Source: Laspinema palackyanum D2c
GTDB taxonomy: Bacteria; Cyanobacteriota; Cyanobacteriia; Cyanobacteriales; Laspinemataceae
Direction: 5' to 3'
DNA: 64,000 bases
Assembly: GCF_025370875.1 (NCBI RefSeq)
Contig: NZ_JAMXFD010000010.1
Coordinates: forward strand, 62,001-126,000
Shown here: positions 1-64,000 of the stretch, piece after piece
How the letters are laid out: each line of letters starts with the position of its first letter
How positions within the stretch are numbered: position 1 is the stretch's first letter
Program-made: the position numbers and the translations under genes
Notes under the pieces: generated by a model
What the model was told of the DNA's origin: nothing
Seen by the model: only the letters and a program-made list of their open reading frames with translations
Database searches by the model: none

Positions 1-191
1 TAGGTCCAGGTTTCCCGGTTACCGCTGGTTTCTAAAGACCAACGAAAGATGGCTGATTTCGGATTAACTCCGACTTCAATCAGCTTGGCACCCATATAGT
101 ATTCCATCTGGCGTTTTTTCAAATCTTTAAATGCTGGGGGTTTTCGACTATCCCAGCTTTGAGACATTTGTGCTTTGGTCGGCCTTGCCAT
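1..191 (-). CDS. Hypothetical protein, C-terminus cut by window edge
   Basis: The first 63 codons of a minus-strand gene are visible, starting at the ATG complementary to 189-191, preceded by a good AGAAGGA ribosome-binding site. The protein begins MARPTKAQMSQSWDSRKPP and is basic and hydrophilic, with no signal peptide or membrane segment in the visible part. I do not recognise the family. The frame is open to the edge, so the true length is unknown. Confidence 0.55.
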   Translation of the reverse strand, partial: MARPTKAQMSQSWDSRKPPAFKDLKKRQMEYYMGAKLIEVGVNPKSAIFRWSLETSGNRETWT

Positions 192-324
192 TTTCCTTCT
201 CCGATTCTCTTGTGGTACGGGTATCCTACCCTTAATTTAGAATACCAATCTTTCTATTCTTAGCACGACAACGGGACTGTTTTAAAGCTTACTCAGTTTG
301 GAATCACCCATGCAACCCCTAGTT

Positions 325-1212
325 TTATACAAATTCCCCCTTGGCAACAGCGATCGCCTTACCGCCAACGGATACAGAAATCTCGCCGTTCTCTTTATGC
401 GCCTTCAATAATAACAGCGACGGTCTCCCCATTTCATATCCCTGTTCCACTCGCAAATCAATCCCACCCTCCCCAAAATATCCATACTCCACGAGATATC
501 CCGCCAAGCACCCATTCGCACTCCCAGTTGCCGGGTCCTCGGGTACCCCTAAATAATCCCCAAACATTCGGGCACTGAGATCATTTTCCGGTTTGTTCGT
601 CTCGGGACAAAACAGAAAAATACATTTCGCCTCAGTTCCCTCAATTAATTTAAAATACTTATCTCGATTGACTTTGGCCTTTTTTAATGCTGCATGAGTT
701 TTCAACGGCACAATTAGAAAAGGAATCCCCGTCGAAACCTCTCGAATCGGAAACCGCAAATCCAGATCCCCAACTTCTAAATTTAAAACCTCTGCCACAG
801 GTTCCCCATCAATTGTCTGATGAAACGTCGGCGGTTTTTGCTGCATCCATAAAATATCCAGAGTCTCTTGTTGATAGTGCAAGGTCACTGGAATTTGCCC
901 GATCGCCAGATTCAAATTAACCCGTTCTACCGGCTGTTGAATTATCTCTCGCTGAATAATAAAAGCAGTCCCTAAAGTCGGATGACCGGCAAAAGGTACT
1001 TCTTGGGCCGGAGTAAAAATTCTGACATCATATCCCCCTTCTCGTTGGTCCGAGGACAGCACAAAAGTAGTCTCGGAATAATTCATTTCTTTAGCAATTT
1101 GCTGCATCTGCTCCCCAGTCAGGCCCTGGGTTCCAGTAAATACAGCCAACTGATTGCCCTGGTATTTTTCTTCTGCGAAAACATCAACAATGTAAAAATT
1201 AATCTTGTCCAT
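325..1212 (-). CDS. PhzF family isomerase/epimerase
   Basis: A 295-residue PhzF-like protein, the usual length for the family. PhzF proteins have two similar halves of the diaminopimelate-epimerase fold and isomerise small hydroxy-acid or amino-acid substrates; most bacterial members have no known substrate. Visible hallmarks are the catalytic-type Glu47 in NYSETTF, PFAGHPTLG at about 73-81, and EDPATGSANG at about 225-234. No phenazine genes lie nearby, so a role in phenazine synthesis is not implied. It is divergent from the RlpA-like gene, whose longest frame begins just beyond this start codon. Probably cytosolic. Family is clear; reaction is unknown. Confidence 0.9.
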   Translation of the reverse strand: MDKINFYIVDVFAEEKYQGNQLAVFTGTQGLTGEQMQQIAKEMNYSETTFVLSSDQREGGYDVRIFTPAQEVPFAGHPTLGTAFIIQREIIQQPVERVNLNLAIGQIPVTLHYQQETLDILWMQQKPPTFHQTIDGEPVAEVLNLEVGDLDLRFPIREVSTGIPFLIVPLKTHAALKKAKVNRDKYFKLIEGTEAKCIFLFCPETNKPENDLSARMFGDYLGVPEDPATGSANGCLAGYLVEYGYFGEGGIDLRVEQGYEMGRPSLLLLKAHKENGEISVSVGGKAIAVAKGEFV

Positions 1213-1334
1213 TTTTGCCTTGGTTGCAGATTTCGTTACAGTTAGCTCTCACCGGGGATCGTAGTCCATTGCGGTCTCTATCTGAGTACCGAATCGATCC
1301 CCAGACCCACTTGATCTCTGAGGGAGTTCGAGAT

Positions 1335-2759
1335 ATGGTGTTAGGAATTCGCTCAGATGATAAATTTGTTGACCCCTTAATAAAAACGCTTATGCCATTG
1401 ATGGGACTGGTCTGGATGACCTGCTGTTTGAGCGGGTTGCTTGCATACAGCCCAGGATTAGGGAATGCCTCCATTGCCCTGAAAAATCCGCTGTCGCTCG
1501 AAGTTTTATCCGGTTTGAGTCATCGGTGGGACCTTCCTCACCGGCTTGTCCGAGGCGGTAATGCCTCGGGGAAAAAGCACCGCCCTCGGTTGAAATTAAA
1601 GGGGGCTTCGGGTGAGCATCGGCTGTTTGCTCACCTGGCTCAAATCAGCGATCGCCCGGGAAAACACAGCCCAGGTGACTCCAGAAACAGGCAAATCTTC
1701 ACAAAAGCGCTCAACTGGGACAATCGCCTTCAAAAGGGACAATGTACTGTTAATCCACCTGTAATGAATTCTAGTCCCAGTAAAGCTTTGGGACAACAAA
1801 ATTTTCTCTCAACCCCACCGGACTTGCCGGAAAAAGCCACCCTGATTAGCAGTGGCCCTTCCCAGAAGTCGAAAAAATCCACCCCGGGAATGGGACAACT
1901 TTTGTCTAATTTCTTCCCTGAAGACTCTTTAGATGTAAAAACCAAACCCAGTCTGGACTCATCCGTTCAGGTGAAAGCTGTCTCCGTTGCCCCTGGTCCC
2001 TCTCGCCCCATGACCCGAGTCAATTGGTGGCAGTCTCGGCATCTCTTTGGATTGGGACAAACGGTTTCCTGGTTTTCGGAGAAAAACCCGAAACAGATCG
2101 TTTTCACAAACCCCTCAGAATTTCAAGTTTTGGTTCAGGGATACGAGGTTGCTCAATTACCCGATCGCATCCAAGCCGACTTATTCGCTCACCGGATCCA
2201 AGAATGGCTACAGCAGGGCGATCGCGATCCGGCACAACTGACCCCCACCACAGTCAACGGCATTAGAGCCATCCAAGGGGGCGATCGCACCTTATTACTC
2301 CTATCCGAGGATGTCGTCGAGTCTATCCCCCATAACCAGGACCTGCTCACCGTGGAATGGACCAATAATCTCCGCAAAGCGTTAGGCGCTGAACCCTTAC
2401 CCATCGCCGAAGCACAAGCGCAGATGTACGGCTTAGTCGAGACCCCCCGGAAACTTCAGGGAACCGCCTCTTGGTACGGCCCTTATTTTCACGGTCGTCT
2501 CACCGCCAACGGCGAAACTTATGACCAAGAGGACATGACAGCAGCACATCCCTCCTTACCCTTCGATACCTATCTCAAAGTCAAAAATCTTCAAAATGGC
2601 AACATGATCATCGTTCGGATTAACGATCGCGGACCCTATATTCCCCCCCGTAATTTAGACCTCTCCCTCGGTGCCGCCAGGGTTCTAGGCAGTGAAGAAA
2701 CCGGCGTTATCTCTTATGAGGCCACATTTATGAAACCCACCCCCTCCAAAGCGAAGTGA
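1335..2759 (+). CDS. RlpA-like double-psi beta-barrel protein
   Basis: The last ~100 residues form an RlpA-type double-psi beta-barrel: GTASWYGPYFHGRLTANGE, then RINDRGPY and RNLDLS. RlpA proteins act on, or bind, peptidoglycan in the envelope. The preceding ~330 residues are low-complexity, Pro/Ser/Lys-rich and poorly conserved in look. The frame opens at a TTG at 1215, but I chose the ATG at 1335 because GAGGGAG lies upstream and the protein then begins close to a hydrophobic export segment (around residues 18-40). Predicted length is 474 residues. The cysteines in that segment do not form a convincing lipobox. Septal lytic activity is known for some relatives and is not shown here. Confidence 0.82.
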   Translation: MVLGIRSDDKFVDPLIKTLMPLMGLVWMTCCLSGLLAYSPGLGNASIALKNPLSLEVLSGLSHRWDLPHRLVRGGNASGKKHRPRLKLKGASGEHRLFAHLAQISDRPGKHSPGDSRNRQIFTKALNWDNRLQKGQCTVNPPVMNSSPSKALGQQNFLSTPPDLPEKATLISSGPSQKSKKSTPGMGQLLSNFFPEDSLDVKTKPSLDSSVQVKAVSVAPGPSRPMTRVNWWQSRHLFGLGQTVSWFSEKNPKQIVFTNPSEFQVLVQGYEVAQLPDRIQADLFAHRIQEWLQQGDRDPAQLTPTTVNGIRAIQGGDRTLLLLSEDVVESIPHNQDLLTVEWTNNLRKALGAEPLPIAEAQAQMYGLVETPRKLQGTASWYGPYFHGRLTANGETYDQEDMTAAHPSLPFDTYLKVKNLQNGNMIIVRINDRGPYIPPRNLDLSLGAARVLGSEETGVISYEATFMKPTPSKAK

Positions 2760-2790
2760 GTTGTCATGGGAGATGGGAAGGATGGGGAGG

Positions 2791-2924
2791 ATGTTCGTAG
2801 TAACGACTTCAGTCGTTATCTTCCCCAGTTCGTAGTAACGCCTTCAGGCGTTATCCCCAGTTTTTACTGGTGACGTGGCTTAAGCGCGTCACGAGGAAAC
2901 GACTGAAGTCGTTACTACGAACAT
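2791..2924. repeat. Branched palindromic repeat (short copy)
   Basis: A short member of the dispersed hairpin family. The outer arms ATGTTCGTAGTAACGACTTC and its complement bracket a second hairpin with GCC/GGC in place of GAC/GTC (AACGCCTTCAGGCGTT), and an inner GTGACG/CGTCAC stem. It fills the gap between the convergent RlpA-like gene and trpE. Confidence 0.85.
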
Positions 2925-2937
2925 CTTCCTTCAAGCT

Positions 2938-4485
2938 TTACCCTTCCGCAGACCCTCCCAAACAGCCGATCGCCTCTAATAACCCTCGCGCTTTATTCAG
3001 GGTCTCTTGATATTCACTTTGAGGAACCGAATCTGCCACCAAACCGGCACCGGCTTGGACAGAAACCGTATGTTTGCCATTGCCATTGCTGCGGACCACC
3101 ATTGTTCGGATGGCGATCGCACTATTCAACTGACCCTCAAAATCGTAATACCCATACACCCCAGAATAAGGACCCCGGCGGCAGCCTTCCAACTCATGAA
3201 CAATCTGCATCGCCCTAATCTTCGGTGCACCACTGACAGTTCCTGCCGGGAAACAGGCTTTTAATAAATCCCATGCTGTTTTTTCCGGGTCCAATTCCCC
3301 CCGCACATTACTGACAATATGCATCACATGGGAATAGCGCTCAATCACCATTAACTCATCGACCCTGACGCTTCCCTTAACACAAACTCGTCCGAGGTCA
3401 TTGCGACCCAAATCCACCAACATGACGTGCTCAGCCACTTCTTTTGGGTCATTGAGTAAATCTTCGGCTAAGGCGGCATCTTCTTGGGGGGTTTGTCCGC
3501 GCAGTCGGGTTCCGGCGATCGGGCGCACCGTAGCTAACCGGGACCCTTCTGGAGTGAGTTCCGCCTTGACCATCACTTCCGGACTGGACCCGATAATTTG
3601 CCAGTCATCGAAATTGAAATAAGCCATGTAAGGCGAGGGATTGATTAACCGCAAGGACCGATATAGCGAAAAGGGATCTCCCTCATATTCCGCCGATAAG
3701 CGCTGAGAAATGACGACTTGAAAGATATCCCCGGCTTTGATGTAGTCCTTTGCCTTTAAAACGTTTTGGCAGTATTTTTCCGGGGAAGTATTGCTCGTAT
3801 AGTGCAACGCTTTCCGGGGGGTCGAATCTGAGGGTCTGGAGGGTGGAGTCCATTCCAACAGGGTGTCTTTTGTTAACAGGGGTTCCTGGAGTTTCTTGAC
3901 TAAACCCCGCACGCGATCGCAAGCTTGGTCATAAGCCGATCGCGGATCCAAAGTTCGCAAATCCGCGTAGGCGATCGCCCAAATCTTCCGCTTCACTTGG
4001 TCAAACACCAGCAAACTATCCGCCTGCATCCACAATCCATCGGGCACATCGGTTTCTGCCGCAGGATGGACTGGGACCCGGTGTTCCATCCACCGAATTA
4101 ATTCATATCCCCAAAACCCAAATAAACCCCCCACTCCCGGCGGCAATTCGGGTAATTTCACAGGTTGAATCAACTTCAGGCAGTTTTCCAACGCCTCAAA
4201 CGGATCCCCCTCAAACACATCCACCTGTCCGGTGCGATGTTTTTGAATGGTTTGGTTATCTTTGGCTTCCAAAATCCACAGAGGGTCACAGCCGAGAAAA
4301 CTATACCGGGCAAGGTTTTCGCCCCCTTCAACCGATTCCAACAAAAAGCTATACGGTTGTCCTGCACAGACTTTGTACCACGCTGAGACAGGGGTATCCA
4401 GATCCGCAACCCATTCTTGGTAGACGGGGACAAAATTACCTTGTTTGGCGAGTTCAGTAAATTGAGAAAAATCTGGAAAAATCAT
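2938..4485 (-). CDS. trpE: Anthranilate synthase component I
   Basis: TrpE converts chorismate to anthranilate, the first committed step of tryptophan synthesis, using ammonia supplied by TrpG. Length 515 is normal. The N-terminal tryptophan-sensing region shows SFLLESVEGG (about residues 46-55) and NPSPYMAYF, which in the family bind feedback-inhibiting Trp. The catalytic domain shows IAGTRLRG, DLGRNDLG and GTVSGAPKIRAMQI. These features favour TrpE over PabB or a salicylate synthase. It is a stand-alone gene here: no trpG or trpD is adjacent, as is common in cyanobacteria. It is flanked on both sides by copies of the branched repeat. No leader-peptide attenuator is obvious upstream. Confidence 0.95.
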   Translation of the reverse strand: MIFPDFSQFTELAKQGNFVPVYQEWVADLDTPVSAWYKVCAGQPYSFLLESVEGGENLARYSFLGCDPLWILEAKDNQTIQKHRTGQVDVFEGDPFEALENCLKLIQPVKLPELPPGVGGLFGFWGYELIRWMEHRVPVHPAAETDVPDGLWMQADSLLVFDQVKRKIWAIAYADLRTLDPRSAYDQACDRVRGLVKKLQEPLLTKDTLLEWTPPSRPSDSTPRKALHYTSNTSPEKYCQNVLKAKDYIKAGDIFQVVISQRLSAEYEGDPFSLYRSLRLINPSPYMAYFNFDDWQIIGSSPEVMVKAELTPEGSRLATVRPIAGTRLRGQTPQEDAALAEDLLNDPKEVAEHVMLVDLGRNDLGRVCVKGSVRVDELMVIERYSHVMHIVSNVRGELDPEKTAWDLLKACFPAGTVSGAPKIRAMQIVHELEGCRRGPYSGVYGYYDFEGQLNSAIAIRTMVVRSNGNGKHTVSVQAGAGLVADSVPQSEYQETLNKARGLLEAIGCLGGSAEG

Positions 4486-4535
4486 AAGGTCTTGATGTTG
4501 CCGGAGGATGGGGGAGGATAGGGGAGATGGGGTTC

Positions 4536-4702
4536 ATGTTTGTAGTAACGACTTCAGTCGTTACCGCCTGTCATGGCGATCGCCATGACAGGCAACTTTT
4601 TGGGCTTAAGTGCCTGTTTGGGGACTGGATGCCCTACAAAGGGGCGTGACTTGGCCGGATGCCAAGTCACGCGGTAACGACTGAAGTCGTTACTACAAAC
4701 AT
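4536..4702. repeat. Branched palindromic element, copy A
   Basis: A 167-bp element bounded by perfect ~32-bp inverted arms, from ATGTTTGTAGTAACGAC to GTCGTTACTACAAACAT. Each arm is itself a hairpin (AACGACTTCAGTCGTT). Inside lie two more hairpins: a perfect palindrome centred on CATGGCGATCGCCATG, and GCGTGACTTGGC/GCCAAGTCACGC. The whole can fold as a multi-branch junction. It has no coding capacity. See copies at 5530-5700 and 28604-28775. Confidence 0.9.
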
Positions 4703-4931
4703 CTCTTACCCATCTGCTCTTTTTTATATTCCCAAAACAATGGCTAACTGCTCATTGCCAAAAAACTTTGAGCAATTAGCAATTAGCCATTGAAATTTCA
4801 GATGAAAAAACGTTACACAAACATTGCGGGCGATCGCAAGTCGGGTGACCTCAAATGTTAGGGGACCCTGACTCGGAACTCACGGCACGAGGCTGGTTCT
4901 TCCTGTGCGATCGCCCCCAAGTGCCTGGTGT

Positions 4932-5360
4932 TTACGGATCGTAAGGCTTCTTACCGCTGAACTTGATTTTCGCAGGTTGGGGGTTGTCGCCAATCTTGCG
5001 ATCGTTCTTGCCGTAGTAAGCACGACCTTCGTTCACTTTTTCAGGGAAGACACCATCTTTCGGATGGAGATACTCGGTTTCACCATTGGCATAAACCCGG
5101 TAAATCTTATAGTCTTCGATTTTGGGCTTGAACTTGGTCCGGAACTGGGTCCCCAATGCGAGGCAATGCTCTTTGCGAGGCAGGTAGAGGAGGTTTTCCC
5201 CTGCGTTCATCACAGCAGCGCCACCGCTAGGCATTTCAAACACTTGCTCTTTGGAAGAGGTCCAGGTGATTGCGTATTTTTCTTCCACGAGCGCTTTGCT
5301 GAGCAAACCGCCAGTGCTGCCCCCAAATTTTGGGGCTTGTCCTTTCAAGGTTTCTGCCAT
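4932..5360 (-). CDS. psaD: Photosystem I subunit II (PsaD)
   Basis: PsaD is the stromal/cytoplasmic extrinsic PSI subunit that docks ferredoxin and stabilises PsaC. The 142-residue protein starts [20 protein letters not shown] and contains the family core [25 protein letters not shown]-like [13 protein letters not shown], and [20 protein letters not shown]. Basic residues in the middle are the known ferredoxin contact region. Length and N-terminus match cyanobacterial PsaD exactly in style. A GGAG ribosome-binding site lies just upstream of the ATG. It is monocistronic here, with branched repeats on each side; no convincing factor-independent terminator was found downstream. Confidence 0.97.
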
Positions 5361-5529
5361 ATCTTACTCCGGATATTTTGAAACAATTTTTAGGGCATCG
5401 TACCACTGACATCGCCTGCTCCTACAGATTTCGTAAGGATCTGTAACAGTTCTTTAGATTTGGGTCGTTTTGTGTTGGTTATTGGTGATCTGTCGGTCAG
5501 GTTTGGGGAGGTTGGGGGAGATGGGGTCC

Positions 5530-5797
5530 ATGTTCGTAGTAACGACTTCAGTCGTTTCCGCGTGTCATGGCGGACGCCATGACACGCACCATGAGCGGCT
5601 TAAGCGCCTGTTTGGGGACTGGAACGATCGCCTCTCAAGGGGCGTTACTTGGCGATCGCTTTCGTAACGCGGAAACGACTGAAGTCGTTACTACGAACAT
5701 GAAGAAACGACTGAAGTCGTTACTACGAACATGAAGAAACGACTGAAGTCGTTACTACAAACATGAAGAAACGACTCAAGTCGTTACTACAAACATG
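5530..5797. repeat. Branched palindromic element, copy B, plus three tandem arm repeats
   Basis: Positions 5530-5700 repeat the architecture of copy A: outer arms ending TTTCCGC/GCGGAAA, an inner GCGTGTCATGGCG/GCCATGACACGC hairpin and a GCGTTAC/GTAACGC hairpin. Compared with copy A, both sides of each stem have changed together (for example TTACCGC/GCGGTAA against TTTCCGC/GCGGAAA). Three further ~32-bp tandem copies of the right arm follow (5701-5797), the last with one changed base in its stem. Confidence 0.9.
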
Positions 5798-5814
5798 AAA
5801 ACCATCCTCCCTTG

Positions 5815-7863
5815 CTACCGAATCGGTGTCCGGCGATTGCGGGAACTGCCGGAGGACCGATCGCCTTTTGGAGATTTGCTTTTACTGCGGGGGTTGGGGG
5901 TGACTTCGGAACTGCTGTCGGTGGCGATCGGGATGGTGAAATGAAACTGACTGCCGCAATCTTTCCCCCCAGATTTAGCCCAAATTTGCCCTCCCCAGCC
6001 GGTGACGATTTGCCGACAGATGGCTAATCCTAGGCCCGTGCCTCCGGTGGAACGACGCAATGCTCCTTCTTCTTGGTAAAAGCGATCAAAGACGGTTTCG
6101 AGGCGATCGCTGCTAATCCCTCGTCCCGTATCCGCCACTTTGACCTCCAGTTCCCGATCTCCGAGGGGTTGGGCCAAAATGGTCACTTTTCCCCCGGAAG
6201 GCGTAAATTTACAAGCATTATCAATCAGTTTCGAGAGCACCTCCACCAACCACTCCCCATCGGCACGCACCAAGGGCAAATCCTCGGGCACTTCTAGGCT
6301 CAAGGTGGGTAAGGCTCCTGCTTCACTGTTGGCTCGGGTGCGAACGCTACTGATGGCTAAGGATAGGCATTCGTGCAAGGGTAGAACTTCGGTGTTCCAT
6401 TCCACTCGTCCGCTTTCTAGGCGCGATAGGGTCAAGAAATCTTGCACGAGGGTCCGCATTCTTTCGGCATCGTCTAGGGCGGTACTGAGCATGACTTGCC
6501 GCAGTTCCGGAGGCATATCGGGGTCGGAGGCGAGACTTTCTAGGCAGACTTGAATGGTGGAGAGGGGGGTGCGCAGTTCATGTCCGGTAATGGCAATTAG
6601 GTTGCTGCGGGTGCGATCGAGGGCGGCGAGTTGTTCGTTCAAGTCTTCTAGGTTGGCATAAGCTTCCGCTTGCAGGGTGGCGACCCCAACTTGGGTGGCG
6701 ATCGCCTCTACCATTGTCAGTTCCTCTGCATCCCACTCTCTGTACTCACAGCCACAGTGGTGCAATTCGACCATTCCCACGAGTTGATTCTGATACAGCA
6801 CGGGCACCATTAACCAGGATTCAATTTCCCACTCCTGGACTAAGGTCCTCAAGCGCTTAGATCCGGTAATCCGGGTATCTGTGCTGCTGTTTTCAACGGC
6901 GACTCGTTCCCCAGAGGCGACGACTTCCTGAAATAGGGGATTCTCCTGCAAGGGCCAAACTTCTCCGGTGAGGGACTTGACCGATCGCCCTAAAAATTCA
7001 TAGGCGATCGCTGCTTCTTGATCCGTAGCTTTGCAGCGATAAATTAAACACCGACAAACGTCTAGGGCTCCGCCGAGTTCTCGCACGGCGACTTGAAAAA
7101 TATCCGCCGGATTCAGGGATTGACGAATGGCGGTGGTAATGGAGTTGACTAACCGTTCCCGACGCTCCTGCGCGGCCATTGAGCGATAGGTTTTGACCAA
7201 TTTATGTTGGCCCGCCTGTAGGTAAGTGACCAACCGTTGCACAAAGGGTCCGGGGTCTACATCCTGGAATCTCGCTGCTGCTTCCAGGGCCTTGTCGGTG
7301 TCGCTCAATCGATAGGTGGCGATCGCCCGTTCGATCTTCTCCTCCAACTCTGGCCGATACACCCGCACTCGCTCTAACAATAACCGCGCCACGGTACTCG
7401 AAACCTGGCGGTCAAAGGTCCAAATTCCCTCAAACCGTCTGGATTGATCCATCGATGGCAGATCCGATGCCTTCACCGGAACTACCTCTTTTTCACGACA
7501 AACCAAACAAGTGGAATAGTTCGGCGCAAGCACCACCAAGTGCCACTCTTTCGCTAACCCATCATCCGGTTCAAAGGCGATCGCCTCCTGGATCTGTGAA
7601 CTATTTTGAAATTCCGTCTCCGGTGCCGCCAGGACATACACTTGATCCGTCTTGTTGCTGATCCGTCGATATCGGTGTGCTTCCTGACGATAAAATCGCT
7701 CCCGTTGGAAGCAGGCAATCACCAACGCTGGCTCCACCCCCGCTAGGACTTGATCTTCCATCGCATGGGATAGTGCGGTTAAAGAAGACTTGAAATAAAT
7801 TTGAGTTCTCAGCAGGGGCAAGGCGTGCAGCAACTCTTCCAGCACCGAAGTAGGAATGCTCAT
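5815..7863 (-). CDS. DICT-GAF sensor histidine kinase
   Basis: A 682-residue soluble sensor kinase. Residues ~20-165 form a DICT domain (SLTALSHAMEDQVL, then QRERFYRQEAHRYRRIS), a module found in cyanobacterial two-component and diguanylate-cyclase proteins and of unknown ligand. A GAF domain spans ~245-400. The HisKA domain carries the phospho-acceptor His428 in ITGHELRTPLS. The HATPase domain shows LIDNACKFTPSGGKV, KVADTGRGIS and GGTGLGLAIC. It lacks membrane segments and a receiver domain, so it should phosphorylate a separate response regulator, which is not in the window. The C-terminus is a basic low-complexity tail. Signal and target are unknown. Confidence 0.9.
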   Translation of the reverse strand: MSIPTSVLEELLHALPLLRTQIYFKSSLTALSHAMEDQVLAGVEPALVIACFQRERFYRQEAHRYRRISNKTDQVYVLAAPETEFQNSSQIQEAIAFEPDDGLAKEWHLVVLAPNYSTCLVCREKEVVPVKASDLPSMDQSRRFEGIWTFDRQVSSTVARLLLERVRVYRPELEEKIERAIATYRLSDTDKALEAAARFQDVDPGPFVQRLVTYLQAGQHKLVKTYRSMAAQERRERLVNSITTAIRQSLNPADIFQVAVRELGGALDVCRCLIYRCKATDQEAAIAYEFLGRSVKSLTGEVWPLQENPLFQEVVASGERVAVENSSTDTRITGSKRLRTLVQEWEIESWLMVPVLYQNQLVGMVELHHCGCEYREWDAEELTMVEAIATQVGVATLQAEAYANLEDLNEQLAALDRTRSNLIAITGHELRTPLSTIQVCLESLASDPDMPPELRQVMLSTALDDAERMRTLVQDFLTLSRLESGRVEWNTEVLPLHECLSLAISSVRTRANSEAGALPTLSLEVPEDLPLVRADGEWLVEVLSKLIDNACKFTPSGGKVTILAQPLGDRELEVKVADTGRGISSDRLETVFDRFYQEEGALRRSTGGTGLGLAICRQIVTGWGGQIWAKSGGKDCGSQFHFTIPIATDSSSEVTPNPRSKSKSPKGDRSSGSSRNRRTPIR

Positions 7864-8534
7864 TTATCTTGTCTTTATTTCCAGTGTAGGCAACAACGAT
7901 TTGTAATCTGCACGGCAATGTTCAGGCGGTCCCGTTATTGCCGAAACTGTAATATTTTCCCTATAACAACGTTATCGCACCATGCGCCGACTACCGCCAA
8001 ACTGCTGCGAGATTCCCCAAAAAAACGCTGTATTTCAGATTGTTGATTGAAAATTAAGAATTTCTTCCCCAAGATTAGGTATAAATTCTCATCAATTTCC
8101 TTTCATTTACCCCAAATTTAACCCCAAAATATAGATCAAGCCCTGAACAAAATCAAGAGGAGTTATTTCATATCCTCTGTATTTGGAGTAACGACTTGCT
8201 GTGGTTTCTTCTCTTCTATAGCCACTCTAAATTCTAAATAAAGATTTTTTTTCAAAGGAGTGGGAGGAATAGTACAATTCATTGAGAATAGATAGATTTG
8301 CCCTACCACTTCAACGGTTAATCTTACCGAAAATTCAACCTATTTAATATTTAATCAACCCATTAAAAACCCAATCAAGGAACGTCAACGGATAAACCAA
8401 TGCCGACCCACAGATGATTTCGAGGGAACGTCCCCAGTCGCTCGCCCTAACCCTAAAACCGAGCGCAACTTGATAATTAACCGCCAACGCTCCGGATGGG
8501 ATCAAAGCAATCCAATCTTTACTCAGAATTGCCG
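7864..8534. other. Gene-free stretch, nothing firm
   Basis: About 670 bp between the kinase start and the small RHH gene. It is AT-rich around 8040-8400. A minus-strand frame is open from about 8550 to 8350 without a credible start or family resemblance, and I do not call it. No tRNA, clear terminator or hairpin repeat of the main family is seen. Confidence 0.5.
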
Positions 8535-8714
8535 CTAATTTTTCGCCGGTGATGAGGGTGGAGGCGGAATTTTCCCATCGTTATTGGCTCCTTCTACAGT
8601 TTTCTCAATAATAAATGCGGCCAAGTTAGCCACAGGCCGTCCTTGACTGTCAGCCCACCGTTCGAGGGCATCATAGACGGCATCGGGAAGGGTTACATGG
8701 ACTCGTTTACTCAC
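8535..8714 (-). CDS. Small ribbon-helix-helix DNA-binding protein
   Basis: A 59-residue protein starting at a GTG (complement of 8712-8714). The sequence begins (V/M)SKRVHVTLPDAVYDALERW, followed by ADSQGRPVANLAAFIIEK and a Pro-rich tail. This is the pattern of an Arc/MetJ/CopG fold: a short beta strand of alternating residues, then two helices. Such proteins dimerise, bind direct or inverted repeats, and often regulate their own or a neighbouring promoter; some are antitoxins. It diverges from the coiled-coil gene at 9096, and the 380-bp gap contains direct repeats that are natural candidate operators. No toxin gene is adjacent, so an antitoxin role is not supported. Confidence 0.8.
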   Translation of the reverse strand: MSKRVHVTLPDAVYDALERWADSQGRPVANLAAFIIEKTVEGANNDGKIPPPPSSPAKN

Positions 8715-8990
8715 GGTTTTGTCTCGATGTCAACAGTTTCATGATACATCGTGGGAGCTACAATGGACGTTAACTTGACAAATAGGGAACCAATCTGCTT
8801 CGGTGAGGTACCCTGTTGTGATAAACTAGCCATTAAGGAAAAACCGCGCCCTGTCCGGCAAGACAGAACGCGGGGAAATGTTAAGCCTAACCGCTTATTC
8901 AAGCCACGGATAGGGGATCAAAATCATTTGAAACTCTCAGGTCTAACCACACTGAGGTTCTTAACGCACAAGGACCATTCTCGTAAGCAC

Positions 8991-9095
8991 AAGAACAGTT
9001 AAGAACAGTTAAGGACAATCCAGAACCGTTAAGGACAATCTAAGGACAATCCAGAACCGTTAAGGACTATTAAACTTAAACTATTAAGGACAATT
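8991..9095. promoter_or_regulatory. Direct-repeat array upstream of the DUF3102-like gene
   Basis: The motif (T)TAAGGACAAT(C) or a close variant occurs repeatedly, with two exact copies of AAGGACAATCCAGAACCGTT (9011-9030 and 9042-9061) and partial copies AAGAACAGTT before and TATTAAGGACAATT directly before the ATG at 9096. The close, same-direction spacing resembles operator or iteron arrays. The likely reader is the divergent ribbon-helix-helix protein; this is inference. Confidence 0.6.
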
Positions 9096-10262
9096 ATGGC
9101 ACAGACGACGGAAGGTATCAACCCATCTCCCCTAGATTATGGAAATTTACCCGCCAATGTAGTAGAAGAGGCGGAGGCGGTGGTGTCCCGGATCCGCGAT
9201 CGCATCAAAACCGGGACCATTCAGCAGATTGAGAACGGGTGCGATTTGCTGGAAACGAAGCAACGGTTGGGAAAAGTCTTATTTAAAGTCTGGGTCGATC
9301 GCTATTTTGATGGATCAGAATATCTCGCCGGAAATTTAATCAAAGTGGCGGAACTGGTGCAGCGGATTCCCCACCGGATTGACGAGATGGCGGGATGGAG
9401 TATTTCTGCATTAGCGGCCCTCAGTGGCGGGTCCGATCGCCTCGCCGAAAAGATTTTAACCTCCGGCGATCGCCCCAGTGCCACCATGATTAGACAACGG
9501 GTCCGCACGGAACGCACCGGCAAACCGGCGATCGCCCGCAAACCTTCCTCTCGCAAGTTTAGTCAAGAAGAGGTAGACCGAAAAATCGCCGAGGCGATCG
9601 CCAAAAAGGACCAAGAACTGGCCACCTTGCGAATTCAGTTAGAAAAAGAGCTCCAGGACCGAGTACAGGCAGAATTTCGCAAGGCGCGAGATGCCGGATT
9701 GCTGGCGGCGAAAGCGGAAGTCGTTGCAGCACAGCAACGGCGGGAAGAACTCTTAGCTAAAAATGCCGAACTTGCCGCCGAATTGCAACAAAAACAAGCA
9801 GAACTAGAAGGGATTGCTCAGTTGCATCGGGAGAATCAACTCAAGGATGAACGCATTGCGGATTTAGAGGCAGCTTTGGAACAGTCTAAACAAGAAAGCT
9901 GGGAAAATACCTTTAATGAGGAAGCCGCTAAGGTGGTGAATGCGGACTTAGAAAAAGCCTATCAGCCTTTGGTGGAAAAGTTGGACCGGATGACTCAAAA
10001 GGTGGCCCAGCAAGAGGAAGAACTCCAGCGCTATCGTCAAGGGGAAGGGGAAGTCGCCGCAGAGGAACCGTCCGAGGCACAGGAAACCTGGGCGATCGCC
10101 TCAGACTTTGGTCAGTTGGCGGAGACCCTGGATTTGCCCGGATGGAGTGGTCGAGGTTACCGGGCTTCCGATGGGATGCTGTACACCAATTTAGTCTCGG
10201 CTATCTCTCATTTTATTCAGGATTTTCAAGGGGATTCTTCCTCTAATTCTCGCCATTTTTAA
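9096..10262 (+). CDS. Coiled-coil protein with DUF3102-like N-terminus
   Basis: 388 residues. The N-terminal ~150 residues contain QQIENGCDLLETKQRLGKVLFKVW-type sequence (about 42-66), which resembles DUF3102 proteins, a family found on cyanobacterial plasmids, phages and chromosomes with no established function. Residues ~165-330 are a long, charged, heptad-like coiled coil (many Ala, Glu, Gln, Lys). The C-terminal ~60 residues form a separate small domain. There is no signal peptide or membrane segment. Repeats at 8991-9095 run right up to its start, and a small DNA-binding gene is divergent, so the pair may be co-regulated. A DNA- or partition-related role is possible but not shown. Confidence 0.7.
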   Translation: MAQTTEGINPSPLDYGNLPANVVEEAEAVVSRIRDRIKTGTIQQIENGCDLLETKQRLGKVLFKVWVDRYFDGSEYLAGNLIKVAELVQRIPHRIDEMAGWSISALAALSGGSDRLAEKILTSGDRPSATMIRQRVRTERTGKPAIARKPSSRKFSQEEVDRKIAEAIAKKDQELATLRIQLEKELQDRVQAEFRKARDAGLLAAKAEVVAAQQRREELLAKNAELAAELQQKQAELEGIAQLHRENQLKDERIADLEAALEQSKQESWENTFNEEAAKVVNADLEKAYQPLVEKLDRMTQKVAQQEEELQRYRQGEGEVAAEEPSEAQETWAIASDFGQLAETLDLPGWSGRGYRASDGMLYTNLVSAISHFIQDFQGDSSSNSRHF

Positions 10263-10276
10263 GGGGTGAGTTTTGG

Positions 10277-10325
10277 GTGGGAGCATCTTTCTCTACTTGA
10301 GGAGTAGGGACCAAGATGCTCCCAC
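10277..10325. terminator. Inverted repeat between convergent genes
   Basis: Perfect 13-bp arms GTGGGAGCATCTT and AAGATGCTCCCAC enclose a 23-nt loop between the convergent coiled-coil and HEAT genes. No T-run follows closely, so a terminator role is only likely from position. The arm sequence recurs near 17535 (GGGAGCAAGATGCTCCCACT) and, more weakly, near 63692, so it is also a dispersed repeat. Confidence 0.5.
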
Positions 10326-10394
10326 TCCTCAATTCTAGGGTCCGACTGCTGGAAGAGGTGCTCTAGGGAGAGGTTAATTTGGCGATCGCCCTCA

Positions 10395-11072
10395 TTAAAG
10401 GGTCGTTGCATCAGCTAATCGTTTCAGAGAGAAGGTTGCTGCTTCAGAAACTTGGAAATGACTATCTTTTGCCATGTATTTGAGGGCGGAGATGCTTTGG
10501 TCACTGGGGAGATGTCCCAAGGCTTCGGCGAGGCGCTGACGCACCAGCCAATCTTTGGACTGGACGAAACGCAAGAGGCGATCAACGGCTTCAATACATT
10601 TAATTTCCCCAAGGGCGGCGATCGCCGCTTGTTGCAAGACGATTTCATCGCTATCTAAGGCACTGAGCAATACATCCTGGGCCCGCAGGTCCTTAAGATT
10701 TCCCAGGGAGACTGCGGCACTAAAGCGCACCAGCCAATCGGTATCTTCATAGAATGCGCGGACTAGGGGTTCCAAGGCTCTTTCGTCTTCGAGATATCCC
10801 AGGGCCCCGGCTGCACCGGCACGAATGCTGTAATCCGGTTCGCCTTCGAGGATTTTGACCAGAATTGGAAAGGATTGGGCGGTGGCTTTAATGCCTAGGG
10901 CAAAGACGGCCATCGATCGCACTTGGAGGTTCTCATCGTTGAGGAGTTTTTCGATAAAGGGGAAGGCATCCGCAGCGGGGACGTTCCGCAAGGAAGCCAA
11001 GCCCACCATGCGATCGCCGGAATTCTCACTGTCCAACTTGACGGCTATTTCTTCTAAACTTAACAGGGTCAT
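10395..11072 (-). CDS. PBS-lyase-type HEAT-repeat protein
   Basis: About 225 residues made almost entirely of short alpha-alpha HEAT-like repeats (for example VRSMAVFALG, IRAGAAGALGYL, VRFSAAVSLGNL, VRQRLAEALGHL), each ~31 residues. This repeat style is that of the PBS-lyase HEAT-like family, which includes the CpcE/CpcF bilin lyases and NblB, a factor in phycobilisome breakdown. The length fits NblB better than CpcE, but I cannot assign it by eye. I start at the ATG complementary to 11070-11072 (MTLLSLEEI), as the upstream extension is not typical; neither start has a strong ribosome-binding site. Cytosolic scaffold-like protein. Confidence 0.8.
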   Translation of the reverse strand: MTLLSLEEIAVKLDSENSGDRMVGLASLRNVPAADAFPFIEKLLNDENLQVRSMAVFALGIKATAQSFPILVKILEGEPDYSIRAGAAGALGYLEDERALEPLVRAFYEDTDWLVRFSAAVSLGNLKDLRAQDVLLSALDSDEIVLQQAAIAALGEIKCIEAVDRLLRFVQSKDWLVRQRLAEALGHLPSDQSISALKYMAKDSHFQVSEAATFSLKRLADATTL

Positions 11073-11196
11073 AGATTCAGAAAATTTACATAACTTTACA
11101 TTCACTTTTTTATTATAGAGCGAGGACCGCAGGATCGGGAGAAAATTGGCCCTGTTCAGGGAGGGATTTCCGAACCGGCGATCGTCACCTCATGGT

Positions 11197-12630
11197 TTAT
11201 TCGGGCTCCTTAACAGAAGCCTTGTGCTTCCGTTCATAAAGCTGCAACAAAATCGCCGCATGAACTTCCCGAGAGAGGGGGTAAAAATAAGCCAAAATTA
11301 AACCCCCGATTAAAAACAGGGTGGGTAGAGGCCCGATCGCCATGCGAATAGCGAACAAAGCCGAGTCCGGTTGTTCGGGAATGGTGGTACTTCCAGCGGA
11401 TTCTATAAAACCCGACCATTTGAGAGTTTGTCCTACGAAGAAAATCCCCAATCCTAACCCCAGTTTTTGTAAAAAGACCATAAACGAATAGAAGATTCCT
11501 TCTCGACGTTGGCCGGTATTTAATTCATCTAAATCAATCACATCGGTGAGCATGGACCAAGGAACGAGATAAGCTGTTGCCACGCCAACACCGGCTAGGA
11601 CCGCCAGGAAGAACATCAAATCCATGCGATCGCGAGGTAAAAAGAAGAGTCCCGCTTGAGCAATAATCCAAAACCCCATGCCCAGAAAATAAACAGCTTT
11701 CCGCCCCCAAATTTTGCTAATTGCGCTCCAGACAAATAGCATAATAATCGCCACCACTTGCACAATTAAGGCCACCTCAAAGAATGAATCTCGCCGCATC
11801 CAACTCAGGACAAAATAGGGAATAATTGTTGTGGTTAATTGGAGAGCTAACCAGGAAAAAAGATAAATCCCACTCACAAACTGAAACGGACGATTGCTCA
11901 GGGCAATTTTGAACTGAGAAATCAAGGATAAACTTGTGGGTTCTGCTGGGGTTTGATACCGTTCTCGGGTTCCGAAGACGCACCAATAGAGGGGGAATAC
12001 CGATAGAATCGAACAAATGCCTCCTAGGATGACATACATCTGTTTTAGGTCAGGAATCCGTTGAGTCAAGACCACACCCAAAATGAGAGCTAAGATACTC
12101 CCCCCAATGGAGAAGGCAAACCGAAAGCTGTTGAGACTGGTGCGTTCGTTGTAGTCCTGAGTGAGTTCGGGTGTGAGGGCTGTATAAGGGAGATTGACTG
12201 CGGTGTAAGCGGTTTGGAAAAAGATACTGACCAGGATGTAATAGATGAACAGGGCCCACTGATTCACCTGGGGGTCAGCACTGAAGTGAGGGACTAACCA
12301 ATGTAGGAAAAAAGACAGCCCAAAGGGTAGGGAACCAAAGAGCATCCACGATCGCCTGCGTCCCCAGCGAGAGCGGGTGCGATCGCTCAACATCCCGATC
12401 ATCGGGTCATTGATGGCATCCCACACTTTGCCGATCATCAGGACTGTTCCTGCCAATCCGGGGTCTAAACCCGCCACCTCCGTTAAAAATATCAAGAGGC
12501 TAAACGAGATTAAAATTGTGGTGATCCCAGCCCCCATATCTCCAGCTCCATAAGCCAGCTTTGTGGAGAGGCTGAGTTTTTCGGGCTGGGATCTGTCGGA
12601 AGCTGGATCGGAAGGGGACGAGTGATTCAT
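11197..12630 (-). CDS. GPH-family sugar:cation symporter-like MFS transporter
   Basis: A 12-helix transporter of the glycoside-pentoside-hexuronide family. Diagnostic sequence is LAYGAGDMGAGI near the start, then KVWDAINDPMIGMLSDRTRSRWGRRRSW, which is the conserved first cytoplasmic loop of the family. Family members import sugars with Na+ or H+; substrates cannot be read from sequence. The frame extends upstream to 12744, but I use the ATG at 12630 (MNHSSPSDPASD), giving 477 residues, because the family's first helix normally follows a short hydrophilic N-terminus. It is divergent from the phosphoribosyltransferase gene. No sugar-metabolism operon surrounds it. Confidence 0.85.
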   Translation of the reverse strand: MNHSSPSDPASDRSQPEKLSLSTKLAYGAGDMGAGITTILISFSLLIFLTEVAGLDPGLAGTVLMIGKVWDAINDPMIGMLSDRTRSRWGRRRSWMLFGSLPFGLSFFLHWLVPHFSADPQVNQWALFIYYILVSIFFQTAYTAVNLPYTALTPELTQDYNERTSLNSFRFAFSIGGSILALILGVVLTQRIPDLKQMYVILGGICSILSVFPLYWCVFGTRERYQTPAEPTSLSLISQFKIALSNRPFQFVSGIYLFSWLALQLTTTIIPYFVLSWMRRDSFFEVALIVQVVAIIMLFVWSAISKIWGRKAVYFLGMGFWIIAQAGLFFLPRDRMDLMFFLAVLAGVGVATAYLVPWSMLTDVIDLDELNTGQRREGIFYSFMVFLQKLGLGLGIFFVGQTLKWSGFIESAGSTTIPEQPDSALFAIRMAIGPLPTLFLIGGLILAYFYPLSREVHAAILLQLYERKHKASVKEPE

Positions 12631-12829
12631 GAACTTTGTTTTTTCCGGGGAAAGAGCCTGCCAGGATGACTGCAATTGCTGGAGGAGGACAACAAGCGCC
12701 AGTGACGATACAAATTTCATCGGCGCTTTTCTGTATTGTGGCATACAATCCGCTTTGTCAATTTTATGCTAATTTTATCTATTACCTTTGTTCCTGCTTC
12801 CTGTTGCTACTGTTGGAAAAATTGCCCCC

Positions 12830-13351
12830 ATGCGTGACCTTTATATCGGTTGGGCCGAGTACCACCAAAAAATAGAGCAGCTTGCGGTCCAAATTTATCA
12901 GTCCAATTGGCATTTTGACCAGATCGTTTGCATTGCCAAAGGCGGCCTGCGGGTTGGGGATATCCTCGCCCGGATTTACGATCGCCCGTTAGGGATTTTG
13001 TCCACCGCCTCTTATGGGGGTGCTGACGGCCAACACCGAGGCGCGTTGAAGATTGCCCGCCACTTAACGGCGATCGGCGATACCCTCGGCCCTCATGTTT
13101 TATTGGTCGATGACCTGGTAGATACGGGAATTTCTCTCAAAGAAACCCAACATTGGCTGAATTGCCATTATGAAAATCAAATCCAGGAGATTCGCACCGC
13201 AGTCCTCTGGTATAAAGCTTGTTCGGAGATTAAACCCGATTACTATGTTGATGGCCTCACGGATAATCCTTGGATTCATCAACCGTTTGAAGGGTATGAA
13301 CAAATCACCGCAGAGCAACTGGCTCACAGCTATCAAACTATCGCAAGTTAA
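12830..13351 (+). CDS. Phosphoribosyltransferase (type I fold)
   Basis: 173 residues starting MRDLYIGWAEYHQKIEQLA. The PRPP-binding loop HVLLVDDLVDTGISL (about 98-112) is the hallmark of type I phosphoribosyltransferases; IVCIAKGGLRVGDILA is the preceding pyrophosphate-loop region. The enzyme should transfer a ribose 5-phosphate group from PRPP to a nucleobase. The closest general resemblance is to xanthine/hypoxanthine-type enzymes, but the base is not certain. I start at the ATG at 12830, not at the longer frame, which has no family support. It is convergent with the AEC transporter, with a strong hairpin between. Confidence 0.88.
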   Translation: MRDLYIGWAEYHQKIEQLAVQIYQSNWHFDQIVCIAKGGLRVGDILARIYDRPLGILSTASYGGADGQHRGALKIARHLTAIGDTLGPHVLLVDDLVDTGISLKETQHWLNCHYENQIQEIRTAVLWYKACSEIKPDYYVDGLTDNPWIHQPFEGYEQITAEQLAHSYQTIAS

Positions 13352-13421
13352 TCTCAAATCTCGAATTTAGGGCGAAAATATTCGGGGAAATGGGGCTGGG
13401 CTAGAACTTAGGCATTCCCTG

Positions 13422-13460
13422 GAAATGTAGGGTCAATTTACGTTCTCGACCCTACATTTC
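13422..13460. terminator. Strong hairpin between convergent genes
   Basis: Arms GAAATGTAGGGTC (13422-13434) and GACCCTACATTTC (13448-13460) are perfectly complementary over 13 bp, and CCCTGG/CCAGGG extends the base with a small bulge. It sits midway between the phosphoribosyltransferase (+) and the AEC transporter (-), so it could end both transcripts. No clear T-run follows, so this is positional inference. Confidence 0.55.
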
Positions 13461-13478
13461 ACCAGGGTTAGTTTTAGC

Positions 13479-14450
13479 TTAAATGGTGGGAATGCCAAAC
13501 ATTAAGACCCAAATCGGTAGGGTAATTAATAAGCCAACGGAACCGAGTCCCAAGGCAGTTACGGCTAAATCGCGATCGAGATTGTAGGTTTCCGCGAGGA
13601 CTAGGGTGGCAAAGGCTGGCGGCATGGCCGTTTGTAATACCAGAATCAGCAATGCAGGGCGATCGAGTCCCCAAAAAGATAGGATAATGCCTAGGAACAA
13701 GGGTACAATTAGCATTTTAATCACGAGACTGACTGAGGCGGGTTTGAGACTACTCCAGGAGTGTAATTGGCTCAGTCTCATGCCACAGAGAATCAGGGAT
13801 AAGGCGATCGCACTCCAAGCAAACCGCTGTAAACCGTTTTCCAATAGGGAGGGTAAAGGGATATCACGCACCAATAACCCAAACCCTAAACTCCACAGGG
13901 TGGGATTGTAGACAATGGCATGAATAAACTGTTTGTAACTTTTCGACCCCTCTCCATATCGAGCAGCTAATATGGCACCCAAACCATAAGCGCCGACGAC
14001 GGTCCCCAACAAATCGTAAAATAGTGCCCAGGCAAAATATTGTTCTCCCACTAATGCCAAGGCGACGGGATAGCCAATAAAGCCAGTATTACCGACCATT
14101 GTGGAAAGGACAAAACTGCCTTGAGTGGGTAGATGAGACCATTGGGATGATTGTCCCTGCTCTCGGGAAGCAGAACCGGGATTGGTTTTACTTCTGAGCC
14201 AAATCCAGCTCAGTCCCACTCCAAGTAGAATCGCCACCCAGGCGATCGCCGGTGCTAACCAGATCGAACCCGACAAATCCGAGCGACGGACGAAAGCAAT
14301 CACCCCGATGGGAACACCAATCCAAAACAGAAATTTGCCGATATAGAGCGGGATTTTCGGAGGCAACAGCCGACCGAGAATAAATCCCAATAACGCTAAT
14401 CCCCCAAGTTGGAGGTACAGTTTTAGGAGTTGACTTCCCAGAACGAGCAT
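13479..14450 (-). CDS. AEC family (auxin efflux carrier-like) transporter
   Basis: 323 residues with about ten hydrophobic helices spread evenly over the protein. Features of the family include LSTMVGNTGFIGYPVALALVG (around 116-136, given here in part) and TAMPPAFATLVLAETYNLD near the C-terminus. AEC proteins in bacteria export or import small organic anions such as malate; in plants they include PIN carriers. No substrate can be assigned. The gene is alone, convergent with the phosphoribosyltransferase. The start ATG is at the complement of 14448-14450 with the family-typical N-terminus rich in Leu and Gly. Confidence 0.85.
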   Translation of the reverse strand: MLVLGSQLLKLYLQLGGLALLGFILGRLLPPKIPLYIGKFLFWIGVPIGVIAFVRRSDLSGSIWLAPAIAWVAILLGVGLSWIWLRSKTNPGSASREQGQSSQWSHLPTQGSFVLSTMVGNTGFIGYPVALALVGEQYFAWALFYDLLGTVVGAYGLGAILAARYGEGSKSYKQFIHAIVYNPTLWSLGFGLLVRDIPLPSLLENGLQRFAWSAIALSLILCGMRLSQLHSWSSLKPASVSLVIKMLIVPLFLGIILSFWGLDRPALLILVLQTAMPPAFATLVLAETYNLDRDLAVTALGLGSVGLLITLPIWVLMFGIPTI

Positions 14451-14859
14451 AATAATTTAAGGGAGGATTAGTTTTCATTAAGTTGGGGGGTTATCCCCAG
14501 ATTCAAACGAGTTGTTTCACTGCGTCTCAATGGGCAGGATAACGGTGACGTAGCACATCCCAATTCAAACGCCGCTTGCACCGACTCTCAACAGTGAAAT
14601 CAAGAGTCCATCATGCAGCAATTTTGGATTAATATTGCCATAGAACCAAGGGGTGAGTCCGTAGCACTTGACGCTAAACCGGGGATTTTTGTCATGGGTT
14701 GTTGGTCACGGGTCATGGGTTGTTGGTCACGGGTCCCTAGTCACGGGTCCCTGGTCCCTTTACAAATGACAAATCACAAATGGTCCTTTGTCGGTCCCGA
14801 TCTCCAAGGATTCGGTAGAATGCTTTTTTAAGCCCGTAGGGGAGAGGGAAGCTCAACCC
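14451..14859. other. Gene-free stretch with a small tandem repeat
   Basis: About 400 bp before the carboxypeptidase gene. Positions 14691-14758 are a short tandem repeat built on GTCATGGGTTGTTGGTCACG and shorter versions (GGTCCCTAGTCACG, GGTCCCTGG). Nothing else is recognisable; the promoter of the downstream gene must lie within it. Confidence 0.6.
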
Positions 14860-15786
14860 ATGAAGGATCATGTCCACCGATCCATCACCGCTTCCGCAGC
14901 CGTTCATTATCATAGTTTAGGCAATCCGAGTCAATCTGTAGGAGTCGAGTCATTGAATAAGGCAACTGTGTCGGGACAAGCGTCGAAAACCTCGACATTT
15001 ATGGGGGAGGACATTCCTCAAGCGGTTAGAGATACCTCTGAGAAAGTCTCTCCCGTTCAGGGGTCCAAATCGGTCAAATGGATTGTAATTGCCGTGATTG
15101 CTGGGACAGTTGCCCTAGTTGCAGGGGTCCTGATCGCATGGCAGGGGGGAACGCTCGGACTCCTGAATAACTCGGAGGTGGCTCAAACTGAGCAAACTGA
15201 CGCCCCGGACCCTAATGCCCCTGCGGACCCAAACCCCACAAAAACAGAGACGTTACTGGGTCACCTCCCCTATCAAGAAGCCCCTCCCGAAGACCTTCAA
15301 CCAATTTCCAGTGATGGTAGAATCCTGATGCGTCAAGCAGCAGCGAGAGCGTTTTTGGACATGAAAGAGGCGGCGCAATCGCAAGGGGTTTCTCTGGTGC
15401 CGATTTCTGGATTTCGCAGCGAGGAAGACCAAAAATATCTGTTTTTTGAGGTGAAAGCGCAACGGGGACAGGTGGCTATGGAACGCGCCGAAGTCAGCGC
15501 ACCTCCCGGGTACAGCGAACATCATACGGGTTATGCGGTTGATATTGGCGATGCCAATGTTCCGGCGACGGATTTGAGTCCGAGCTTTGAAAATACCCCC
15601 GCTTTCCAATGGATGAAAGAGAATGCGGCCTATTATAGTTTTGAGATATCCTTTCCCAAAGGAAATTCCCAAGGGGTGAGTTATGAACCCTGGCATTGGA
15701 GATTTGTCGGCGATCGCCACAGTCTGGAAACTTTCTATAAAGCCCGAACCCAGGAAGTCCAAGAAGTCCAAGAGACTCAACCCTAA
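14860..15786 (+). CDS. D-alanyl-D-alanine carboxypeptidase, M15B (VanY/DacB-like)
   Basis: 308 residues: a short cytoplasmic N-terminus, one membrane helix at about 72-92 (VKWIVIAVIAGTVALVAGVL), a Pro/Asp-rich linker, then an M15B zinc peptidase domain. Key sequence: SGFRSEEDQ, APPGYSEHHTGYAVDIGD (zinc His and Asp) and EPWHWRFVG (third zinc ligand). The family trims the terminal D-Ala from peptidoglycan stem peptides in the periplasm. The start is the ATG at 14860, which follows a strong GGGGAGAGGG site; the longer frame begins at a TTG without one. There is no van cluster, so this is ordinary wall maintenance. Confidence 0.92.
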   Translation: MKDHVHRSITASAAVHYHSLGNPSQSVGVESLNKATVSGQASKTSTFMGEDIPQAVRDTSEKVSPVQGSKSVKWIVIAVIAGTVALVAGVLIAWQGGTLGLLNNSEVAQTEQTDAPDPNAPADPNPTKTETLLGHLPYQEAPPEDLQPISSDGRILMRQAAARAFLDMKEAAQSQGVSLVPISGFRSEEDQKYLFFEVKAQRGQVAMERAEVSAPPGYSEHHTGYAVDIGDANVPATDLSPSFENTPAFQWMKENAAYYSFEISFPKGNSQGVSYEPWHWRFVGDRHSLETFYKARTQEVQEVQETQP

Positions 15787-15849
15787 CTGAATTTTCCGTT
15801 GCTTTCATGTTCCTAAACTGTTGCTCCTCCCCATCTTGACCCTTAAATC

Positions 15850-16542
15850 ATGAGTCAAACCGCGCTTAATCTGGTGGCAATTTCGGTTTTTTTGATGACC
15901 CTTTCCGTATTGCTTGGACCTATCATAGAGCTATCTCCTCTGATTGGGGCGATCGCCACCGCCAGTCTATTAGGATTTTTCACCCTAGATACTCTCGGTT
16001 GGCAAGGAAAAGGTGCAAACCTCATCGTTGATGTTTTTGCTGGACTGTCCGAAGATCATCGATCGCGCGTTGTGCGTCATGAAGCCGGACATTTTTTAGT
16101 CGCCTACTTATTAGAAATTCCCATCACCAGCTATGCCTTAAATGCCTGGGAAGCCTTTAAACAAGGCCAATCCGCTGGCGGTGGCGTGCAATTTGATGAT
16201 CAAGAACTCCTCAGCGAACTCCAACAAGGCAGCCTCTCAGCCCAATTATTTGACCGCTACTGCATCGTCTGGATGGCAGGGATTGCCGCTGAAACCTTAA
16301 CGTATGAGCGCGCCGAAGGCGGTGCAGAAGATAGAACCAAATTAAAAGCAATTTTGGCCCAAAACCGCAAATCTTCCACCGATGCTCAACTCAAAGAACG
16401 GTGGGCAATTTTGCAAGCTAAAACCCTCATAGAATCTCATTTAGATGCCTATCAAGCCTTAGTCACCGCAATGGAACAGCGACTAGCGGTGAGTGAATGT
16501 TATCAAATTTTAGACAGTCGGATTCCCATCAAGTCCGAATAA
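15850..16542 (+). CDS. Membrane zinc protease of M41/FtsH type without AAA domain
   Basis: 230 residues. Two hydrophobic segments (about 5-25 and 30-48) are followed by a cytosolic domain with HEAGH at 77-81, the zinc-binding motif of FtsH-type M41 peptidases, and GGAEDRTKL further on, which can supply the third ligand. No Walker A or B motif is present, so it is not FtsH. Similar stand-alone 'ATP-dependent Zn protease-like' proteins are widespread in cyanobacteria and chloroplasts; their substrates are unknown. It follows the carboxypeptidase gene by 63 bp in the same direction and may share its transcript. Confidence 0.82.
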   Translation: MSQTALNLVAISVFLMTLSVLLGPIIELSPLIGAIATASLLGFFTLDTLGWQGKGANLIVDVFAGLSEDHRSRVVRHEAGHFLVAYLLEIPITSYALNAWEAFKQGQSAGGGVQFDDQELLSELQQGSLSAQLFDRYCIVWMAGIAAETLTYERAEGGAEDRTKLKAILAQNRKSSTDAQLKERWAILQAKTLIESHLDAYQALVTAMEQRLAVSECYQILDSRIPIKSE

Positions 16543-16774
16543 CTCAGAAGAAAAATCAAGTTGTAAAATAGCATTAATATCCATTTTTTCGACTTATCAA
16601 GTTTTATCAATTTTTCTTGACTTCCGGCCTATGGGCTAGTCAAGTTATGATATATTGCCATTGGGCAACGTTGAAAAAGGCTTTCCACCTTAGAACGCCT
16701 GCTGCCGTGCGAAACCTTGACCAATGGAGATCTCGCACCGGGAGTAGCTGCTTTATTTCATTCGAGGCAAACCG

Positions 16775-17311
16775 ATGAAGAAATCCTGGAAAATTGCCAC
16801 ATTCCTAAACCCGGTGACACTGACTGCTGCACTGATGGCGATCGCCCCTTTGGGATTGGCTCAAGATTTTCCCATTACCAGTATATTTAGCATGGGTGTC
16901 GGGAGTGAATATCACGGCGGTTCTGCCGAGTTAATTGTCCCAGATACGGATACAAGCACTCCAGTCTATGGCAATGATAGCCGCTTACGTCGATATGAAC
17001 TCCACCTTGCTAAAATGTTTGAAGTGACCATTTGGGAGTGTAGAGGGTCGCGGGAAGGTTTCATATTTTGGCATTACAAAGCAGGAAATGGTTCGATAGA
17101 TATGGGAGGATTTGATATTACTTGCGCTTTGGCGGATGATATTCGGCAAGCTTACGGTTTAGGTAGATCTGAACCTACAACGATTACCCGATTTGGACCT
17201 CGCTTAACGGGTAGAGTGACCAACACCGTACAAGTGCCAATTTTAAAAATTGAAGGAAATAAAATCGACAGTTGGCTGAATTTTGTAGAAGGTTTCCAAC
17301 CTGTTCGTTAA
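16775..17311 (+). CDS. Secreted protein of unknown function
   Basis: 178 residues with an N-terminal signal peptide (MKKSWKIATFLNPVTLTAAL, cleavage likely after the Ala at about residue 29, before QDFPITS). The mature part has two Cys (about positions 88 and 110) that could pair, many Gly, and a beta-rich look. I do not recognise the family. The region upstream (16543-16774) contains TTGACT and TATGAT, but they are spaced 23 bp apart, so I do not call a promoter. Downstream lies a cluster of hairpin repeats. Confidence 0.6.
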   Translation: MKKSWKIATFLNPVTLTAALMAIAPLGLAQDFPITSIFSMGVGSEYHGGSAELIVPDTDTSTPVYGNDSRLRRYELHLAKMFEVTIWECRGSREGFIFWHYKAGNGSIDMGGFDITCALADDIRQAYGLGRSEPTTITRFGPRLTGRVTNTVQVPILKIEGNKIDSWLNFVEGFQPVR

Positions 17312-17336
17312 TTTAAGAAAAAGGGAGTTTCCCAGT

Positions 17337-17731
17337 TCGTAGTAACGACTTCAGTCGTTATCTTTCCCAGTTCGTAGTAACGACTTCAGTCGTTATCTTC
17401 TCTTATGTTCGTAGTAACGACTTCAGTCGTTATCTTATCTCCGTTCGTAGTAACGACTTCAGTCGTTCTTCCGGAAACCACTATTAAGAACAATTTTTTT
17501 AAAAATTATCCTTGCCTATGCTACAACAAATAGGGAGCAAGATGCTCCCACTCGCTGTATTCTATATCTACACAGGAATGAGATGCATTATTTAATACCC
17601 TTGTGCTATGAAACTCACGATCAGCCCAAGAAACGACTGAAGTCGTTACTACGAACATAAGAGAAGATAACGACTGGAGTCGTTACTACGAACTGGGAAA
17701 GATAACGACTGAAGTCGTTACTACGAACTAA
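17337..17731. repeat. Mirror-arranged clusters of the AACGACT hairpin
   Basis: Four tandem copies of GTTCGTAGTAACGACTTCAG with its hairpin (17337-17469) face three copies in the opposite orientation (17626-17729). The ~155 bp between holds the GGGAGCAAGATGCTCCCACT repeat and no gene. One copy in the right cluster reads GACTGGAGTC, a loop change that keeps the stem. Confidence 0.9.
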
Positions 17732-17743
17732 GAAAATTTATCC

Positions 17744-19633
17744 TTATTCCGCCTCTGGTTCCTCTTCCTCATCAGAGTCTAATTTTTCCTCTTCCGGGTT
17801 TGCTTTATCATCATCAGAGTCTGACTCTTCCCCTTCCGGGTTCACTTCATCCTCATCCGACTCTAACTCTTCCCCTTCAGTTTCTTCACTTTCAACCTCC
17901 TCTAATTCTATATCCAGCTTGACTAAATCTTCCTCGGAGAGTTCTTCTCTGAGCAATTGAGCCACACGCTGACGCATTTCTTGATGTCTTTCTACCCCTT
18001 CATAGGCGAAGCGATTATAACCTCCCCGTTCAATTAGGGTTTCGAGATCGGCAATTCGTTCTTTTGTGGGGGGGTGAGAAGACATGAATTTCCAAAAGGA
18101 ACTTCCTTCCCCATATTGTTCTTTCAGTTTCACCATGAGATTTCGCAATCCATCGGCAGAATAACCGGCAGAGGTGAGTAATCGGGTTCCGAGTACATCC
18201 GCTTGTTGTTCCATATCCCGGCTGTAATCTAGGACTAGGAGATTGGCTAATGTCCCTCCGAAGGGGACATATCGTGCCATGTTACTGATTAAGTTGCCAT
18301 GAGTGACCATTTGAAAGCCGTGAGACAGGACTGCATGAGCAAGTTCATGGGTGATTAATCCGGCTAATTGGGCTTCGGTGTCACTGTGGAGAATAGCTCC
18401 GGCATTGACGAATATTTTACCACCGGGAAGTGCAAAGGCGTTGAGATTTTTATCTTTAATTACATAAAATTCATACTCGAAATCATCCCGTCCCGAGAGT
18501 TTGGAGAGTTTTGCGCCAAGTTCTTGAACGTAGGCGACGATTTGTTCATCTTCAACCATTTCTAACTGTTCAACGGCTTGATTGGCGATACTTCTGCCGA
18601 TCGCAGATTCTCCTCGGGCTAACATGACTAAGGTTTCAACGGCAGACAATGCACCGAGAGGATTGCCGGTTAAGGCAACACCGATCGCCCCGGTTACAAC
18701 ATTCCCGATCGCATTTCCCGCGATCACTTTCCGAATGTATCCGCGAAATTTACTGAAGTTATCTTCGGCTAAAGTGGCAAATTCTTCAGCATCGGGATGA
18801 TCGGGGTTAAGTAGAGCAAATTGACGGGCGGCGATCGAGGCTTCTAGCCATTGTTCTGTTGCAGCAAGAGCTTCAATTTTTACCCGCAACAATTCCGGAC
18901 TATTGGGATAAAAAGTAGTTGCTCTTTCTAAGACTTCCACAGTTTTTTGCGGTTCTGCGTAAGTCGTGTAAGCTTCGGCGAGTAATAAATGTCCCGGTAG
19001 AAATTCGGGGGAAGCTTCTACGAGGAATTCTAGGGGAACAAAGATGCGAGATTCTAGTTGACTTTCCCATCCCGCTTGTGCTTCGCGCCAGTACACCCGC
19101 GAGGCGGGGGAGAGTTGTTCGGGATCCGTCAGGGGTTCGGGGAGGGTAGAAATTGCCGCTTGCTGCCGATTGCTGGAAAAAGGCGGTTTGACTTCCTGAT
19201 AAATAGCCTCTGCTGCGGCAATGTCTCCGGCGACAAACAGGCGATCGGCTTCTGCCAACCGTTCCAAATGGCGGCGTCTTTCTGCTTGTTTTGCCGCTTG
19301 TTCTGGATCTAACGTGGATTCTGCTTCCGATGTCTCCTTTGCCTCGTCTGAGGTGTCGGCATTGGGCGATTCTGGGTCCTCTTCCTCCTGTGGCAGGTCC
19401 TCTGCTTCGTCTGAGGTTTCAGGGGGAGGAGATTCCGAGTCCTCTTCTACCAGTGGGGGTTCCTCCGATGCGGTTTCGGGGGTCGGTTCGCTGGTGGGTA
19501 AGGTGGATCGGGTTTCGGTGTTCGCTTGCGCTAATCGGGAAGGGGATGGAAGGGGTAATTCCGCAAGTGCAGGTGTTGCAATGGGGAGTACCCAGCTAAG
19601 GGTAACGAGCCAGGAATTCCAGAGGAGTTTCAT
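17744..19633 (-). CDS. M48 family metalloprotease with acidic tails
   Basis: 629 residues. A signal peptide (to about residue 24) is followed by an acidic, Pro/Glu-rich stretch (~35-115), a TPR-like helical region (~130-290), and an M48 domain with THELAHAVLSHG (zinc motif HELAH) and the downstream region YSRDMEQQADVLGTRLL (Glu third ligand). The C-terminal ~70 residues are almost all Glu, Asp and Ser in a repeated pattern. The domain set is that of BepA/YfgC-like periplasmic proteases, where TPRs come after the protease; here helical repeats precede it. A role in outer-membrane protein quality control is plausible. Confidence 0.85.
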   Translation of the reverse strand: MKLLWNSWLVTLSWVLPIATPALAELPLPSPSRLAQANTETRSTLPTSEPTPETASEEPPLVEEDSESPPPETSDEAEDLPQEEEDPESPNADTSDEAKETSEAESTLDPEQAAKQAERRRHLERLAEADRLFVAGDIAAAEAIYQEVKPPFSSNRQQAAISTLPEPLTDPEQLSPASRVYWREAQAGWESQLESRIFVPLEFLVEASPEFLPGHLLLAEAYTTYAEPQKTVEVLERATTFYPNSPELLRVKIEALAATEQWLEASIAARQFALLNPDHPDAEEFATLAEDNFSKFRGYIRKVIAGNAIGNVVTGAIGVALTGNPLGALSAVETLVMLARGESAIGRSIANQAVEQLEMVEDEQIVAYVQELGAKLSKLSGRDDFEYEFYVIKDKNLNAFALPGGKIFVNAGAILHSDTEAQLAGLITHELAHAVLSHGFQMVTHGNLISNMARYVPFGGTLANLLVLDYSRDMEQQADVLGTRLLTSAGYSADGLRNLMVKLKEQYGEGSSFWKFMSSHPPTKERIADLETLIERGGYNRFAYEGVERHQEMRQRVAQLLREELSEEDLVKLDIELEEVESEETEGEELESDEDEVNPEGEESDSDDDKANPEEEKLDSDEEEEPEAE

Positions 19634-20084
19634 CTTAGCAACCTAGGGTGGATTTTGAGGGAAGACTGTTAAAGCAGGGGTGGAGTTTCGCGGCGATACT
19701 GCTCCCTATTGTAGAGATAAAATTTAGGAACGGGCAAAAGGGTGATAATTTTATTTTAATTCGCCTCAATTGCAGGGGGATATCCCTGGGGTGAAAAAGC
19801 GGATTACCTGCTCAGGATTGAGTGAAGTTAGATTGGTATTAGTTGATACAACAACAGGTTTAAAAGTCTATTTAAAACCCTTTATTTCCCTCCGCTATAG
19901 TTTAGTTTAATTCTTGTAGCTGCACCCGGTTTAGATAGGGGGGTTGGGCCTTTGTTTAATAAAATTCCCTCGCCTAAAATAGAGAGGGAATTGTTGTCAA
20001 AATGCCAAATATTTGTTGTGAATGGGTCAAGGGAGACTAGAGAAGCACAAATGGACGCGCCTTCTATCTAGGTAAACCGGGGTT
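19634..20084. other. Gene-free stretch containing a terminator
   Basis: About 450 bp between two minus-strand genes. The recognisable item is the terminator at 19963-19992 (separate entry). No small reading frame with family resemblance was seen. Confidence 0.5.
19963..19992 (-). terminator. Factor-independent terminator after the MBL gene
   Basis: On the minus strand AATTCCCTC and GAGGGAATT form a 9-bp stem with a 12-nt loop, followed by TTTATT. It lies ~90 bp beyond the stop codon of the MBL hydrolase. Confidence 0.6.
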
Positions 20085-20957
20085 TTAGACCGCAGCTAGA
20101 ACGGATTCACAGACATCTAAAACTAATCCTTCGCGCGCAAGAACTGAGTTGGGAAATGCTTCTTTAACTTCCCCATCCAATTTATCGAGAAATGCATCAT
20201 TGTGACTGGGGTCGTGGTGGAAAATGACCAGTTTTTTCACCCCAGCGGCTTTAGCGACTTTGACGGCTTCCTGCCAGGTGGAATGTCCCCAGCCATGTTT
20301 GGGGGATTTGGGATTATTATATTCATCATCACTGTACATGGCATCGTAAATCAATAAATCTGCATTGCGTGCCATGTGTAGAACTGTTTCATCCATGCGA
20401 TCGGGAAAATGTTCGGTATCGGTACAGTAAAAGACTGTATGATCCTTATAGGTGACGCGATACCCCATTGCACTATTGGGATGATTTAAGGGTCCGGTTT
20501 CAAAGTAGATATCATCCACATGAAACGGTTCACCACAGACCATTTGTGAAAATTTCAAATTCGCCTGCATTCCTTCTAGGGGAACCGGGGAATTGGGATG
20601 GAGAATTCTTTCGACAAAATGCTGTTCCATAGATACGGCATCTAGGGGAACTGAGCCATGAATATGTAGACTATTGCCGCGAATAAAGGCGGGGGTAAAA
20701 AAGGGAAAGCCCTGGATGTGATCCCAGTGGTAGTGGGTGAAAAACATATAGGCTTCTATAGGCATTTCTTTTTGCAAGGTTTGTCCTAAAACCTGCAATC
20801 CCGTACCCGCATCAAAAATCAGGCGTTTTCCACCAATTCGCATTTCCACACAGGAGGTATTACCGCCATAGCGAACAGTGTCCTTTCCGGGGGTCGGAAT
20901 ACTGCCTCGAACGCCCCAGAATTGGACAACAAACTCAGAGGAAGGGTTCGTTTCCAT
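20085..20957 (-). CDS. MBL-fold metallo-hydrolase
   Basis: 290 residues starting METNPSSEFVVQFWGVRGSI; I chose this ATG (complement of 20955-20957) because the FWGVRGSIPTPG core that opens the family follows closely. The metal site is HYHWDHIQG, the HxHxDH motif of the metallo-beta-lactamase fold, with further ligands in GPLNHPNSAMGYR, YCTDTEHF and HGWGHST. The overall arrangement is nearest RNase Z/PhnP-like phosphodiesterases, which act on nucleic acids or cyclic phosphates. Substrate is not known. Cytosolic, with no signal peptide. It lies downstream of aroC in the same direction, 130 bp away. Confidence 0.87.
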   Translation of the reverse strand: METNPSSEFVVQFWGVRGSIPTPGKDTVRYGGNTSCVEMRIGGKRLIFDAGTGLQVLGQTLQKEMPIEAYMFFTHYHWDHIQGFPFFTPAFIRGNSLHIHGSVPLDAVSMEQHFVERILHPNSPVPLEGMQANLKFSQMVCGEPFHVDDIYFETGPLNHPNSAMGYRVTYKDHTVFYCTDTEHFPDRMDETVLHMARNADLLIYDAMYSDDEYNNPKSPKHGWGHSTWQEAVKVAKAAGVKKLVIFHHDPSHNDAFLDKLDGEVKEAFPNSVLAREGLVLDVCESVLAAV

Positions 20958-21087
20958 ACAGGCTCTTACGGTTGTGTATTTGAACAAGTGGAACTAGCTT
21001 AACTGTGTCAACGATGGGACCGGGGAAAGGGATGACGATCGCCCGATGCCTCGATGTCTCAATCTAACCCGTTAAAGAGGGTAAATA

Positions 21088-22200
21088 TTACCCTGCTTGA
21101 CCCGGTTTTGGTCTGAATGTGCCGGTTTGACCCTGATGGCGTAAAAGATGATCGCAAAGCACTAAAGCCATCATTGCTTCTACCATTGGCACGGCTCTGG
21201 GTAACACACAGGGGTCATGCCGTCCTTTAGCTGCTAAGATGGTTTCTTCGCCTAAGCTGTTTACGGTTCGCTGTTCTTTGCGAATTGTAGCAGTTGGTTT
21301 AAAGGCAACTCGAATAATAATATTTTCTCCGTTGGAAATTCCCCCTTGAATTCCGCCAGAACGATTGGTGCGGGTGCGAATCTCGCCCTGCTCATCGGTA
21401 TAAAATTCGTCATTATGTTCACTACCTCTCATCAGGGTCCCGGCAAATCCGGACCCGATTTCAAATCCTTTACTCGCAGGCAGAGACATCACCCCTTTGG
21501 CGAGATCGGCTTCGAGTTTATCAAATACGGGCATTCCCAACCCTTTGGGAACGTGACGCGCTACGCATTCGACGACGCCGCCGGTAGAATCCCCTTCTCT
21601 GCCAATGCGTTCGATGAGTTCAATCATGCGATCGGCACATTCGGAATCAGGACATCGGACGATGTTGCTCTCGACTTGAGCGAGGGTGACTTGGTTGGGG
21701 TCGATGATGCCTTCTAAGTCTTTGATGCGCTTGACATAGCCGATGATTTCGACTCCGGCGACTTGGTGGAGGATTTTCTTGGCGATCGCACCTGCGGCGA
21801 CTCTGCCAATCGTCTCCCGCGCTGACGATCGCCCTCCCCCTTGCCAGTTGCGGATCCCATATTTGGCATCATAGGTGGCATCGGCATGAGAGGGACGGTA
21901 AGTGTCCGTCATCTCGTTATAATCCTGGGACCGGACATCCTTGTTTCGCACCAAGATACTAATCGGTGTCCCTAAAGTTTTCCCCTCAAAAACCCCAGAG
22001 ACGATTTCGCAGGTGTCTAATTCTTTGCGCGGTGTGGTAATTTTACTCTGTCCCGGTCTGCGCCGGTCTAGTTCAACTTGAATTTCTGCTTCGCTAATAT
22101 CGAGTTGGGGTGGGCATCCATCAATAACGACCCCTACACCCCCACCGTGGGATTCTCCAAAGGTGGTGACTCGAAACAGATGCCCGAAAGTGTTTCCCAT
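21088..22200 (-). CDS. aroC: Chorismate synthase
   Basis: The last shikimate-pathway enzyme, converting EPSP to chorismate with reduced FMN. Length 370 is typical. Signatures: [18 protein letters not shown] at the N-terminus, [17 protein letters not shown] (signature 2), and [16 protein letters not shown] (signature 3). The His in GESHG and the second conserved His in [11 protein letters not shown] are the acid-base residues. Its product feeds TrpE, which lies 17 kb away and is not linked. The start codon is well placed; the region upstream (22201-22421) separates it from the large kinase gene. Confidence 0.97.
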
Positions 22201-22421
22201 GATTGATGCTCAAACAGCGTTAGAACTTGTATTTTATCCGAAACTGCACCGTTTCGTCAGCGTTAGTCTCCCTCTTCTGTGGATTAGGGACGGGAAATTG
22301 GCTTGAGTTGAGGCGAATTCCCGCCAATCCACGGTTTTTCAGTCCTACGAGTACCGGATGGGGTCTGACTAAAGCAATCTGGGCAATGATTTCCTACGGT
22401 TCCGAACTCAAACAGCCGGTT

Positions 22422-25400
22422 TCATTCTCCAGATGGGTTTCCCAGATTGAGGGTTTGTTCCAGGGGAATTTGAATAATAAACTCTGTTCCTTTGCCGATT
22501 TCAGAAAGGCATTGCATGGTCCCCCCGTGCTTTTCGACGATAATTTCATAGCTAATGGCTAACCCCAATCCGGTGCCTTTGCCAATGGGTTTTGTGGTAT
22601 AAAAGGGGTCAAAAATTTTGCTAATCACCTCGGGTTTCATGCCAATCCCATTATCGGCGATCGCAATTTTAACTCGGTTGCCCTCAATCAGGGTGGTGGT
22701 AATCCGAATGAACGGTTCCAGCAACTGCACCGTTGTTGGAACGGCAGCAACTGGACCCGTGTTGACCCCATCTTCTCCCTTCATTTCCAAGGCATCGATC
22801 GCATTCCCCAAAACGTTCATAAATACCTGATTAATCTGCCCCACATAACAGGTAATCTCCGGAATCTGCCCATATTCCTTAATCACTTGAATCGAGGGGC
22901 GATCGCTCTTACCTTTGATCCGATTTTGTAAAATCATCAAGGTGCTATCAATATTTTCATGCAAATCCACGGATTTCATGTCTGATTCATCTAACCGCGA
23001 AAAAGTCCGCAGGGATTTGACAATATCTCGAATGCGATTCGCGCCTAATTTCATGGAGGCGAGGATTTGCGGAAAATCTTCGACTAAATAATCCAAATCA
23101 ATTCTGTCGATTTCTTCCTCAATCTCCAGAGTTGGCTCAGGATAATGGGCCCGATAAAGCCCCACCAGGTTTAACAAATCTTGCATATAATCATCGGCAT
23201 GAGTGAGATTCCCATAAATAAAATTCACCGGGTTATTAATTTCATGGGCAACCCCCGCCACCAATTGGCCCAAGGATGACATTTTTTCGGTCTGAATCAA
23301 CTGGCTTTGGGTGCGTTGGAGTTCCTGTAAAGTTTGTTGCAACTCCTGGCTTTTCCCTTCGGCAATTTGGGCCGATCGCCGAGCTTGAGTATAAAGTTCG
23401 GCTTGATTGATGGCGATTGCCAGTTGGTCGCAGACGGCTTCTAACAGTTCCATATCCTCCCGATTCCAAGCTTTAGTCCGGTGGTGACAAGTACAAGAAA
23501 TAACTCCAATTTTCCCTGTTTCCGTTTGAATGGGCATCGCCAATATTGCCCCATATTGCAGTTTCCTCAAAAACTCATGAAGGGTAAAATCCTTCACCTC
23601 GTTGATATCATCAAATTTTAGAATTTCTCCCTTTAAGAGTCCATTGACCATTGGTCCTGCTTGTTCAATACTATAACAGCCAATCAGGTTAATTAATCCA
23701 TGATTTCTCGATTCTGCCACCACTTCCCAAAAAGGTTCGGTCTCATTGTCTCGATACCAAAGAAAGTGACATCGGTCAATCTCCATCACCTGTTGGAGTT
23801 CCTGGACTACACTATCGAGAATAGTATCCAATTCTAATGAGTTTCTAATTTGCGTGGCAATCCGATTTAGCAAGGCTTCCCGTTCTGCTAATTCTCGATA
23901 TTGAGCTTCACTCTGTTGCAAGGCGAGCTCGGTTTGTTTGCGATCGCTGATATCGATGGTGGTGGCAATAATCCGATCAATGCGATCGTGATTATCCTCC
24001 AAGGGGCTCAAGGTCATCAGCCACCATTTTTCGATGCCCTCTGCCACAAAACGCTCCTCAAATGAGAGGGTTTTCCTCAACTGGACGCACTGGAGATAAC
24101 GAGGACGCCACAGGGCTGCCATCTCCGGTGGCAAGGCTTCATTCAAGGTTTTTCCGAGCATTTTTTCTAGCGGAACTTGGGCAGATTCTGCCATTTTGGG
24201 ATTAATCCCGGCAAAGCGAAATTCATCCCCCTCTAAAACTTCCAGAACAAAAATACTATAATCTATCCCTTCCCAAATCGCCCGCAAAAACTGCTCTCGT
24301 TCTTGTAATTCCTGTTCGATTTTTTTGCGGGTCGTCATATCCAAAACGGTCCCAAATAGTCGCACGACTTCCCCTTGAGAGTTCTGCTCAACTTTTGCTT
24401 TGGCATGGACGTACCGGATGGAACCATTCCCGTGAATAATGCGATGCTCTAATTCATAGGGAATCGCCAAGGTGACTGCTTTTTCTACCCGGTTTTTCAG
24501 TGCTTCGGCATCTTGGGGATGAAGCTTTTGCAAAAGCTGGGGAAAGGAAGGCGCTTCCTGTTCCCTATCAAAATCGTAAATCCGAAACAGTTCTTTGGAC
24601 CAAGTTATTTTTCCCGTTGCTACGTCAAACTCCCAGTTGCCTAGATGAGCGATTTCTTGGGCTTCTTCTAGGACTCGTTGGCTTTGTTGCAGACTGATTT
24701 CGACTTGCTTGCGATCGCTAATATCCTCGATCACCGCCAGAAAATATTGAGGCTCTCCGGCACCGTTGCGAATCATCGAGGCAGTCACATTCACCCACAC
24801 GGTGGAACCGTTTTTGTGCCGATATCGCTTCTCAAAGATGATGCTATTGATTTCGCCGTCATACAACTGACGCTCGGCCTCCCCATCAAACTCCGCATCC
24901 TCCGGATGGGTGATATCTTGATAAGTGAGAGTGAGTAATTCTTCGCGACTATATCCGAGACTGTCGCATAATTTTCGATTGACATCAACCCAGTTCCCCC
25001 CAAGTCCCAGATGAGCAATGCCCACAGCAGCCTGCTCAAATGCCGCCCGGAATTTGGCCTCACTTTCTCGCACTAAGGCTTCGGCAGAGATGCGATCGCT
25101 GATATCGGTAAAGGTACAGACTGCGGCATACAGTTCGGTTTCATTGGGACGAAACAAGGCTTGGGAATTGACCAAAATCCAGGTTAAACTCCCATCGGGT
25201 TTGTGAATTCCCATGATGCGATCGCGAAAAGACTCCCCAGTCCTTAAGGTAACCGCGAGGGGATATTCTTCCGATGGAAATGGCGAACCATCTTCTCTGA
25301 CTGCCCGCCAGCGCGGATCGATGGCGGTCCATCCCATCATCTGTTCCAGGCTCAAGCCGAGAATTCGTCTGGCACTTTCATTATAAGTATAAATAATGCC

Positions 25401-26201
25401 ATTGGCATCTTGCATGACGACCCCTTCACTCATCGCACTTAAAACTGAGCGATATCGGGTTTCACTTTCTTGTACCGAGGCGAGTAAACGCTCTTGTTGC
25501 GCTTCCATCTGTTTGCGATCGGTAATGTCCCGGGCAACGGCATAGATCAGGTCCCCTCCCGGACTAGAGGAACTCCAACCAATCCATTTATAGGAAGCAT
25601 CTCGGCACCGATAGCGATTTTCAAAATAAATGCTATTTTCGCCGGTTGAAAGTTTCGCCACTTGTTCCAGGGTTGAGGCGACATCCTCGGGATGGACTAA
25701 CTCTAAAAATGAGATGGAGAGCAATTCCTCTGTGCTATATCCTAATATCGTTTCCCATACCGGATTTAATTGTTTAAAATAACCGTCCGTCCCGGCAATA
25801 CAGAGTAAATCCAGAGATAAATTGAACCATTGTGCGATCGCTGTTTCCAGTTCCTCGGGTTGGCGACGTTCATTGAGGGTGCCTTCAATCCGCACCGGCG
25901 TCCCCTCATCATCGGCGATCGCCCAAAATTTACTGTGCAGGTCCCGGGGTTGCCCGTCAATCCCCACAATGGAGTAGTTCACCTCCACGGTTTCGGTTTC
26001 CCAAACCTGCGCTAAAGCTTGAACCACCTGCGATCGCCATTGCGGTTCAATTCCCTGTATCCACAACTCCGGCTGCTTCTCAAACCCCGCCACCGTTCCC
26101 CCAAACAGTTGCGCTGCCGCAGGGTTCAAATAATCCAGGCGATCGCCCCGAACATTAATAAATAAAATTCCCTCTTGAACTTCATCGAAAATCCGACTCA
26201 T
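22422..26201 (-). CDS. Multi-PAS/GAF sensor histidine kinase
   Basis: About 1259 residues from the ATG at 26201, chosen because GAGGGAGAG precedes it; the longer frame (to 26276) runs through that site. Six PAS-type modules follow one another to ~residue 760 (marked by LNPAAAQLFGG, NPVWETILGYSTEELL, YNESARRILGLS, VNRKLCDSLGYSREELL and others, several with PAC tails such as DISDRKQ). A GAF domain lies at ~780-930, then a coiled coil, HisKA with VAGVAHEINNP (His near 985), and HATPase with NAIDALEMKG, IADNGIGM and KGTGLGLAIS. There are no membrane helices or receiver domain. It is a cytosolic integrator of several signals. Ligands and target are unknown. Confidence 0.92.
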   Translation of the reverse strand: MSRIFDEVQEGILFINVRGDRLDYLNPAAAQLFGGTVAGFEKQPELWIQGIEPQWRSQVVQALAQVWETETVEVNYSIVGIDGQPRDLHSKFWAIADDEGTPVRIEGTLNERRQPEELETAIAQWFNLSLDLLCIAGTDGYFKQLNPVWETILGYSTEELLSISFLELVHPEDVASTLEQVAKLSTGENSIYFENRYRCRDASYKWIGWSSSSPGGDLIYAVARDITDRKQMEAQQERLLASVQESETRYRSVLSAMSEGVVMQDANGIIYTYNESARRILGLSLEQMMGWTAIDPRWRAVREDGSPFPSEEYPLAVTLRTGESFRDRIMGIHKPDGSLTWILVNSQALFRPNETELYAAVCTFTDISDRISAEALVRESEAKFRAAFEQAAVGIAHLGLGGNWVDVNRKLCDSLGYSREELLTLTYQDITHPEDAEFDGEAERQLYDGEINSIIFEKRYRHKNGSTVWVNVTASMIRNGAGEPQYFLAVIEDISDRKQVEISLQQSQRVLEEAQEIAHLGNWEFDVATGKITWSKELFRIYDFDREQEAPSFPQLLQKLHPQDAEALKNRVEKAVTLAIPYELEHRIIHGNGSIRYVHAKAKVEQNSQGEVVRLFGTVLDMTTRKKIEQELQEREQFLRAIWEGIDYSIFVLEVLEGDEFRFAGINPKMAESAQVPLEKMLGKTLNEALPPEMAALWRPRYLQCVQLRKTLSFEERFVAEGIEKWWLMTLSPLEDNHDRIDRIIATTIDISDRKQTELALQQSEAQYRELAEREALLNRIATQIRNSLELDTILDSVVQELQQVMEIDRCHFLWYRDNETEPFWEVVAESRNHGLINLIGCYSIEQAGPMVNGLLKGEILKFDDINEVKDFTLHEFLRKLQYGAILAMPIQTETGKIGVISCTCHHRTKAWNREDMELLEAVCDQLAIAINQAELYTQARRSAQIAEGKSQELQQTLQELQRTQSQLIQTEKMSSLGQLVAGVAHEINNPVNFIYGNLTHADDYMQDLLNLVGLYRAHYPEPTLEIEEEIDRIDLDYLVEDFPQILASMKLGANRIRDIVKSLRTFSRLDESDMKSVDLHENIDSTLMILQNRIKGKSDRPSIQVIKEYGQIPEITCYVGQINQVFMNVLGNAIDALEMKGEDGVNTGPVAAVPTTVQLLEPFIRITTTLIEGNRVKIAIADNGIGMKPEVISKIFDPFYTTKPIGKGTGLGLAISYEIIVEKHGGTMQCLSEIGKGTEFIIQIPLEQTLNLGNPSGE

Positions 26202-26306
26202 GCAACACTCTCCCTCACCATGCTTTGACCTGTCTCTAACCCTTAATCTTATGAACACCCCCTGTCCTTCCCTCAATATAAACCCCCCTCATTATTTTTA
26301 GCCAAT

Positions 26307-26338
26307 AAAAAAGCGCCCCTGTATAGGGACGCTTTTTA
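26307..26338 (-). terminator. psbA terminator
   Basis: AAAAAGCGCCCCT-GTAT-AGGGACGCTTTTT: a stem of about 13 bp with one mismatch and flanking A/T runs, placed ~60 bp beyond the psbA stop. A second, longer hairpin (AGACTGAC at 26345-26352 with GTCAGTCT at 26370-26377, and an inner CTATA/TATAG) lies between it and the gene and may stabilise the mRNA 3' end. Confidence 0.8.
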
Positions 26339-26394
26339 TCTTACAGACTGACTATATGTCGCGTATAGAGTCAGTCTAAATCTTCAGTTAAAAC

Positions 26395-27477
26395 TTAACC
26401 GTTGATCGAAGGAGCAGTCAAAGCAACGGGAGTTGCTTCGCCAGCAGCCAAGTCGAGGGGGAAGTTGTGAGCATTACGCTCGTGCATCACTTCCATACCC
26501 AGGTTAGCGCGGTTGATCACGTCGGCCCAGGTGTTGACCACACGACCAGTGGAATCAATGATCGACTGGTTGAAGTTGAATCCGTTCAAGTTAAAGGCCA
26601 TCGTGGACACACCTAAAGCGGTGAACCAGATACCCACAACCGGCCAAGCAGCTAAGAAGAAGTGCAAGGAACGGCTGTTGTTGAAGGAAGCATATTGGAA
26701 GATTAAACGACCGAAGTAGCCGTGAGCTGCAACGATGTTGTAGGTTTCTTCTTCTTGACCGAATTTGTAACCGTAGTTTTGAGATTCGGTTTCAGAGGTC
26801 TCACGAACTAAGCTGGAGGTCACCAAAGAACCGTGCATGGCACTGAACAAGGAACCACCGAACACACCGGCAACACCCAACATATGGAAGGGGTGCATCA
26901 GGATGTTGTGCTCAGCTTGGAACACCAACATGAAGTTGAAGGTTCCAGAGATACCCAAGGGCATACCGTCAGAGAAAGAACCTTGTCCGATCGGGTAGAT
27001 CAAGAACACTGCGGAAGCGGCTGCAACAGGTGCAGAGTAAGCGACGCAGATCCAAGGACGCATTCCTAAGCGGTAGGAGAGTTCCCACTCACGACCCATG
27101 TAGCAGAAGATGCCGATGAGGAAGTGGAAAATCACGAGCTGGTAAGGGCCACCATTGTAGAGCCACTCATCCAAGCTGGCTGCTTCCCATATCGGGTAGA
27201 AGTGCAGACCAATTGCGTTAGAAGAAGGAACAACAGCACCAGAGATGATGTTGTTTCCGTACAGCAAAGAACCAGCAACGGGTTCCCGGATACCGTCGAT
27301 GTCAACGGGGGGAGCGGCGATGAAGGCAATGATGTAGCAAACGGTGGCGCTTAAGAGGGTGGGGATCATCAACACACCGAACCAGCCGATATATAGGCGG
27401 TTTTCGGTAGAGGCGACCCACTCGCAAAAGCGGTCCCACAGATTGGCGCTCTCGCGCTGCTGTAAGGTTGTCGTCAT
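26395..27477 (-). CDS. psbA: Photosystem II D1 protein, Glu130 isoform
   Basis: D1 carries the redox-active tyrosine and most ligands of the PSII reaction centre and the Mn cluster. The 360-residue sequence is standard D1: Tyr161 in LIYPIGQG, Glu189/His190 in QAEHN, His198 in HPFHML and Ser264 in the QYASFNNSR region. The C-terminal extension after NFPLDLA is the piece removed by CtpA. Residue 130 is Glu (YMGREWELS), the form linked to high-light D1 (D1:2 type) rather than the Gln130 low-light form. It is monocistronic, with its own promoter and terminator. Other psbA copies are expected elsewhere. Confidence 0.99.
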
Positions 27478-27513
27478 ATTTCTTATGATTGCTATGAGGT
27501 TTTCGAGGTAGTC

Positions 27514-27531
27514 GGTAGAGGTTTCTCTACC
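27514..27531 (-). promoter_or_regulatory. Hairpin in psbA 5' leader
   Basis: GGTAGAG-AAAC-CTCTACC lies in the predicted psbA 5' untranslated region, ~37 nt from the ATG. Such leaders affect psbA mRNA stability and translation in cyanobacteria; function here is inferred from position. Confidence 0.45.
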
Positions 27532-27540
27532 TTGCTTACT

Positions 27541-27569
27541 ACCTTACACAACTTGTTAAGCTTTGTAAA
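27541..27569 (-). promoter_or_regulatory. psbA promoter
   Basis: On the minus strand TTTACA (27569-27564) is followed after exactly 17 bp by TAAGGT (27546-27541). The -35 element TTTACA is the usual form in cyanobacterial psbA promoters. The -10 is a weak match. Confidence 0.6.
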
Positions 27570-27625
27570 GGGTTTTCATAAAAATTTTTCCTGATTATTG
27601 CTATTAGATTTTCTTATCAATTGCC

Positions 27626-28588
27626 ATGCTGACTCCTTCTGCCTCCCGTCGGATCACCTACAGTCCCGCCTACACCTTGGTTCCAACCTACGAATGCTTT
27701 AACCGCTGTAGCTACTGCAACTTTCGTCAGGACCCGGGTAAAAGCCCCTGGTTAGAATTACCCGAGGCGGAACAAATCCTGAAATCTCTTATGGGGACTG
27801 GGATTAAGGAAATTTTAATTCTCAGTGGCGAAGTGCATCCGAATTCTGAGAAGCGTCCAGACTGGTGCGATCGCCTTTATGAGTTATGTGAATTGGCCCT
27901 GGGACTAGGATTTCTGCCCCATACCAATGCCGGTCCCCTCAGTTTTCAGGAAATGGCAAAGCTGAAAACCGTTAATGTTTCAATGGGATTAATGGTGGAA
28001 CAGGTGACCCCGAGTTTGGGGGAAACCGTACATCGTCACGCCCCCAGCAAGGTGCCATCCCTGCGACTGCAACAATTAGCATGGGCGGGAGAACTGAAAA
28101 TTCCCTTTACAACGGGATTATTATTGGGAATTGGGGAGACTCCAGGCGATCGCCAAGGGACTTTAGAGGCGATCGGTCAAATTCACCAGCGCTGGGGCCA
28201 TATCCAGGAAGTGATTATCCAACCCTATCGCCTGGGAACTCACCAAAGCGGGGAGGCCCCCAGATTCGACTTGAGGGAATTACCCGCAGAGGTTGCTAGA
28301 GCTAGACAGATTTTACCCGAGGCAGTCGCCTTGCAAGTCCCGCCCAATTTAATTGAGGAACCGGAGATTTTATTAGCTTGCTTAGAGGCGGGATGCCGAG
28401 ATTTAGGCGGAATCGGACCGACGGATGAAGTTAATCCGGACTATCCTCATCTCCAGGTTGATAGACTGAAACGGATATTAGAACCCGCCGGGTGGGAATT
28501 AGTCGAGCGATCGCCGGTTTATCCGCAATATCATCAAGGGTTAAGTCCTCGGCTGCGATCGCACCTGATCCAGGCTGGATATGATTAA
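27626..28588 (+). CDS. cofG: 7,8-didemethyl-8-hydroxy-5-deazariboflavin synthase, CofG subunit
   Basis: CofG is a radical SAM enzyme that, with CofH, makes the deazaflavin chromophore Fo. In cyanobacteria, which mostly lack full F420 pathways, Fo serves as the antenna of DNA photolyase. The cluster-binding motif is CFNRCSYC (CxxxCxxC) within YSPAYTLVPTYECFNRCSYC, near residue 27-34. Other family marks are GEVHPN, GLLLGIGETPGDR and IGPTDEVNPDYPHLQ. Length 320 is normal for a separate CofG. cofH is not in the window. It diverges from psbA with ~150 bp between, so a light-responsive intergenic region is shared. Confidence 0.93.
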   Translation: MLTPSASRRITYSPAYTLVPTYECFNRCSYCNFRQDPGKSPWLELPEAEQILKSLMGTGIKEILILSGEVHPNSEKRPDWCDRLYELCELALGLGFLPHTNAGPLSFQEMAKLKTVNVSMGLMVEQVTPSLGETVHRHAPSKVPSLRLQQLAWAGELKIPFTTGLLLGIGETPGDRQGTLEAIGQIHQRWGHIQEVIIQPYRLGTHQSGEAPRFDLRELPAEVARARQILPEAVALQVPPNLIEEPEILLACLEAGCRDLGGIGPTDEVNPDYPHLQVDRLKRILEPAGWELVERSPVYPQYHQGLSPRLRSHLIQAGYD

Positions 28589-28603
28589 GACGGAACCCGG
28601 CTC

Positions 28604-28775
28604 ATGTTCGTAGTAACGACTTTAGTCGTTGCTCTCTTGTCATGGCTGATGCCATGACAAGCACCATCAGTGACTTCATCGCCGGTTTAGGGGCTGGATC
28701 TTCCAACGAGGTGGGGCGTGACGAAAGCTGACGCTTTCATCACGGGGTAACGACTGAAGTCGTTACTACAAACAT
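28604..28775. repeat. Branched palindromic element, copy C
   Basis: A third full-size member: outer arms ATGTTCGTAGTAACGACT and AGTCGTTACTACAAACAT, inner CTTGTCATGGC/GCCATGACAAG and CGTGACGAAAGC/GCTTTCATCACG hairpins. The core CATGGC/GCCATG is kept while the flanks differ in pairs from copies A and B. The arms are more diverged from each other than in A and B, suggesting an older insertion. Confidence 0.88.
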
Positions 28776-28794
28776 TTGAGGGTGCGGGTTTTTG

Positions 28795-29592
28795 TTAATA
28801 TCCCAGGGCAGTTAAATCCGGTTGCGCGGCGATCGCCACTCGTTCCACCTTAGTTTCCCAAGTGCCATTGGGATAGAGATTAAATAAGCGAAACCCTGGG
28901 GCCGCATCATCTAGGGCAAATTCAATACTTTTCGGCATAAACTGGACACAAGTCGAAGGGGTGGCAAAATAAGCCACATTTTCCCGATAAAACAGTAAAT
29001 TTTGGTGAACATGACCGCAAGCCACCAATTTCACATTGCGATAACGGTCTAAAATTGCAAAAAATGCCTCAGCATTTTCCAGATTAATTTGGTCCAACCA
29101 TTCCGAGTTTACGGGAAACGGGGGATGATGCAGAGCAATAAAGGTGGGCTGTTTTCCCGCTTTATATAACTCCCAGTCCAACCACTCCAAACTCGTCCTT
29201 GAGAGTCGTCCTCCATCGGCCCCGGGTATCTGAGAGTTGAGCAAGATAAAGCGCCAATTGCCCATTTCAAAGGATTTGTCCGCACAAAAGGGAGACTCGG
29301 TTAAAACCGACTCCATCACGGAGAGATTGTCATGATTGCCGGGAACCCAGTAGGTGGGAACTTGCAATGGACGGATTAAATCCCGGAGAACTTGATAAGA
29401 TTCCGGGGTTTCATCTTGAGAGAGGTCTCCGGTGATTAGTAGAAGATCTCGGGCATAATTCAGGGAGAGTAATCCCCTTAAAACCGCTTCAAAGGATGAA
29501 AGGGTGGGGACTCCAAGCAATTTGCGATCGGGGCGGGCAAATAAATGAAGATCCGTGATTTGAGCTAATCGCAAAGGAGGGGCTGGGATCAT
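28795..29592 (-). CDS. Calcineurin-like phosphodiesterase (CpdA-like)
   Basis: 265 residues with the full two-metal phosphoesterase set: ITDLHL (D-x-H), ITGDLSQD (GD), WVPGNHDN (GNHD/E), LHHPPFP (HH) and CGHVHQN (GHxH). Sequence and length resemble the class III cyclic-nucleotide phosphodiesterase CpdA, which cleaves cAMP in bacteria, but many relatives act on other phosphodiesters. Cytosolic. The start ATG at 29592 is followed directly by the metal-site strand, so no longer start is likely. It points away from the tRNA-Cys gene. Confidence 0.85.
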   Translation of the reverse strand: MIPAPPLRLAQITDLHLFARPDRKLLGVPTLSSFEAVLRGLLSLNYARDLLLITGDLSQDETPESYQVLRDLIRPLQVPTYWVPGNHDNLSVMESVLTESPFCADKSFEMGNWRFILLNSQIPGADGGRLSRTSLEWLDWELYKAGKQPTFIALHHPPFPVNSEWLDQINLENAEAFFAILDRYRNVKLVACGHVHQNLLFYRENVAYFATPSTCVQFMPKSIEFALDDAAPGFRLFNLYPNGTWETKVERVAIAAQPDLTALGY

Positions 29593-29710
29593 TGCTAGGC
29601 AAACAAACGGGCAACTCCATTAATCATACAGGTACTATGTCAATCCCGATGAACAGAATGCCCCAACCAACAGAGGCGATCGCCTGGACTAAGATTTTTG
29701 CCCACGGCTC

Positions 29711-29738
29711 TTGCGTCCTGACCAAACTCTGCTACAAT
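29711..29738 (+). promoter_or_regulatory. tRNA-Cys promoter
   Basis: TTGCGT and TACAAT are separated by 16 bp and end 21 bp before the mature tRNA 5' end, a fitting distance. Confidence 0.5.
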
Positions 29739-29759
29739 AGAAATTCATGACACAAAAGC

Positions 29760-29830
<71 letters not shown>

Positions 29831-29918
29831 TTGTAAAATCAAAGCATTTCGCAGTCGCCTTCCCGGGCGATTTTTGGTTTTGGGGTCAAATCGCTCCCCC
29901 TACAGGGCCATTGCGAGG

Positions 29919-30821
29919 TTAAAGTCGGGGCATCCATTCCAGGGCAATCCCAAAGCGAGTATCGTTATCCCCATCCGCATCGTGACGCCGGATATCCGTG
30001 GAGAGGCGAAATTGAGGCGTGATGGCATACCCGACGGCCAAAGTCCCCACCCCGACAGTCTGATCACCACCTATCCCCACCACGCTATATCCTAAAGACA
30101 AATCTGCCCCACCTGTGCGCGAGAGCACCAACATAGCGCGTCCCCCCAATTCCACTCCACTGGTGGAGTAAGATTCTCCCTCAATGTGACGATATCCCAC
30201 CACGGGTGCTAGATTGAAATACCCTCCCAAGGGCAGCACATAATAACGCAACTGAGCACCGCCACCGGAAAATCCCCCACTTCCGGCAAAATAATCTCCA
30301 CTGACGGTTAATCGGGTGTCCCCGAGGAATAGATCTTCTACCCCGACATTTACGCCACTGCCGTCATCGGAGGAGGTGACTTGGGCATATCCCACCCGCA
30401 CTCGGGTCCGAAAACTGGGGTCATTGTGAATCTCTTCTAAGACATTTGGCACTTCTTGTAACCACCGTTGGAGGACCGGACTGCCTTCGATGATTTCCGG
30501 ACTCAAGTCCAGGGTCTGGGAGTTCAAGGGTTCTGAATCCAGGGGGGAGTTATCAACCTGGGCTAACAGGGGCCTCGCCGATGCCACAGGAGTCCCGCCC
30601 CAATTCCCGGCCAGATGCAGGGCCAGATAAACCAAACCGACACTGCACTTGAAGGGATAACCCTTTAGTCTTCTGGGGAAAAGGGAACTCAGGGATTGAA
30701 ACAATGGCACAGACTCAGAAATTCTACTGCTTTCCTGGGTTCTCTGCTTTCCCTTGACTGTACAGGGAGAGGAAACCGGATCTGGCATCGGCAGGGAGTC
30801 CCGATGGGTTGGATTAGGCAT
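29919..30821 (-). CDS. Putative outer-membrane beta-barrel protein
   Basis: About 300 residues if started at the ATG at 30821 (MPNPTHRDSLPMPDPVSS); the frame is open to 30986, but that extension is low-complexity. A hydrophobic segment (VGLVYLALHLAGNWG) that could be an internal signal lies near residue 60-75, followed by ARPLLAQ. The C-terminal ~170 residues alternate polar and hydrophobic residues with many Gly and aromatic residues (for example RLTVSGDYFAGSGGF, AMLVLSRTGGADLSLGYS) and end in a hydrophobic residue, which is beta-barrel-like. The family is not recognised; start uncertain. Confidence 0.55.
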   Translation of the reverse strand: MPNPTHRDSLPMPDPVSSPCTVKGKQRTQESSRISESVPLFQSLSSLFPRRLKGYPFKCSVGLVYLALHLAGNWGGTPVASARPLLAQVDNSPLDSEPLNSQTLDLSPEIIEGSPVLQRWLQEVPNVLEEIHNDPSFRTRVRVGYAQVTSSDDGSGVNVGVEDLFLGDTRLTVSGDYFAGSGGFSGGGAQLRYYVLPLGGYFNLAPVVGYRHIEGESYSTSGVELGGRAMLVLSRTGGADLSLGYSVVGIGGDQTVGVGTLAVGYAITPQFRLSTDIRRHDADGDNDTRFGIALEWMPRL

Positions 30822-31099
30822 AGTCTTGAACTCGGATGAATGAGCAACGGCATGGTTAGTATGACATGAACAAATACGCCACCTGGGAGGGTTGAGTCTG
30901 GAAAGGGGTGGCGTTATTAGCAGAATGGACCAAACCGGGTTTAAACTCGGTCTAGGCATCGGATCGCGATTATAACTTGTCATCAAGGCCGATCGCCCGT
31001 TGAGTTACCCAGGGGGTTTAAGGACGATCGGCCTCCCATCTCTGGCGATAACTACAAGAATTATACAATAATCGGGTACTCAGTTGCCTGAAATTCTCA

Positions 31100-31643
31100 C
31101 ATTGCATTTATTTTGCCTGATTATTCCACAGCCTATTCCCGATTTCTTGCCTTGCCCGCGTGAATTCACCCTCCAAGCCTACGGGTTTAGGCCAGATTAA
31201 CCGGACTGGATATCAGGAAATGAGTTGATTTTGCGGCGATCGACGCTCTCCCTTTGTAAGACGGAAAACAACTCAATTTCTCACCTAGTTCCCTAGTCTC
31301 CTCAAATTAAACGATTCCAAACCTGAGCCAAGGGTATAAAATAAAAATAAAACCTACCACCCGAGTCAAACCGACAGATTCAACCCTCTTTTTAGCGCGA
31401 ACCCTAATCTGTAGAAATCAAGGGTTCCAAAATAGAGCCTGAAATCCTTGACAGCTCAAGCTTTGAGCGCTATTCACCCGGTCTTTCGGTTCGCGCAAAT
31501 GTTGAAACCTATATGGGGAGATGATTTAAGAGTAAAATGAACCCGACCTATTTACAACTTGGCCTCTGTAATGGTATTTTTATTCCATGTTCGCGAAAAT
31601 GCACCTTGAAAACTTCATATACCAAAGGTTTCAACCACCGGCT
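31100..31643 (+). promoter_or_regulatory. CRISPR leader with candidate promoter
   Basis: The ~540 bp before the first repeat has no gene. The orientation of the array (repeats end ATTGAAAC, the usual crRNA 5' handle) places the leader here. TTGACA at 31448-31453 and TATTCA at 31471-31476 are 17 bp apart and form a plausible promoter ~170 bp before the first repeat. Confidence 0.5.
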
Positions 31644-34009
31644 GTCTCAATGGCCCTAAATCCCTTTCAGGGATTGAAACCTATTTCTATAACGCTCATC
31701 GGCAACAAAGTTTTGTCTCAATGGCCCTAAATCCCTTTCAGGGATTGAAACAAATCATGGGCTGGGAAGTTGGCGGGGGTTTCGATGGTCTCAATGGCCC
31801 TAAATCCCTTTCAGGGATTGAAACCTCATGGACTGTATGTTAACCCCGAAAACCTTGAGTCTCAATGGCCCTAAATCCCTTTCAGGGATTGAAACGTTGA
31901 ATGTCCGCTCAAGTTCCTCAATAAATTCAGTCTCAATGGCCCTAAATCCCTTTCAGGGATTGAAACAAAACATGGAAAAATTCTTAGACGCGATTAACAG
32001 CCGGGAGTCTCAATGGCCCTAAATCCCTTTCAGGGATTGAAACTTAAATTATTTCTCCTCTTTCTATCGCTTCGTTATCAGTCTCAATGGCCCTAAATCC
32101 CTTTCAGGGATTGAAACGATTAATGATTTGGGAGATACAAATGGATTTGGCATAATCCCCCGTCTCAATGGCCCTAAATCCCTTTCAGGGATTGAAACAC
32201 GCACAAATCGAAGCTCGAAACCCGCTCGGTGTAGTCTCAATGGCCCTAAATCCCTTTCAGGGATTGAAACCCTCTCTCGCATTGTTAGCCCCAGGGCTTC
32301 ATCAAGTCTCAATGGCCCTAAATCCCTTTCAGGGATTGAAACCCATGTCCTAAATCTGCGGTTTGTGCGCGAAGTAGTCTCAATGGCCCTAAATCCCTTT
32401 CAGGGATTGAAACTCGGCATATACAGCCATAAACCTGTGAGAATTGGGTCCCGTCTCAATGGCCCTAAATCCCTTTCAGGGATTGAAACATGGCGGGAGA
32501 ATGACCCAACCATGCCGCGACCTGCTGGGTCTCAATGGCCCTAAATCCCTTTCAGGGATTGAAACAAATTTCATCTTGGGGCGGCTGACGGAACTTTCTC
32601 AATTCGTCTCAATGGCCCTAAATCCCTTTCAGGGATTGAAACTTGGGTGGTGCGCTCGGAGAGGCTACAGGGCGGATGTCTCAATGGCCCTAAATCCCTT
32701 TCAGGGATTGAAACAGCTGTCTTTACCAGGATGGCGATGAACAACCCAGGTCTCAATGGCCCTAAATCCCTTTCAGGGATTGAAACAAAGGCAGGCCAAA
32801 GGCAGAACGCGGATCCGCGTAAGTCTCAATGGCCCTAAATCCCTTTCAGGGATTGAAACTGATTCGGATTGAGCGATCGCACTGGATTTACTCTCGTCTC
32901 AATGGCCCTAAATCCCTTTCAGGGATTGAAACCTGGGATTCAATCTGCCAAATAAATAAGTTTGGGGTCTCAATGGCCCTAAATCCCTTTCAGGGATTGA
33001 AACTAACCAATTGCCAGCCAGCCGGAAGGCTATCCTCGTCTCAATGGCCCTAAATCCCTTTCAGGGATTGAAACGCGGTGAATCTTCGCCTCAACAGCGA
33101 ACCCGGAAATGTCTCAATGGCCCTAAATCCCTTTCAGGGATTGAAACCGGGCTGGAGGAAGCGAGGAAGACTGTAGAGCCTTCATCCGTCTCAATGGCCC
33201 TAAATCCCTTTCAGGGATTGAAACTTTGATTGGTTCTTCTTCGGTTGGGGAATTGGTTGGTCTCAATGGCCCTAAATCCCTTTCAGGGATTGAAACGCGC
33301 CGGTGTGAATGGAGCGAATTCCACTATTTGTCTCAATGGCCCTAAATCCCTTTCAGGGATTGAAACGAGACCGTTGAACCTGTTCAGCTTCAATAGCCTG
33401 GTCTCAATGGCCCTAAATCCCTTTCAGGGATTGAAACTTTCTCCCAGTCCTCAACTTTTTTCTCTAATTCGTCTCAATGGCCCTAAATCCCTTTCAGGGA
33501 TTGAAACACTTCGGTATGCGAAGACCAAGGATGGACCATTTGTCTCAATGGCCCTAAATCCCTTTCAGGGATTGAAACCTGAAGCCTTGGCGTATCTCTC
33601 AAACCCGCAGGTCTCAATGGCCCTAAATCCCTTTCAGGGATTGAAACAGAGACATCATACACGACAGCAAAAGAGCCTAACCGAGTCTCAATGGCCCTAA
33701 ATCCCTTTCAGGGATTGAAACGAAGGATTCTTGTAGCTTGATAATGCCATTGTTGGTCTCAATGGCCCTAAATCCCTTTCAGGGATTGAAACGACCAAAA
33801 GAAGCTGTACTCCTACTTTTGGTCCCGGTCTCAATGGCCCTAAATCCCTTTCAGGGATTGAAACAGGTTTACCTGGCCAAATCCGGCTCCTCCCTTGGTC
33901 TCAATGGCCCTAAATCCCTTTCAGGGATTGAAACCTCAGATTGCTTGCAAGACTCTTTTTCTGGAATCAAGGGTCTCAATGGCCCTAAATCCCTTTCAGG
34001 GATTGAAAC
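31644..34009 (+). CRISPR. CRISPR array, 33 repeats, 32 spacers
   Basis: Thirty-three copies of a 37-bp repeat run from GTCTCAATGGCCCTAAATCC to CTTTCAGGGATTGAAAC; all look identical, including the last. Spacers are 32-44 bp (most 33-40). The repeat has an internal palindrome CCCTTTCAGGG and ends in ATTGAAAC, the 8-nt handle typical of cyanobacterial type I-D and type III systems, so transcription is left to right. No cas gene lies within 30 kb on either side in this window, so subtype cannot be set and processing must rely on Cas proteins encoded elsewhere. I saw no spacer that obviously matches another part of the window. Confidence 0.98.
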
Positions 34010-34301
34010 TGGCAAATTCCGGGGGTTAACTTTGCCTGGGGAGTATTGGAAGCCTGAACATCATCACATTGTCGGAAGTCGCGGGACCAATGCCATGATT
34101 GGGAAGTATCGGGGACAGCAGGCGCAACAACAAGTGCAAGAGATCCACAGGAACTACTATGACCAGATGAACTTTGAGATTAAGCTGGATCTGCGCGGGC
34201 AAAAGGAACTTTCCCCGGAAAATTTAGCGACCTTTGAACGGATTGTGGGCGATCGCAATCGTCCTTTTGCTTGGCCCCTCTTTGCTGAATCCACCGATTA
34301 G
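34010..34301 (+). pseudogene. Truncated reading frame directly after the CRISPR array
   Basis: Immediately after the last repeat a frame runs ~97 codons to a TAG: LPGEYWKPEHHHIVGSRG, then GQQAQQQVQEIHRNYYDQ and NRPFAWPLFAESTD at the end. It has the composition of a real protein and a His-rich HHHIVGSRG segment reminiscent of small nucleases, but no start codon or N-terminus: upstream the frame reads only into repeats and spacers. An internal ATG at about 34095 would leave ~68 residues. I take it as the 3' remainder of a gene cut by the array end. Family not recognised. Confidence 0.5.
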
Positions 34302-34355
34302 ACCTCTGGCTTTCATGAAGTAGAGCTCCCCACCGGCAACCCTCCTATAACCAAT

Positions 34356-34383
34356 AAAAACGGCTCTGCGGTCAGCAGAGCCG
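34356..34383 (-). terminator. acsF terminator
   Basis: On the minus strand CGGCTCTGC-TGACC-GCAGAGCCG is a perfect 9-bp stem followed by TTTTTATT, 39 bp after the acsF stop. Confidence 0.85.
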
Positions 34384-34421
34384 AAAGACGAAACAACAGA
34401 GGAGCGAAACCGGAAAACTAT

Positions 34422-35498
34422 CTAGTGAGCCAACCCTTGTTCTGCGGTTTTATCAATAGGCTTCAACAAATAAAGCCGCACGATTTGCCAGACAGTTGAG
34501 ATGTAAAGGGGTAGCTTCTGGAAAAACTGCACGATCTTAGGCTGGTTAGAACCTGCGATTTCTGCTATTTTAGCATTATTTTGCGTGCAAGTATCCAATC
34601 GGGCAAAGAACTCTGGATGATCCACATCCAAAATTACCGGGAAAACCCGTCCCGCATTTTCATTTGTCTTGCGGATGACGTGAATATCATACTCACGCGC
34701 ATCGAGACCGAGCACCGCGTAGAATCCGGAACGCTGAATATCATTCAAAAACATGGTAGCAAAAACCGAGAGTAAAAAGAAACGGCTCCACAGTTTTGCT
34801 TTCCAATCGTTTAAGATTTCAGGCTGGGCCTTCATCAAGGCATCAAAGAAGTCGCCGTGGCGGTTTTCATCCTGACACCAGTTTTCAAAGAAGCGGAAAA
34901 TTGGATAAATCCGATGTTCAGGATGCGCTTCCAAATGCCGATAAATGGTGATATAGCGCCAATACCCAATTTTTTCCGATAAATAGGTCGCGTAGAAGAT
35001 GAATTTCGGCTTAAAAAAGGTGTATTTCTTACTTTTGGTTAAAAATCCCAAATCCAGGGATAGTTTGAAGTCACTCATCGCCTTGTTTAGGAATCCGGCG
35101 TGACGTGCCTCATCTCGGGACATCAGCAAAAAGCACTCAGCTAGAACCGGATTTTTGTCTTTGAGCTTGCGTGCGAGTTCCTTGTAAAGAAGAAACCCAG
35201 AAAACTCAGCGGTGCAAGAGCGTTCCAGAAATTCGATGAACAGTTGACGAGTTTCCCCATCAATCCCATCCCAAGATTGGTTGAACTCTTCATCCCGAAC
35301 GAAGTGGTGCCGGTTGTAGTCGGCGCGGAACTCTTCGAGAATGGCTTGGAGTTCGTCTTCGTTGGGGGAGATGTCCATCCGCGCCATCTCATCAAAGTCC
35401 GTGGTGTAGAAGCGCGGCGTCAGGATGGTGTCCTTGGCGGGAGCTTTAACCCCCGGGCGGATTTCTTCAAACGCAGGTTTCTTTAGGGAATCTACCAT
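34422..35498 (-). CDS. acsF: Mg-protoporphyrin IX monomethyl ester (oxidative) cyclase
   Basis: The aerobic cyclase forms the fifth ring of chlorophyll (isocyclic ring) using O2 and a diiron site. 358 residues is the normal length. The diiron ligands appear in a ferritin-like pattern: [31 protein letters not shown] (ExxH) and [18 protein letters not shown] (ExxH). The N-terminus [21 protein letters not shown] is characteristic. In cyanobacteria one copy usually works in air and a second under low oxygen; which this is cannot be told. It has its own terminator and no adjacent partner (Ycf54 is not seen). Confidence 0.97.
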
Positions 35499-36192
35499 AG
35501 GTGTCGGTGAGGGTGGTGTTATAGCTGATTTGCTTTAGGCGAGGTGGAGACCGACTCAGAAGCTACGCCAAAGGCGCGACCTCTTGATGCGGATCGCTCG
35601 GCATTTTGATGAATGATGCCTGGTTACGAACTCCAGTCTACCAGGGTATGAGACTTTGGGAACAGTCCAAGGGGTAAAAATTCACAAAACCACGTCAATT
35701 TTTGTAAAGTTTGGGGGAAAAATTCGCCAGGGAAAAGCCCACCGAGGAGAGAAAGGCGGTTGAGAGGAGGGCTGTTTGAGGCTCTCCATCGTCGGGGAAG
35801 GGGTTCAGAGGGGCATGGGGGAGGGGCTTACAAGTGATTTTCCGGTCCCCTCCCCTGTGTCTTGGTCCGGGTTAGGGTGGGGTCTCCGTGACGTGGCGCT
35901 TCCCTACGGGATAGTTCCGCTTACCGCCCCGTCAAGCACTCATGAGAGGCGATCGCCACCTCTGCCCGTGGACCCTCCTACCCAGCCATTCTAAGTGAGG
36001 AGCGCTCGCTCTTGCGCGTGGACCCCACCCTAACCCGGACCTTGCTAAGGGGAGGGGACCATCAGGTGCAGTGAGCGTAAAAACCTACCCTTGGACGTGG
36101 GGGAGGGGTGAGGATTCCTCCGAGGAGGACAAGCATCTTGAGGGGGAGTTGTGCCAACATGAAAGCACAGGCATCACTATCGCTTATTGTTT
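35499..36192. other. Gene-free stretch with an inverted-repeat element
   Basis: About 690 bp between the divergent acsF and kinase genes. The acsF promoter must lie at its left end. Most of the rest is the element at 35844-36060. No small gene was recognised. Confidence 0.55.
35844..36060. repeat. MITE-like inverted-repeat element, 217 bp
   Basis: The left end reads GGTCCCCTCCCCT, 7 unmatched bases, then GGTCCGGGTTAGGGTGGGGTC; the right end is its complement (GACCCCACCCTAACCCGGACC ... AGGGGAGGGGACC). Arms are ~40 bp with one mismatched block; the ~130-bp centre has no coding capacity. It resembles a non-autonomous mobile element or large cruciform. No other copy is in the window. Confidence 0.75.
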
Positions 36193-37641
36193 ATGAGTTT
36201 CTGCCTAAATCCTCAATGTCAGAAGCCCCAGAACCAGGATGGGGCGCAATATTGTGCCAATTGTGGCGCGAGGTTAAGGTTGGGCGATCGCTACCGTGCC
36301 ATCCAACCGATCGCGGCGGGTGGTTTTGGCAGAACCTTTCTGGCGATCGACGAATACAAACCCTCCAAACCCCGCTGCGTCATCAAACAATTCCACCCCG
36401 ACGCCCAGATTAACAGTAATTCCCCCAAAGCCTCCCAACTCTTCCGCCAAGAAGCCATCCAACTCGAACAACTGGGACAACATCCCCAAATACCCGACTT
36501 GCTGGCAACCTTTGAACAGGAAGGACGGCAATATTTAGTCCAAGAATTCATCGATGGACAACATTTGGCAGACGAACTGGCCTTCTCTGGTCCGTTCACC
36601 GACTCCCAAATTCGCCAACTGTTGAATAACTTACTCCCAGTCCTGCAATATGTCCACGATCGCCAGGTGATTCACCGGGATATCAAACCTGAAAATATCA
36701 TCCGGCGGCGCAGTGACGGACAACTTGTTTTAGTAGACTTTGGTTCCGCCAAAGCCGTCACCGGCACCAGTATCGGCAGAAGCGGCACCGTCATCGGTAG
36801 CGCCGGATATGCAGCCCCTGAACAGGCGATCGGGAAACCCACCTTTGCCAGCGATATCTACAGTCTGGGAATCACCTGCATCCATTTGATGACCCAAATC
36901 GAACCCTTTGAACTCTTCGACCCCCGAGAAGGGGCCTGGATCTGGCCGGACTATCTCGTCGATAATCCCGTCAGCGATTCCTTACGGCGGGTTTTGGACA
37001 AAATGCTGCAACAGCCCCTATCTCGGCGCTATAGTTCCGTCACCCAAGTCCTTGCCGATTTAAACCGCACCGGATCTGCCCCGAAACCCGCCCTCACCCC
37101 CCCGAAGAATGCCTTGTCATCCGTGGAGGAGTTAGGGGAGCAAATGACTCGCTTGCAGCAAGAAAAATCCGTCAGACTCGGGGTCAGTTACCTGTTATGG
37201 ATGGCAGGCTTTTTTGGAGTGGGGGGCCTGCATCGGTTTTATAACGGCAAATACGTCACCGGAGTCCTGTGGTTTTGTACCTGGAACTTGTTCTTTTTAG
37301 GTCAAATGGTGGATGCGTTTATTATGCCGGGGATGGTGGATAAATACCAAGACAAGATGAGAAAAAAACTCGGAATATCCGAAACTGGAGTCCCATTAGC
37401 TCCCCAAAATGCGATTAGCCAAACCCTCAGCCTGCAAACCCAAGATCAACTCATGATCGCCCTGGTGAGAGCCGCCCAAGTCCGAGGGGGCTACCTTTCC
37501 GTCACCCAAGCTGTCATGGACACTAATCGGGGCTTTAGCGAAGTCGAACAAGCCCTCACCCAGATGGTGTCCGCCGGTTATGTCAGCGTAGAAAACGACC
37601 CCGTTTCCGGAGTCGTCATCTATCGATTCAACGAATTGTGA
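36193..37641 (+). CDS. Zinc-ribbon Ser/Thr kinase with TM2 and winged-helix-like C-terminus
   Basis: 482 residues from the ATG at 36193 (MSFCLNPQC). A CxxxxC...CxxC zinc ribbon (about 4-28) is followed by a Hanks-type kinase: glycine loop AAGGFGRTF, Lys in CVIKQF, HRDIKPENII catalytic loop, VDFGSAK (DFG) and GYAAPEQA (APE). After a linker, residues ~330-400 form a TM2 domain with two membrane helices (WMAGFFGVGGLHRFYNGKY, QMVDAFIMPG). The last ~70 residues look like a small winged helix. The kinase would thus face the cytoplasm, tethered by the TM2 pair. The input ligand and targets are unknown. Confidence 0.92.
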   Translation: MSFCLNPQCQKPQNQDGAQYCANCGARLRLGDRYRAIQPIAAGGFGRTFLAIDEYKPSKPRCVIKQFHPDAQINSNSPKASQLFRQEAIQLEQLGQHPQIPDLLATFEQEGRQYLVQEFIDGQHLADELAFSGPFTDSQIRQLLNNLLPVLQYVHDRQVIHRDIKPENIIRRRSDGQLVLVDFGSAKAVTGTSIGRSGTVIGSAGYAAPEQAIGKPTFASDIYSLGITCIHLMTQIEPFELFDPREGAWIWPDYLVDNPVSDSLRRVLDKMLQQPLSRRYSSVTQVLADLNRTGSAPKPALTPPKNALSSVEELGEQMTRLQQEKSVRLGVSYLLWMAGFFGVGGLHRFYNGKYVTGVLWFCTWNLFFLGQMVDAFIMPGMVDKYQDKMRKKLGISETGVPLAPQNAISQTLSLQTQDQLMIALVRAAQVRGGYLSVTQAVMDTNRGFSEVEQALTQMVSAGYVSVENDPVSGVVIYRFNEL

Positions 37642-37644
37642 GGA

Positions 37645-38337
37645 CTAATTACGAGTTACCCACTTTTGAGCCGTCAGTCTTTGCACGACATAAAAGACCA
37701 ACCCATCGAGGTCAATCTTACGTTCGTCAATCAAGAAGGGCTCTAAAGTGCTCGGTTGGCTGACCCGCTCAAAGCAGGAAAACGCTCTAGGTCCTTTGAT
37801 ATCCTCCGTGGGGAAATAAACCCGGAAATGACGGGATCCGTTCAACCAATCCCCCTTAACCTGCGCCCAGCTTTCCTCTGAGGTAAAACCGGGCATGGTC
37901 ACTTTTTGCTTGGACCAAGCGATTTGTAGGTCCTCAATCCCCTTTTGGGCGAGGGCCGTTTTCAAGGCCGGGATATAATCCTGTTCGATGAACTCCGCAA
38001 AGGGTTTATCTTCTACGGCTGGAGCCTTCGCCTTTTTCGCGGCTGCTTCCGGTTTGGCATCCTCTCCCTTAGCTGCCTTCCCTGGGGGTTTAGCAGCAGC
38101 TTTGGCTGCTGGTTTTTTGGCTTTGGGTTCCGCTGCCGCATTCGGGTTCTCTTCCGGATTAGCACTCGCCGGATCGGGAGTGTTTGCCGTTGGCATATCC
38201 GTTGCTTGGGGTTCTTCGATACTCGGGGCCTGCTCTTTAGAGGCGGCTGGAGTCACCGATTCTCCCGCATTCGGATTCGCCGGGGGAGTCGTCGGATTTG
38301 TGGATGCTTCCTCTGAGTTAGGTTTGTCTGCTGACAT
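37645..38337 (-). CDS. DUF2996 protein with Ala/Pro/Lys-rich N-terminus
   Basis: 230 residues. The first ~115 are low-complexity (Ala, Pro, Glu, Lys), with runs such as KKPAAKAAAKPPGKAAKG. The C-terminal ~115 (KPFAEFIEQDYIPALKTAL to the end, including SRHFRVYFPTEDIKGP and FYVVQRL) match the cyanobacterial/plant DUF2996 pattern as I remember it; no function is assigned. It is the last of three minus-strand genes 37645-39849 (gaps 13 and ~100 bp), which are likely co-transcribed. It almost touches the convergent kinase gene, whose stop is 3 bp away. Cytosolic or thylakoid-associated; unproven. Confidence 0.8.
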   Translation of the reverse strand: MSADKPNSEEASTNPTTPPANPNAGESVTPAASKEQAPSIEEPQATDMPTANTPDPASANPEENPNAAAEPKAKKPAAKAAAKPPGKAAKGEDAKPEAAAKKAKAPAVEDKPFAEFIEQDYIPALKTALAQKGIEDLQIAWSKQKVTMPGFTSEESWAQVKGDWLNGSRHFRVYFPTEDIKGPRAFSCFERVSQPSTLEPFLIDERKIDLDGLVFYVVQRLTAQKWVTRN

Positions 38338-38350
38338 GGTTTCTCCTCAA

Positions 38351-39238
38351 TTAAATCTCGGCAACGGCTCGTTCAATCAACCGATGAGCTAGGGTTTGAA
38401 TCCCTGTATGCTCATAGTAATTGGTGGACATATCCAAGAACGCCGCTAAATAGTCCAACTTATCATCGGATACTTCGATAAATTGCTGAAGGCTGTTGGC
38501 AACTTTTTGGGGAGTTAATCCGCGAGAGGCGACAAAGTTATTCATCCAACCGGAGGTGGAGGCGAAACTTTGCCCAATAAAACCCAGTTGACCCGCCGGA
38601 TTTCCTCCAGGAATCATGCTACTGAGTTTTTTAAACATTCCATTTTCTTGTAAGTCGCCGGGATTCAATCCGCTGATTACGGATTGGGCTTTCATGACAA
38701 AGTTGGGACCCAGGGGAATCAGACCATCAAAGCAGACGAGGGCCGTCATCCGCATCAGGGATTCGCCGCTGTAGTTGCCGAGGGAGTTGACAAAATCGCC
38801 GATGCTGTCGCCGGGGATGCCGTTGATTTGGCAAAAGGCAATTAATTCGGCGACGACTTTCAGGGAGAGGTCGATGGTTTGCGCTTTGTCCGCTCGGGGG
38901 GTAATTTTGTTAAGGAAGCCGAGTAAGCCGATTTTTTCTCCGACTTTGTTGGCGAGGGCGGCAGCGCCGAGGGTTCCCCCAAAACTATCGACGGTTTGGT
39001 AGATCCAGAGGGCGCGTTGATAGCCTTGGGATTTGTCGTTGTAAAGTTGGATGGCCCGATCGCCAATTTGTTGGATGACGGCTTGATCCGTTACGCCAGT
39101 AACGCTTTTAATGGTGTTTTCAAATCCCACAAGGTTATTCCACTGACCCGGAACGACAAAATCGAGGGCTCGCAGGGAGTGAACCGTTAGGTTATTGGTG
39201 GGGAGTTCGTCAACCAACTGAAAGATTGTTTTGCTCAC
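38351..39238 (-). CDS. Conserved cyanobacterial-type protein of unknown function
   Basis: 295 residues, no signal peptide, mainly helical in look (long amphipathic stretches), starting MSKTIFQLVDELPTNNLTVH. Hydrophobic Ala/Gly-rich segments (GGTLGAAALANKVGEKIGLLG) could be membrane-surface helices. I do not recognise the family. It is the middle gene of the minus-strand trio; the start is 13 bp upstream-adjacent to DUF2996 in transcript order, which suggests coupled expression. Confidence 0.7.
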   Translation of the reverse strand: MSKTIFQLVDELPTNNLTVHSLRALDFVVPGQWNNLVGFENTIKSVTGVTDQAVIQQIGDRAIQLYNDKSQGYQRALWIYQTVDSFGGTLGAAALANKVGEKIGLLGFLNKITPRADKAQTIDLSLKVVAELIAFCQINGIPGDSIGDFVNSLGNYSGESLMRMTALVCFDGLIPLGPNFVMKAQSVISGLNPGDLQENGMFKKLSSMIPGGNPAGQLGFIGQSFASTSGWMNNFVASRGLTPQKVANSLQQFIEVSDDKLDYLAAFLDMSTNYYEHTGIQTLAHRLIERAVAEI

Positions 39239-39339
39239 AGGAGTCTCCTAGTGTAGGGGGAATAGGTGAAATGGTAATTTTTTGGACGGGTAAGAGTCGG
39301 CTTTTTGCTATCGGTTAGCCTTTGAACGGGGAATTTTTA

Positions 39340-39849
39340 TTATTTCAGTTGCTGGAGTCCGTTGAGATTAAATTGCTGCAACCAGGTTTCGCGATCGCTG
39401 GCGGTAAAGGCGGGATTTCGCGATTGGATTTTCACTTGGAAGCGATCGCCCACTAAAATCGCGGTATCGTTCGGCGTCAGGGACGAAGACGGATATCCAC
39501 CGACTCGGGTGTTACTCTGCTGGAATTTTGTCACTGCACTGGGATTGGTGACGGTATCAGAAATGGATAACATCGCCATATCTTGGTTCCCTTGTTGCAA
39601 TTTGGCCTCGGCAAACCCCTCTTTTTCTTGGGTATAGACGAGACTATATCCCCCACTGGCTGAGGGAAATAGGCGGTTAAAGGAACTGCCGGGGACGGGT
39701 TGACCCGCTGCGCTGTTAACTTCTGTACTTTGTTGCTGTGCGCCATCCCACCGGGAAGGTTCTTGGACTTCACCGCAAGCACTCACCAAGAGTAACAATC
39801 CCAAGCAGGATGAGAGTAAAATCTGACGCAGACGAGGTAATTTCATCAT
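39340..39849 (-). CDS. Putative lipoprotein
   Basis: 169 residues. The N-terminus MMKLPRLRQILLSSCLGLLL followed by LVSACGE is a lipoprotein signal with lipobox V-S-A-C (Cys at about 25). The mature part, with SYLVYTQEKEGFAEAKL-like and DTAILVGDRFQVKIQSRN sequence, looks beta-rich and small. The family is not firmly recognised. It is first in the minus-strand trio. It should be membrane-anchored on the periplasmic face or at the thylakoid lumen side. Either of the two leading Met codons may be the start. Confidence 0.72.
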   Translation of the reverse strand: MMKLPRLRQILLSSCLGLLLLVSACGEVQEPSRWDGAQQQSTEVNSAAGQPVPGSSFNRLFPSASGGYSLVYTQEKEGFAEAKLQQGNQDMAMLSISDTVTNPSAVTKFQQSNTRVGGYPSSSLTPNDTAILVGDRFQVKIQSRNPAFTASDRETWLQQFNLNGLQQLK

Positions 39850-39911
39850 TTTCTCTTAGTGTTCTGTTTTGAACCGTAGGTAATACCTGCCATTTTACCG
39901 GGGATTTCTCA

Positions 39912-40080
39912 TGGATACCGGAGTAGCAGTGGCGATCGGCCCAGAGAGGCCCTTGGAGGAGACCTCACCCAGCAATTGTAGGGTGGGCAATGCCCCGTCC
40001 GAACAGCTATGTGGGCAGTGCCCACCCTACAATTGCTCCTGGATACCGGAGTAGCAGTGGCGATCGGCCCAGAGAGGCCC
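39912..40080. repeat. Inverted repeat flanked by 41-bp direct repeats
   Basis: TGGATACCGGAGTAGCAGTG (41-bp unit to GAGAGGCCC) occurs at 39912-39952 and again at 40040-40080. Between them AGCAATTGTAGGGTGGGCA and its exact complement TGCCCACCCTACAATTGCT form a 19-bp stem with a ~29-nt loop. It has the look of an insertion with a duplicated flank, or of two nested repeats; no coding sequence is inside. Confidence 0.8.
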
Positions 40081-40279
40081 AGAGGTCCCTTGGCAGAATG
40101 GGCCAACAGAATCTTAGAGTCACGAAGGCACGATTCAGCATAGGATATTAAAAAGCGGACTTACGGGATTGGCTGTTATGCACCCCAGGCTATGGATGGG
40201 TCAACAGTATTGATCTGAACCGATTGGGTACAACCGTAAGTCCCGTTCAAGTCAAGGCCCTCGTACTCCTACGTCGTTG

Positions 40280-40813
40280 ATGGATATTATCGAGTTTTTC
40301 CAACATAGTGCCGGGAAGTGGTTTTCCCAACGAACCTGTCAAGATCTCCCTGCGGTCAAATCTGTAGCAGGCACAACTGACCTTTGGCTGGATGCCTTGT
40401 CATCGGAGGACCCAGAGGCGATCGCCCTTTGTCAAGAGCATGGCATTGATCCGGCAGAGGCATTAGGTGGCGTGCGGATTCGATGGGAAAATAAACCCAG
40501 CGACTCTGAACCGAAACAATCGGGTTCAACTCTTTTAGTGGCGATCGGCAATGGTTCTCAACCGAATGAAGGCCAATTGCTTCGCAAATCCCCGACTTCT
40601 GAGCCATTACCAACTCAGAGTCGTTACATTATTGGCAGTGATGATGTAGTGACGTTCATTGCGGAATCTGACAATCTTTATACAGAAGAACGGATCTGGT
40701 TTGCCAGTGATAATTTGCGCCTAAGAACTCATGTTGTTAAGCGATCGGATGGATTTAGTCTAGCTTCTTTCTACAGTGAAATTCGCATGGGCGGAAAACC
40801 CAAGGAAGCTTAA
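40280..40813 (+). CDS. CpcS/CpeS-family phycobiliprotein lyase
   Basis: 177 residues from the ATG at 40280; the TTG just upstream is less likely. It begins MDIIEFFQHSAGKWFSQRTC, the characteristic opening of CpcS/CpeS-type chromophore lyases, which fold as lipocalin-like barrels and attach phycocyanobilin (or phycoerythrobilin) to Cys84-type sites of phycobiliproteins. Later strands include ERIWFASDNLRLRTHVV and FSLASFYSEIRMG, also family-typical. Which subunit and bilin it serves cannot be told. No phycobilisome structural genes are adjacent. It sits between two repeat clusters. Confidence 0.85.
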   Translation: MDIIEFFQHSAGKWFSQRTCQDLPAVKSVAGTTDLWLDALSSEDPEAIALCQEHGIDPAEALGGVRIRWENKPSDSEPKQSGSTLLVAIGNGSQPNEGQLLRKSPTSEPLPTQSRYIIGSDDVVTFIAESDNLYTEERIWFASDNLRLRTHVVKRSDGFSLASFYSEIRMGGKPKEA

Positions 40814-40857
40814 ATCTATCCACCTGTCAATCATTTACGCTGAAGTCGTTCCTTAAT

Positions 40858-41245
40858 TGTTCGTAGTAACGACTTCAGTCGTTCTTAACTGTTCGTAGTA
40901 ACGACTTCAGTCGTTCCTTAATTGTTCGTAGTAACGACTTCAGTCGTTCTTAACTGTTCGTAGTAACGACTTCAGTCGTTCTCTTCTCTTATGTTCAACG
41001 TCCAGACTTCAGTGGTTCCTTAGCCCTATCATCAATCACTTTAAAGGGATAAGCATTAGAATAATTGATGAAAACTCCCTCGATTATTTTTGCCGACAAG
41101 GGTTGCATTGGGTTTGGAATACTGGGTGATTGAATTACGAACATCGGGAAATAACGACTGAAGTCGTTACTACAAACGGGGAAATAACGACTGAAGTCGT
41201 TACTACAAACGGGGAAATAACGACTGAAGTCGTTACTACAAACGG
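40858..41245. repeat. Second mirror-arranged hairpin cluster
   Basis: Four copies of GTTCGTAGTAACGACTTCAG with hairpins (40858-40981) face three opposite copies (41147-41243), enclosing ~160 bp without a gene. A degraded copy (CAGACTTCAGTGGTTCC) is visible near 41005. The layout repeats that at 17337-17731. Confidence 0.9.
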
Positions 41246-41517
41246 GAAAATAGAGTGGGGTCCCTCTGAACCAAGCCATTTAAAATCCTGAAAGGGGATT
41301 GCAGAATTCTGAGAAATACTCTACACTTTCGTGAATACCACCCAAAAGGAAGGCAAAGTGACTACATAGCAGGGATTTGGGAAAGTGCAACCGCCCAAAG
41401 AAAACCGGCAAATGCACAGCAAAGCGGGCGGCGGCAGCACAGAAGTATGAGAAAATGAAAGAAGGGGAAAGGCCCGAATTTCATGTTTTTAGATGAGGTT
41501 GCCGGGAATAGGCCCCT
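41246..41517. other. Gene-free stretch, nothing firm
   Basis: Roughly 270 bp between the repeat cluster and the FtsK remnant. No frame, RNA gene or repeat family could be supported; it may be further decayed sequence of the same lost gene. Confidence 0.4.
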
Positions 41518-41815
41518 CTATCCCGACTGGGATAAGTCAATCGTTGAAGCAAATAGGCTTTGCAATCGATATAACTGGGAGCCCATTGGGTAGGGTAAAT
41601 CTCCTTTGTCGAGCAGATAAGTAGCGGATGTTTCTTGTCCGCCTAAAATAATAGGGTAGTCGGCGTCAGTAGCAGTTCTCAGGGCAACTCTTCCGGGTAA
41701 ATTTGAGAGGAAATTCGGTGTAACCCCGTTATTGTCTGGGCTTTAGGGTGGCAATAATCAGATGAATTCCGGCAGCTTTTGCCATTGCACCGAGTCGTTT
41801 AATGTTGTTTCCCAT
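41518..41815 (-). pseudogene. Frameshifted remnant of an FtsK/SpoIIIE-type DNA translocase
   Basis: On the minus strand two frames join at a frameshift near 41740. First frame: MGNNIKRLGAMAKAAGIHLI then IATLKP; second: NNGVTPNFLSNLPGRVALRT, ATDADYPIILGGQETSATYL, LDKGDLPYPMGSQLYRLQS, to TAG at 41518. This order (aGIHLIxATxxP, NGV..NFxxxLPxRVAxRxAxxxDxxxIL, ..LLxKGDxxY) is that of the ATPase C-terminal lobe of FtsK-like translocases. The Walker motifs and gamma domain are missing. It is a decayed fragment directly upstream of, and opposite to, the NOS gene. Confidence 0.75.
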
Positions 41816-41960
41816 GCTAAATGAGAGCAAAACCCAAATTAATCCCCGTCTGGCAAACCGAGGTAAGGGGAGAGATTAAAATCGAAAATGTTGGGTCTCA
41901 TTTGCAACTATCCGAGTCTCCTTACGCCTGTTCTAACTCTATAGGTAAAGATAAGTAAAG

Positions 41961-44900
41961 ATGCAAGAACTAGAAACCCTTAATAACCAGAGCATTATTC
42001 GTCTAACTGAAATTTCTGCTACTGACTTTCCGGTTAGTAATAGCTATAAGTACAAGTGTCGAGTACAGGTAATCTCTCATGAGGGAGAGACTTCCCTGGA
42101 AAAGGAGTTGTTTGTCCGAATGCAGCCCAACTGGCTAGTGGACTTAAAGAATCAAGGGGACTGCACGATCGCCATTACCCTTTGCTATCGAGAAGGAGAC
42201 ATTACTCATCCCTGGCAAGATGCAGGAACCGTTACATTTACGACAGAAGATTGTCTAAAAGGTGAACGTAATGCTGATTTGGAATTTCCCATCACCACCT
42301 GGGAACAAGCCCCGGAGTTAAAACTGAAAGCCCGTCTAACCCAAAGCAGCAGTGAAACCATTAGCAACACCATTACAGTATTTAGCAAACAAAATAGTTC
42401 TCGTCGGCGAACTCAAGGTACAGCAGAAAAAGCAGAATTTGAGCTTCCTCAACCCACAATACTGACACCGCCAGAAGAAGTCATTGTCAAAGATGTATGG
42501 AACAAATTGCGCGCTTGGAAAGAACTCCAAATGGAGAAATTTTTCAAGCGCTTACTGCTAGAAGAACCAGAATTAGAGTATTTATTTGGTGAAGCCATTG
42601 ACAGTATGAGCGACTTTTTTTATGAGTTGTTCGACTGTGCCATTCACCAACTGCAACCCGAAACTCAAATTATCCTGGCAGAACCCTTAACAGGTGTGCC
42701 ACCAGAACAGGAACATGGTTTTAAAACCGTAGCAGAATATGGAAGTTTCTTTGCTGATACGGGAATGCGTCCTCAACATTGGTTAAAGGCGCGACAGGTG
42801 TGGATGTGGATGCTACCCTCAACGGCTTATTTAGAAGAATATGACCGCGAAGATTTGAGCAAAAGTGAGAATTCTGCCCTCTACAAGTTCTTCACTACCC
42901 ATATAATTTTGCCGATGGTAGAGGCGATCCATCACTATGAAGCTGCATTACCACCGGAAACACTCAAAGAAATGGCAGCTTGCTGGGAGGTGTTTAGCCA
43001 GAACAAGCAGCAAATGGGGATGGAATTTTACCAAATTTTATTTGAGAAATATCCATTTGTATTGCCGATTTTTGGGCGGGCAGATATGGATTATCTATCC
43101 CTACATTTATTCCAAGCTTTAGAATTTCTAGTGCGCTGTCTGAAGACGGGTAGCAGTGATGAGATGTTGCAGGAACTGCGGTTTTTGGGGCAAGTTCACA
43201 GCTTTGCAGATGTGCCTAGCTGTGCCTATTCTGCGATCTCTGATACCCTATTTATCTTGTTTGACCGATATTTACCTAATTTCACCCCAGAACTACGGCA
43301 GGGGTGGCAGATATTGCTCGATCGCGTAGTGAACGTGGTTAAGATGCCTATGATCAATCAAGAACGGCTGCTGAAAAAAGCCAAACAGTTCCTAAATGTG
43401 ATTGCATCGGAACAGGCATGGGAAGCAGAAGATAAGGAAAGACGGTGGAAAGAAATTAAAGAGGAAGTCAAAGCCACCGGCACCTATACCCACAGCTATG
43501 AAGAACTGGCCTATGGAACTCAAGTAGCATGGCGCAACGCCTCAAAATGTGTAGGACGAATTGCCTGGAATAATATGGTAGTGCGCGATCGCCGCCATGT
43601 CACGGATCCCGATGAAATGTTCCGTGAGTGTCAGGAACACGTCAAATTTGCCACCAATGGGGGCAATTTGCAGATCACCATGACCGTATTTCGTCCCAAA
43701 CAGCCTAAGGAAAGATGGGGCGTGCGCTTTTGGAATTCCCAACTCTATCGCTATGCAGCTTATCAACAGCCCGATGGCAGCATTTTGGGCGATCCCGCCA
43801 ATCTGGATCTAACCAAGGCCATTATCAAATTAGGGTGGCAACCCCCACAACCCCCCACCGCTTATGACATCCTCCCTGTGGTGATTGAAGTTCCCGGTCA
43901 AGCACCAAAAATGTATCATTGGGAACCGGAAGAAGTCCTAGAAGTGCACATTGAACATCCCACAATTCCCGAATTTAAAGCCCTGGGAATGCGTTGGTAT
44001 GCCATTCCTGCTATTAGTAACTTCTCCGTTCATGTGGGCGGTATCCATTATGGCTGTATGCCCTTCAATGGCTGGTATATGGATACCGAGATTATGCGGG
44101 ATTTCCTCGATGAGTACCGCTATAACAAAATGGAGGAAATTGCCCAAGTTCTGAAATTAGATACCAGTTCTGAACAAACGTTATGGCGCGATCGCGTAGC
44201 CTTGGAACTAAACACGGCTATTCTCTACTCCTTTCAACAAGCAAAGGTGACAATGGTGGATCACCAAACCGCCTCCCGTCAATTTATGACCCATGATTTA
44301 CGGGAAAAGAAAGCGGGGCGAGAATGTCCAGCCGAATGGGCTTGGGTTGTACCCGCCACCGGGGGCAGTATATGTCCAGTATGGCATCATTCCATGCGAG
44401 ATTTTTATTTAGAACCGGCCTATCATCATGCCGCGGACCGTTGGGCAGTTGAAGATGGATTGGATCTAGAAAAACTCGCAGTGGTTGCCGATGAGGACGG
44501 AAATAAACAAGACCGGATTTTGATTCTTTATGCTTCGGAAACCGGAACAGCAGAAGGTTTTGCCCGTAAGGCCGCCCGTCAACTCAATCGCTACCGTCCC
44601 CAGGTCATGGCATTGGATGAATACAACACCAACAATCTGGCCTCAGAAAAGCTGTTATTAGTGGTTACTTCCACCTTTGGTAATGGCGAAATGCCCAGCA
44701 AAGGTAAGCGATTTTTACAATGGTTACAACAACAACCCAAGGGTTCGCTTCAAGGCTTAAATTATTCGGTGTTGGGCATTGGGAGCACGGTTTATGAACA
44801 ATTCTGCGCCGCCGCAATTTCCGTAGATAAGGCATTGGCAAAAGCCGGGGCAAACTGCATTGTACCGATTCACAAAGGGGATGAAATTAAAGGACAGGCC

Positions 44901-47138
44901 GAAACTTTTAAACAGTGGTTGGGCTTAGTTTCCCGCGTGATGGGTGAAGATGCGACCTCCGGTAATACTGCCACTTCAACCCCTAAACTTGCTGTTACCT
45001 TCCTGGAGGAAGCGATACTTCCCCTGTCTGCAAGGGAAGGCGGTATTCCTGTTCCGGTGGTTGCCAATCAAGAACTATTGCAAGAAGTGATTGCGGGTAG
45101 TCGTTCCACTCGCTTTATTGCCTTGGATTTGAGTAATACTGACCTCCAGTATGAAACAGGTGATCACGTTGCTGTGCATCCCTGCAATCCCCCCGAGTTG
45201 GTACAGCGATTGTGCGATCGCCTCAATCTTAATCCTCATGCTTACTTTACCGCTCAATACGTTACTTCTAGCGGTGAATCTTTAGAAGATCAACCCCCTA
45301 TTGCCGTTCCTAGCACAGTTCATCAAGTCTTCTCAGAAGACCTGGATCTGGGATTGCGAGCACCCTTTACGGAGTTATTAGCTTACCTGTATTCCACTGT
45401 AGAGAACCCCCAGGAAAAATATCGCCTGGAAACCTGGTTAGAAATTTTGCGCCAGGGGGATGAAAACCCCGATAGTATCGCCCTCAAAAAGAACCTCACC
45501 GATAACTTTATTAGTGTGGTGGATCTGTTGGAGGAATTTCCTTCGGCCCCCATTGAACTGGGTATCCTGTTGGAATTGTTACCCAAGCAAAAACCTCGGC
45601 TGTACTCCATTTCTTCCTGTCCCTTACTCCATCCTCGACAAATTCAAATCACCGTAGGTGTACTGCAAATTAAAACCGATGCAGGTAAAGTACGCCAGGG
45701 ACTTTGTTCTAACTATCTGGCTGGACTGCAACCGGGTTCCTCGGTGCGGATTGGTGTGATTACTTCGGCTTTCCGTCCTCCTGCTGATTCCCAATCCCCG
45801 ATCTTGATGGTAGGACCCGGAACGGGAGTTTCTCCTTTAATCGCCTTCCTTCAGCATCGAGAAGCACTGCAAAACCAAGGAGTGCCGTTAGGGGAAGCAA
45901 GTCTATATTTCGGATGCCGCAATCACAGTGATTTTATCTATCAGGAACCGTTGCAAACTTGGCAAAATCAAGGGGTTCTCACTGAATTAAATGTGGCTTT
46001 TTCTCGGTTGGGTGAGCAGAAGCAATATGTCCAAAACTTGATGGAACAGCAACCGGAAAAAATCTGGAAAATTCTCAGTCATCCCCAGTGTCATTACTAT
46101 GTTTGTGGTGATGCAAAAATGGCGGATGATGTGTTTGCGGTGATGATGAACATCGCCAAAAAACAAGGCCAACTCACCCATGCAGAAATGGTGGAATTCT
46201 TTGACCGGATGAAGCAAGAAAAACGCTTCTTTACCGATGTTTGGGGGGTGCAGTTGCACTTTAAGCAAGCCATCGAAGAGGTACAAAAAAACAACTATTC
46301 CAAAGCCGCACTCTGGCTCAATCGCATCAAAGATTCCGTAGATGCTTACAAACCCGAATCAAACCCCATCTTTTACGAAGCTCTCCAGAAGCACTTCCCA
46401 GGCGCTCTACCCATGCCCGTTTATATGCAAATCACCTATGAAACGTTGGGTGATTACGGTTTTGAAAACAAAAATACAATGGGCATGACTACCCTCTGTC
46501 GGGATGAAATCACTGAACCATTTTTGACTGAAGTAGTCCGCAAATGGGGAAACTCATTCAATTGCTCTAGCTTGGCAGGGTTTGTGATGATGGGCAAAAC
46601 GGCGGTAGCTGCTGCTACTGATCATGTGCCCATTGTGGGTGACAAGCGGCGGTTTGCCTTTTATGCCATGCCTCACATTGCCATTTCTAAAGATGGGGAA
46701 GTGGGCAAAGTCTACCGTTACGGCATCCAAAAAGTTTCTCATGCTTGTGGTGCATTGGAGGCGATCGCCAAAGAACTGTTATCCGGTAAGCTCATGTTAG
46801 AAATGGATATGCAGGATGTCGAACAAACCATCATTCGCCAAAAGATTCTTTCCAACATTCACTATGGAGACAAACCGAATTTAATTGAAATCACCAAATT
46901 GGCCTCCCAAATTATCTCTAAAGATATCCAAAGTTTGTTCAGTGTCGTCGATCCATCAATGTTTGAATATGCCGTCATGACAGGTATTCAAATTCACGGA
47001 CCGATGGATACAAACTGGATTTATCCCCTAGAGTTTTATGTGGTGGGTCAGGATATTGCGGGAGGAAAAGAAGAGATTCCGGTATTTAAGGAAATGCAAA
47101 CCCAGGAAGATGAAATGATGCTAACTTCTGTAGGTTAG
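41961..47138 (+). CDS. nos: Globin-nitric oxide synthase-LCIB carbonic anhydrase-like fusion
   Basis: 1725 residues. In order: unassigned beta-rich domain (~1-150); globin-like domain without proximal His (~175-330); globin with proximal-type His413 (~334-475); NOS oxygenase (~485-845) with WRNASKC heme Cys530, substrate Glu710 in GWYMDTE, and the pterin-site region [14 protein letters not shown] domain ([10 protein letters not shown], ~853-990); FAD/NADPH domain (RLYSISS ~1213-1219, [23 protein letters not shown]); and a C-terminal domain (~1435-1705) with LCRDE (Cys1513, Arg1514, Asp1515), PHIAI (His1572) and ACGAL (Cys1596), the zinc and catalytic set of LCIB-type carbonic anhydrases. Globin-NOS fusions are known from cyanobacteria; the C-terminal domain is the surprising part. 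No calmodulin-binding helix is seen between oxygenase and FMN domains. Four HIP1 sites inside suggest long residence. The ribosome-binding site is weak. Confidence 0.93.
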
Positions 47139-47237
47139 TAGTTGTTAGGAGCATTTGCGGCCTAGAGGATTTTTGTAAAATCCTAACCCTGGAAAGTACC
47201 CCATGTAAAAAGGGGGAAGCCAATGGAAAGGGCCCTA

Positions 47238-47383
47238 ATACGGAATCCGGTACTGATAAGTCTATAAAAACAAGCCGGGTCAAGGGGTATTTGTAGGGGC
47301 GCAATGCTTGCGCCCTCCCCCGGGCGCAAGCATTGCGCCCCTACAATCCGTTTTTATAGACCTTTAAATACCGGATTTCGTAT
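47238..47383. repeat. Nested palindromic element
   Basis: Perfect inner arms of 25 bp (TTGTAGGGGCGCAATGCTTG to CGCCC at 47291-47315; complement at 47322-47346) with a 6-nt loop, nested in weaker outer arms (ATACGGAATCCGGTA...GTCTATAAAAAC at 47238-47271; complement at 47350-47383). It lies ~100 bp after the NOS stop and could also end its transcript. Confidence 0.82.
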
Positions 47384-47425
47384 AAGAGATTTATGCAAGA
47401 GGTCGATTAAATTTAAAACCCTTAG

Positions 47426-47522
47426 AACGCCTGAAGGCGTTACTACGAACCGGGGGAAGAAACGACTGAAGTCGTTACTACGAACGGGGAAATAACGACT
47501 GAAGGCGTTACTACGAACGGGA
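47426..47522. repeat. Hairpin repeats, three copies
   Basis: Three copies in reverse orientation. Two carry the GCC/GGC-type stem (AACGCCTGAAGGCGTT at 47426; AACGACTGAAGGCGTT at 47493 has only one side changed), one the GAC/GTC stem. The half-changed copy is a useful intermediate. Confidence 0.85.
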
Positions 47523-47523
47523 T

Positions 47524-48432
47524 TTAGGGGGGCGGTTGGGGTTGTTTTTGGGAGACGGCTTTGAGCTTGGAGTAGAAATCCGAGGAGGTTTCTTGGGGGG
47601 TGAACTGGTGGATGGGACTGTTGTTGCCGATCGCCTCCTCTGTGTCCCCTCGGTGTGACTCCTCGATCGCAATGGAGGACTCCGAGGATAACTCTAAATC
47701 GGTGAATGTGGGTTTTGGGTTACGGATGGGTTGCAGTTGAGGGCGATCGAGCCAGAGGTCCCCGAGTAAATCATCGGAGTTGGGTGCGATCGCCTCGGGG
47801 ATCTCTGTCGTTTCCCTCTCTTTTGTCCCTGAATTGAGGGTCTGGGAGGGTGAGGCGGATCGGGTTTGGGACTCTCCTGGCTCAAGGGATAACGGTTCGG
47901 GTTCCTGATCACTTGCAGGCGCGGGGATGGGCACTTCGGAGTCCACTAAGGCAGAATTCTCCGGGTCCGTGGCGATCGCCACAGTTTCCAATGCCGCACT
48001 CTCCGGCAGAGGCTGGCGAAATGTTGGCCGTTCCAAGTGCCGGACGTCTGAACTGGGAATTGCTCTGGGGAATACCCCCGTTTGGGATAATTCTGTCAAC
48101 CCCTCTGGTGATGCCATTTTCTCCGTTGTGTCCGCGCTCCCTTTCCAACCTTTCGGCAGTTGACTACTCACTAACCGTTCAAATTCATGATTGAAATGAT
48201 AGAGGGCCTGATTTCGGCGTTTCCAACAGGCTAAAATGTGGGTCACGGACAGGGCTTTATACCGTCCTTGATATAACGCCTCAATGGTTGCTAAACGCAC
48301 CCAAGCGGACGGATAGTCTAGGAGCCACTGGGCAATCAATTCCTCAGTGCTGTAGCCGCCGAGATCGAAACTATAGTGAGTCAGCAGTGCCGCTGCACTC
48401 TCCAATGCAGTATCCTGGGCCGCTTTGTTCAT
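47524..48432 (-). CDS. Conserved protein of unknown function with Pro/Ser-rich tail
   Basis: About 302 residues from the ATG at 48432 (MNKAAQDTALESAAALLTHY); the frame upstream to 48459 adds nine residues with less support. The N-terminal ~105 residues (STEELIAQWLLDYPSAWVRL, GRYKALSVTHILACWKRRNQ, FNHEFERLVSSQLP) form a compact helical domain found widely in cyanobacteria. The rest is Pro/Ser/Glu-rich, low-complexity and probably disordered. There is no signal peptide. Function unknown. Divergence from its neighbours and its position after the NOS give no clue. Confidence 0.7.
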   Translation of the reverse strand: MNKAAQDTALESAAALLTHYSFDLGGYSTEELIAQWLLDYPSAWVRLATIEALYQGRYKALSVTHILACWKRRNQALYHFNHEFERLVSSQLPKGWKGSADTTEKMASPEGLTELSQTGVFPRAIPSSDVRHLERPTFRQPLPESAALETVAIATDPENSALVDSEVPIPAPASDQEPEPLSLEPGESQTRSASPSQTLNSGTKERETTEIPEAIAPNSDDLLGDLWLDRPQLQPIRNPKPTFTDLELSSESSIAIEESHRGDTEEAIGNNSPIHQFTPQETSSDFYSKLKAVSQKQPQPPP

Positions 48433-48627
48433 GTTGGATTGCCTACCGGGTATCCCCAATCTTCTCTATCATGCGCGAGTTTGACCACGGGTGATTGTCT
48501 CTCAATCCTACATCTGCGATCGCCCCTAGCAACAGCTTTGGATGTCCGAATCCCGGAAATCCTCCTCTTGCTCTCCCCAAAGGATTCTGTTGGGAAATCC
48601 CTGGGGTGACTTCTCCCTGAGATGCCC

Positions 48628-51600
48628 TCAAGGGCAGGCAACGACGGTGCGATCGCGTCCCTCTTTTTTGGCCCGATACAGGGCTGCATCTGCCGCTTTA
48701 ACCAAGTCGTCACCGTCAGTCCCGCAATCGGGACAAGCTGAGACGCCCATCGAGATTGTAATCTGATCCAGAACTTGACCGCGATGAGTGATTTTCAACT
48801 CCTTGATCCCTTGGCGCAGGGCCTCGGCTCGACGGGCGGCATCTTCTAAATCTGCATCGGGGAAAATCAGGGTCAACTCCTCCCCCCCATAGCGACAGGC
48901 AATGTCTGAGGTGCGGACATTAGTTTGCAAAAAGGTTCCGAGTTCTCGCAAGACTGCATCTCCAGCATCATGACCGAAGGTATCATTAAATTGCTTAAAT
49001 CGATCCACATCAATCATCACAATTGCCAGCGATCGCTTGGTTCGCAAGGCCCGATGAATCTCCCGATTCAACGATTCTTCCAAATACCGCCGGTTAAATA
49101 ACCCGGTCAAGGGGTCGCGAATGCTCTGCTGGTGCAGGGTTTCGCGCAGTTTTAAGTTAGCTAGGGCCAAAGACACCTGTTCGGAAACGGTCCGCGCTAA
49201 TTGGCGCTTCCCTGGGGTCAAATATCGCTCGTCTTCACTGGCTAAGTAGAGCATTCCCAAGGTTTCTCCTTGGGCAATCATCTGCACGCATAGGGACTGG
49301 GCGGGGTTTTTATTCGAGTGAATATGTTTACAGGCTAATCCGGCATTGGTGCGATCGATCCAATGCAGGCGACCTCTACGCAATGCCCAACAGTCACTCG
49401 GCGAAAAGAAGGTATGGGTGGGCAGATCATCCCCCCACTTTGCCATCGCCTCGACCAAATTTTTGGACTGATTGATCATGAATATGGCACCGGAGGTCCC
49501 CGGGAATAACGGTTGCAGCAGTGTGTCCAGGGCTTTGTAGGCTTCGTCTACGCTCAAGCAGGCTTGTAAAAATTCGTTCATCTGCCCCAGCATATCCATC
49601 TCTTGGTTCCGCAGTTCCAGTTCGCTGACCCATCCTTTGAGGGTGAAATTGGCTTGTTGCAACTCTTCTTCCGCGCGTTTACGAGAGGTGATATCCGTGG
49701 CGGTCCCCAGAATTTGATTGGGTAAGCCTTCGGCATTTCTGGAAAAGACCATATCTCGGCTGATAAACCACCGCCAGCGATCGTGGGCGTCTCTGAGCCG
49801 ATATTCCATTTCTAGAATTTCTTCCTCTTTGAGGAGGATGCGTTGTTGGAAATGTTCCGTAACCTGGGCTACATCGTCAGGATGCAAAATTTCTTGAAAA
49901 ATGTTTTCTCCCATTTCCTCAATTTGTTCTGGGGTATAGTCTAAAATTTCCCCAATGGACCGATTTTTATAGACATCTTTTTCTTGTAAAAGGTCATAAA
50001 TATAGAGAATATTCGGAGTAGTTTCGGCGATTCTTTGGATAAATCTTTGACTAGAGAGCAGGTCCATTTCGGCCTGCTTGCGCTCTTGAATTTCCCGTTG
50101 CAATTGGTCATTTGCTGCTTTTAATTCGGCAGTGCGCTCTTGCACTTTGATTTCTAATTCATCTTTGGATTTTTGTAATTCGGCTTCGGCGCGGGTGGCG
50201 CGAGCGAGTTCAGTTTGGGCTTGTTGAAATAGAGTGGATTGATTGATGGCGATCGCCACTTGGGTTGCCAACTTTTCTAAGAAATCAATTTCTGAGGGGG
50301 TCCATTTTCTGCGATCGAGACAGTGATGGGCAATCAACAATCCCCATAAATCTTCCCCTTGCAAAATTGGCACCACTAAGTTCGCCCGAACCTGAAACCC
50401 TTCTAAAAACTCAATATGGCAAGGGTTTAAGTTGGCGTTGTAAATATCATCGATCGCCCGGGTTTGACCTTGTTGATACCAGCTCAGTGCCGTTTCCTTA
50501 AAGCAATTATCTTGAAGGGTTTGCCCCAAAATTGACAGGTGTTTATCCCGCACCGATTCAACTTCTACCTTTCCACTCCAATCGGGTTCAAATTCATAAA
50601 TAATCACCCGATCCGTTTTTAAAAGCTGTCTGACTTGGGATACCGTCGTATTCAGAATCTCATGCAGATTCAACGATTCCCGAATTCTCAGGGCAATTTT
50701 ATTCAGCAGCCGTTCCCGGGATGCCTGTTCATGCAGCTTATTCGTGCGAAGGTTAACTTCTCTTTCCAGTTGAATATTGCGACTGTGCAGCAATTCAACT
50801 TTTTCCGCTTGGAGTTTCCACACTTTTTGTTCTAATCCCTGAATTACCCCATAGAGTTGACTGGGGTCAAGGGTTTGCATTAAAATTCCCTGGGTGATAA
50901 TCCCCAGTAGTTCCCCTTGATTGCCACAAATAATCAAGCGTTCGACCTGTCGTCGCAGCATTTGTTGATGAGCAGTCCAAACGGATTCCTGATGGTTTAA
51001 ACACAACAGGGGTTCGCTCATCACATCTCCCACTTGGATCTTCTCTAGGTCGAGTTCTAACGCCATAAAATGCAAAATATCTCGTTCCGTAATCACCCCC
51101 ACCGGCAAGGAAAATGATGGGGAATTCGGGTCCTCTTGCTCTGGGGCCGGTTCTCTATTTTCGGTGACAATAATCGCGGCGAGTCGATACTCAGACATCA
51201 AATGAGCCGCTTGGAAAACGGAGGTGGTGGGTGGCACATGAATTAGATCGGTTGCCATCACTTCTTCCACTCGTTTTCCCTTGAGTAAATCCGCCGGTTT
51301 TAGCACTTTACGAATGCTATCTAGGGTGACGATTCCTCGGACATTTCCCCCGTCGTTCAAGAGGGGAAGATGCCGAATTTTATGGCTCCTAAATATCTTT
51401 AAAACACTAAAAATATCACTAAAATCTGATTCTTTAATGGTAACAATATTTTGAGTCATTACATCCCGAACGGTGGTGTATTTTAACTCGGCTTTTTCAG
51501 CGCCTAGTCTGACAAAATCCCATTCAGTTAATAGGCCCACCAGTTGCTCATTTTCAATGACCAACAAACAGATGGGCCCGACGTCTTCTCGGGTTTTGGA

Positions 51601-51783
51601 GTCTACCCAAGGTGCGGGGGGCAAGGGACAGGCTGTTTTTTCTGGCAGCATCAACCCGAGGGCCTGGTCTAAGGGGGTCTCTGGAGAAACAGTTACTACT
51701 TTTCTCTCAATAGCCGTTTCGGGGGATAAAGAGGAAATGGGTAAATCTTTAAGCTCCATAGCAATTTGTTTTAAAGTAGACAT
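48628..51783 (-). CDS. CBS-GAF-PAS-GAF-GGDEF diguanylate cyclase
   Basis: 1051 residues. Four CBS motifs (two pairs, ~25-290) can bind adenine nucleotides. A coiled coil leads to a GAF domain (~355-500), then another coiled coil, a PAS domain with PAC (~560-690), a second GAF (~710-860) and a C-terminal GGDEF domain. The active-site loop is GGEEL (GG[D/E]E-type, expected active), and RTSD lies five residues before it, the classic inhibitory I-site for c-di-GMP feedback. The signature DPLTGLFNRRYLEESLNREI opens the domain. No EAL domain or membrane segment is present. It should make c-di-GMP in response to nucleotide and other signals. Confidence 0.93.
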   Translation of the reverse strand: MSTLKQIAMELKDLPISSLSPETAIERKVVTVSPETPLDQALGLMLPEKTACPLPPAPWVDSKTREDVGPICLLVIENEQLVGLLTEWDFVRLGAEKAELKYTTVRDVMTQNIVTIKESDFSDIFSVLKIFRSHKIRHLPLLNDGGNVRGIVTLDSIRKVLKPADLLKGKRVEEVMATDLIHVPPTTSVFQAAHLMSEYRLAAIIVTENREPAPEQEDPNSPSFSLPVGVITERDILHFMALELDLEKIQVGDVMSEPLLCLNHQESVWTAHQQMLRRQVERLIICGNQGELLGIITQGILMQTLDPSQLYGVIQGLEQKVWKLQAEKVELLHSRNIQLEREVNLRTNKLHEQASRERLLNKIALRIRESLNLHEILNTTVSQVRQLLKTDRVIIYEFEPDWSGKVEVESVRDKHLSILGQTLQDNCFKETALSWYQQGQTRAIDDIYNANLNPCHIEFLEGFQVRANLVVPILQGEDLWGLLIAHHCLDRRKWTPSEIDFLEKLATQVAIAINQSTLFQQAQTELARATRAEAELQKSKDELEIKVQERTAELKAANDQLQREIQERKQAEMDLLSSQRFIQRIAETTPNILYIYDLLQEKDVYKNRSIGEILDYTPEQIEEMGENIFQEILHPDDVAQVTEHFQQRILLKEEEILEMEYRLRDAHDRWRWFISRDMVFSRNAEGLPNQILGTATDITSRKRAEEELQQANFTLKGWVSELELRNQEMDMLGQMNEFLQACLSVDEAYKALDTLLQPLFPGTSGAIFMINQSKNLVEAMAKWGDDLPTHTFFSPSDCWALRRGRLHWIDRTNAGLACKHIHSNKNPAQSLCVQMIAQGETLGMLYLASEDERYLTPGKRQLARTVSEQVSLALANLKLRETLHQQSIRDPLTGLFNRRYLEESLNREIHRALRTKRSLAIVMIDVDRFKQFNDTFGHDAGDAVLRELGTFLQTNVRTSDIACRYGGEELTLIFPDADLEDAARRAEALRQGIKELKITHRGQVLDQITISMGVSACPDCGTDGDDLVKAADAALYRAKKEGRDRTVVACP

Positions 51784-52192
51784 ATAAAATAAATAATAAA
51801 TTAGGGTTGGAAATACGGGATATTTTTACAAAATATCAGAGAGAAATGCTACACTACTTATAGCGAGAATACCCTTGAATGCACTTGAACCACCTACCCC
51901 TAATAATTATTCTCTAGGACCGCAAAAAACGACATCCCTCCTCAGAGGGAAGTTTGAAGTGAAATATTGCCCGAAAACCGCAAGGACCATGACCGACTGG
52001 AGGCCCGATCGCGATTGGATCAAGCCTCTAGGACGCCAGTGCAGTATTAAATCCCTAGGACCAGAAAGGGAGTATCTGGCCCATTTTTGTTGCTACTTAT
52101 TAACATTTTTGTAGTCCGGTTGCGGAGACATCCCCTCCACCGATCGCTCATAGCGGCGATTGCGAACTCGTTATGACTACCTTTTAATTGAG
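51784..52192. other. Gene-free stretch
   Basis: About 410 bp, AT-rich near the 51784 end, holding the promoter of the diguanylate cyclase. A small hairpin CCCTCCTCAGAGGG occurs near 51936. No gene or large repeat is supported. Confidence 0.5.
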
Positions 52193-54682
52193 TTAGCGAT
52201 CGCCCGTTGGGGAAAATTGATTCCCACTCCCGAACCAACTAAAATTATTCAGTTGCAGACTCACTGAACCCACTTCTCGTTCTGGACTAAACCGCAGATT
52301 CACCGCATAAGTCCGGCGACTATATTCCATCGATAAATCCGTATTAATTCGTTCCCCAGTATCCAAATTAAACGAGGTTTGTACCCCCACTCTAAACGGT
52401 CCATAGACTTGTTGAGTGATCCCTGCCGTGAGGACCTTGGAATCCGCAATTCGGTCGAATAAAAAGGGCGATTCCCCATCTTTCCAAATGCGCGACAAAC
52501 TCACATTAAACCCGGTGTAGTCCAGCCAGCGCCGGGAAAAATGCCCAAATTGCCCTTGAATGCCAATGCTTCCGGTGAGGGCATTTTGAGTATCATCGGA
52601 ACCATAAATACTAGCAACTCCTGTTAATCCGCCAAAGAGTCGGACGTAGGGAACCACGGGTGCAGGAGTATAACGCAATCCTTCAGTCCTTGTCCGGGGT
52701 AAGGCTTTTCCTTGCCAGAGTAAAAAGCCCCGAGAAACGGCAGCAGAGGCTTGAAATCGGCTAGAGTCAAGGCGATTGTTATCCCGAACTAGGGGGAGAA
52801 GGTCCGGGCGATCGCTATCGGCATTAATATATTGTGCACTGGCTTGATAGCTCAAATTGATGCCGGTTCCCCCTAGGGCAATGGCGGGAGAAGTCACCAC
52901 TAATCCGACATTTTGATGCACGGTTTGATATCCCAAGGACCCATTAAACAGGCGATCGCGATAATTATATTCTCCCGATACCGCATGAGTTCCCACCATC
53001 TGCCGGACCCGCAATGTCCCCCGCAAATTCTCCTCTTCGTCATTAAAATCAAAATCCGTAAACCTGGCCTCTCCCACAATGGAAGTCGTCGGAGTCGGAT
53101 TCGCCGCCAACCGCGCTTTGAGTCCAAATAAGCGGGAGGGGGTGCCAATGCCATCGGTCAAGGTCCGTTGAATATAATATTGCGGAATTAAATTAATTTG
53201 AACGGGTCCGCTGCCTCCGAGGGGAATCACGGTGGTTTCGGCATAAACGCCGCCTCGGTCTTCTTGATCATAGCCGAAGCGAACTAAGGAGGGGTCTTGA
53301 TCACTGCGATCGAGAATGATTCGTTCTCTTAATAAAGGAATCGAGATGCGATCGTCAAAGACTAAACGCGGACTTTTGGCAAAAATTTCATCCTGTAATG
53401 GCGAGATGGGACGAAAAGTGGCCCGGGGCGATCGCAATTCCAACTCTGGAGGAGAAAACGGATCGTTAGTCATCCGGACATTGGTCCCTTCCCACCCCAA
53501 ATCATTGAAATTCAGGCGATCGGCTTCAAAGCGAAAGCGATCGATGGTTCCACCCGAGGTGGGAAGACTTCCGCCCCCCCCGCCAAAGGTGATACCCCCG
53601 GCGGGAGTTATTCGCCTGGGGGGTTCTCCGGCCCGGAGTCGGTCCATGATATCCTGTTGTTGCAAGGCGGCAGCGGAGACATCCGTGGGGAGGTTGGGGG
53701 AAAAGTCTTCCGCTGTGGTGGGGGTAAAAATATCTCCTTTGGCCCCATCAATGCCGCCGCGATTCTGCACGAGGTCATATTCAATGCGATCGCCTTGGAG
53801 GACTTGCTGTCCTTTGGCATATACTGCATCTCCCTCGGCGATCGCCACCTGGGATTCTAAATTAACTTGTAGGCGTTCGCCGTCGATTGCTGCGCCCCGC
53901 CCTCTCATTCTGGCATTGCCTTCTCCGGTGACAATTTGCCGTTCGTTATCGAACTCCTGGCGATCGGCTTTTAATTCCACCGTATCCGCTGGGGCGATCA
54001 TCGGTGGTGTGGCATTTTGCCCAGCAGGTGAAACTTCCACCACAATTTCAGCCTCTTCCGGGTCTGTTTTCTCTGATTCCGGGTCTGTTTCTTGTGCCGT
54101 TGTCACCGGGAGTTCAGGGGTTTGCGCTGTTTCCTCGGCTGTTGTCGCCGGGAGTTCGGCGGTTTCCTCCTCCTCAGGATACAAATCCCGAGTCTGGGGT
54201 TCGGTTTCGGTCACCGATGCCGATTCCCCAGGGGATGAAGTGTCTTGTAAGGCAGCAGCGTTACGCAGGGTCCATCTCAAACTAATGGATAACGTCGCGA
54301 TCGCCTCAGACTCTGGGTTTTTTTCTGTAGGAGATTCCAGATCGGGGAGTTGCTTCGCCGAGGGTTCGGTTATGGGGGTTTCAGATTGTTCTAATTCTTT
54401 GGATGCCACACTCACCGGGGGTTCAACCCGTCTCATCGGTGAGGAGATTTCTAACGGTGGACCTAAAAGCGCGGCAGAACTGACTCCGTACTCGGGTTCA
54501 GTGACTACGGTTTCCGGTGGCGTGGGATGAATTTCTACGGACAAGTCGGCTGCGGAATCATCCACTGAAGCGGCGATCGCCTCCGAATTAATAGGTTCGG
54601 GGGAAACATTTGTAACAATAGCAGGGGGTGGGGGAGGCAGAACCGGGTAAGGCATATTTAGAGGATTAGACTTAACAATCAA
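52193..54682 (-). CDS. DUF3769 protein, LptD-like outer-membrane protein
   Basis: 829 residues. The N-terminal ~250 residues are Pro/Glu/Thr-rich, low complexity. An OstA/LptA-type repeat region follows (ELKADRQEFDNERQIVTGEG, GAAIDGERLQVNLESQV, QVLQGDRIEYDL), then a long beta-rich C-terminus (YNYRDRLFNGSLGYQT, RTYAVNLRFSPE) typical of barrel-forming DUF3769 proteins. In cyanobacteria this family takes the place of LptD, the outer-membrane lipopolysaccharide exporter. No signal peptide is obvious at the chosen start (MIVKSNPLNMPYPV), so the true start may lie elsewhere. It precedes no lpt partner in the window. Confidence 0.85.
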   Translation of the reverse strand: MIVKSNPLNMPYPVLPPPPPAIVTNVSPEPINSEAIAASVDDSAADLSVEIHPTPPETVVTEPEYGVSSAALLGPPLEISSPMRRVEPPVSVASKELEQSETPITEPSAKQLPDLESPTEKNPESEAIATLSISLRWTLRNAAALQDTSSPGESASVTETEPQTRDLYPEEEETAELPATTAEETAQTPELPVTTAQETDPESEKTDPEEAEIVVEVSPAGQNATPPMIAPADTVELKADRQEFDNERQIVTGEGNARMRGRGAAIDGERLQVNLESQVAIAEGDAVYAKGQQVLQGDRIEYDLVQNRGGIDGAKGDIFTPTTAEDFSPNLPTDVSAAALQQQDIMDRLRAGEPPRRITPAGGITFGGGGGSLPTSGGTIDRFRFEADRLNFNDLGWEGTNVRMTNDPFSPPELELRSPRATFRPISPLQDEIFAKSPRLVFDDRISIPLLRERIILDRSDQDPSLVRFGYDQEDRGGVYAETTVIPLGGSGPVQINLIPQYYIQRTLTDGIGTPSRLFGLKARLAANPTPTTSIVGEARFTDFDFNDEEENLRGTLRVRQMVGTHAVSGEYNYRDRLFNGSLGYQTVHQNVGLVVTSPAIALGGTGINLSYQASAQYINADSDRPDLLPLVRDNNRLDSSRFQASAAVSRGFLLWQGKALPRTRTEGLRYTPAPVVPYVRLFGGLTGVASIYGSDDTQNALTGSIGIQGQFGHFSRRWLDYTGFNVSLSRIWKDGESPFLFDRIADSKVLTAGITQQVYGPFRVGVQTSFNLDTGERINTDLSMEYSRRTYAVNLRFSPEREVGSVSLQLNNFSWFGSGNQFSPTGDR

Positions 54683-54776
54683 TAGCCCAAAGGCGAACCC
54701 TTTACCCCGGTTCGCGATGCTTGGGCGACCAAAAGGCCGCCCCTGCGATCGCCATCAAGGTCTGAATATCCCTTGA

Positions 54777-54893
54777 TTATTCGAGGTCGCGCCGTTTTGG
54801 GTTACGGGCCGGGTCTCCGTTCAGAAAGCCAAAGACAAATAAGGCCACGAAGAACGAGACAACAACATAAACTACGATTTTAAGGGTCACCAT
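54777..54893 (-). CDS. psbI: Photosystem II reaction-centre protein I (PsbI)
   Basis: A 38-residue single-helix PSII subunit: [20 protein letters not shown], then [18 protein letters not shown]. It matches the PsbI consensus (MxTLKIVVY..V..FxxLFxFGFLxxDPxRNPxRxDxE) throughout. PsbI binds next to D1 at the edge of the reaction centre and helps early PSII assembly. The start ATG (complement of 54891-54893) is preceded by GGAGATATCT. It is a stand-alone gene just upstream of the LptD-like gene in the same direction (94 bp apart). Confidence 0.96.
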
Positions 54894-55096
54894 ACAGATA
54901 TCTCCAGTTTTTGGAAAAGCTGTGAGAGTTTACCATCAAGACTCTCCAGTTTTTTTATCATATCGGAAGGCTGTCCCGTTTTATTAAGAAATATTTTTGT
55001 CTGGTTCCCGAGTTTAGATGGGCCAATGGTTTTTGGTTTCCTGCACCCTGCGGTGGGGGACGTCTGTTGGCGATCGCTCGTTCCCCAACTTCCCGG

Positions 55097-55546
55097 TGAT
55101 CCTAACGTTTGTAGTAACCCCTTCAGGGGTTATTTAAAGCAACAACCGGCGGGGGTTTAAACCCCCAACCGGCGGGGGTTTAAACCCCCGCCTAATAGCT
55201 AAAGTCGTCTAAAGACGACTGCAAGTCTTATGCTGTGGTGTTTTTAGTCGGTTTTAACTGAGATCTTGCACCATTCTTAACACCTATAGGGGTTTGAACC
55301 TTTTAGCCTGTAGAGGCGCTTTTATAAGCGCCTCTACGGCGGGGGATAAATCCCCCGCCTAATAGCTAAAGGGATAAATCCCCCGCCTAATAGCTAAAGT
55401 CGGTTGAAACCGACTATAAGTCTTATCGGGTGGTTTTTTTAGTCGTCTTTAGACGACTTTAGCTGTTAGGCGGGGGTTTTAACCCCCGCCGGTTTTAACC
55501 CCCGCCGGTTTTAACCCCCGCCGGTTTTAACCCCCGCCGGTTTTTA
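55097..55546. repeat. Nest of varied palindromic hairpins
   Basis: A 450-bp block of at least eight hairpins, e.g. AACCCCTTCAGGGGTT (a variant of the main family), GGCGGGGGTTTAAACCCCC, GTCGTCTAAAGACGAC, TAGAGGCGCT/AGCGCCTCTA, GGGGGATAAATCCCCC, GTCGGTTGAAACCGAC, GTCGTCTTTAGACGAC and tandem CCGGTTTTAACCCCCG. A module TAATAGCTAAAGTC-stem-AGTCTTAT occurs twice with different but complementary stems. No coding capacity. Confidence 0.85.
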
Positions 55547-55547
55547 C

Positions 55548-57413
55548 TTAACTAAACAGTTGTTGCCTTGCCCATTGCCACCCTTGAATCAGTTTCTCTT
55601 CCAGCCAGACGAGGATTTGGTCAAACCACTTCAAAGCTTGCTCTAAGGGGTGCATAATATATTCCACTCCGGCAATTTCCACATCAATCCAGTCGCTTTT
55701 CCCTGGAGTTTGCACCTGGGGTGGCAATTGCGCGGGAGAGTCAACAGCCGGACTAGGGCGGCTAACCCGGGCGGTGGGTTCAACGGTTACTGTAGGGGTG
55801 GGCTCGACTGCGGTCCGGGGAACCGATCGCTGGGGTTGGACTCGCCGGTGATTTCCTTTGGTGGACTTGCTGCGGGAGGGTTTGCCCACGGGTCGGGGCT
55901 GCCCAATTCGTCGGGTGGTCGGATAGGGTGGGTTCAGAAATTGTTCCACCGCCTCCACTCCCCAGAAGGAGTCCGGCAACCTGTCTAATTCCGGATTACT
56001 GGACAACTGCCCAGTCGCCGCCTCAGAATTTCCAGATAAAGGCTTGACATTTTCAAACTTTTGTGCAATCTCTTTCCCCGAAACTTCAAGATGAGTCAAC
56101 GGGCGATCGCCCTCTCCGGTTAAAGCCTGATCCGAGGTTCCGAAGAAATAATCCACTGCCGATTGAATCAACCGTTGCATTTGCAGGGATAGGGATTGCT
56201 GTTCCTGGGAGAGTTCAGAATCCGTGGTGTCTGACTGGGGGTCCGTGACGAGGGCGATCGCCAGATTTTGAATCCCCTTCAGCATGGACTCGCCTCTGTC
56301 TGCCACGGTTTCGCTGAGGGTTCCCCCCTGGGGCAGTTGCATCCCTTCCCATCTCGCCACTGCTGCATCCATCTTTAACAAGGCTGCTGCAATTTTAGGT
56401 TGACCCTGATAGCGGGGGGATCCAGTCCCCTGGGGTTCGGGAACTTCACTCACCCCATCCGGTTGCAAAACGAGGGCCGAGGGTTGCAACAAATCCCCAA
56501 CTTTGGTTAAACTCCGGTCCAATAAATTGCCCAGAGGAACGGGTTGAACTCCAGCTAAGAGTTGACGCAAGCGACGCAATCGCTTCACTGGCGGTAACTG
56601 TTTTTGCGATGGCGAACCTGTGAGGACCGAATCAGTTCCGGCAGATGACAAGCTTTTCGGTTCGAGGTTGTACGCTGCTGCTGCCAGTTCCCCTTCAATT
56701 CTGGCTTGCAATTGTTGCTGCTGGACGGGGGTGAGAATATCTAAAATTTGGTTGCGATCGCTGATGAGAACTAAACTCCTCGTTTCCAGCAGGGTAGCAA
56801 TCCCTTGAATCACCGGACGAGAAGTGGCGATCGCTGAGGCGGGAGTTGCCACAGTTAAGGATTGTTTTGTTGATGCCACCGGGACCAGGGTTCCTGACTG
56901 ATTGCCTTTCACCCCAAACCGGGCTAAAATTTTCCCCGGAATCCAGTTGAGTACCCGTTGCCGCAACCCAGTCCGTCCCGGAGTTAACGCGAGAACCTCC
57001 TGGGGTTGGGGTGAGTTGTCCTCTTCTGTAACCAAGACTTGCCAGGATTCCTCGGTATCCGCTGTTGTTGCAGCAACTGCTACCAGTTCGACCCCACTCA
57101 AGACGCGGGCGATCGGGCGATCGGCTGACGGGGTTTCCGAGAACCTGTCGGATTCTCTCGTCCCTGGATTCGCCTCAGCAGTTCCCAGGGTTTTTGCCGA
57201 AGACTCCGACGGGTTACCGCTTCCCGCCAATTGCTTTCCCACCAACCGCGTGGCCTGATACACTGCATAGACAGGAATCAGTAAATAGTGGCCCCCAGTT
57301 TGGGCAACCCAGCGGATCTGCTGTCCGGCCTTTTCTAACTGGGTCGCCAGTTTCCGAGACCCCGCTTGCAGAAAATTGAATAATTTACTTTGATATCGAC
57401 CGGAAGAGGACAT
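55548..57413 (-). CDS. Large hypothetical protein
   Basis: 621 residues. The first ~60 residues contain an amphipathic/hydrophobic stretch (HYLLIPVYAVYQATRLVG). The middle has several helical, Leu/Gln-rich segments (ILDILTPVQQQQLQARIEGE, VKRLRRLRQLLAG). The region ~480-570 is basic, Pro/Ser-rich and likely disordered. The C-terminus DSWIDVEIAG-like SDWIDVEIAGVEYIMHPLEQ then WFDQILVWLEEKLIQGWQW is conserved-looking and helical. I do not recognise the family, though the end segment recalls cyanobacterial hypothetical proteins. Divergent from the alpha-mannosidase gene. No function can be stated. Confidence 0.65.
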   Translation of the reverse strand: MSSSGRYQSKLFNFLQAGSRKLATQLEKAGQQIRWVAQTGGHYLLIPVYAVYQATRLVGKQLAGSGNPSESSAKTLGTAEANPGTRESDRFSETPSADRPIARVLSGVELVAVAATTADTEESWQVLVTEEDNSPQPQEVLALTPGRTGLRQRVLNWIPGKILARFGVKGNQSGTLVPVASTKQSLTVATPASAIATSRPVIQGIATLLETRSLVLISDRNQILDILTPVQQQQLQARIEGELAAAAYNLEPKSLSSAGTDSVLTGSPSQKQLPPVKRLRRLRQLLAGVQPVPLGNLLDRSLTKVGDLLQPSALVLQPDGVSEVPEPQGTGSPRYQGQPKIAAALLKMDAAVARWEGMQLPQGGTLSETVADRGESMLKGIQNLAIALVTDPQSDTTDSELSQEQQSLSLQMQRLIQSAVDYFFGTSDQALTGEGDRPLTHLEVSGKEIAQKFENVKPLSGNSEAATGQLSSNPELDRLPDSFWGVEAVEQFLNPPYPTTRRIGQPRPVGKPSRSKSTKGNHRRVQPQRSVPRTAVEPTPTVTVEPTARVSRPSPAVDSPAQLPPQVQTPGKSDWIDVEIAGVEYIMHPLEQALKWFDQILVWLEEKLIQGWQWARQQLFS

Positions 57414-57557
57414 AATTTTTAAGTTAATCAGTTTGTTCGGGGGGGGATTTCATATTGACTATCCGCAATATGAACCTCTGTAACGGGTTTTTTTATAAAG
57501 AATGCCTGGAGAATCCGAAACCCGTCATTTAATCATATCGAAAATTTGAGCAAATTT

Positions 57558-60500
57558 ATGGCAGCTCCAAACAGTAAAATAACCGGATCAATTGAGAAAC
57601 TGCGGCAACTGACTCAGGTGAATGCGATCGGTAGTTGGCGATACCAAATTGCCGATTTATCCGTGGAGGAAGGGACAGCAGCGGACACCTGGGACCAGTG
57701 GCAGAGGGCCACACTGAACGAGAAAGGACATATCCCCTGGACTCAAGGGCAGCAGACGATCTGGTTAGGGTTGCGATATCAGGTTCCGGACCAGTTGCAG
57801 GGGTATCCCCTGGCGGGATTAACCTTGCGCTTGGCCCTAACTTGGTGGGCAGATGAGGCCCAAATTTTTGTGAATGGGGAGTTAGTCCAAGAGGGGGATT
57901 TATTTGATTGTGTGACCCGGGTGATGATTATCGAAGAAGTAGAACCGGGTCAGGGGATTGATATTGCTTTAAGATTAGTTAGTCCCGGACATGACTGCGG
58001 GGCATTAGTGCGATCGCTGTGGATTTATGAAAAAAGCTATGAACAGAGTTATGAAAGTTGCATTGATCCGGGGTTTATTGCGGACGAATTAGCGGTAATT
58101 GGCAAGTATTGGGGAATTTCATCCGATGCGGAGACGAAATTGCAGCAATTACAGACCCAGATTGAGGCGATCGCCTGGAATAGCTTACCCGATGATGTTC
58201 CTCAATTTGAACAGTCCCTGGCTGAATTGCGAACCAAGTTGAAACAAGAATTTCAACAAACCAGTAAACTGTTTTTATTGGGGCACGCCCATTTAGACCT
58301 AGCCTGGTTGTGGCCCATTGCCGAAACCTGGGATGTTGCAGAGTTTACCTTTGCCTCCGTTTTGGATTTAATGGCAGGATTTCCTCACCTCACCTTTGGA
58401 CATTCCACCGCCGCCCTCTATGCTTGGATTGAAGACAACTGCCCAGATTTATTTGCAGACATTCAAGGCGAAGTTGCAGCAGGACGCTGGGAAGTCTTAG
58501 GTGGATTGTGGGTGGAACCGGAATTAAATATTATTAGCGGTGAGTCTATTTCCCGACAACTGTTATATGGACAACAGTATTGTTTAGAAAAATTTGGGAA
58601 ACTCTCTCCTGTGGCATGGCTTCCAGATACCTTTGGATTCTGTGGACAATTGCCGCAATTGTTAAAACAAGGAGGCATCGAATATTTCGTCACCCAAAAA
58701 TTGCGATGGAATGATACTACGGAATTTCCCTATCCTATTTTCTGGTGGGAATCCCCCGATGGAACGCAAATTTTTAGTTTAATGTCCGCCCCAATTGGCA
58801 CCGGAATTGACCCGGTGCAAATGGCGGATTATGCTTGTGATTGGGAACAAAAAACGGGACTAAAAGAGAGTTTATGGTTACCCGGAGTGGGAGATCATGG
58901 CGGGGGTCCGACTCGCGATATGTTAGAAGTTGGCGATCGCTGGCGGCAGTCGCCCTTTTTCCCGGCAATGGAATTTACCACCGCTGAGAACTATTTGCGC
59001 CAGTTGCAACAGCAGGGAGAGTTTCCGGTATGGAGGGATGAATTATATCTGGAATTTCATCGCGGCTGTTATACGACTCACGGCGACCAAAAACAATGGA
59101 ATCGCCGTTGTGAGGGGTTATTATATGAGGCGGAATTATGGGCGGCAGTCGCTACCCGGGTGACGGGAACAGAGTATCCCAAAGGGCAAATTGAAGCCGC
59201 TTGGAAAGCGGTATTATTCAATCAATTTCACGATATTTTACCCGGTTCCTCGATTCCGGAGGTGTATCTGGATGCGAATCTCGGTTGGCAGGAGGCGGAA
59301 GAACAGGGACGGGAAGTGTTAGAACAAGCATTTGCGGCGATCGCCTCACAAGTTGCGGGAGTTCCTCCTGCTGCCTTGCGATCGGTTCAACCGCTGATAG
59401 TGTTTAACTCTCTCAATTGGCAGCGATCGCAAGTGGTTTCCCTAGAATTACCCGAACCCGCTGCAACTGGGATGGAATGGCAAGTGTATGATAGTGAGGG
59501 AAATCCAGTGCGATCGCAACTCACCACCACTCATCTCCTGTTTGAATGCCTCGATATTCCCTCCATTGGCTATCACGTTTTTTGGTTAGGGCAATCCGAA
59601 CTCAATCCCATTTCTTCATCTCCAGAACCCGATGACAAATTTATCCTAGAAACTGACAAATTGCGAGTTATAATTGACCCAGAAACCGGCAATCTTAGCA
59701 GCATTTATGATAAAATAAATAATTGGGAAACTCTCAAAGAACCGGGCAACAAACTCCAAGCCTTTGCAGATAAAGGCCAATATTGGGATGCCTGGAATAT
59801 TGACCCCAATTATAGCCAACATCCGCTTCCCCCTGCTACTCTAAAACAGATTCACTGGCTAGAACGAGGGGAATTGCAACAACGAGTGCAAGTGATTCGC
59901 CAATTGGGACAATCGGACTTTATTCAAGAGTATATCCTCCAAGCGGACTCCCCCTGGGTAAAAATTGCCACCACCGTGAATTGGCAAGACCGTAATGTAA
60001 TGGTAAAAGCCGCATTTCCCCTGACCATTGAAGCGGATTTTGTCACCTATGAAACCCCTTGTGGTGTAGTGGAACGAACCACCCGACCCGAAACACCGAC
60101 AGAAAAAGCCAAATGGGAAGTTCCGGCTTTAAAATGGGCCGATTTGAGTGGAGAAAAGGTGGGAGTCAGTCTCCTCAATGATTGTAAATATGGTTACGAT
60201 GCCACCCCCAATCAACTGCGTTTAACCCTCCTACGCGCTTCCAATTGGCCGGACCCGGAGGCGGATTTAGGGTGGCATCAATTCACCTATTGCATTTATC
60301 CACATGGGGGAAATTGGCAGTCCGCCAAAACCGTCCGGCAGGGGTATGAATTGAATTTACCCTTGCAGGTTCGTTTGATAGAGTCAGTCTTGGAACAGGG
60401 GGAAAAAACTTTAGGTTTGCAGGGGAGTTTTTTACAGTTGTCGGGAGAGAGTCTGGTTTTGATGGCATTCAAGCAGTCGGAAATGGATGAAACCAAATGG

Positions 60501-60674
60501 ATTATGCGGTGTTATGAATCGGAAGGGAAACTGACAAAATTAGCGGTTGAGGAGGAGTGGAATAGTTTGCAAAAGGTGGATTTATTAGAAGAAAATTTAG
60601 ATCAGGTTTGGGTTAAGGGGGAGGTTGTGCCGATTTCTCCTTGGAAGGTGGTGAGTTTTCAATTAGGGGATTGA
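57558..60674 (+). CDS. Alpha-mannosidase, glycoside hydrolase family 38
   Basis: 1038 residues from the ATG at 57558 (MAAPNSK); the frame begins at a TTG 12 bp earlier. An N-terminal beta domain (~1-200) precedes the GH38 catalytic domain with LGHAHLDLAWLWP (zinc His and Asp), WLPDTFGFCG (nucleophile Asp of WxxDxFG) and GDHGGGPTRDM. The mid-domain (NQFHDILPGSSIPEVY) and beta-rich C-terminal domains follow. Family members remove alpha-mannose from glycans; without a signal peptide, this one is likely cytosolic and acts on internal oligosaccharides or reserve material. No other carbohydrate genes are adjacent. Confidence 0.93.
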   Translation: MAAPNSKITGSIEKLRQLTQVNAIGSWRYQIADLSVEEGTAADTWDQWQRATLNEKGHIPWTQGQQTIWLGLRYQVPDQLQGYPLAGLTLRLALTWWADEAQIFVNGELVQEGDLFDCVTRVMIIEEVEPGQGIDIALRLVSPGHDCGALVRSLWIYEKSYEQSYESCIDPGFIADELAVIGKYWGISSDAETKLQQLQTQIEAIAWNSLPDDVPQFEQSLAELRTKLKQEFQQTSKLFLLGHAHLDLAWLWPIAETWDVAEFTFASVLDLMAGFPHLTFGHSTAALYAWIEDNCPDLFADIQGEVAAGRWEVLGGLWVEPELNIISGESISRQLLYGQQYCLEKFGKLSPVAWLPDTFGFCGQLPQLLKQGGIEYFVTQKLRWNDTTEFPYPIFWWESPDGTQIFSLMSAPIGTGIDPVQMADYACDWEQKTGLKESLWLPGVGDHGGGPTRDMLEVGDRWRQSPFFPAMEFTTAENYLRQLQQQGEFPVWRDELYLEFHRGCYTTHGDQKQWNRRCEGLLYEAELWAAVATRVTGTEYPKGQIEAAWKAVLFNQFHDILPGSSIPEVYLDANLGWQEAEEQGREVLEQAFAAIASQVAGVPPAALRSVQPLIVFNSLNWQRSQVVSLELPEPAATGMEWQVYDSEGNPVRSQLTTTHLLFECLDIPSIGYHVFWLGQSELNPISSSPEPDDKFILETDKLRVIIDPETGNLSSIYDKINNWETLKEPGNKLQAFADKGQYWDAWNIDPNYSQHPLPPATLKQIHWLERGELQQRVQVIRQLGQSDFIQEYILQADSPWVKIATTVNWQDRNVMVKAAFPLTIEADFVTYETPCGVVERTTRPETPTEKAKWEVPALKWADLSGEKVGVSLLNDCKYGYDATPNQLRLTLLRASNWPDPEADLGWHQFTYCIYPHGGNWQSAKTVRQGYELNLPLQVRLIESVLEQGEKTLGLQGSFLQLSGESLVLMAFKQSEMDETKWIMRCYESEGKLTKLAVEEEWNSLQKVDLLEENLDQVWVKGEVVPISPWKVVSFQLGD

Positions 60675-60702
60675 GTGGTGATGCGTTAGTTTGATGATCC
60701 GG

Positions 60703-60860
60703 AAACGCCTGAAGGCGTTACTACGAACATAAGAGAAGCGGCAATTCTCCCCGTTCGTAGTAACGACTTTAGTCGTTATCCGGATTCAAGGTTGATATAA
60801 ATAAACGACAATTCTCCCCGTTCGTAGTAACGACTTTAGTCGTTATCCGGATTCAAGGTT
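60703..60860. repeat. Hairpin repeats with a ~55-bp tandem duplication
   Basis: AACGCCTGAAGGCGTT (opposite strand sense) is followed by two tandem copies of a ~55-bp unit containing CAATTCTCCCCGTTCGTAGT, AACGACTTTAGTCGTT and CCGGATTCAAGG. The loop here is TTTA instead of TTCA. Confidence 0.85.
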
Positions 60861-60917
60861 TACCTAAACCTTGAATCCACTTAGACTCAAGCAACCCAAA
60901 CTCAGCAGCAACTTAAT

Positions 60918-61463
60918 TTATTTTCGAGATTCAAATTCCTGCCATTTAGCCTGAATCCAAACCCAAAATGTTTTCCCCAAGAAAATAGAAATCCGGCGAA
61001 AGATATTCCAATAAACGGTGAGTTTCACGAATGGACTATTATCCGGGTGATTGTACTGTTCTTCCTCAATAATGTTCCAAGCGGTTTCTAGGGTAGAGAC
61101 ACGCTGGGGGGACCGTTTGAACCACTGAATGAGGGCACGAATCACTTTTTGCTGACGAGTCAGGCGTTTTCCGATGAGAATCTCTGAGGCGAGGGTGGGG
61201 TAACGCTGATCGAGTTCTGCTAAGGTGCGATCGCCCCAGTCGCGGATTTCAGGACTGGTACTTTCGCTGAGTTCCTCACAGAGTTGCCAAGCTTGACGCA
61301 GTTTCCCATCACCTTCATAAGCTTTGACTAAGGCTTTTTTCGCTTTAAAGAGAGTACCCGGATGGAGTTCATTGACTAAGACGGCTTCTAATTGGACGAT
61401 CGCCTCGGCATAATCCCCCGATTTCAGTTGCGCTAATCCCGCTTGTAAATTTCGATTTGCCAT
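60918..61463 (-). CDS. Small TPR-like protein
   Basis: 181 residues from the ATG at 61463 (MANRNLQAGLAQLKSGDYAE). Residues ~5-90 form two to three TPR-like helical pairs (GDYAEAIVQLEAVL, GTLFKAKKALVKAYEGDGKL). The C-terminal part contains a hydrophobic, aromatic-rich helix (TVYWNIFRRISIFLGKTFWV), possibly membrane-bound. The longer frame to 61532 lacks support. Family not recognised. No neighbour suggests a role. Confidence 0.68.
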   Translation of the reverse strand: MANRNLQAGLAQLKSGDYAEAIVQLEAVLVNELHPGTLFKAKKALVKAYEGDGKLRQAWQLCEELSESTSPEIRDWGDRTLAELDQRYPTLASEILIGKRLTRQQKVIRALIQWFKRSPQRVSTLETAWNIIEEEQYNHPDNSPFVKLTVYWNIFRRISIFLGKTFWVWIQAKWQEFESRK

Positions 61464-61738
61464 AGCATGATTGGGATGAGATTGGATATGCTGCTCCTTT
61501 AGAATACCCCGGTTCACCCCTCCAGATATCATCCATCAATTTAGGACATTTCTATTCACACAACTGTTCGTTTCTATCTTTATTATATTATACAAAAATA
61601 CAAATAACTTTTATACAATTTTATGATTCTTCGCCCGATATGCAAAATATAAAACCAGCTAGACTGGACGTTGAATAACGAGCCTGAACTAGCTGGAAAA
61701 ATAGAGATTGAAAGAGATTGAAATGCTAGATGCTTGTC

Positions 61739-62341
61739 TTATACAACCGTCCGAGGACTCCGAGCACCGAGGGTTGCCCCAATTAAGGAGGCCACTAACC
61801 CGAGCAAAGAACCAAATAAAAATGACCAGCCAGCCCGGGCTACACCGTCTGCGATATTACGGGCCTCATTCGGGGTGACATTTGCGGTTCCCGGGGCTAC
61901 GTTGACGCGATCGGCAATTTCTCCCGCATTGGCCATCACAATTCCGAAGGTTCCTGTTACACCGCTTGCCAGTAACCATGAGCTGAGTGCTAAAGTGGTT
62001 GCCCACAAAATTGCTCCGTTCAATAGGGCTGTATTTTTATTCATTGGTCCACAGGTGCGAGCCATCATCCAAGACCCCAAAAGTAGAGCAATAAATAAAC
62101 TAATAATGGACCAAATTCCCACTCCCAAACCAATAGCATTGGGGTCGGATTGGGCATCTGCGGCACCCACGCTCATCCCGATCGCCACTCCCAGAGCACT
62201 TAATACCAATTGGGTACTCAGGGCGATCACGATTCCTGCAAAAATTGGACCCCACCGGACGCGATCGTGATAATCGACTACGGGGGTTGTCATCATGGCT
62301 GGTTCGGCAATATTCACTCCGCCTCGATTTCCATAAGTCAT
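61739..62341 (-). CDS. Four-helix membrane protein of unknown function
   Basis: 200 residues with four hydrophobic segments: GPIFAGIVIALSTQLVLSAL, GIWSIISLFIALLLGSWMMA, GAILWATTLALSSWLLASGV and SFLFGSLLGLVASLIGATLG. A short loop between helices 3 and 4 is polar (TANVTPNEARNIADGVA). Similar Gly/Ala-rich membrane proteins of bacteria have no known function. It diverges from the PRC-barrel stress gene across a 250-bp gap, which suggests shared control. Confidence 0.75.
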   Translation of the reverse strand: MTYGNRGGVNIAEPAMMTTPVVDYHDRVRWGPIFAGIVIALSTQLVLSALGVAIGMSVGAADAQSDPNAIGLGVGIWSIISLFIALLLGSWMMARTCGPMNKNTALLNGAILWATTLALSSWLLASGVTGTFGIVMANAGEIADRVNVAPGTANVTPNEARNIADGVARAGWSFLFGSLLGLVASLIGATLGARSPRTVV

Positions 62342-62590
62342 TGTTACTATCTCCCTTACCCTACTTTCGTTAATTTTTTTTTAAGCAAAATGCTGACACT
62401 GGGGGGAATGCCTGCATCAATATGGATATACTGTAAGGCCGATTTGCTATTTTATCTATCTGTCTAGGGATATAAGTTAACCGAATGAGACCCAACAAAA
62501 ACTCAATCGTCAGGTAGAGGGAAGAACCTATTACTTTTTCTAATATAGAGACATAGAAGATAAATGTAACAAAAGTTTAAGGAGATGACC

Positions 62591-63565
62591 ATGATGCTTT
62601 ACAAAATTGAAGATTTTTATCCCAACTACCGGAATGATTTGTTTGATGGGGATGATATTAAAGGCTATGACGTTTATGCCGCCAACAACGATGAAAAAAT
62701 TGGTCACGTTGATGATGCCTTAGTCGATGAATCTGGTTATTTTCGTTATCTCGTCATTGATACCGGATTTTGGGTGTTTGGAAAACGGGTCTTGATTCCC
62801 ATCGGGCGTTGCCGAGTTGATAACGATCACAACCGGATTTATGCAATGGGTTTAGAAACCAAAGAACAAGCCGAACAACTGCCGGAATACCATGAAGATA
62901 CCGTAGTCGATCGCCATTACGAGCAAAATGTGCGATCGGTTTATGGCGTTCCTAGCGTGGAAAATTCTGCCGCAGTAGAAGACAGTCCTCCGGTAGAAGG
63001 GTCCGGTGTAGCGGCAACCGCCACGGGTCGCCAGGTGACGTCCCCGACCCTCCCCCCGCTTCCAAACCGGACAACGACTACCCGGGAAACCGATCGCGTC
63101 GTTGCTCACGATGACGAGTATTATGGTTACGATCGCGAACCTTCTCTCTACAATACAAGCGATGTAGATCATAAAAAATTCAAGCTTTATGAAGAACGCC
63201 TCGTCGCACACAAACACCGCGAAAAAACCGGGGAAGTTTTAGTCAGCAAACGAGTCGTCACTGAACAAGCAAAGACTTCTATTCCCGTTGAAAATGAAAA
63301 AGTTGTTGTGGAAGTCCGCGAAGCCGTAGGGACTGAACAAAATATTCCAGCAGGTGAAGTGGCTTTTAATGACACGGAAATTGCTCGGGTCGAAGTCTAT
63401 AACGAGAAGGCCGACATTCACAAGGAAGCATTCGTGCGAGAGGAAGTCGAAATTCACAAAGAAGTCGAACGCAATACGGTTCAAGCCGAAGAAACTCTGC
63501 GTCACGAAGAATTAGAAGTCAAGCGTGAAGGAAATCCAATTGTTGAGGATAAAAAGCGCCGCTAA
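62591..63565 (+). CDS. PRC-barrel/DUF2382 stress-type protein
   Basis: 324 residues. The N-terminal ~90 residues form a PRC-barrel (YDVYAANNDEKIGHVDDALV, GYFRYLVIDTGFWVFGKRVL, IPIGRCRVD). A polar linker follows, then ~115 residues of DUF2382 (YsnF/AvaK type): KLYEERLVAHKHREKTGEVL, VSKRVVTEQAKTSIPVENEK, VEVYNEKADIHKEAFVREEV. DUF2382 proteins are induced by stress and desiccation in several bacteria; AvaK is an akinete marker in Anabaena. The ATG at 62591 is preferred over 62585 because AAGGAG ends at 62584 and would otherwise touch the start codon. Confidence 0.9.
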   Translation: MMLYKIEDFYPNYRNDLFDGDDIKGYDVYAANNDEKIGHVDDALVDESGYFRYLVIDTGFWVFGKRVLIPIGRCRVDNDHNRIYAMGLETKEQAEQLPEYHEDTVVDRHYEQNVRSVYGVPSVENSAAVEDSPPVEGSGVAATATGRQVTSPTLPPLPNRTTTTRETDRVVAHDDEYYGYDREPSLYNTSDVDHKKFKLYEERLVAHKHREKTGEVLVSKRVVTEQAKTSIPVENEKVVVEVREAVGTEQNIPAGEVAFNDTEIARVEVYNEKADIHKEAFVREEVEIHKEVERNTVQAEETLRHEELEVKREGNPIVEDKKRR

Positions 63566-63575
63566 ACCCTATTTA

Positions 63576-63603
63576 AGAGTGATTCACGCTTCCGAATCAC
63601 TCT
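63576..63603 (+). terminator. Hairpin after the DUF2382 gene
   Basis: AGAGTGATTC and GAATCACTCT form a perfect 10-bp stem with an 8-nt loop just after the stop codon. No T-run follows, so it may instead protect the transcript end. Confidence 0.55.
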
Positions 63604-63846
63604 AGGTGAGACTGATCGCCCGCCATCGGTGTATTTAGTAACCCAGTGGCTCATATTGGATGTCATGAAAGGGATAATTTATCAGGGGAGTGGGAGCGTC
63701 CCACTCCTTAATTCTATTCTCACAATGATTTCCATTTTCTGTATAAAAAATAATCCACCCATTTAAACCCTGTCACCCGCTCACCAGAATTAAGGGCTGA
63801 TTGATTCCCCAGTTTGAGCAGCCAGCAGTAAGGAGAATATTAATTA

Positions 63847-64000
63847 TGGTTTTTTCATTGAAATGGCCCCTCGCCATCCTCAGTTCTATTATTCTCGGCG
63901 TGACAGCCGGGATTACCGTTCCGGATCTGTGGAACGTAGAAACCGCTTCCGCACAGGGTCAACAACCGCAAAAACAACCGCAAAAACAACCCCAACAAAA
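63847..64000 (+). CDS. Secreted Gln/Pro-rich protein, C-terminus beyond window
   Basis: The first 51 codons are visible. MVFSLKWPLAILSSIILGVT is a signal peptide with probable cleavage after ETASA (near residue 36), followed by QGQQPQKQPQKQPQQ-type low complexity. Family not determinable from this fragment. The ~240 bp upstream holds a GAGTGGGAGCGTCCCACTC palindrome (near 63693). Confidence 0.6.

Follow-up and report, generated by a model that had tools for sequence, protein, structure and literature searches.

Does a nitric oxide synthase (NOS) of Laspinema palackyanum D2c really end in a carbonic-anhydrase-like domain and, if so, what could carbon dioxide chemistry have to do with nitric oxide? 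The gene lies in the 64,000-nucleotide stretch of DNA analyzed here as a whole (the window), and an earlier note made from the letters alone had claimed that a complete NOS and a C-terminal LCIB-type domain share one open frame in it. We examined the domain layout, the distribution and descent of the fusion, and the residues and setting from which a role of the added domain may be judged.

Architecture of the fusion protein

All 1725 codons of the gene (Table 1) form one open frame with no stop and no shift. The protein has the hallmarks of a globin-type NOS, namely the heme Cys motif RNASKCVGR of the oxygenase domain (residues 525-533), a full diflavin reductase for FMN, FAD and NADPH (FAD_binding_1 at 1030-1252, NAD_binding_1 at 1283-1391) and a C-terminal tail (CTT) of the type found in syNOS, the NOS of Synechococcus PCC 7335. 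The N-terminal C2, pseudoglobin and globin regions were recognized through collinearity with residues 16-1466 of syNOS chain 9q15; the Pfam Globin match at 355-459 (E 0.0012) fell slightly short of the cut-off. The cryo-EM structure of syNOS comprises a C2 domain (residues 1-134), a pseudoglobin, an NO-dioxygenase globin, an oxygenase domain, a flavodoxin, an FNR part and the regulatory CTT (PMC12922734). Residues 11-1454 of the fusion are collinear with residues 16-1466 of the syNOS chain (9q15/9q05, E 0), and the order C2-pGlb-Glb-Oxy-Fld-FNR-CTT is common to both (PDB 9q05, 9q06, 9q15; PMC6104048, PMC12922734). However, syNOS ends at residue 1468, whereas the window protein continues with an LCIB domain of ~250 aa.

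A profile search, one of the checks proposed in the earlier note, placed LCIB_C_CA (PF18599) at residues 1482-1695 with E 4e-66 and 223 bits against a cut-off of 25. Searched alone against solved chains, the tail matched Chlamydomonas LCIC (CrLCIC, 5b5x, E 8e-36) and LCIB (CrLCIB, 5k5w, E 2e-35). With these matches, the Pfam hits over the NOS part and a junction that recurs in other genomes, the claim of a single frame holds: judged from its sequence, the protein is a complete C2-pGlb-Glb-Oxy-Fld-FNR-CTT NOS that carries, as a fusion, a theta/beta carbonic-anhydrase domain of the LCIB/LCIC type. It stood against both refuting outcomes set in the earlier note, a profile search without LCIB similarity and a frame joined by misassembly. 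The extent given earlier for the LCIB tail, 46263-47138, needs a correction at its start, since 46263-46337 (residues 1435-1459) still belongs to the NOS tail and the sequence is of the LCIB type only from about residue 1460 (nt 46338) on.

Homology to the solved LCIB and LCIC proteins points to a beta-CA-like fold of the fused domain; an AlphaFold prediction made from only two sequences, those of the window and of one related locus, reached a pLDDT of 46, too low to be used for the fold. The Chlamydomonas proteins (5k5w, 5b5x) resemble the fused domain in the LCIB_C_CA domain itself, the LCRDE motif, the equivalents of H162 and R194, and the Cys of ACGAL, but they are stand-alone chloroplast proteins of the CO2-concentrating mechanism with no oxidoreductase partner fused. 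PtLCIB4 and other active theta-CAs (5b5y) belong to the same family and have the same active-site frame, although the match is weaker (E 2e-15) and PtLCIB4 has S47 where the fused LCIB has Arg. Stand-alone cyanobacterial LCIBs of ~270-290 aa (for example L008, L011 and L041) are 55-67% identical to the fused domain and have the same residues in the active site, yet form a clade apart from the fused LCIBs.

Table 1. Features of the NOS-LCIB gene and of its insertion site (window coordinates).
Feature	Coordinates	Strand	Basis or remark
NOS-LCIB fusion gene, 1725 aa	41961..47138	+	stop included; open frame, Pfam, same-architecture homologues L074 and L075
N-terminal C2-like domain, residues 1-134	41961..42362	+	collinear with PCC 7335 NOS chain 9q15/9q05
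Pseudoglobin and globin (NO dioxygenase) region, residues ~175-460	42483..43340	+	PCC 7335 NOS alignment; Pfam Globin 355-459
NOS oxygenase domain, residues 467-828	43359..44444	+	PF02898 (NO_synthase), E 8e-153
Flavodoxin (FMN) domain, residues 855-986	44523..44918	+	PF00258, E 1e-31
FNR part, FAD and NADPH binding, residues 1030-1391	45048..46133	+	PF00667, E 6e-38; PF00175, E 3e-14
NOS C-terminal tail (CTT), residues 1428-1459	46242..46337	+	aligned with 9q05 to its residue 1466 and with unfused NOS tails
LCIB/C-type carbonic-anhydrase domain, residues 1460-1712 (Pfam core 1482-1695)	46338..47096	+	PF18599; 5b5x, 5k5w
CRDE, C1513-R1514-D1515-E1516	46497..46508	+	probable zinc Cys and dyad Asp; R1514 as in CrLCIB/LCIC; invariant in LCIB rows
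H1555, equivalent of PtLCIB4 H88 and CrLCIC H162	46623..46625	+	alignment
H1572 of PHIAI, invariant	46674..46676	+	alignment
R1586, equivalent of CrLCIC R194	46716..46718	+	alignment
C1596 of HACGAL, probable zinc Cys	46746..46748	+	invariant in alignment
Fast-evolving C-terminal end, residues 1701-1725	47061..47135	+	dN/dS
Block missing from six congeners (empty site)	41247..47425		flanks contiguous in G002-G007
~33-bp palindromic repeat array, left of insertion	40844..41246		also at congeners' empty site
Same ~33-bp palindromic repeats, right of insertion	47426..47521		also at congeners' empty site

Recurrence and descent of the fusion

The fused LCIB starts ~3 residues past the point that matches the C-terminus of PCC 7335 NOS, is complete at its own N-terminus and is joined to the CTT almost without a linker. 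All fusions share the same joint, and NOS proteins from other genomes stop soon after the CTT. The LCIB extent, which starts at VDxYxPESNPIF, is common to the fusion and to a protein that joins an FHA domain to LCIB (L003). In PCC 7335 NOS, the first CTT helix keeps the flavodoxin on the FNR and the second binds the globin, the tail stabilizes the Ca2+-free locked state, and it loosens under turnover (PMC12922734). Given where it begins, the LCIB domain is thus attached to the very tail that serves as the lock of the NOS/NO-dioxygenase switch.

Across some 790 cyanobacterial genomes (handles up to G786) surveyed with PF18599, LCIB was mostly a stand-alone protein of ~270-290 aa, and most genomes that had it lacked a NOS. 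The same tail was nevertheless present on NOS homologues elsewhere, as the earlier note had suggested checking: two further intact fusions, with the same domain content, were 85% (G549, family f14, L074) and 83% (G605, f2, L075) identical to the window protein over the full length, and a decayed copy in G158 (f33), which has lost residues 1-509 and 644-963 and has a stop near 1628, was 91-95% identical over its remaining parts. Intact fusions thus occur in three families (f1, f14, f2) with the same junction and length. Because the junction recurs in independent genomes (G549, G605, G158), it is not an assembly error; with the strength of the match to the family model, the chance of such an error or of a fortuitous LCIB resemblance is negligible.

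Between fusions, the LCIB part evolved at a dN/dS of 0.09-0.15 (dS 0.66-0.95), comparable to the reductase part, which indicates purifying selection on the domain; the last 25 residues (1701-1725), at 0.21-0.85, evolve freely. The fused LCIB moves between cyanobacterial families together with its NOS. The three intact fusions showed no shared neighborhood, and their upstream regions failed to align. A phage carrier was considered and found no support, as neither the phage collection nor viral contigs contained an LCIB.

Within the genus, the block absent from six congeners contains the NOS-LCIB gene and non-coding DNA only. No LCIB turned up in the remainder of the genus (0/7 genomes), and the one congener with a NOS (G007) carries it at another site. 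This empty site, the lack of LCIB in the rest of the genus and the position of the G007 gene point to lateral gain of the block or to repeated loss; lateral gain fits, and repeated loss is the less simple account. Several observations concern the surroundings. Short palindromic repeats GTTCGTAGTAACGACTTCAGTCGTT form the ~33-bp arrays that flank the fusion gene. Just downstream of it, at 47235-47386, a 37-bp inverted repeat pair surrounds a perfect 25-bp hairpin in a MITE-like arrangement. Further away, at ~32128-34301, frames built from repeats of GLNGPKSLSGIET / VSMALNPFQGLK point to a CRISPR array. The G007 NOS locus (L045) has a disturbed N-terminus with a frame break near residue 62.

In the NOS tree, the fusions and the unfused NOS of G007 formed one clade (100/100). 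A fusion-only clade was compatible with the data (AU p 0.30), and both loss in G007 and earlier branching fit. Since G007 lies inside this NOS clade and has no LCIB, the NOS can do without the domain. The fused domains grouped, in the LCIB tree, with L003 (FHA E 1e-14) and with L078, whose N-terminal extension had no Pfam match, again at 100/100, and a single fusion event within this LCIB subclade is the simplest reading. The presence of a sister LCIB fused to an FHA signaling domain suggests a regulatory use of the subclade. At L084 7412-8563 (G062), an FHA domain is joined to an LCIB domain 77% identical to the NOS-fused one.

NOS and LCIB also meet outside this subclade. In G580 (f2), the last ~84 codons are all that is left of a NOS gene (L083 8878-9129), and the remnant of about 72 residues has its stop 39 nt upstream of the start codon (ATG) of a separate intact LCIB gene in the same frame. 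In three f11 genomes (G050, G072, G090; L108, L109, L110), decayed fragments of NOS 3' ends lie beside stand-alone LCIB genes, on one side or on both; these fragments cover about residues 1394-1462, as though recombination had struck the NOS 3' end repeatedly. The LCIBs of G580 and of the f11 genomes belong to a different subclade from the fused LCIBs. With a distinct LCIB lineage beside NOS-tail remnants in four other genomes, the NOS-LCIB link arose at least twice. A single origin of all linkages was considered and rejected, as a tree that places the G580 LCIB among the fused LCIBs gave an AU p of 5e-39. In G197 (L049 / L034), a complete NOS gene is directly followed by a small piece of a NOS oxygenase gene, a further indication that NOS genes are duplicated and lost.

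Active site and prospects of catalysis

Six residues, C1513, D1515, H1555, H1572, R1586 and C1596, were invariant in the alignment of 42/42 cyanobacterial LCIB rows and the reference chains; the equivalences of H1555 and R1586 were set by residue spacing, with Chlamydomonas numbering from PMC5876011. By alignment, they provide a Cys-His-Cys zinc set (C1513, H1555/H1572, C1596) and an Asp-Arg pair (D1515, R1586). The zinc-binding His would be H1555 or H1572, both invariant, and R1586, the counterpart of Cr R194/193, most likely supplies the Arg of the pair in place of the LCRDE Arg. The zinc and catalytic set read earlier from the motifs is accordingly retained for the Cys, the Asp and the His of PHIAI, all invariant, and amended for the Arg and for H1555, which had been overlooked. 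PHIAI (1571-1575) and ACGAL (1595-1599) had been placed correctly, and LCRDE occupies 1512-1516 and not 1511-1516.

R1514 falls at the position of residue 47 in the S47R mutant of PtLCIB4, and an Arg holds this position in all cyanobacterial LCIBs compared and in both Chlamydomonas proteins. CrLCIB and CrLCIC are reported to have no CA activity in vitro (PMC5876011, PMC9614477), and PtLCIB3/4 are described as constitutively active (PMC9614477). For CrLCIB, a CA function has since been reported from CA-knockout studies with yeast and Arabidopsis (Kasili et al. 2023, as cited by PMC13389267). Because the fused domain is of the LCRDE (LCIB/LCIC) type and not of the PtLCIB4 type, its CA activity is uncertain; with CrLCIB/LCIC reported inactive in vitro and CrLCIB reported as a CA in vivo, catalysis by the fused domain is possible but unproven. 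In a comparison confined to the beta class (PF00484), no canonical beta-CA matched in the window genome (G000), and the five other cyanobacterial genomes searched had 1-5 each. The fused LCIB may thus be the sole beta-type carbonic-anhydrase homologue of the species.

Possible roles of the LCIB domain

The role that we favor, tentatively and at somewhat below an even chance, is an inorganic-carbon input into the NOS/NO-dioxygenase switch through the LCIB domain. The CTT of PCC 7335 NOS clamps flavodoxin, FNR and globin and helps to choose between NO synthesis and NO dioxygenation to nitrate, and an LCIB attached directly to the second CTT helix should sense and affect this lock. In the NOS homodimer, one beta-CA-type domain on each CTT would be placed to dimerize as a second lock. 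Active sites of beta-CA-type proteins are formed at dimer interfaces, and two LCIB domains per NOS dimer would therefore fit by symmetry. Binding or turnover of CO2/HCO3-, or the zinc/thiol state, could then alter the CTT lock and, with it, the NO/nitrate output or NADPH use, tying nitrogen and NO chemistry to carbon status. Beyond the domain anatomy, we infer all of these mechanistic steps, and the functions put forward in the earlier note (local pH control, CO2 sensing, shielding from peroxynitrite) are likewise conjecture. The carbon-input reading draws on the identity of the domain, the recurrent junction, the selection on the LCIB part, its invariant active site, its start at the end of the CTT lock, the second NOS-linked LCIB lineage and the FHA-fused sister. 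The small number of fusions, four sequence-supported cases, counts against it, as do the LCIB-free NOS of G007 and the many LCIBs that stand alone in genomes with no NOS. Its sharpest form, in which the LCIB is an allosteric module on the CTT, gated by inorganic carbon (Ci), that decides between NO and nitrate output and makes a direct protein-level link, we regard as doubtful.

Simple tethering would require no allostery: an active CA would hydrate CO2 or dehydrate HCO3- beside the NOS and so determine the pH or CO2 in its vicinity, for instance directing peroxynitrite to nitrate via CO2. Every catalytic column is kept, CrLCIB, which also has LCRDE, is described as a CA (as cited above), and a genome without a PF00484 match may find a substitute CA useful. 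Nonetheless, the fused domain has the Arg of the two Chlamydomonas proteins, inactive in vitro in those accounts, at the PtLCIB4 S47 position, and a joint with almost no linker hints at a closer relation than mere tethering. In the cytosol of cyanobacteria, a CA that is free and active is detrimental to the CO2-concentrating mechanism, so low or gated activity is favored, which also argues against a tethered enzyme; we consider this alternative rather unlikely. A passenger domain, joined by read-through of neighboring genes and keeping its own job uncoupled from the NOS, has in its favor the immediate neighborhood of NOS and LCIB in the G580 lineage (39 nt, same frame), the frequent recombination of NOS 3' ends and the LCIB-free NOS of G007. 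Against it are the linker-free joint and the length conserved over three families, the selection on both parts and a NOS linkage that arose at least twice, and we find it improbable. Alternatively, the Cys-His-Cys site could be a zinc-thiolate sensor of NO or redox state, nitrosated or oxidized by local NO in a way that acts back on the CTT or on the activity of the LCIB domain. The two invariant Cys (C1513, C1596) would lie at the presumed zinc site beside an NO source, and CrLCIB has been reported as glutathionylated (PMC10096703); yet both Cys are equally invariant in stand-alone LCIBs without a NOS, so no NO-sensing role is needed for their conservation, and such a sensor seems quite improbable.

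The earlier note knew of no report of an LCIB domain on a NOS, and we likewise found none of the NOS-LCIB architecture in the open-access literature. Both families are known, and as far as that literature shows, the architecture that combines them is new. A fusion that is kept by selection and recurs in several families, together with independent gene adjacency, argues that NOS and LCIB work together. The fusion bears on the unsettled physiological role of cyanobacterial NOS and on that of LCIB as a CA, barrier or regulator, and it singles out an LCIB subclade whose partners are regulatory or redox domains (NOS, FHA). It also opens the response of NO synthesis, NO dioxygenation and electron flow to CO2/HCO3- to direct measurement in a single soluble protein, and the architecture suggests that nitric oxide chemistry may be under the control of the carbon supply.
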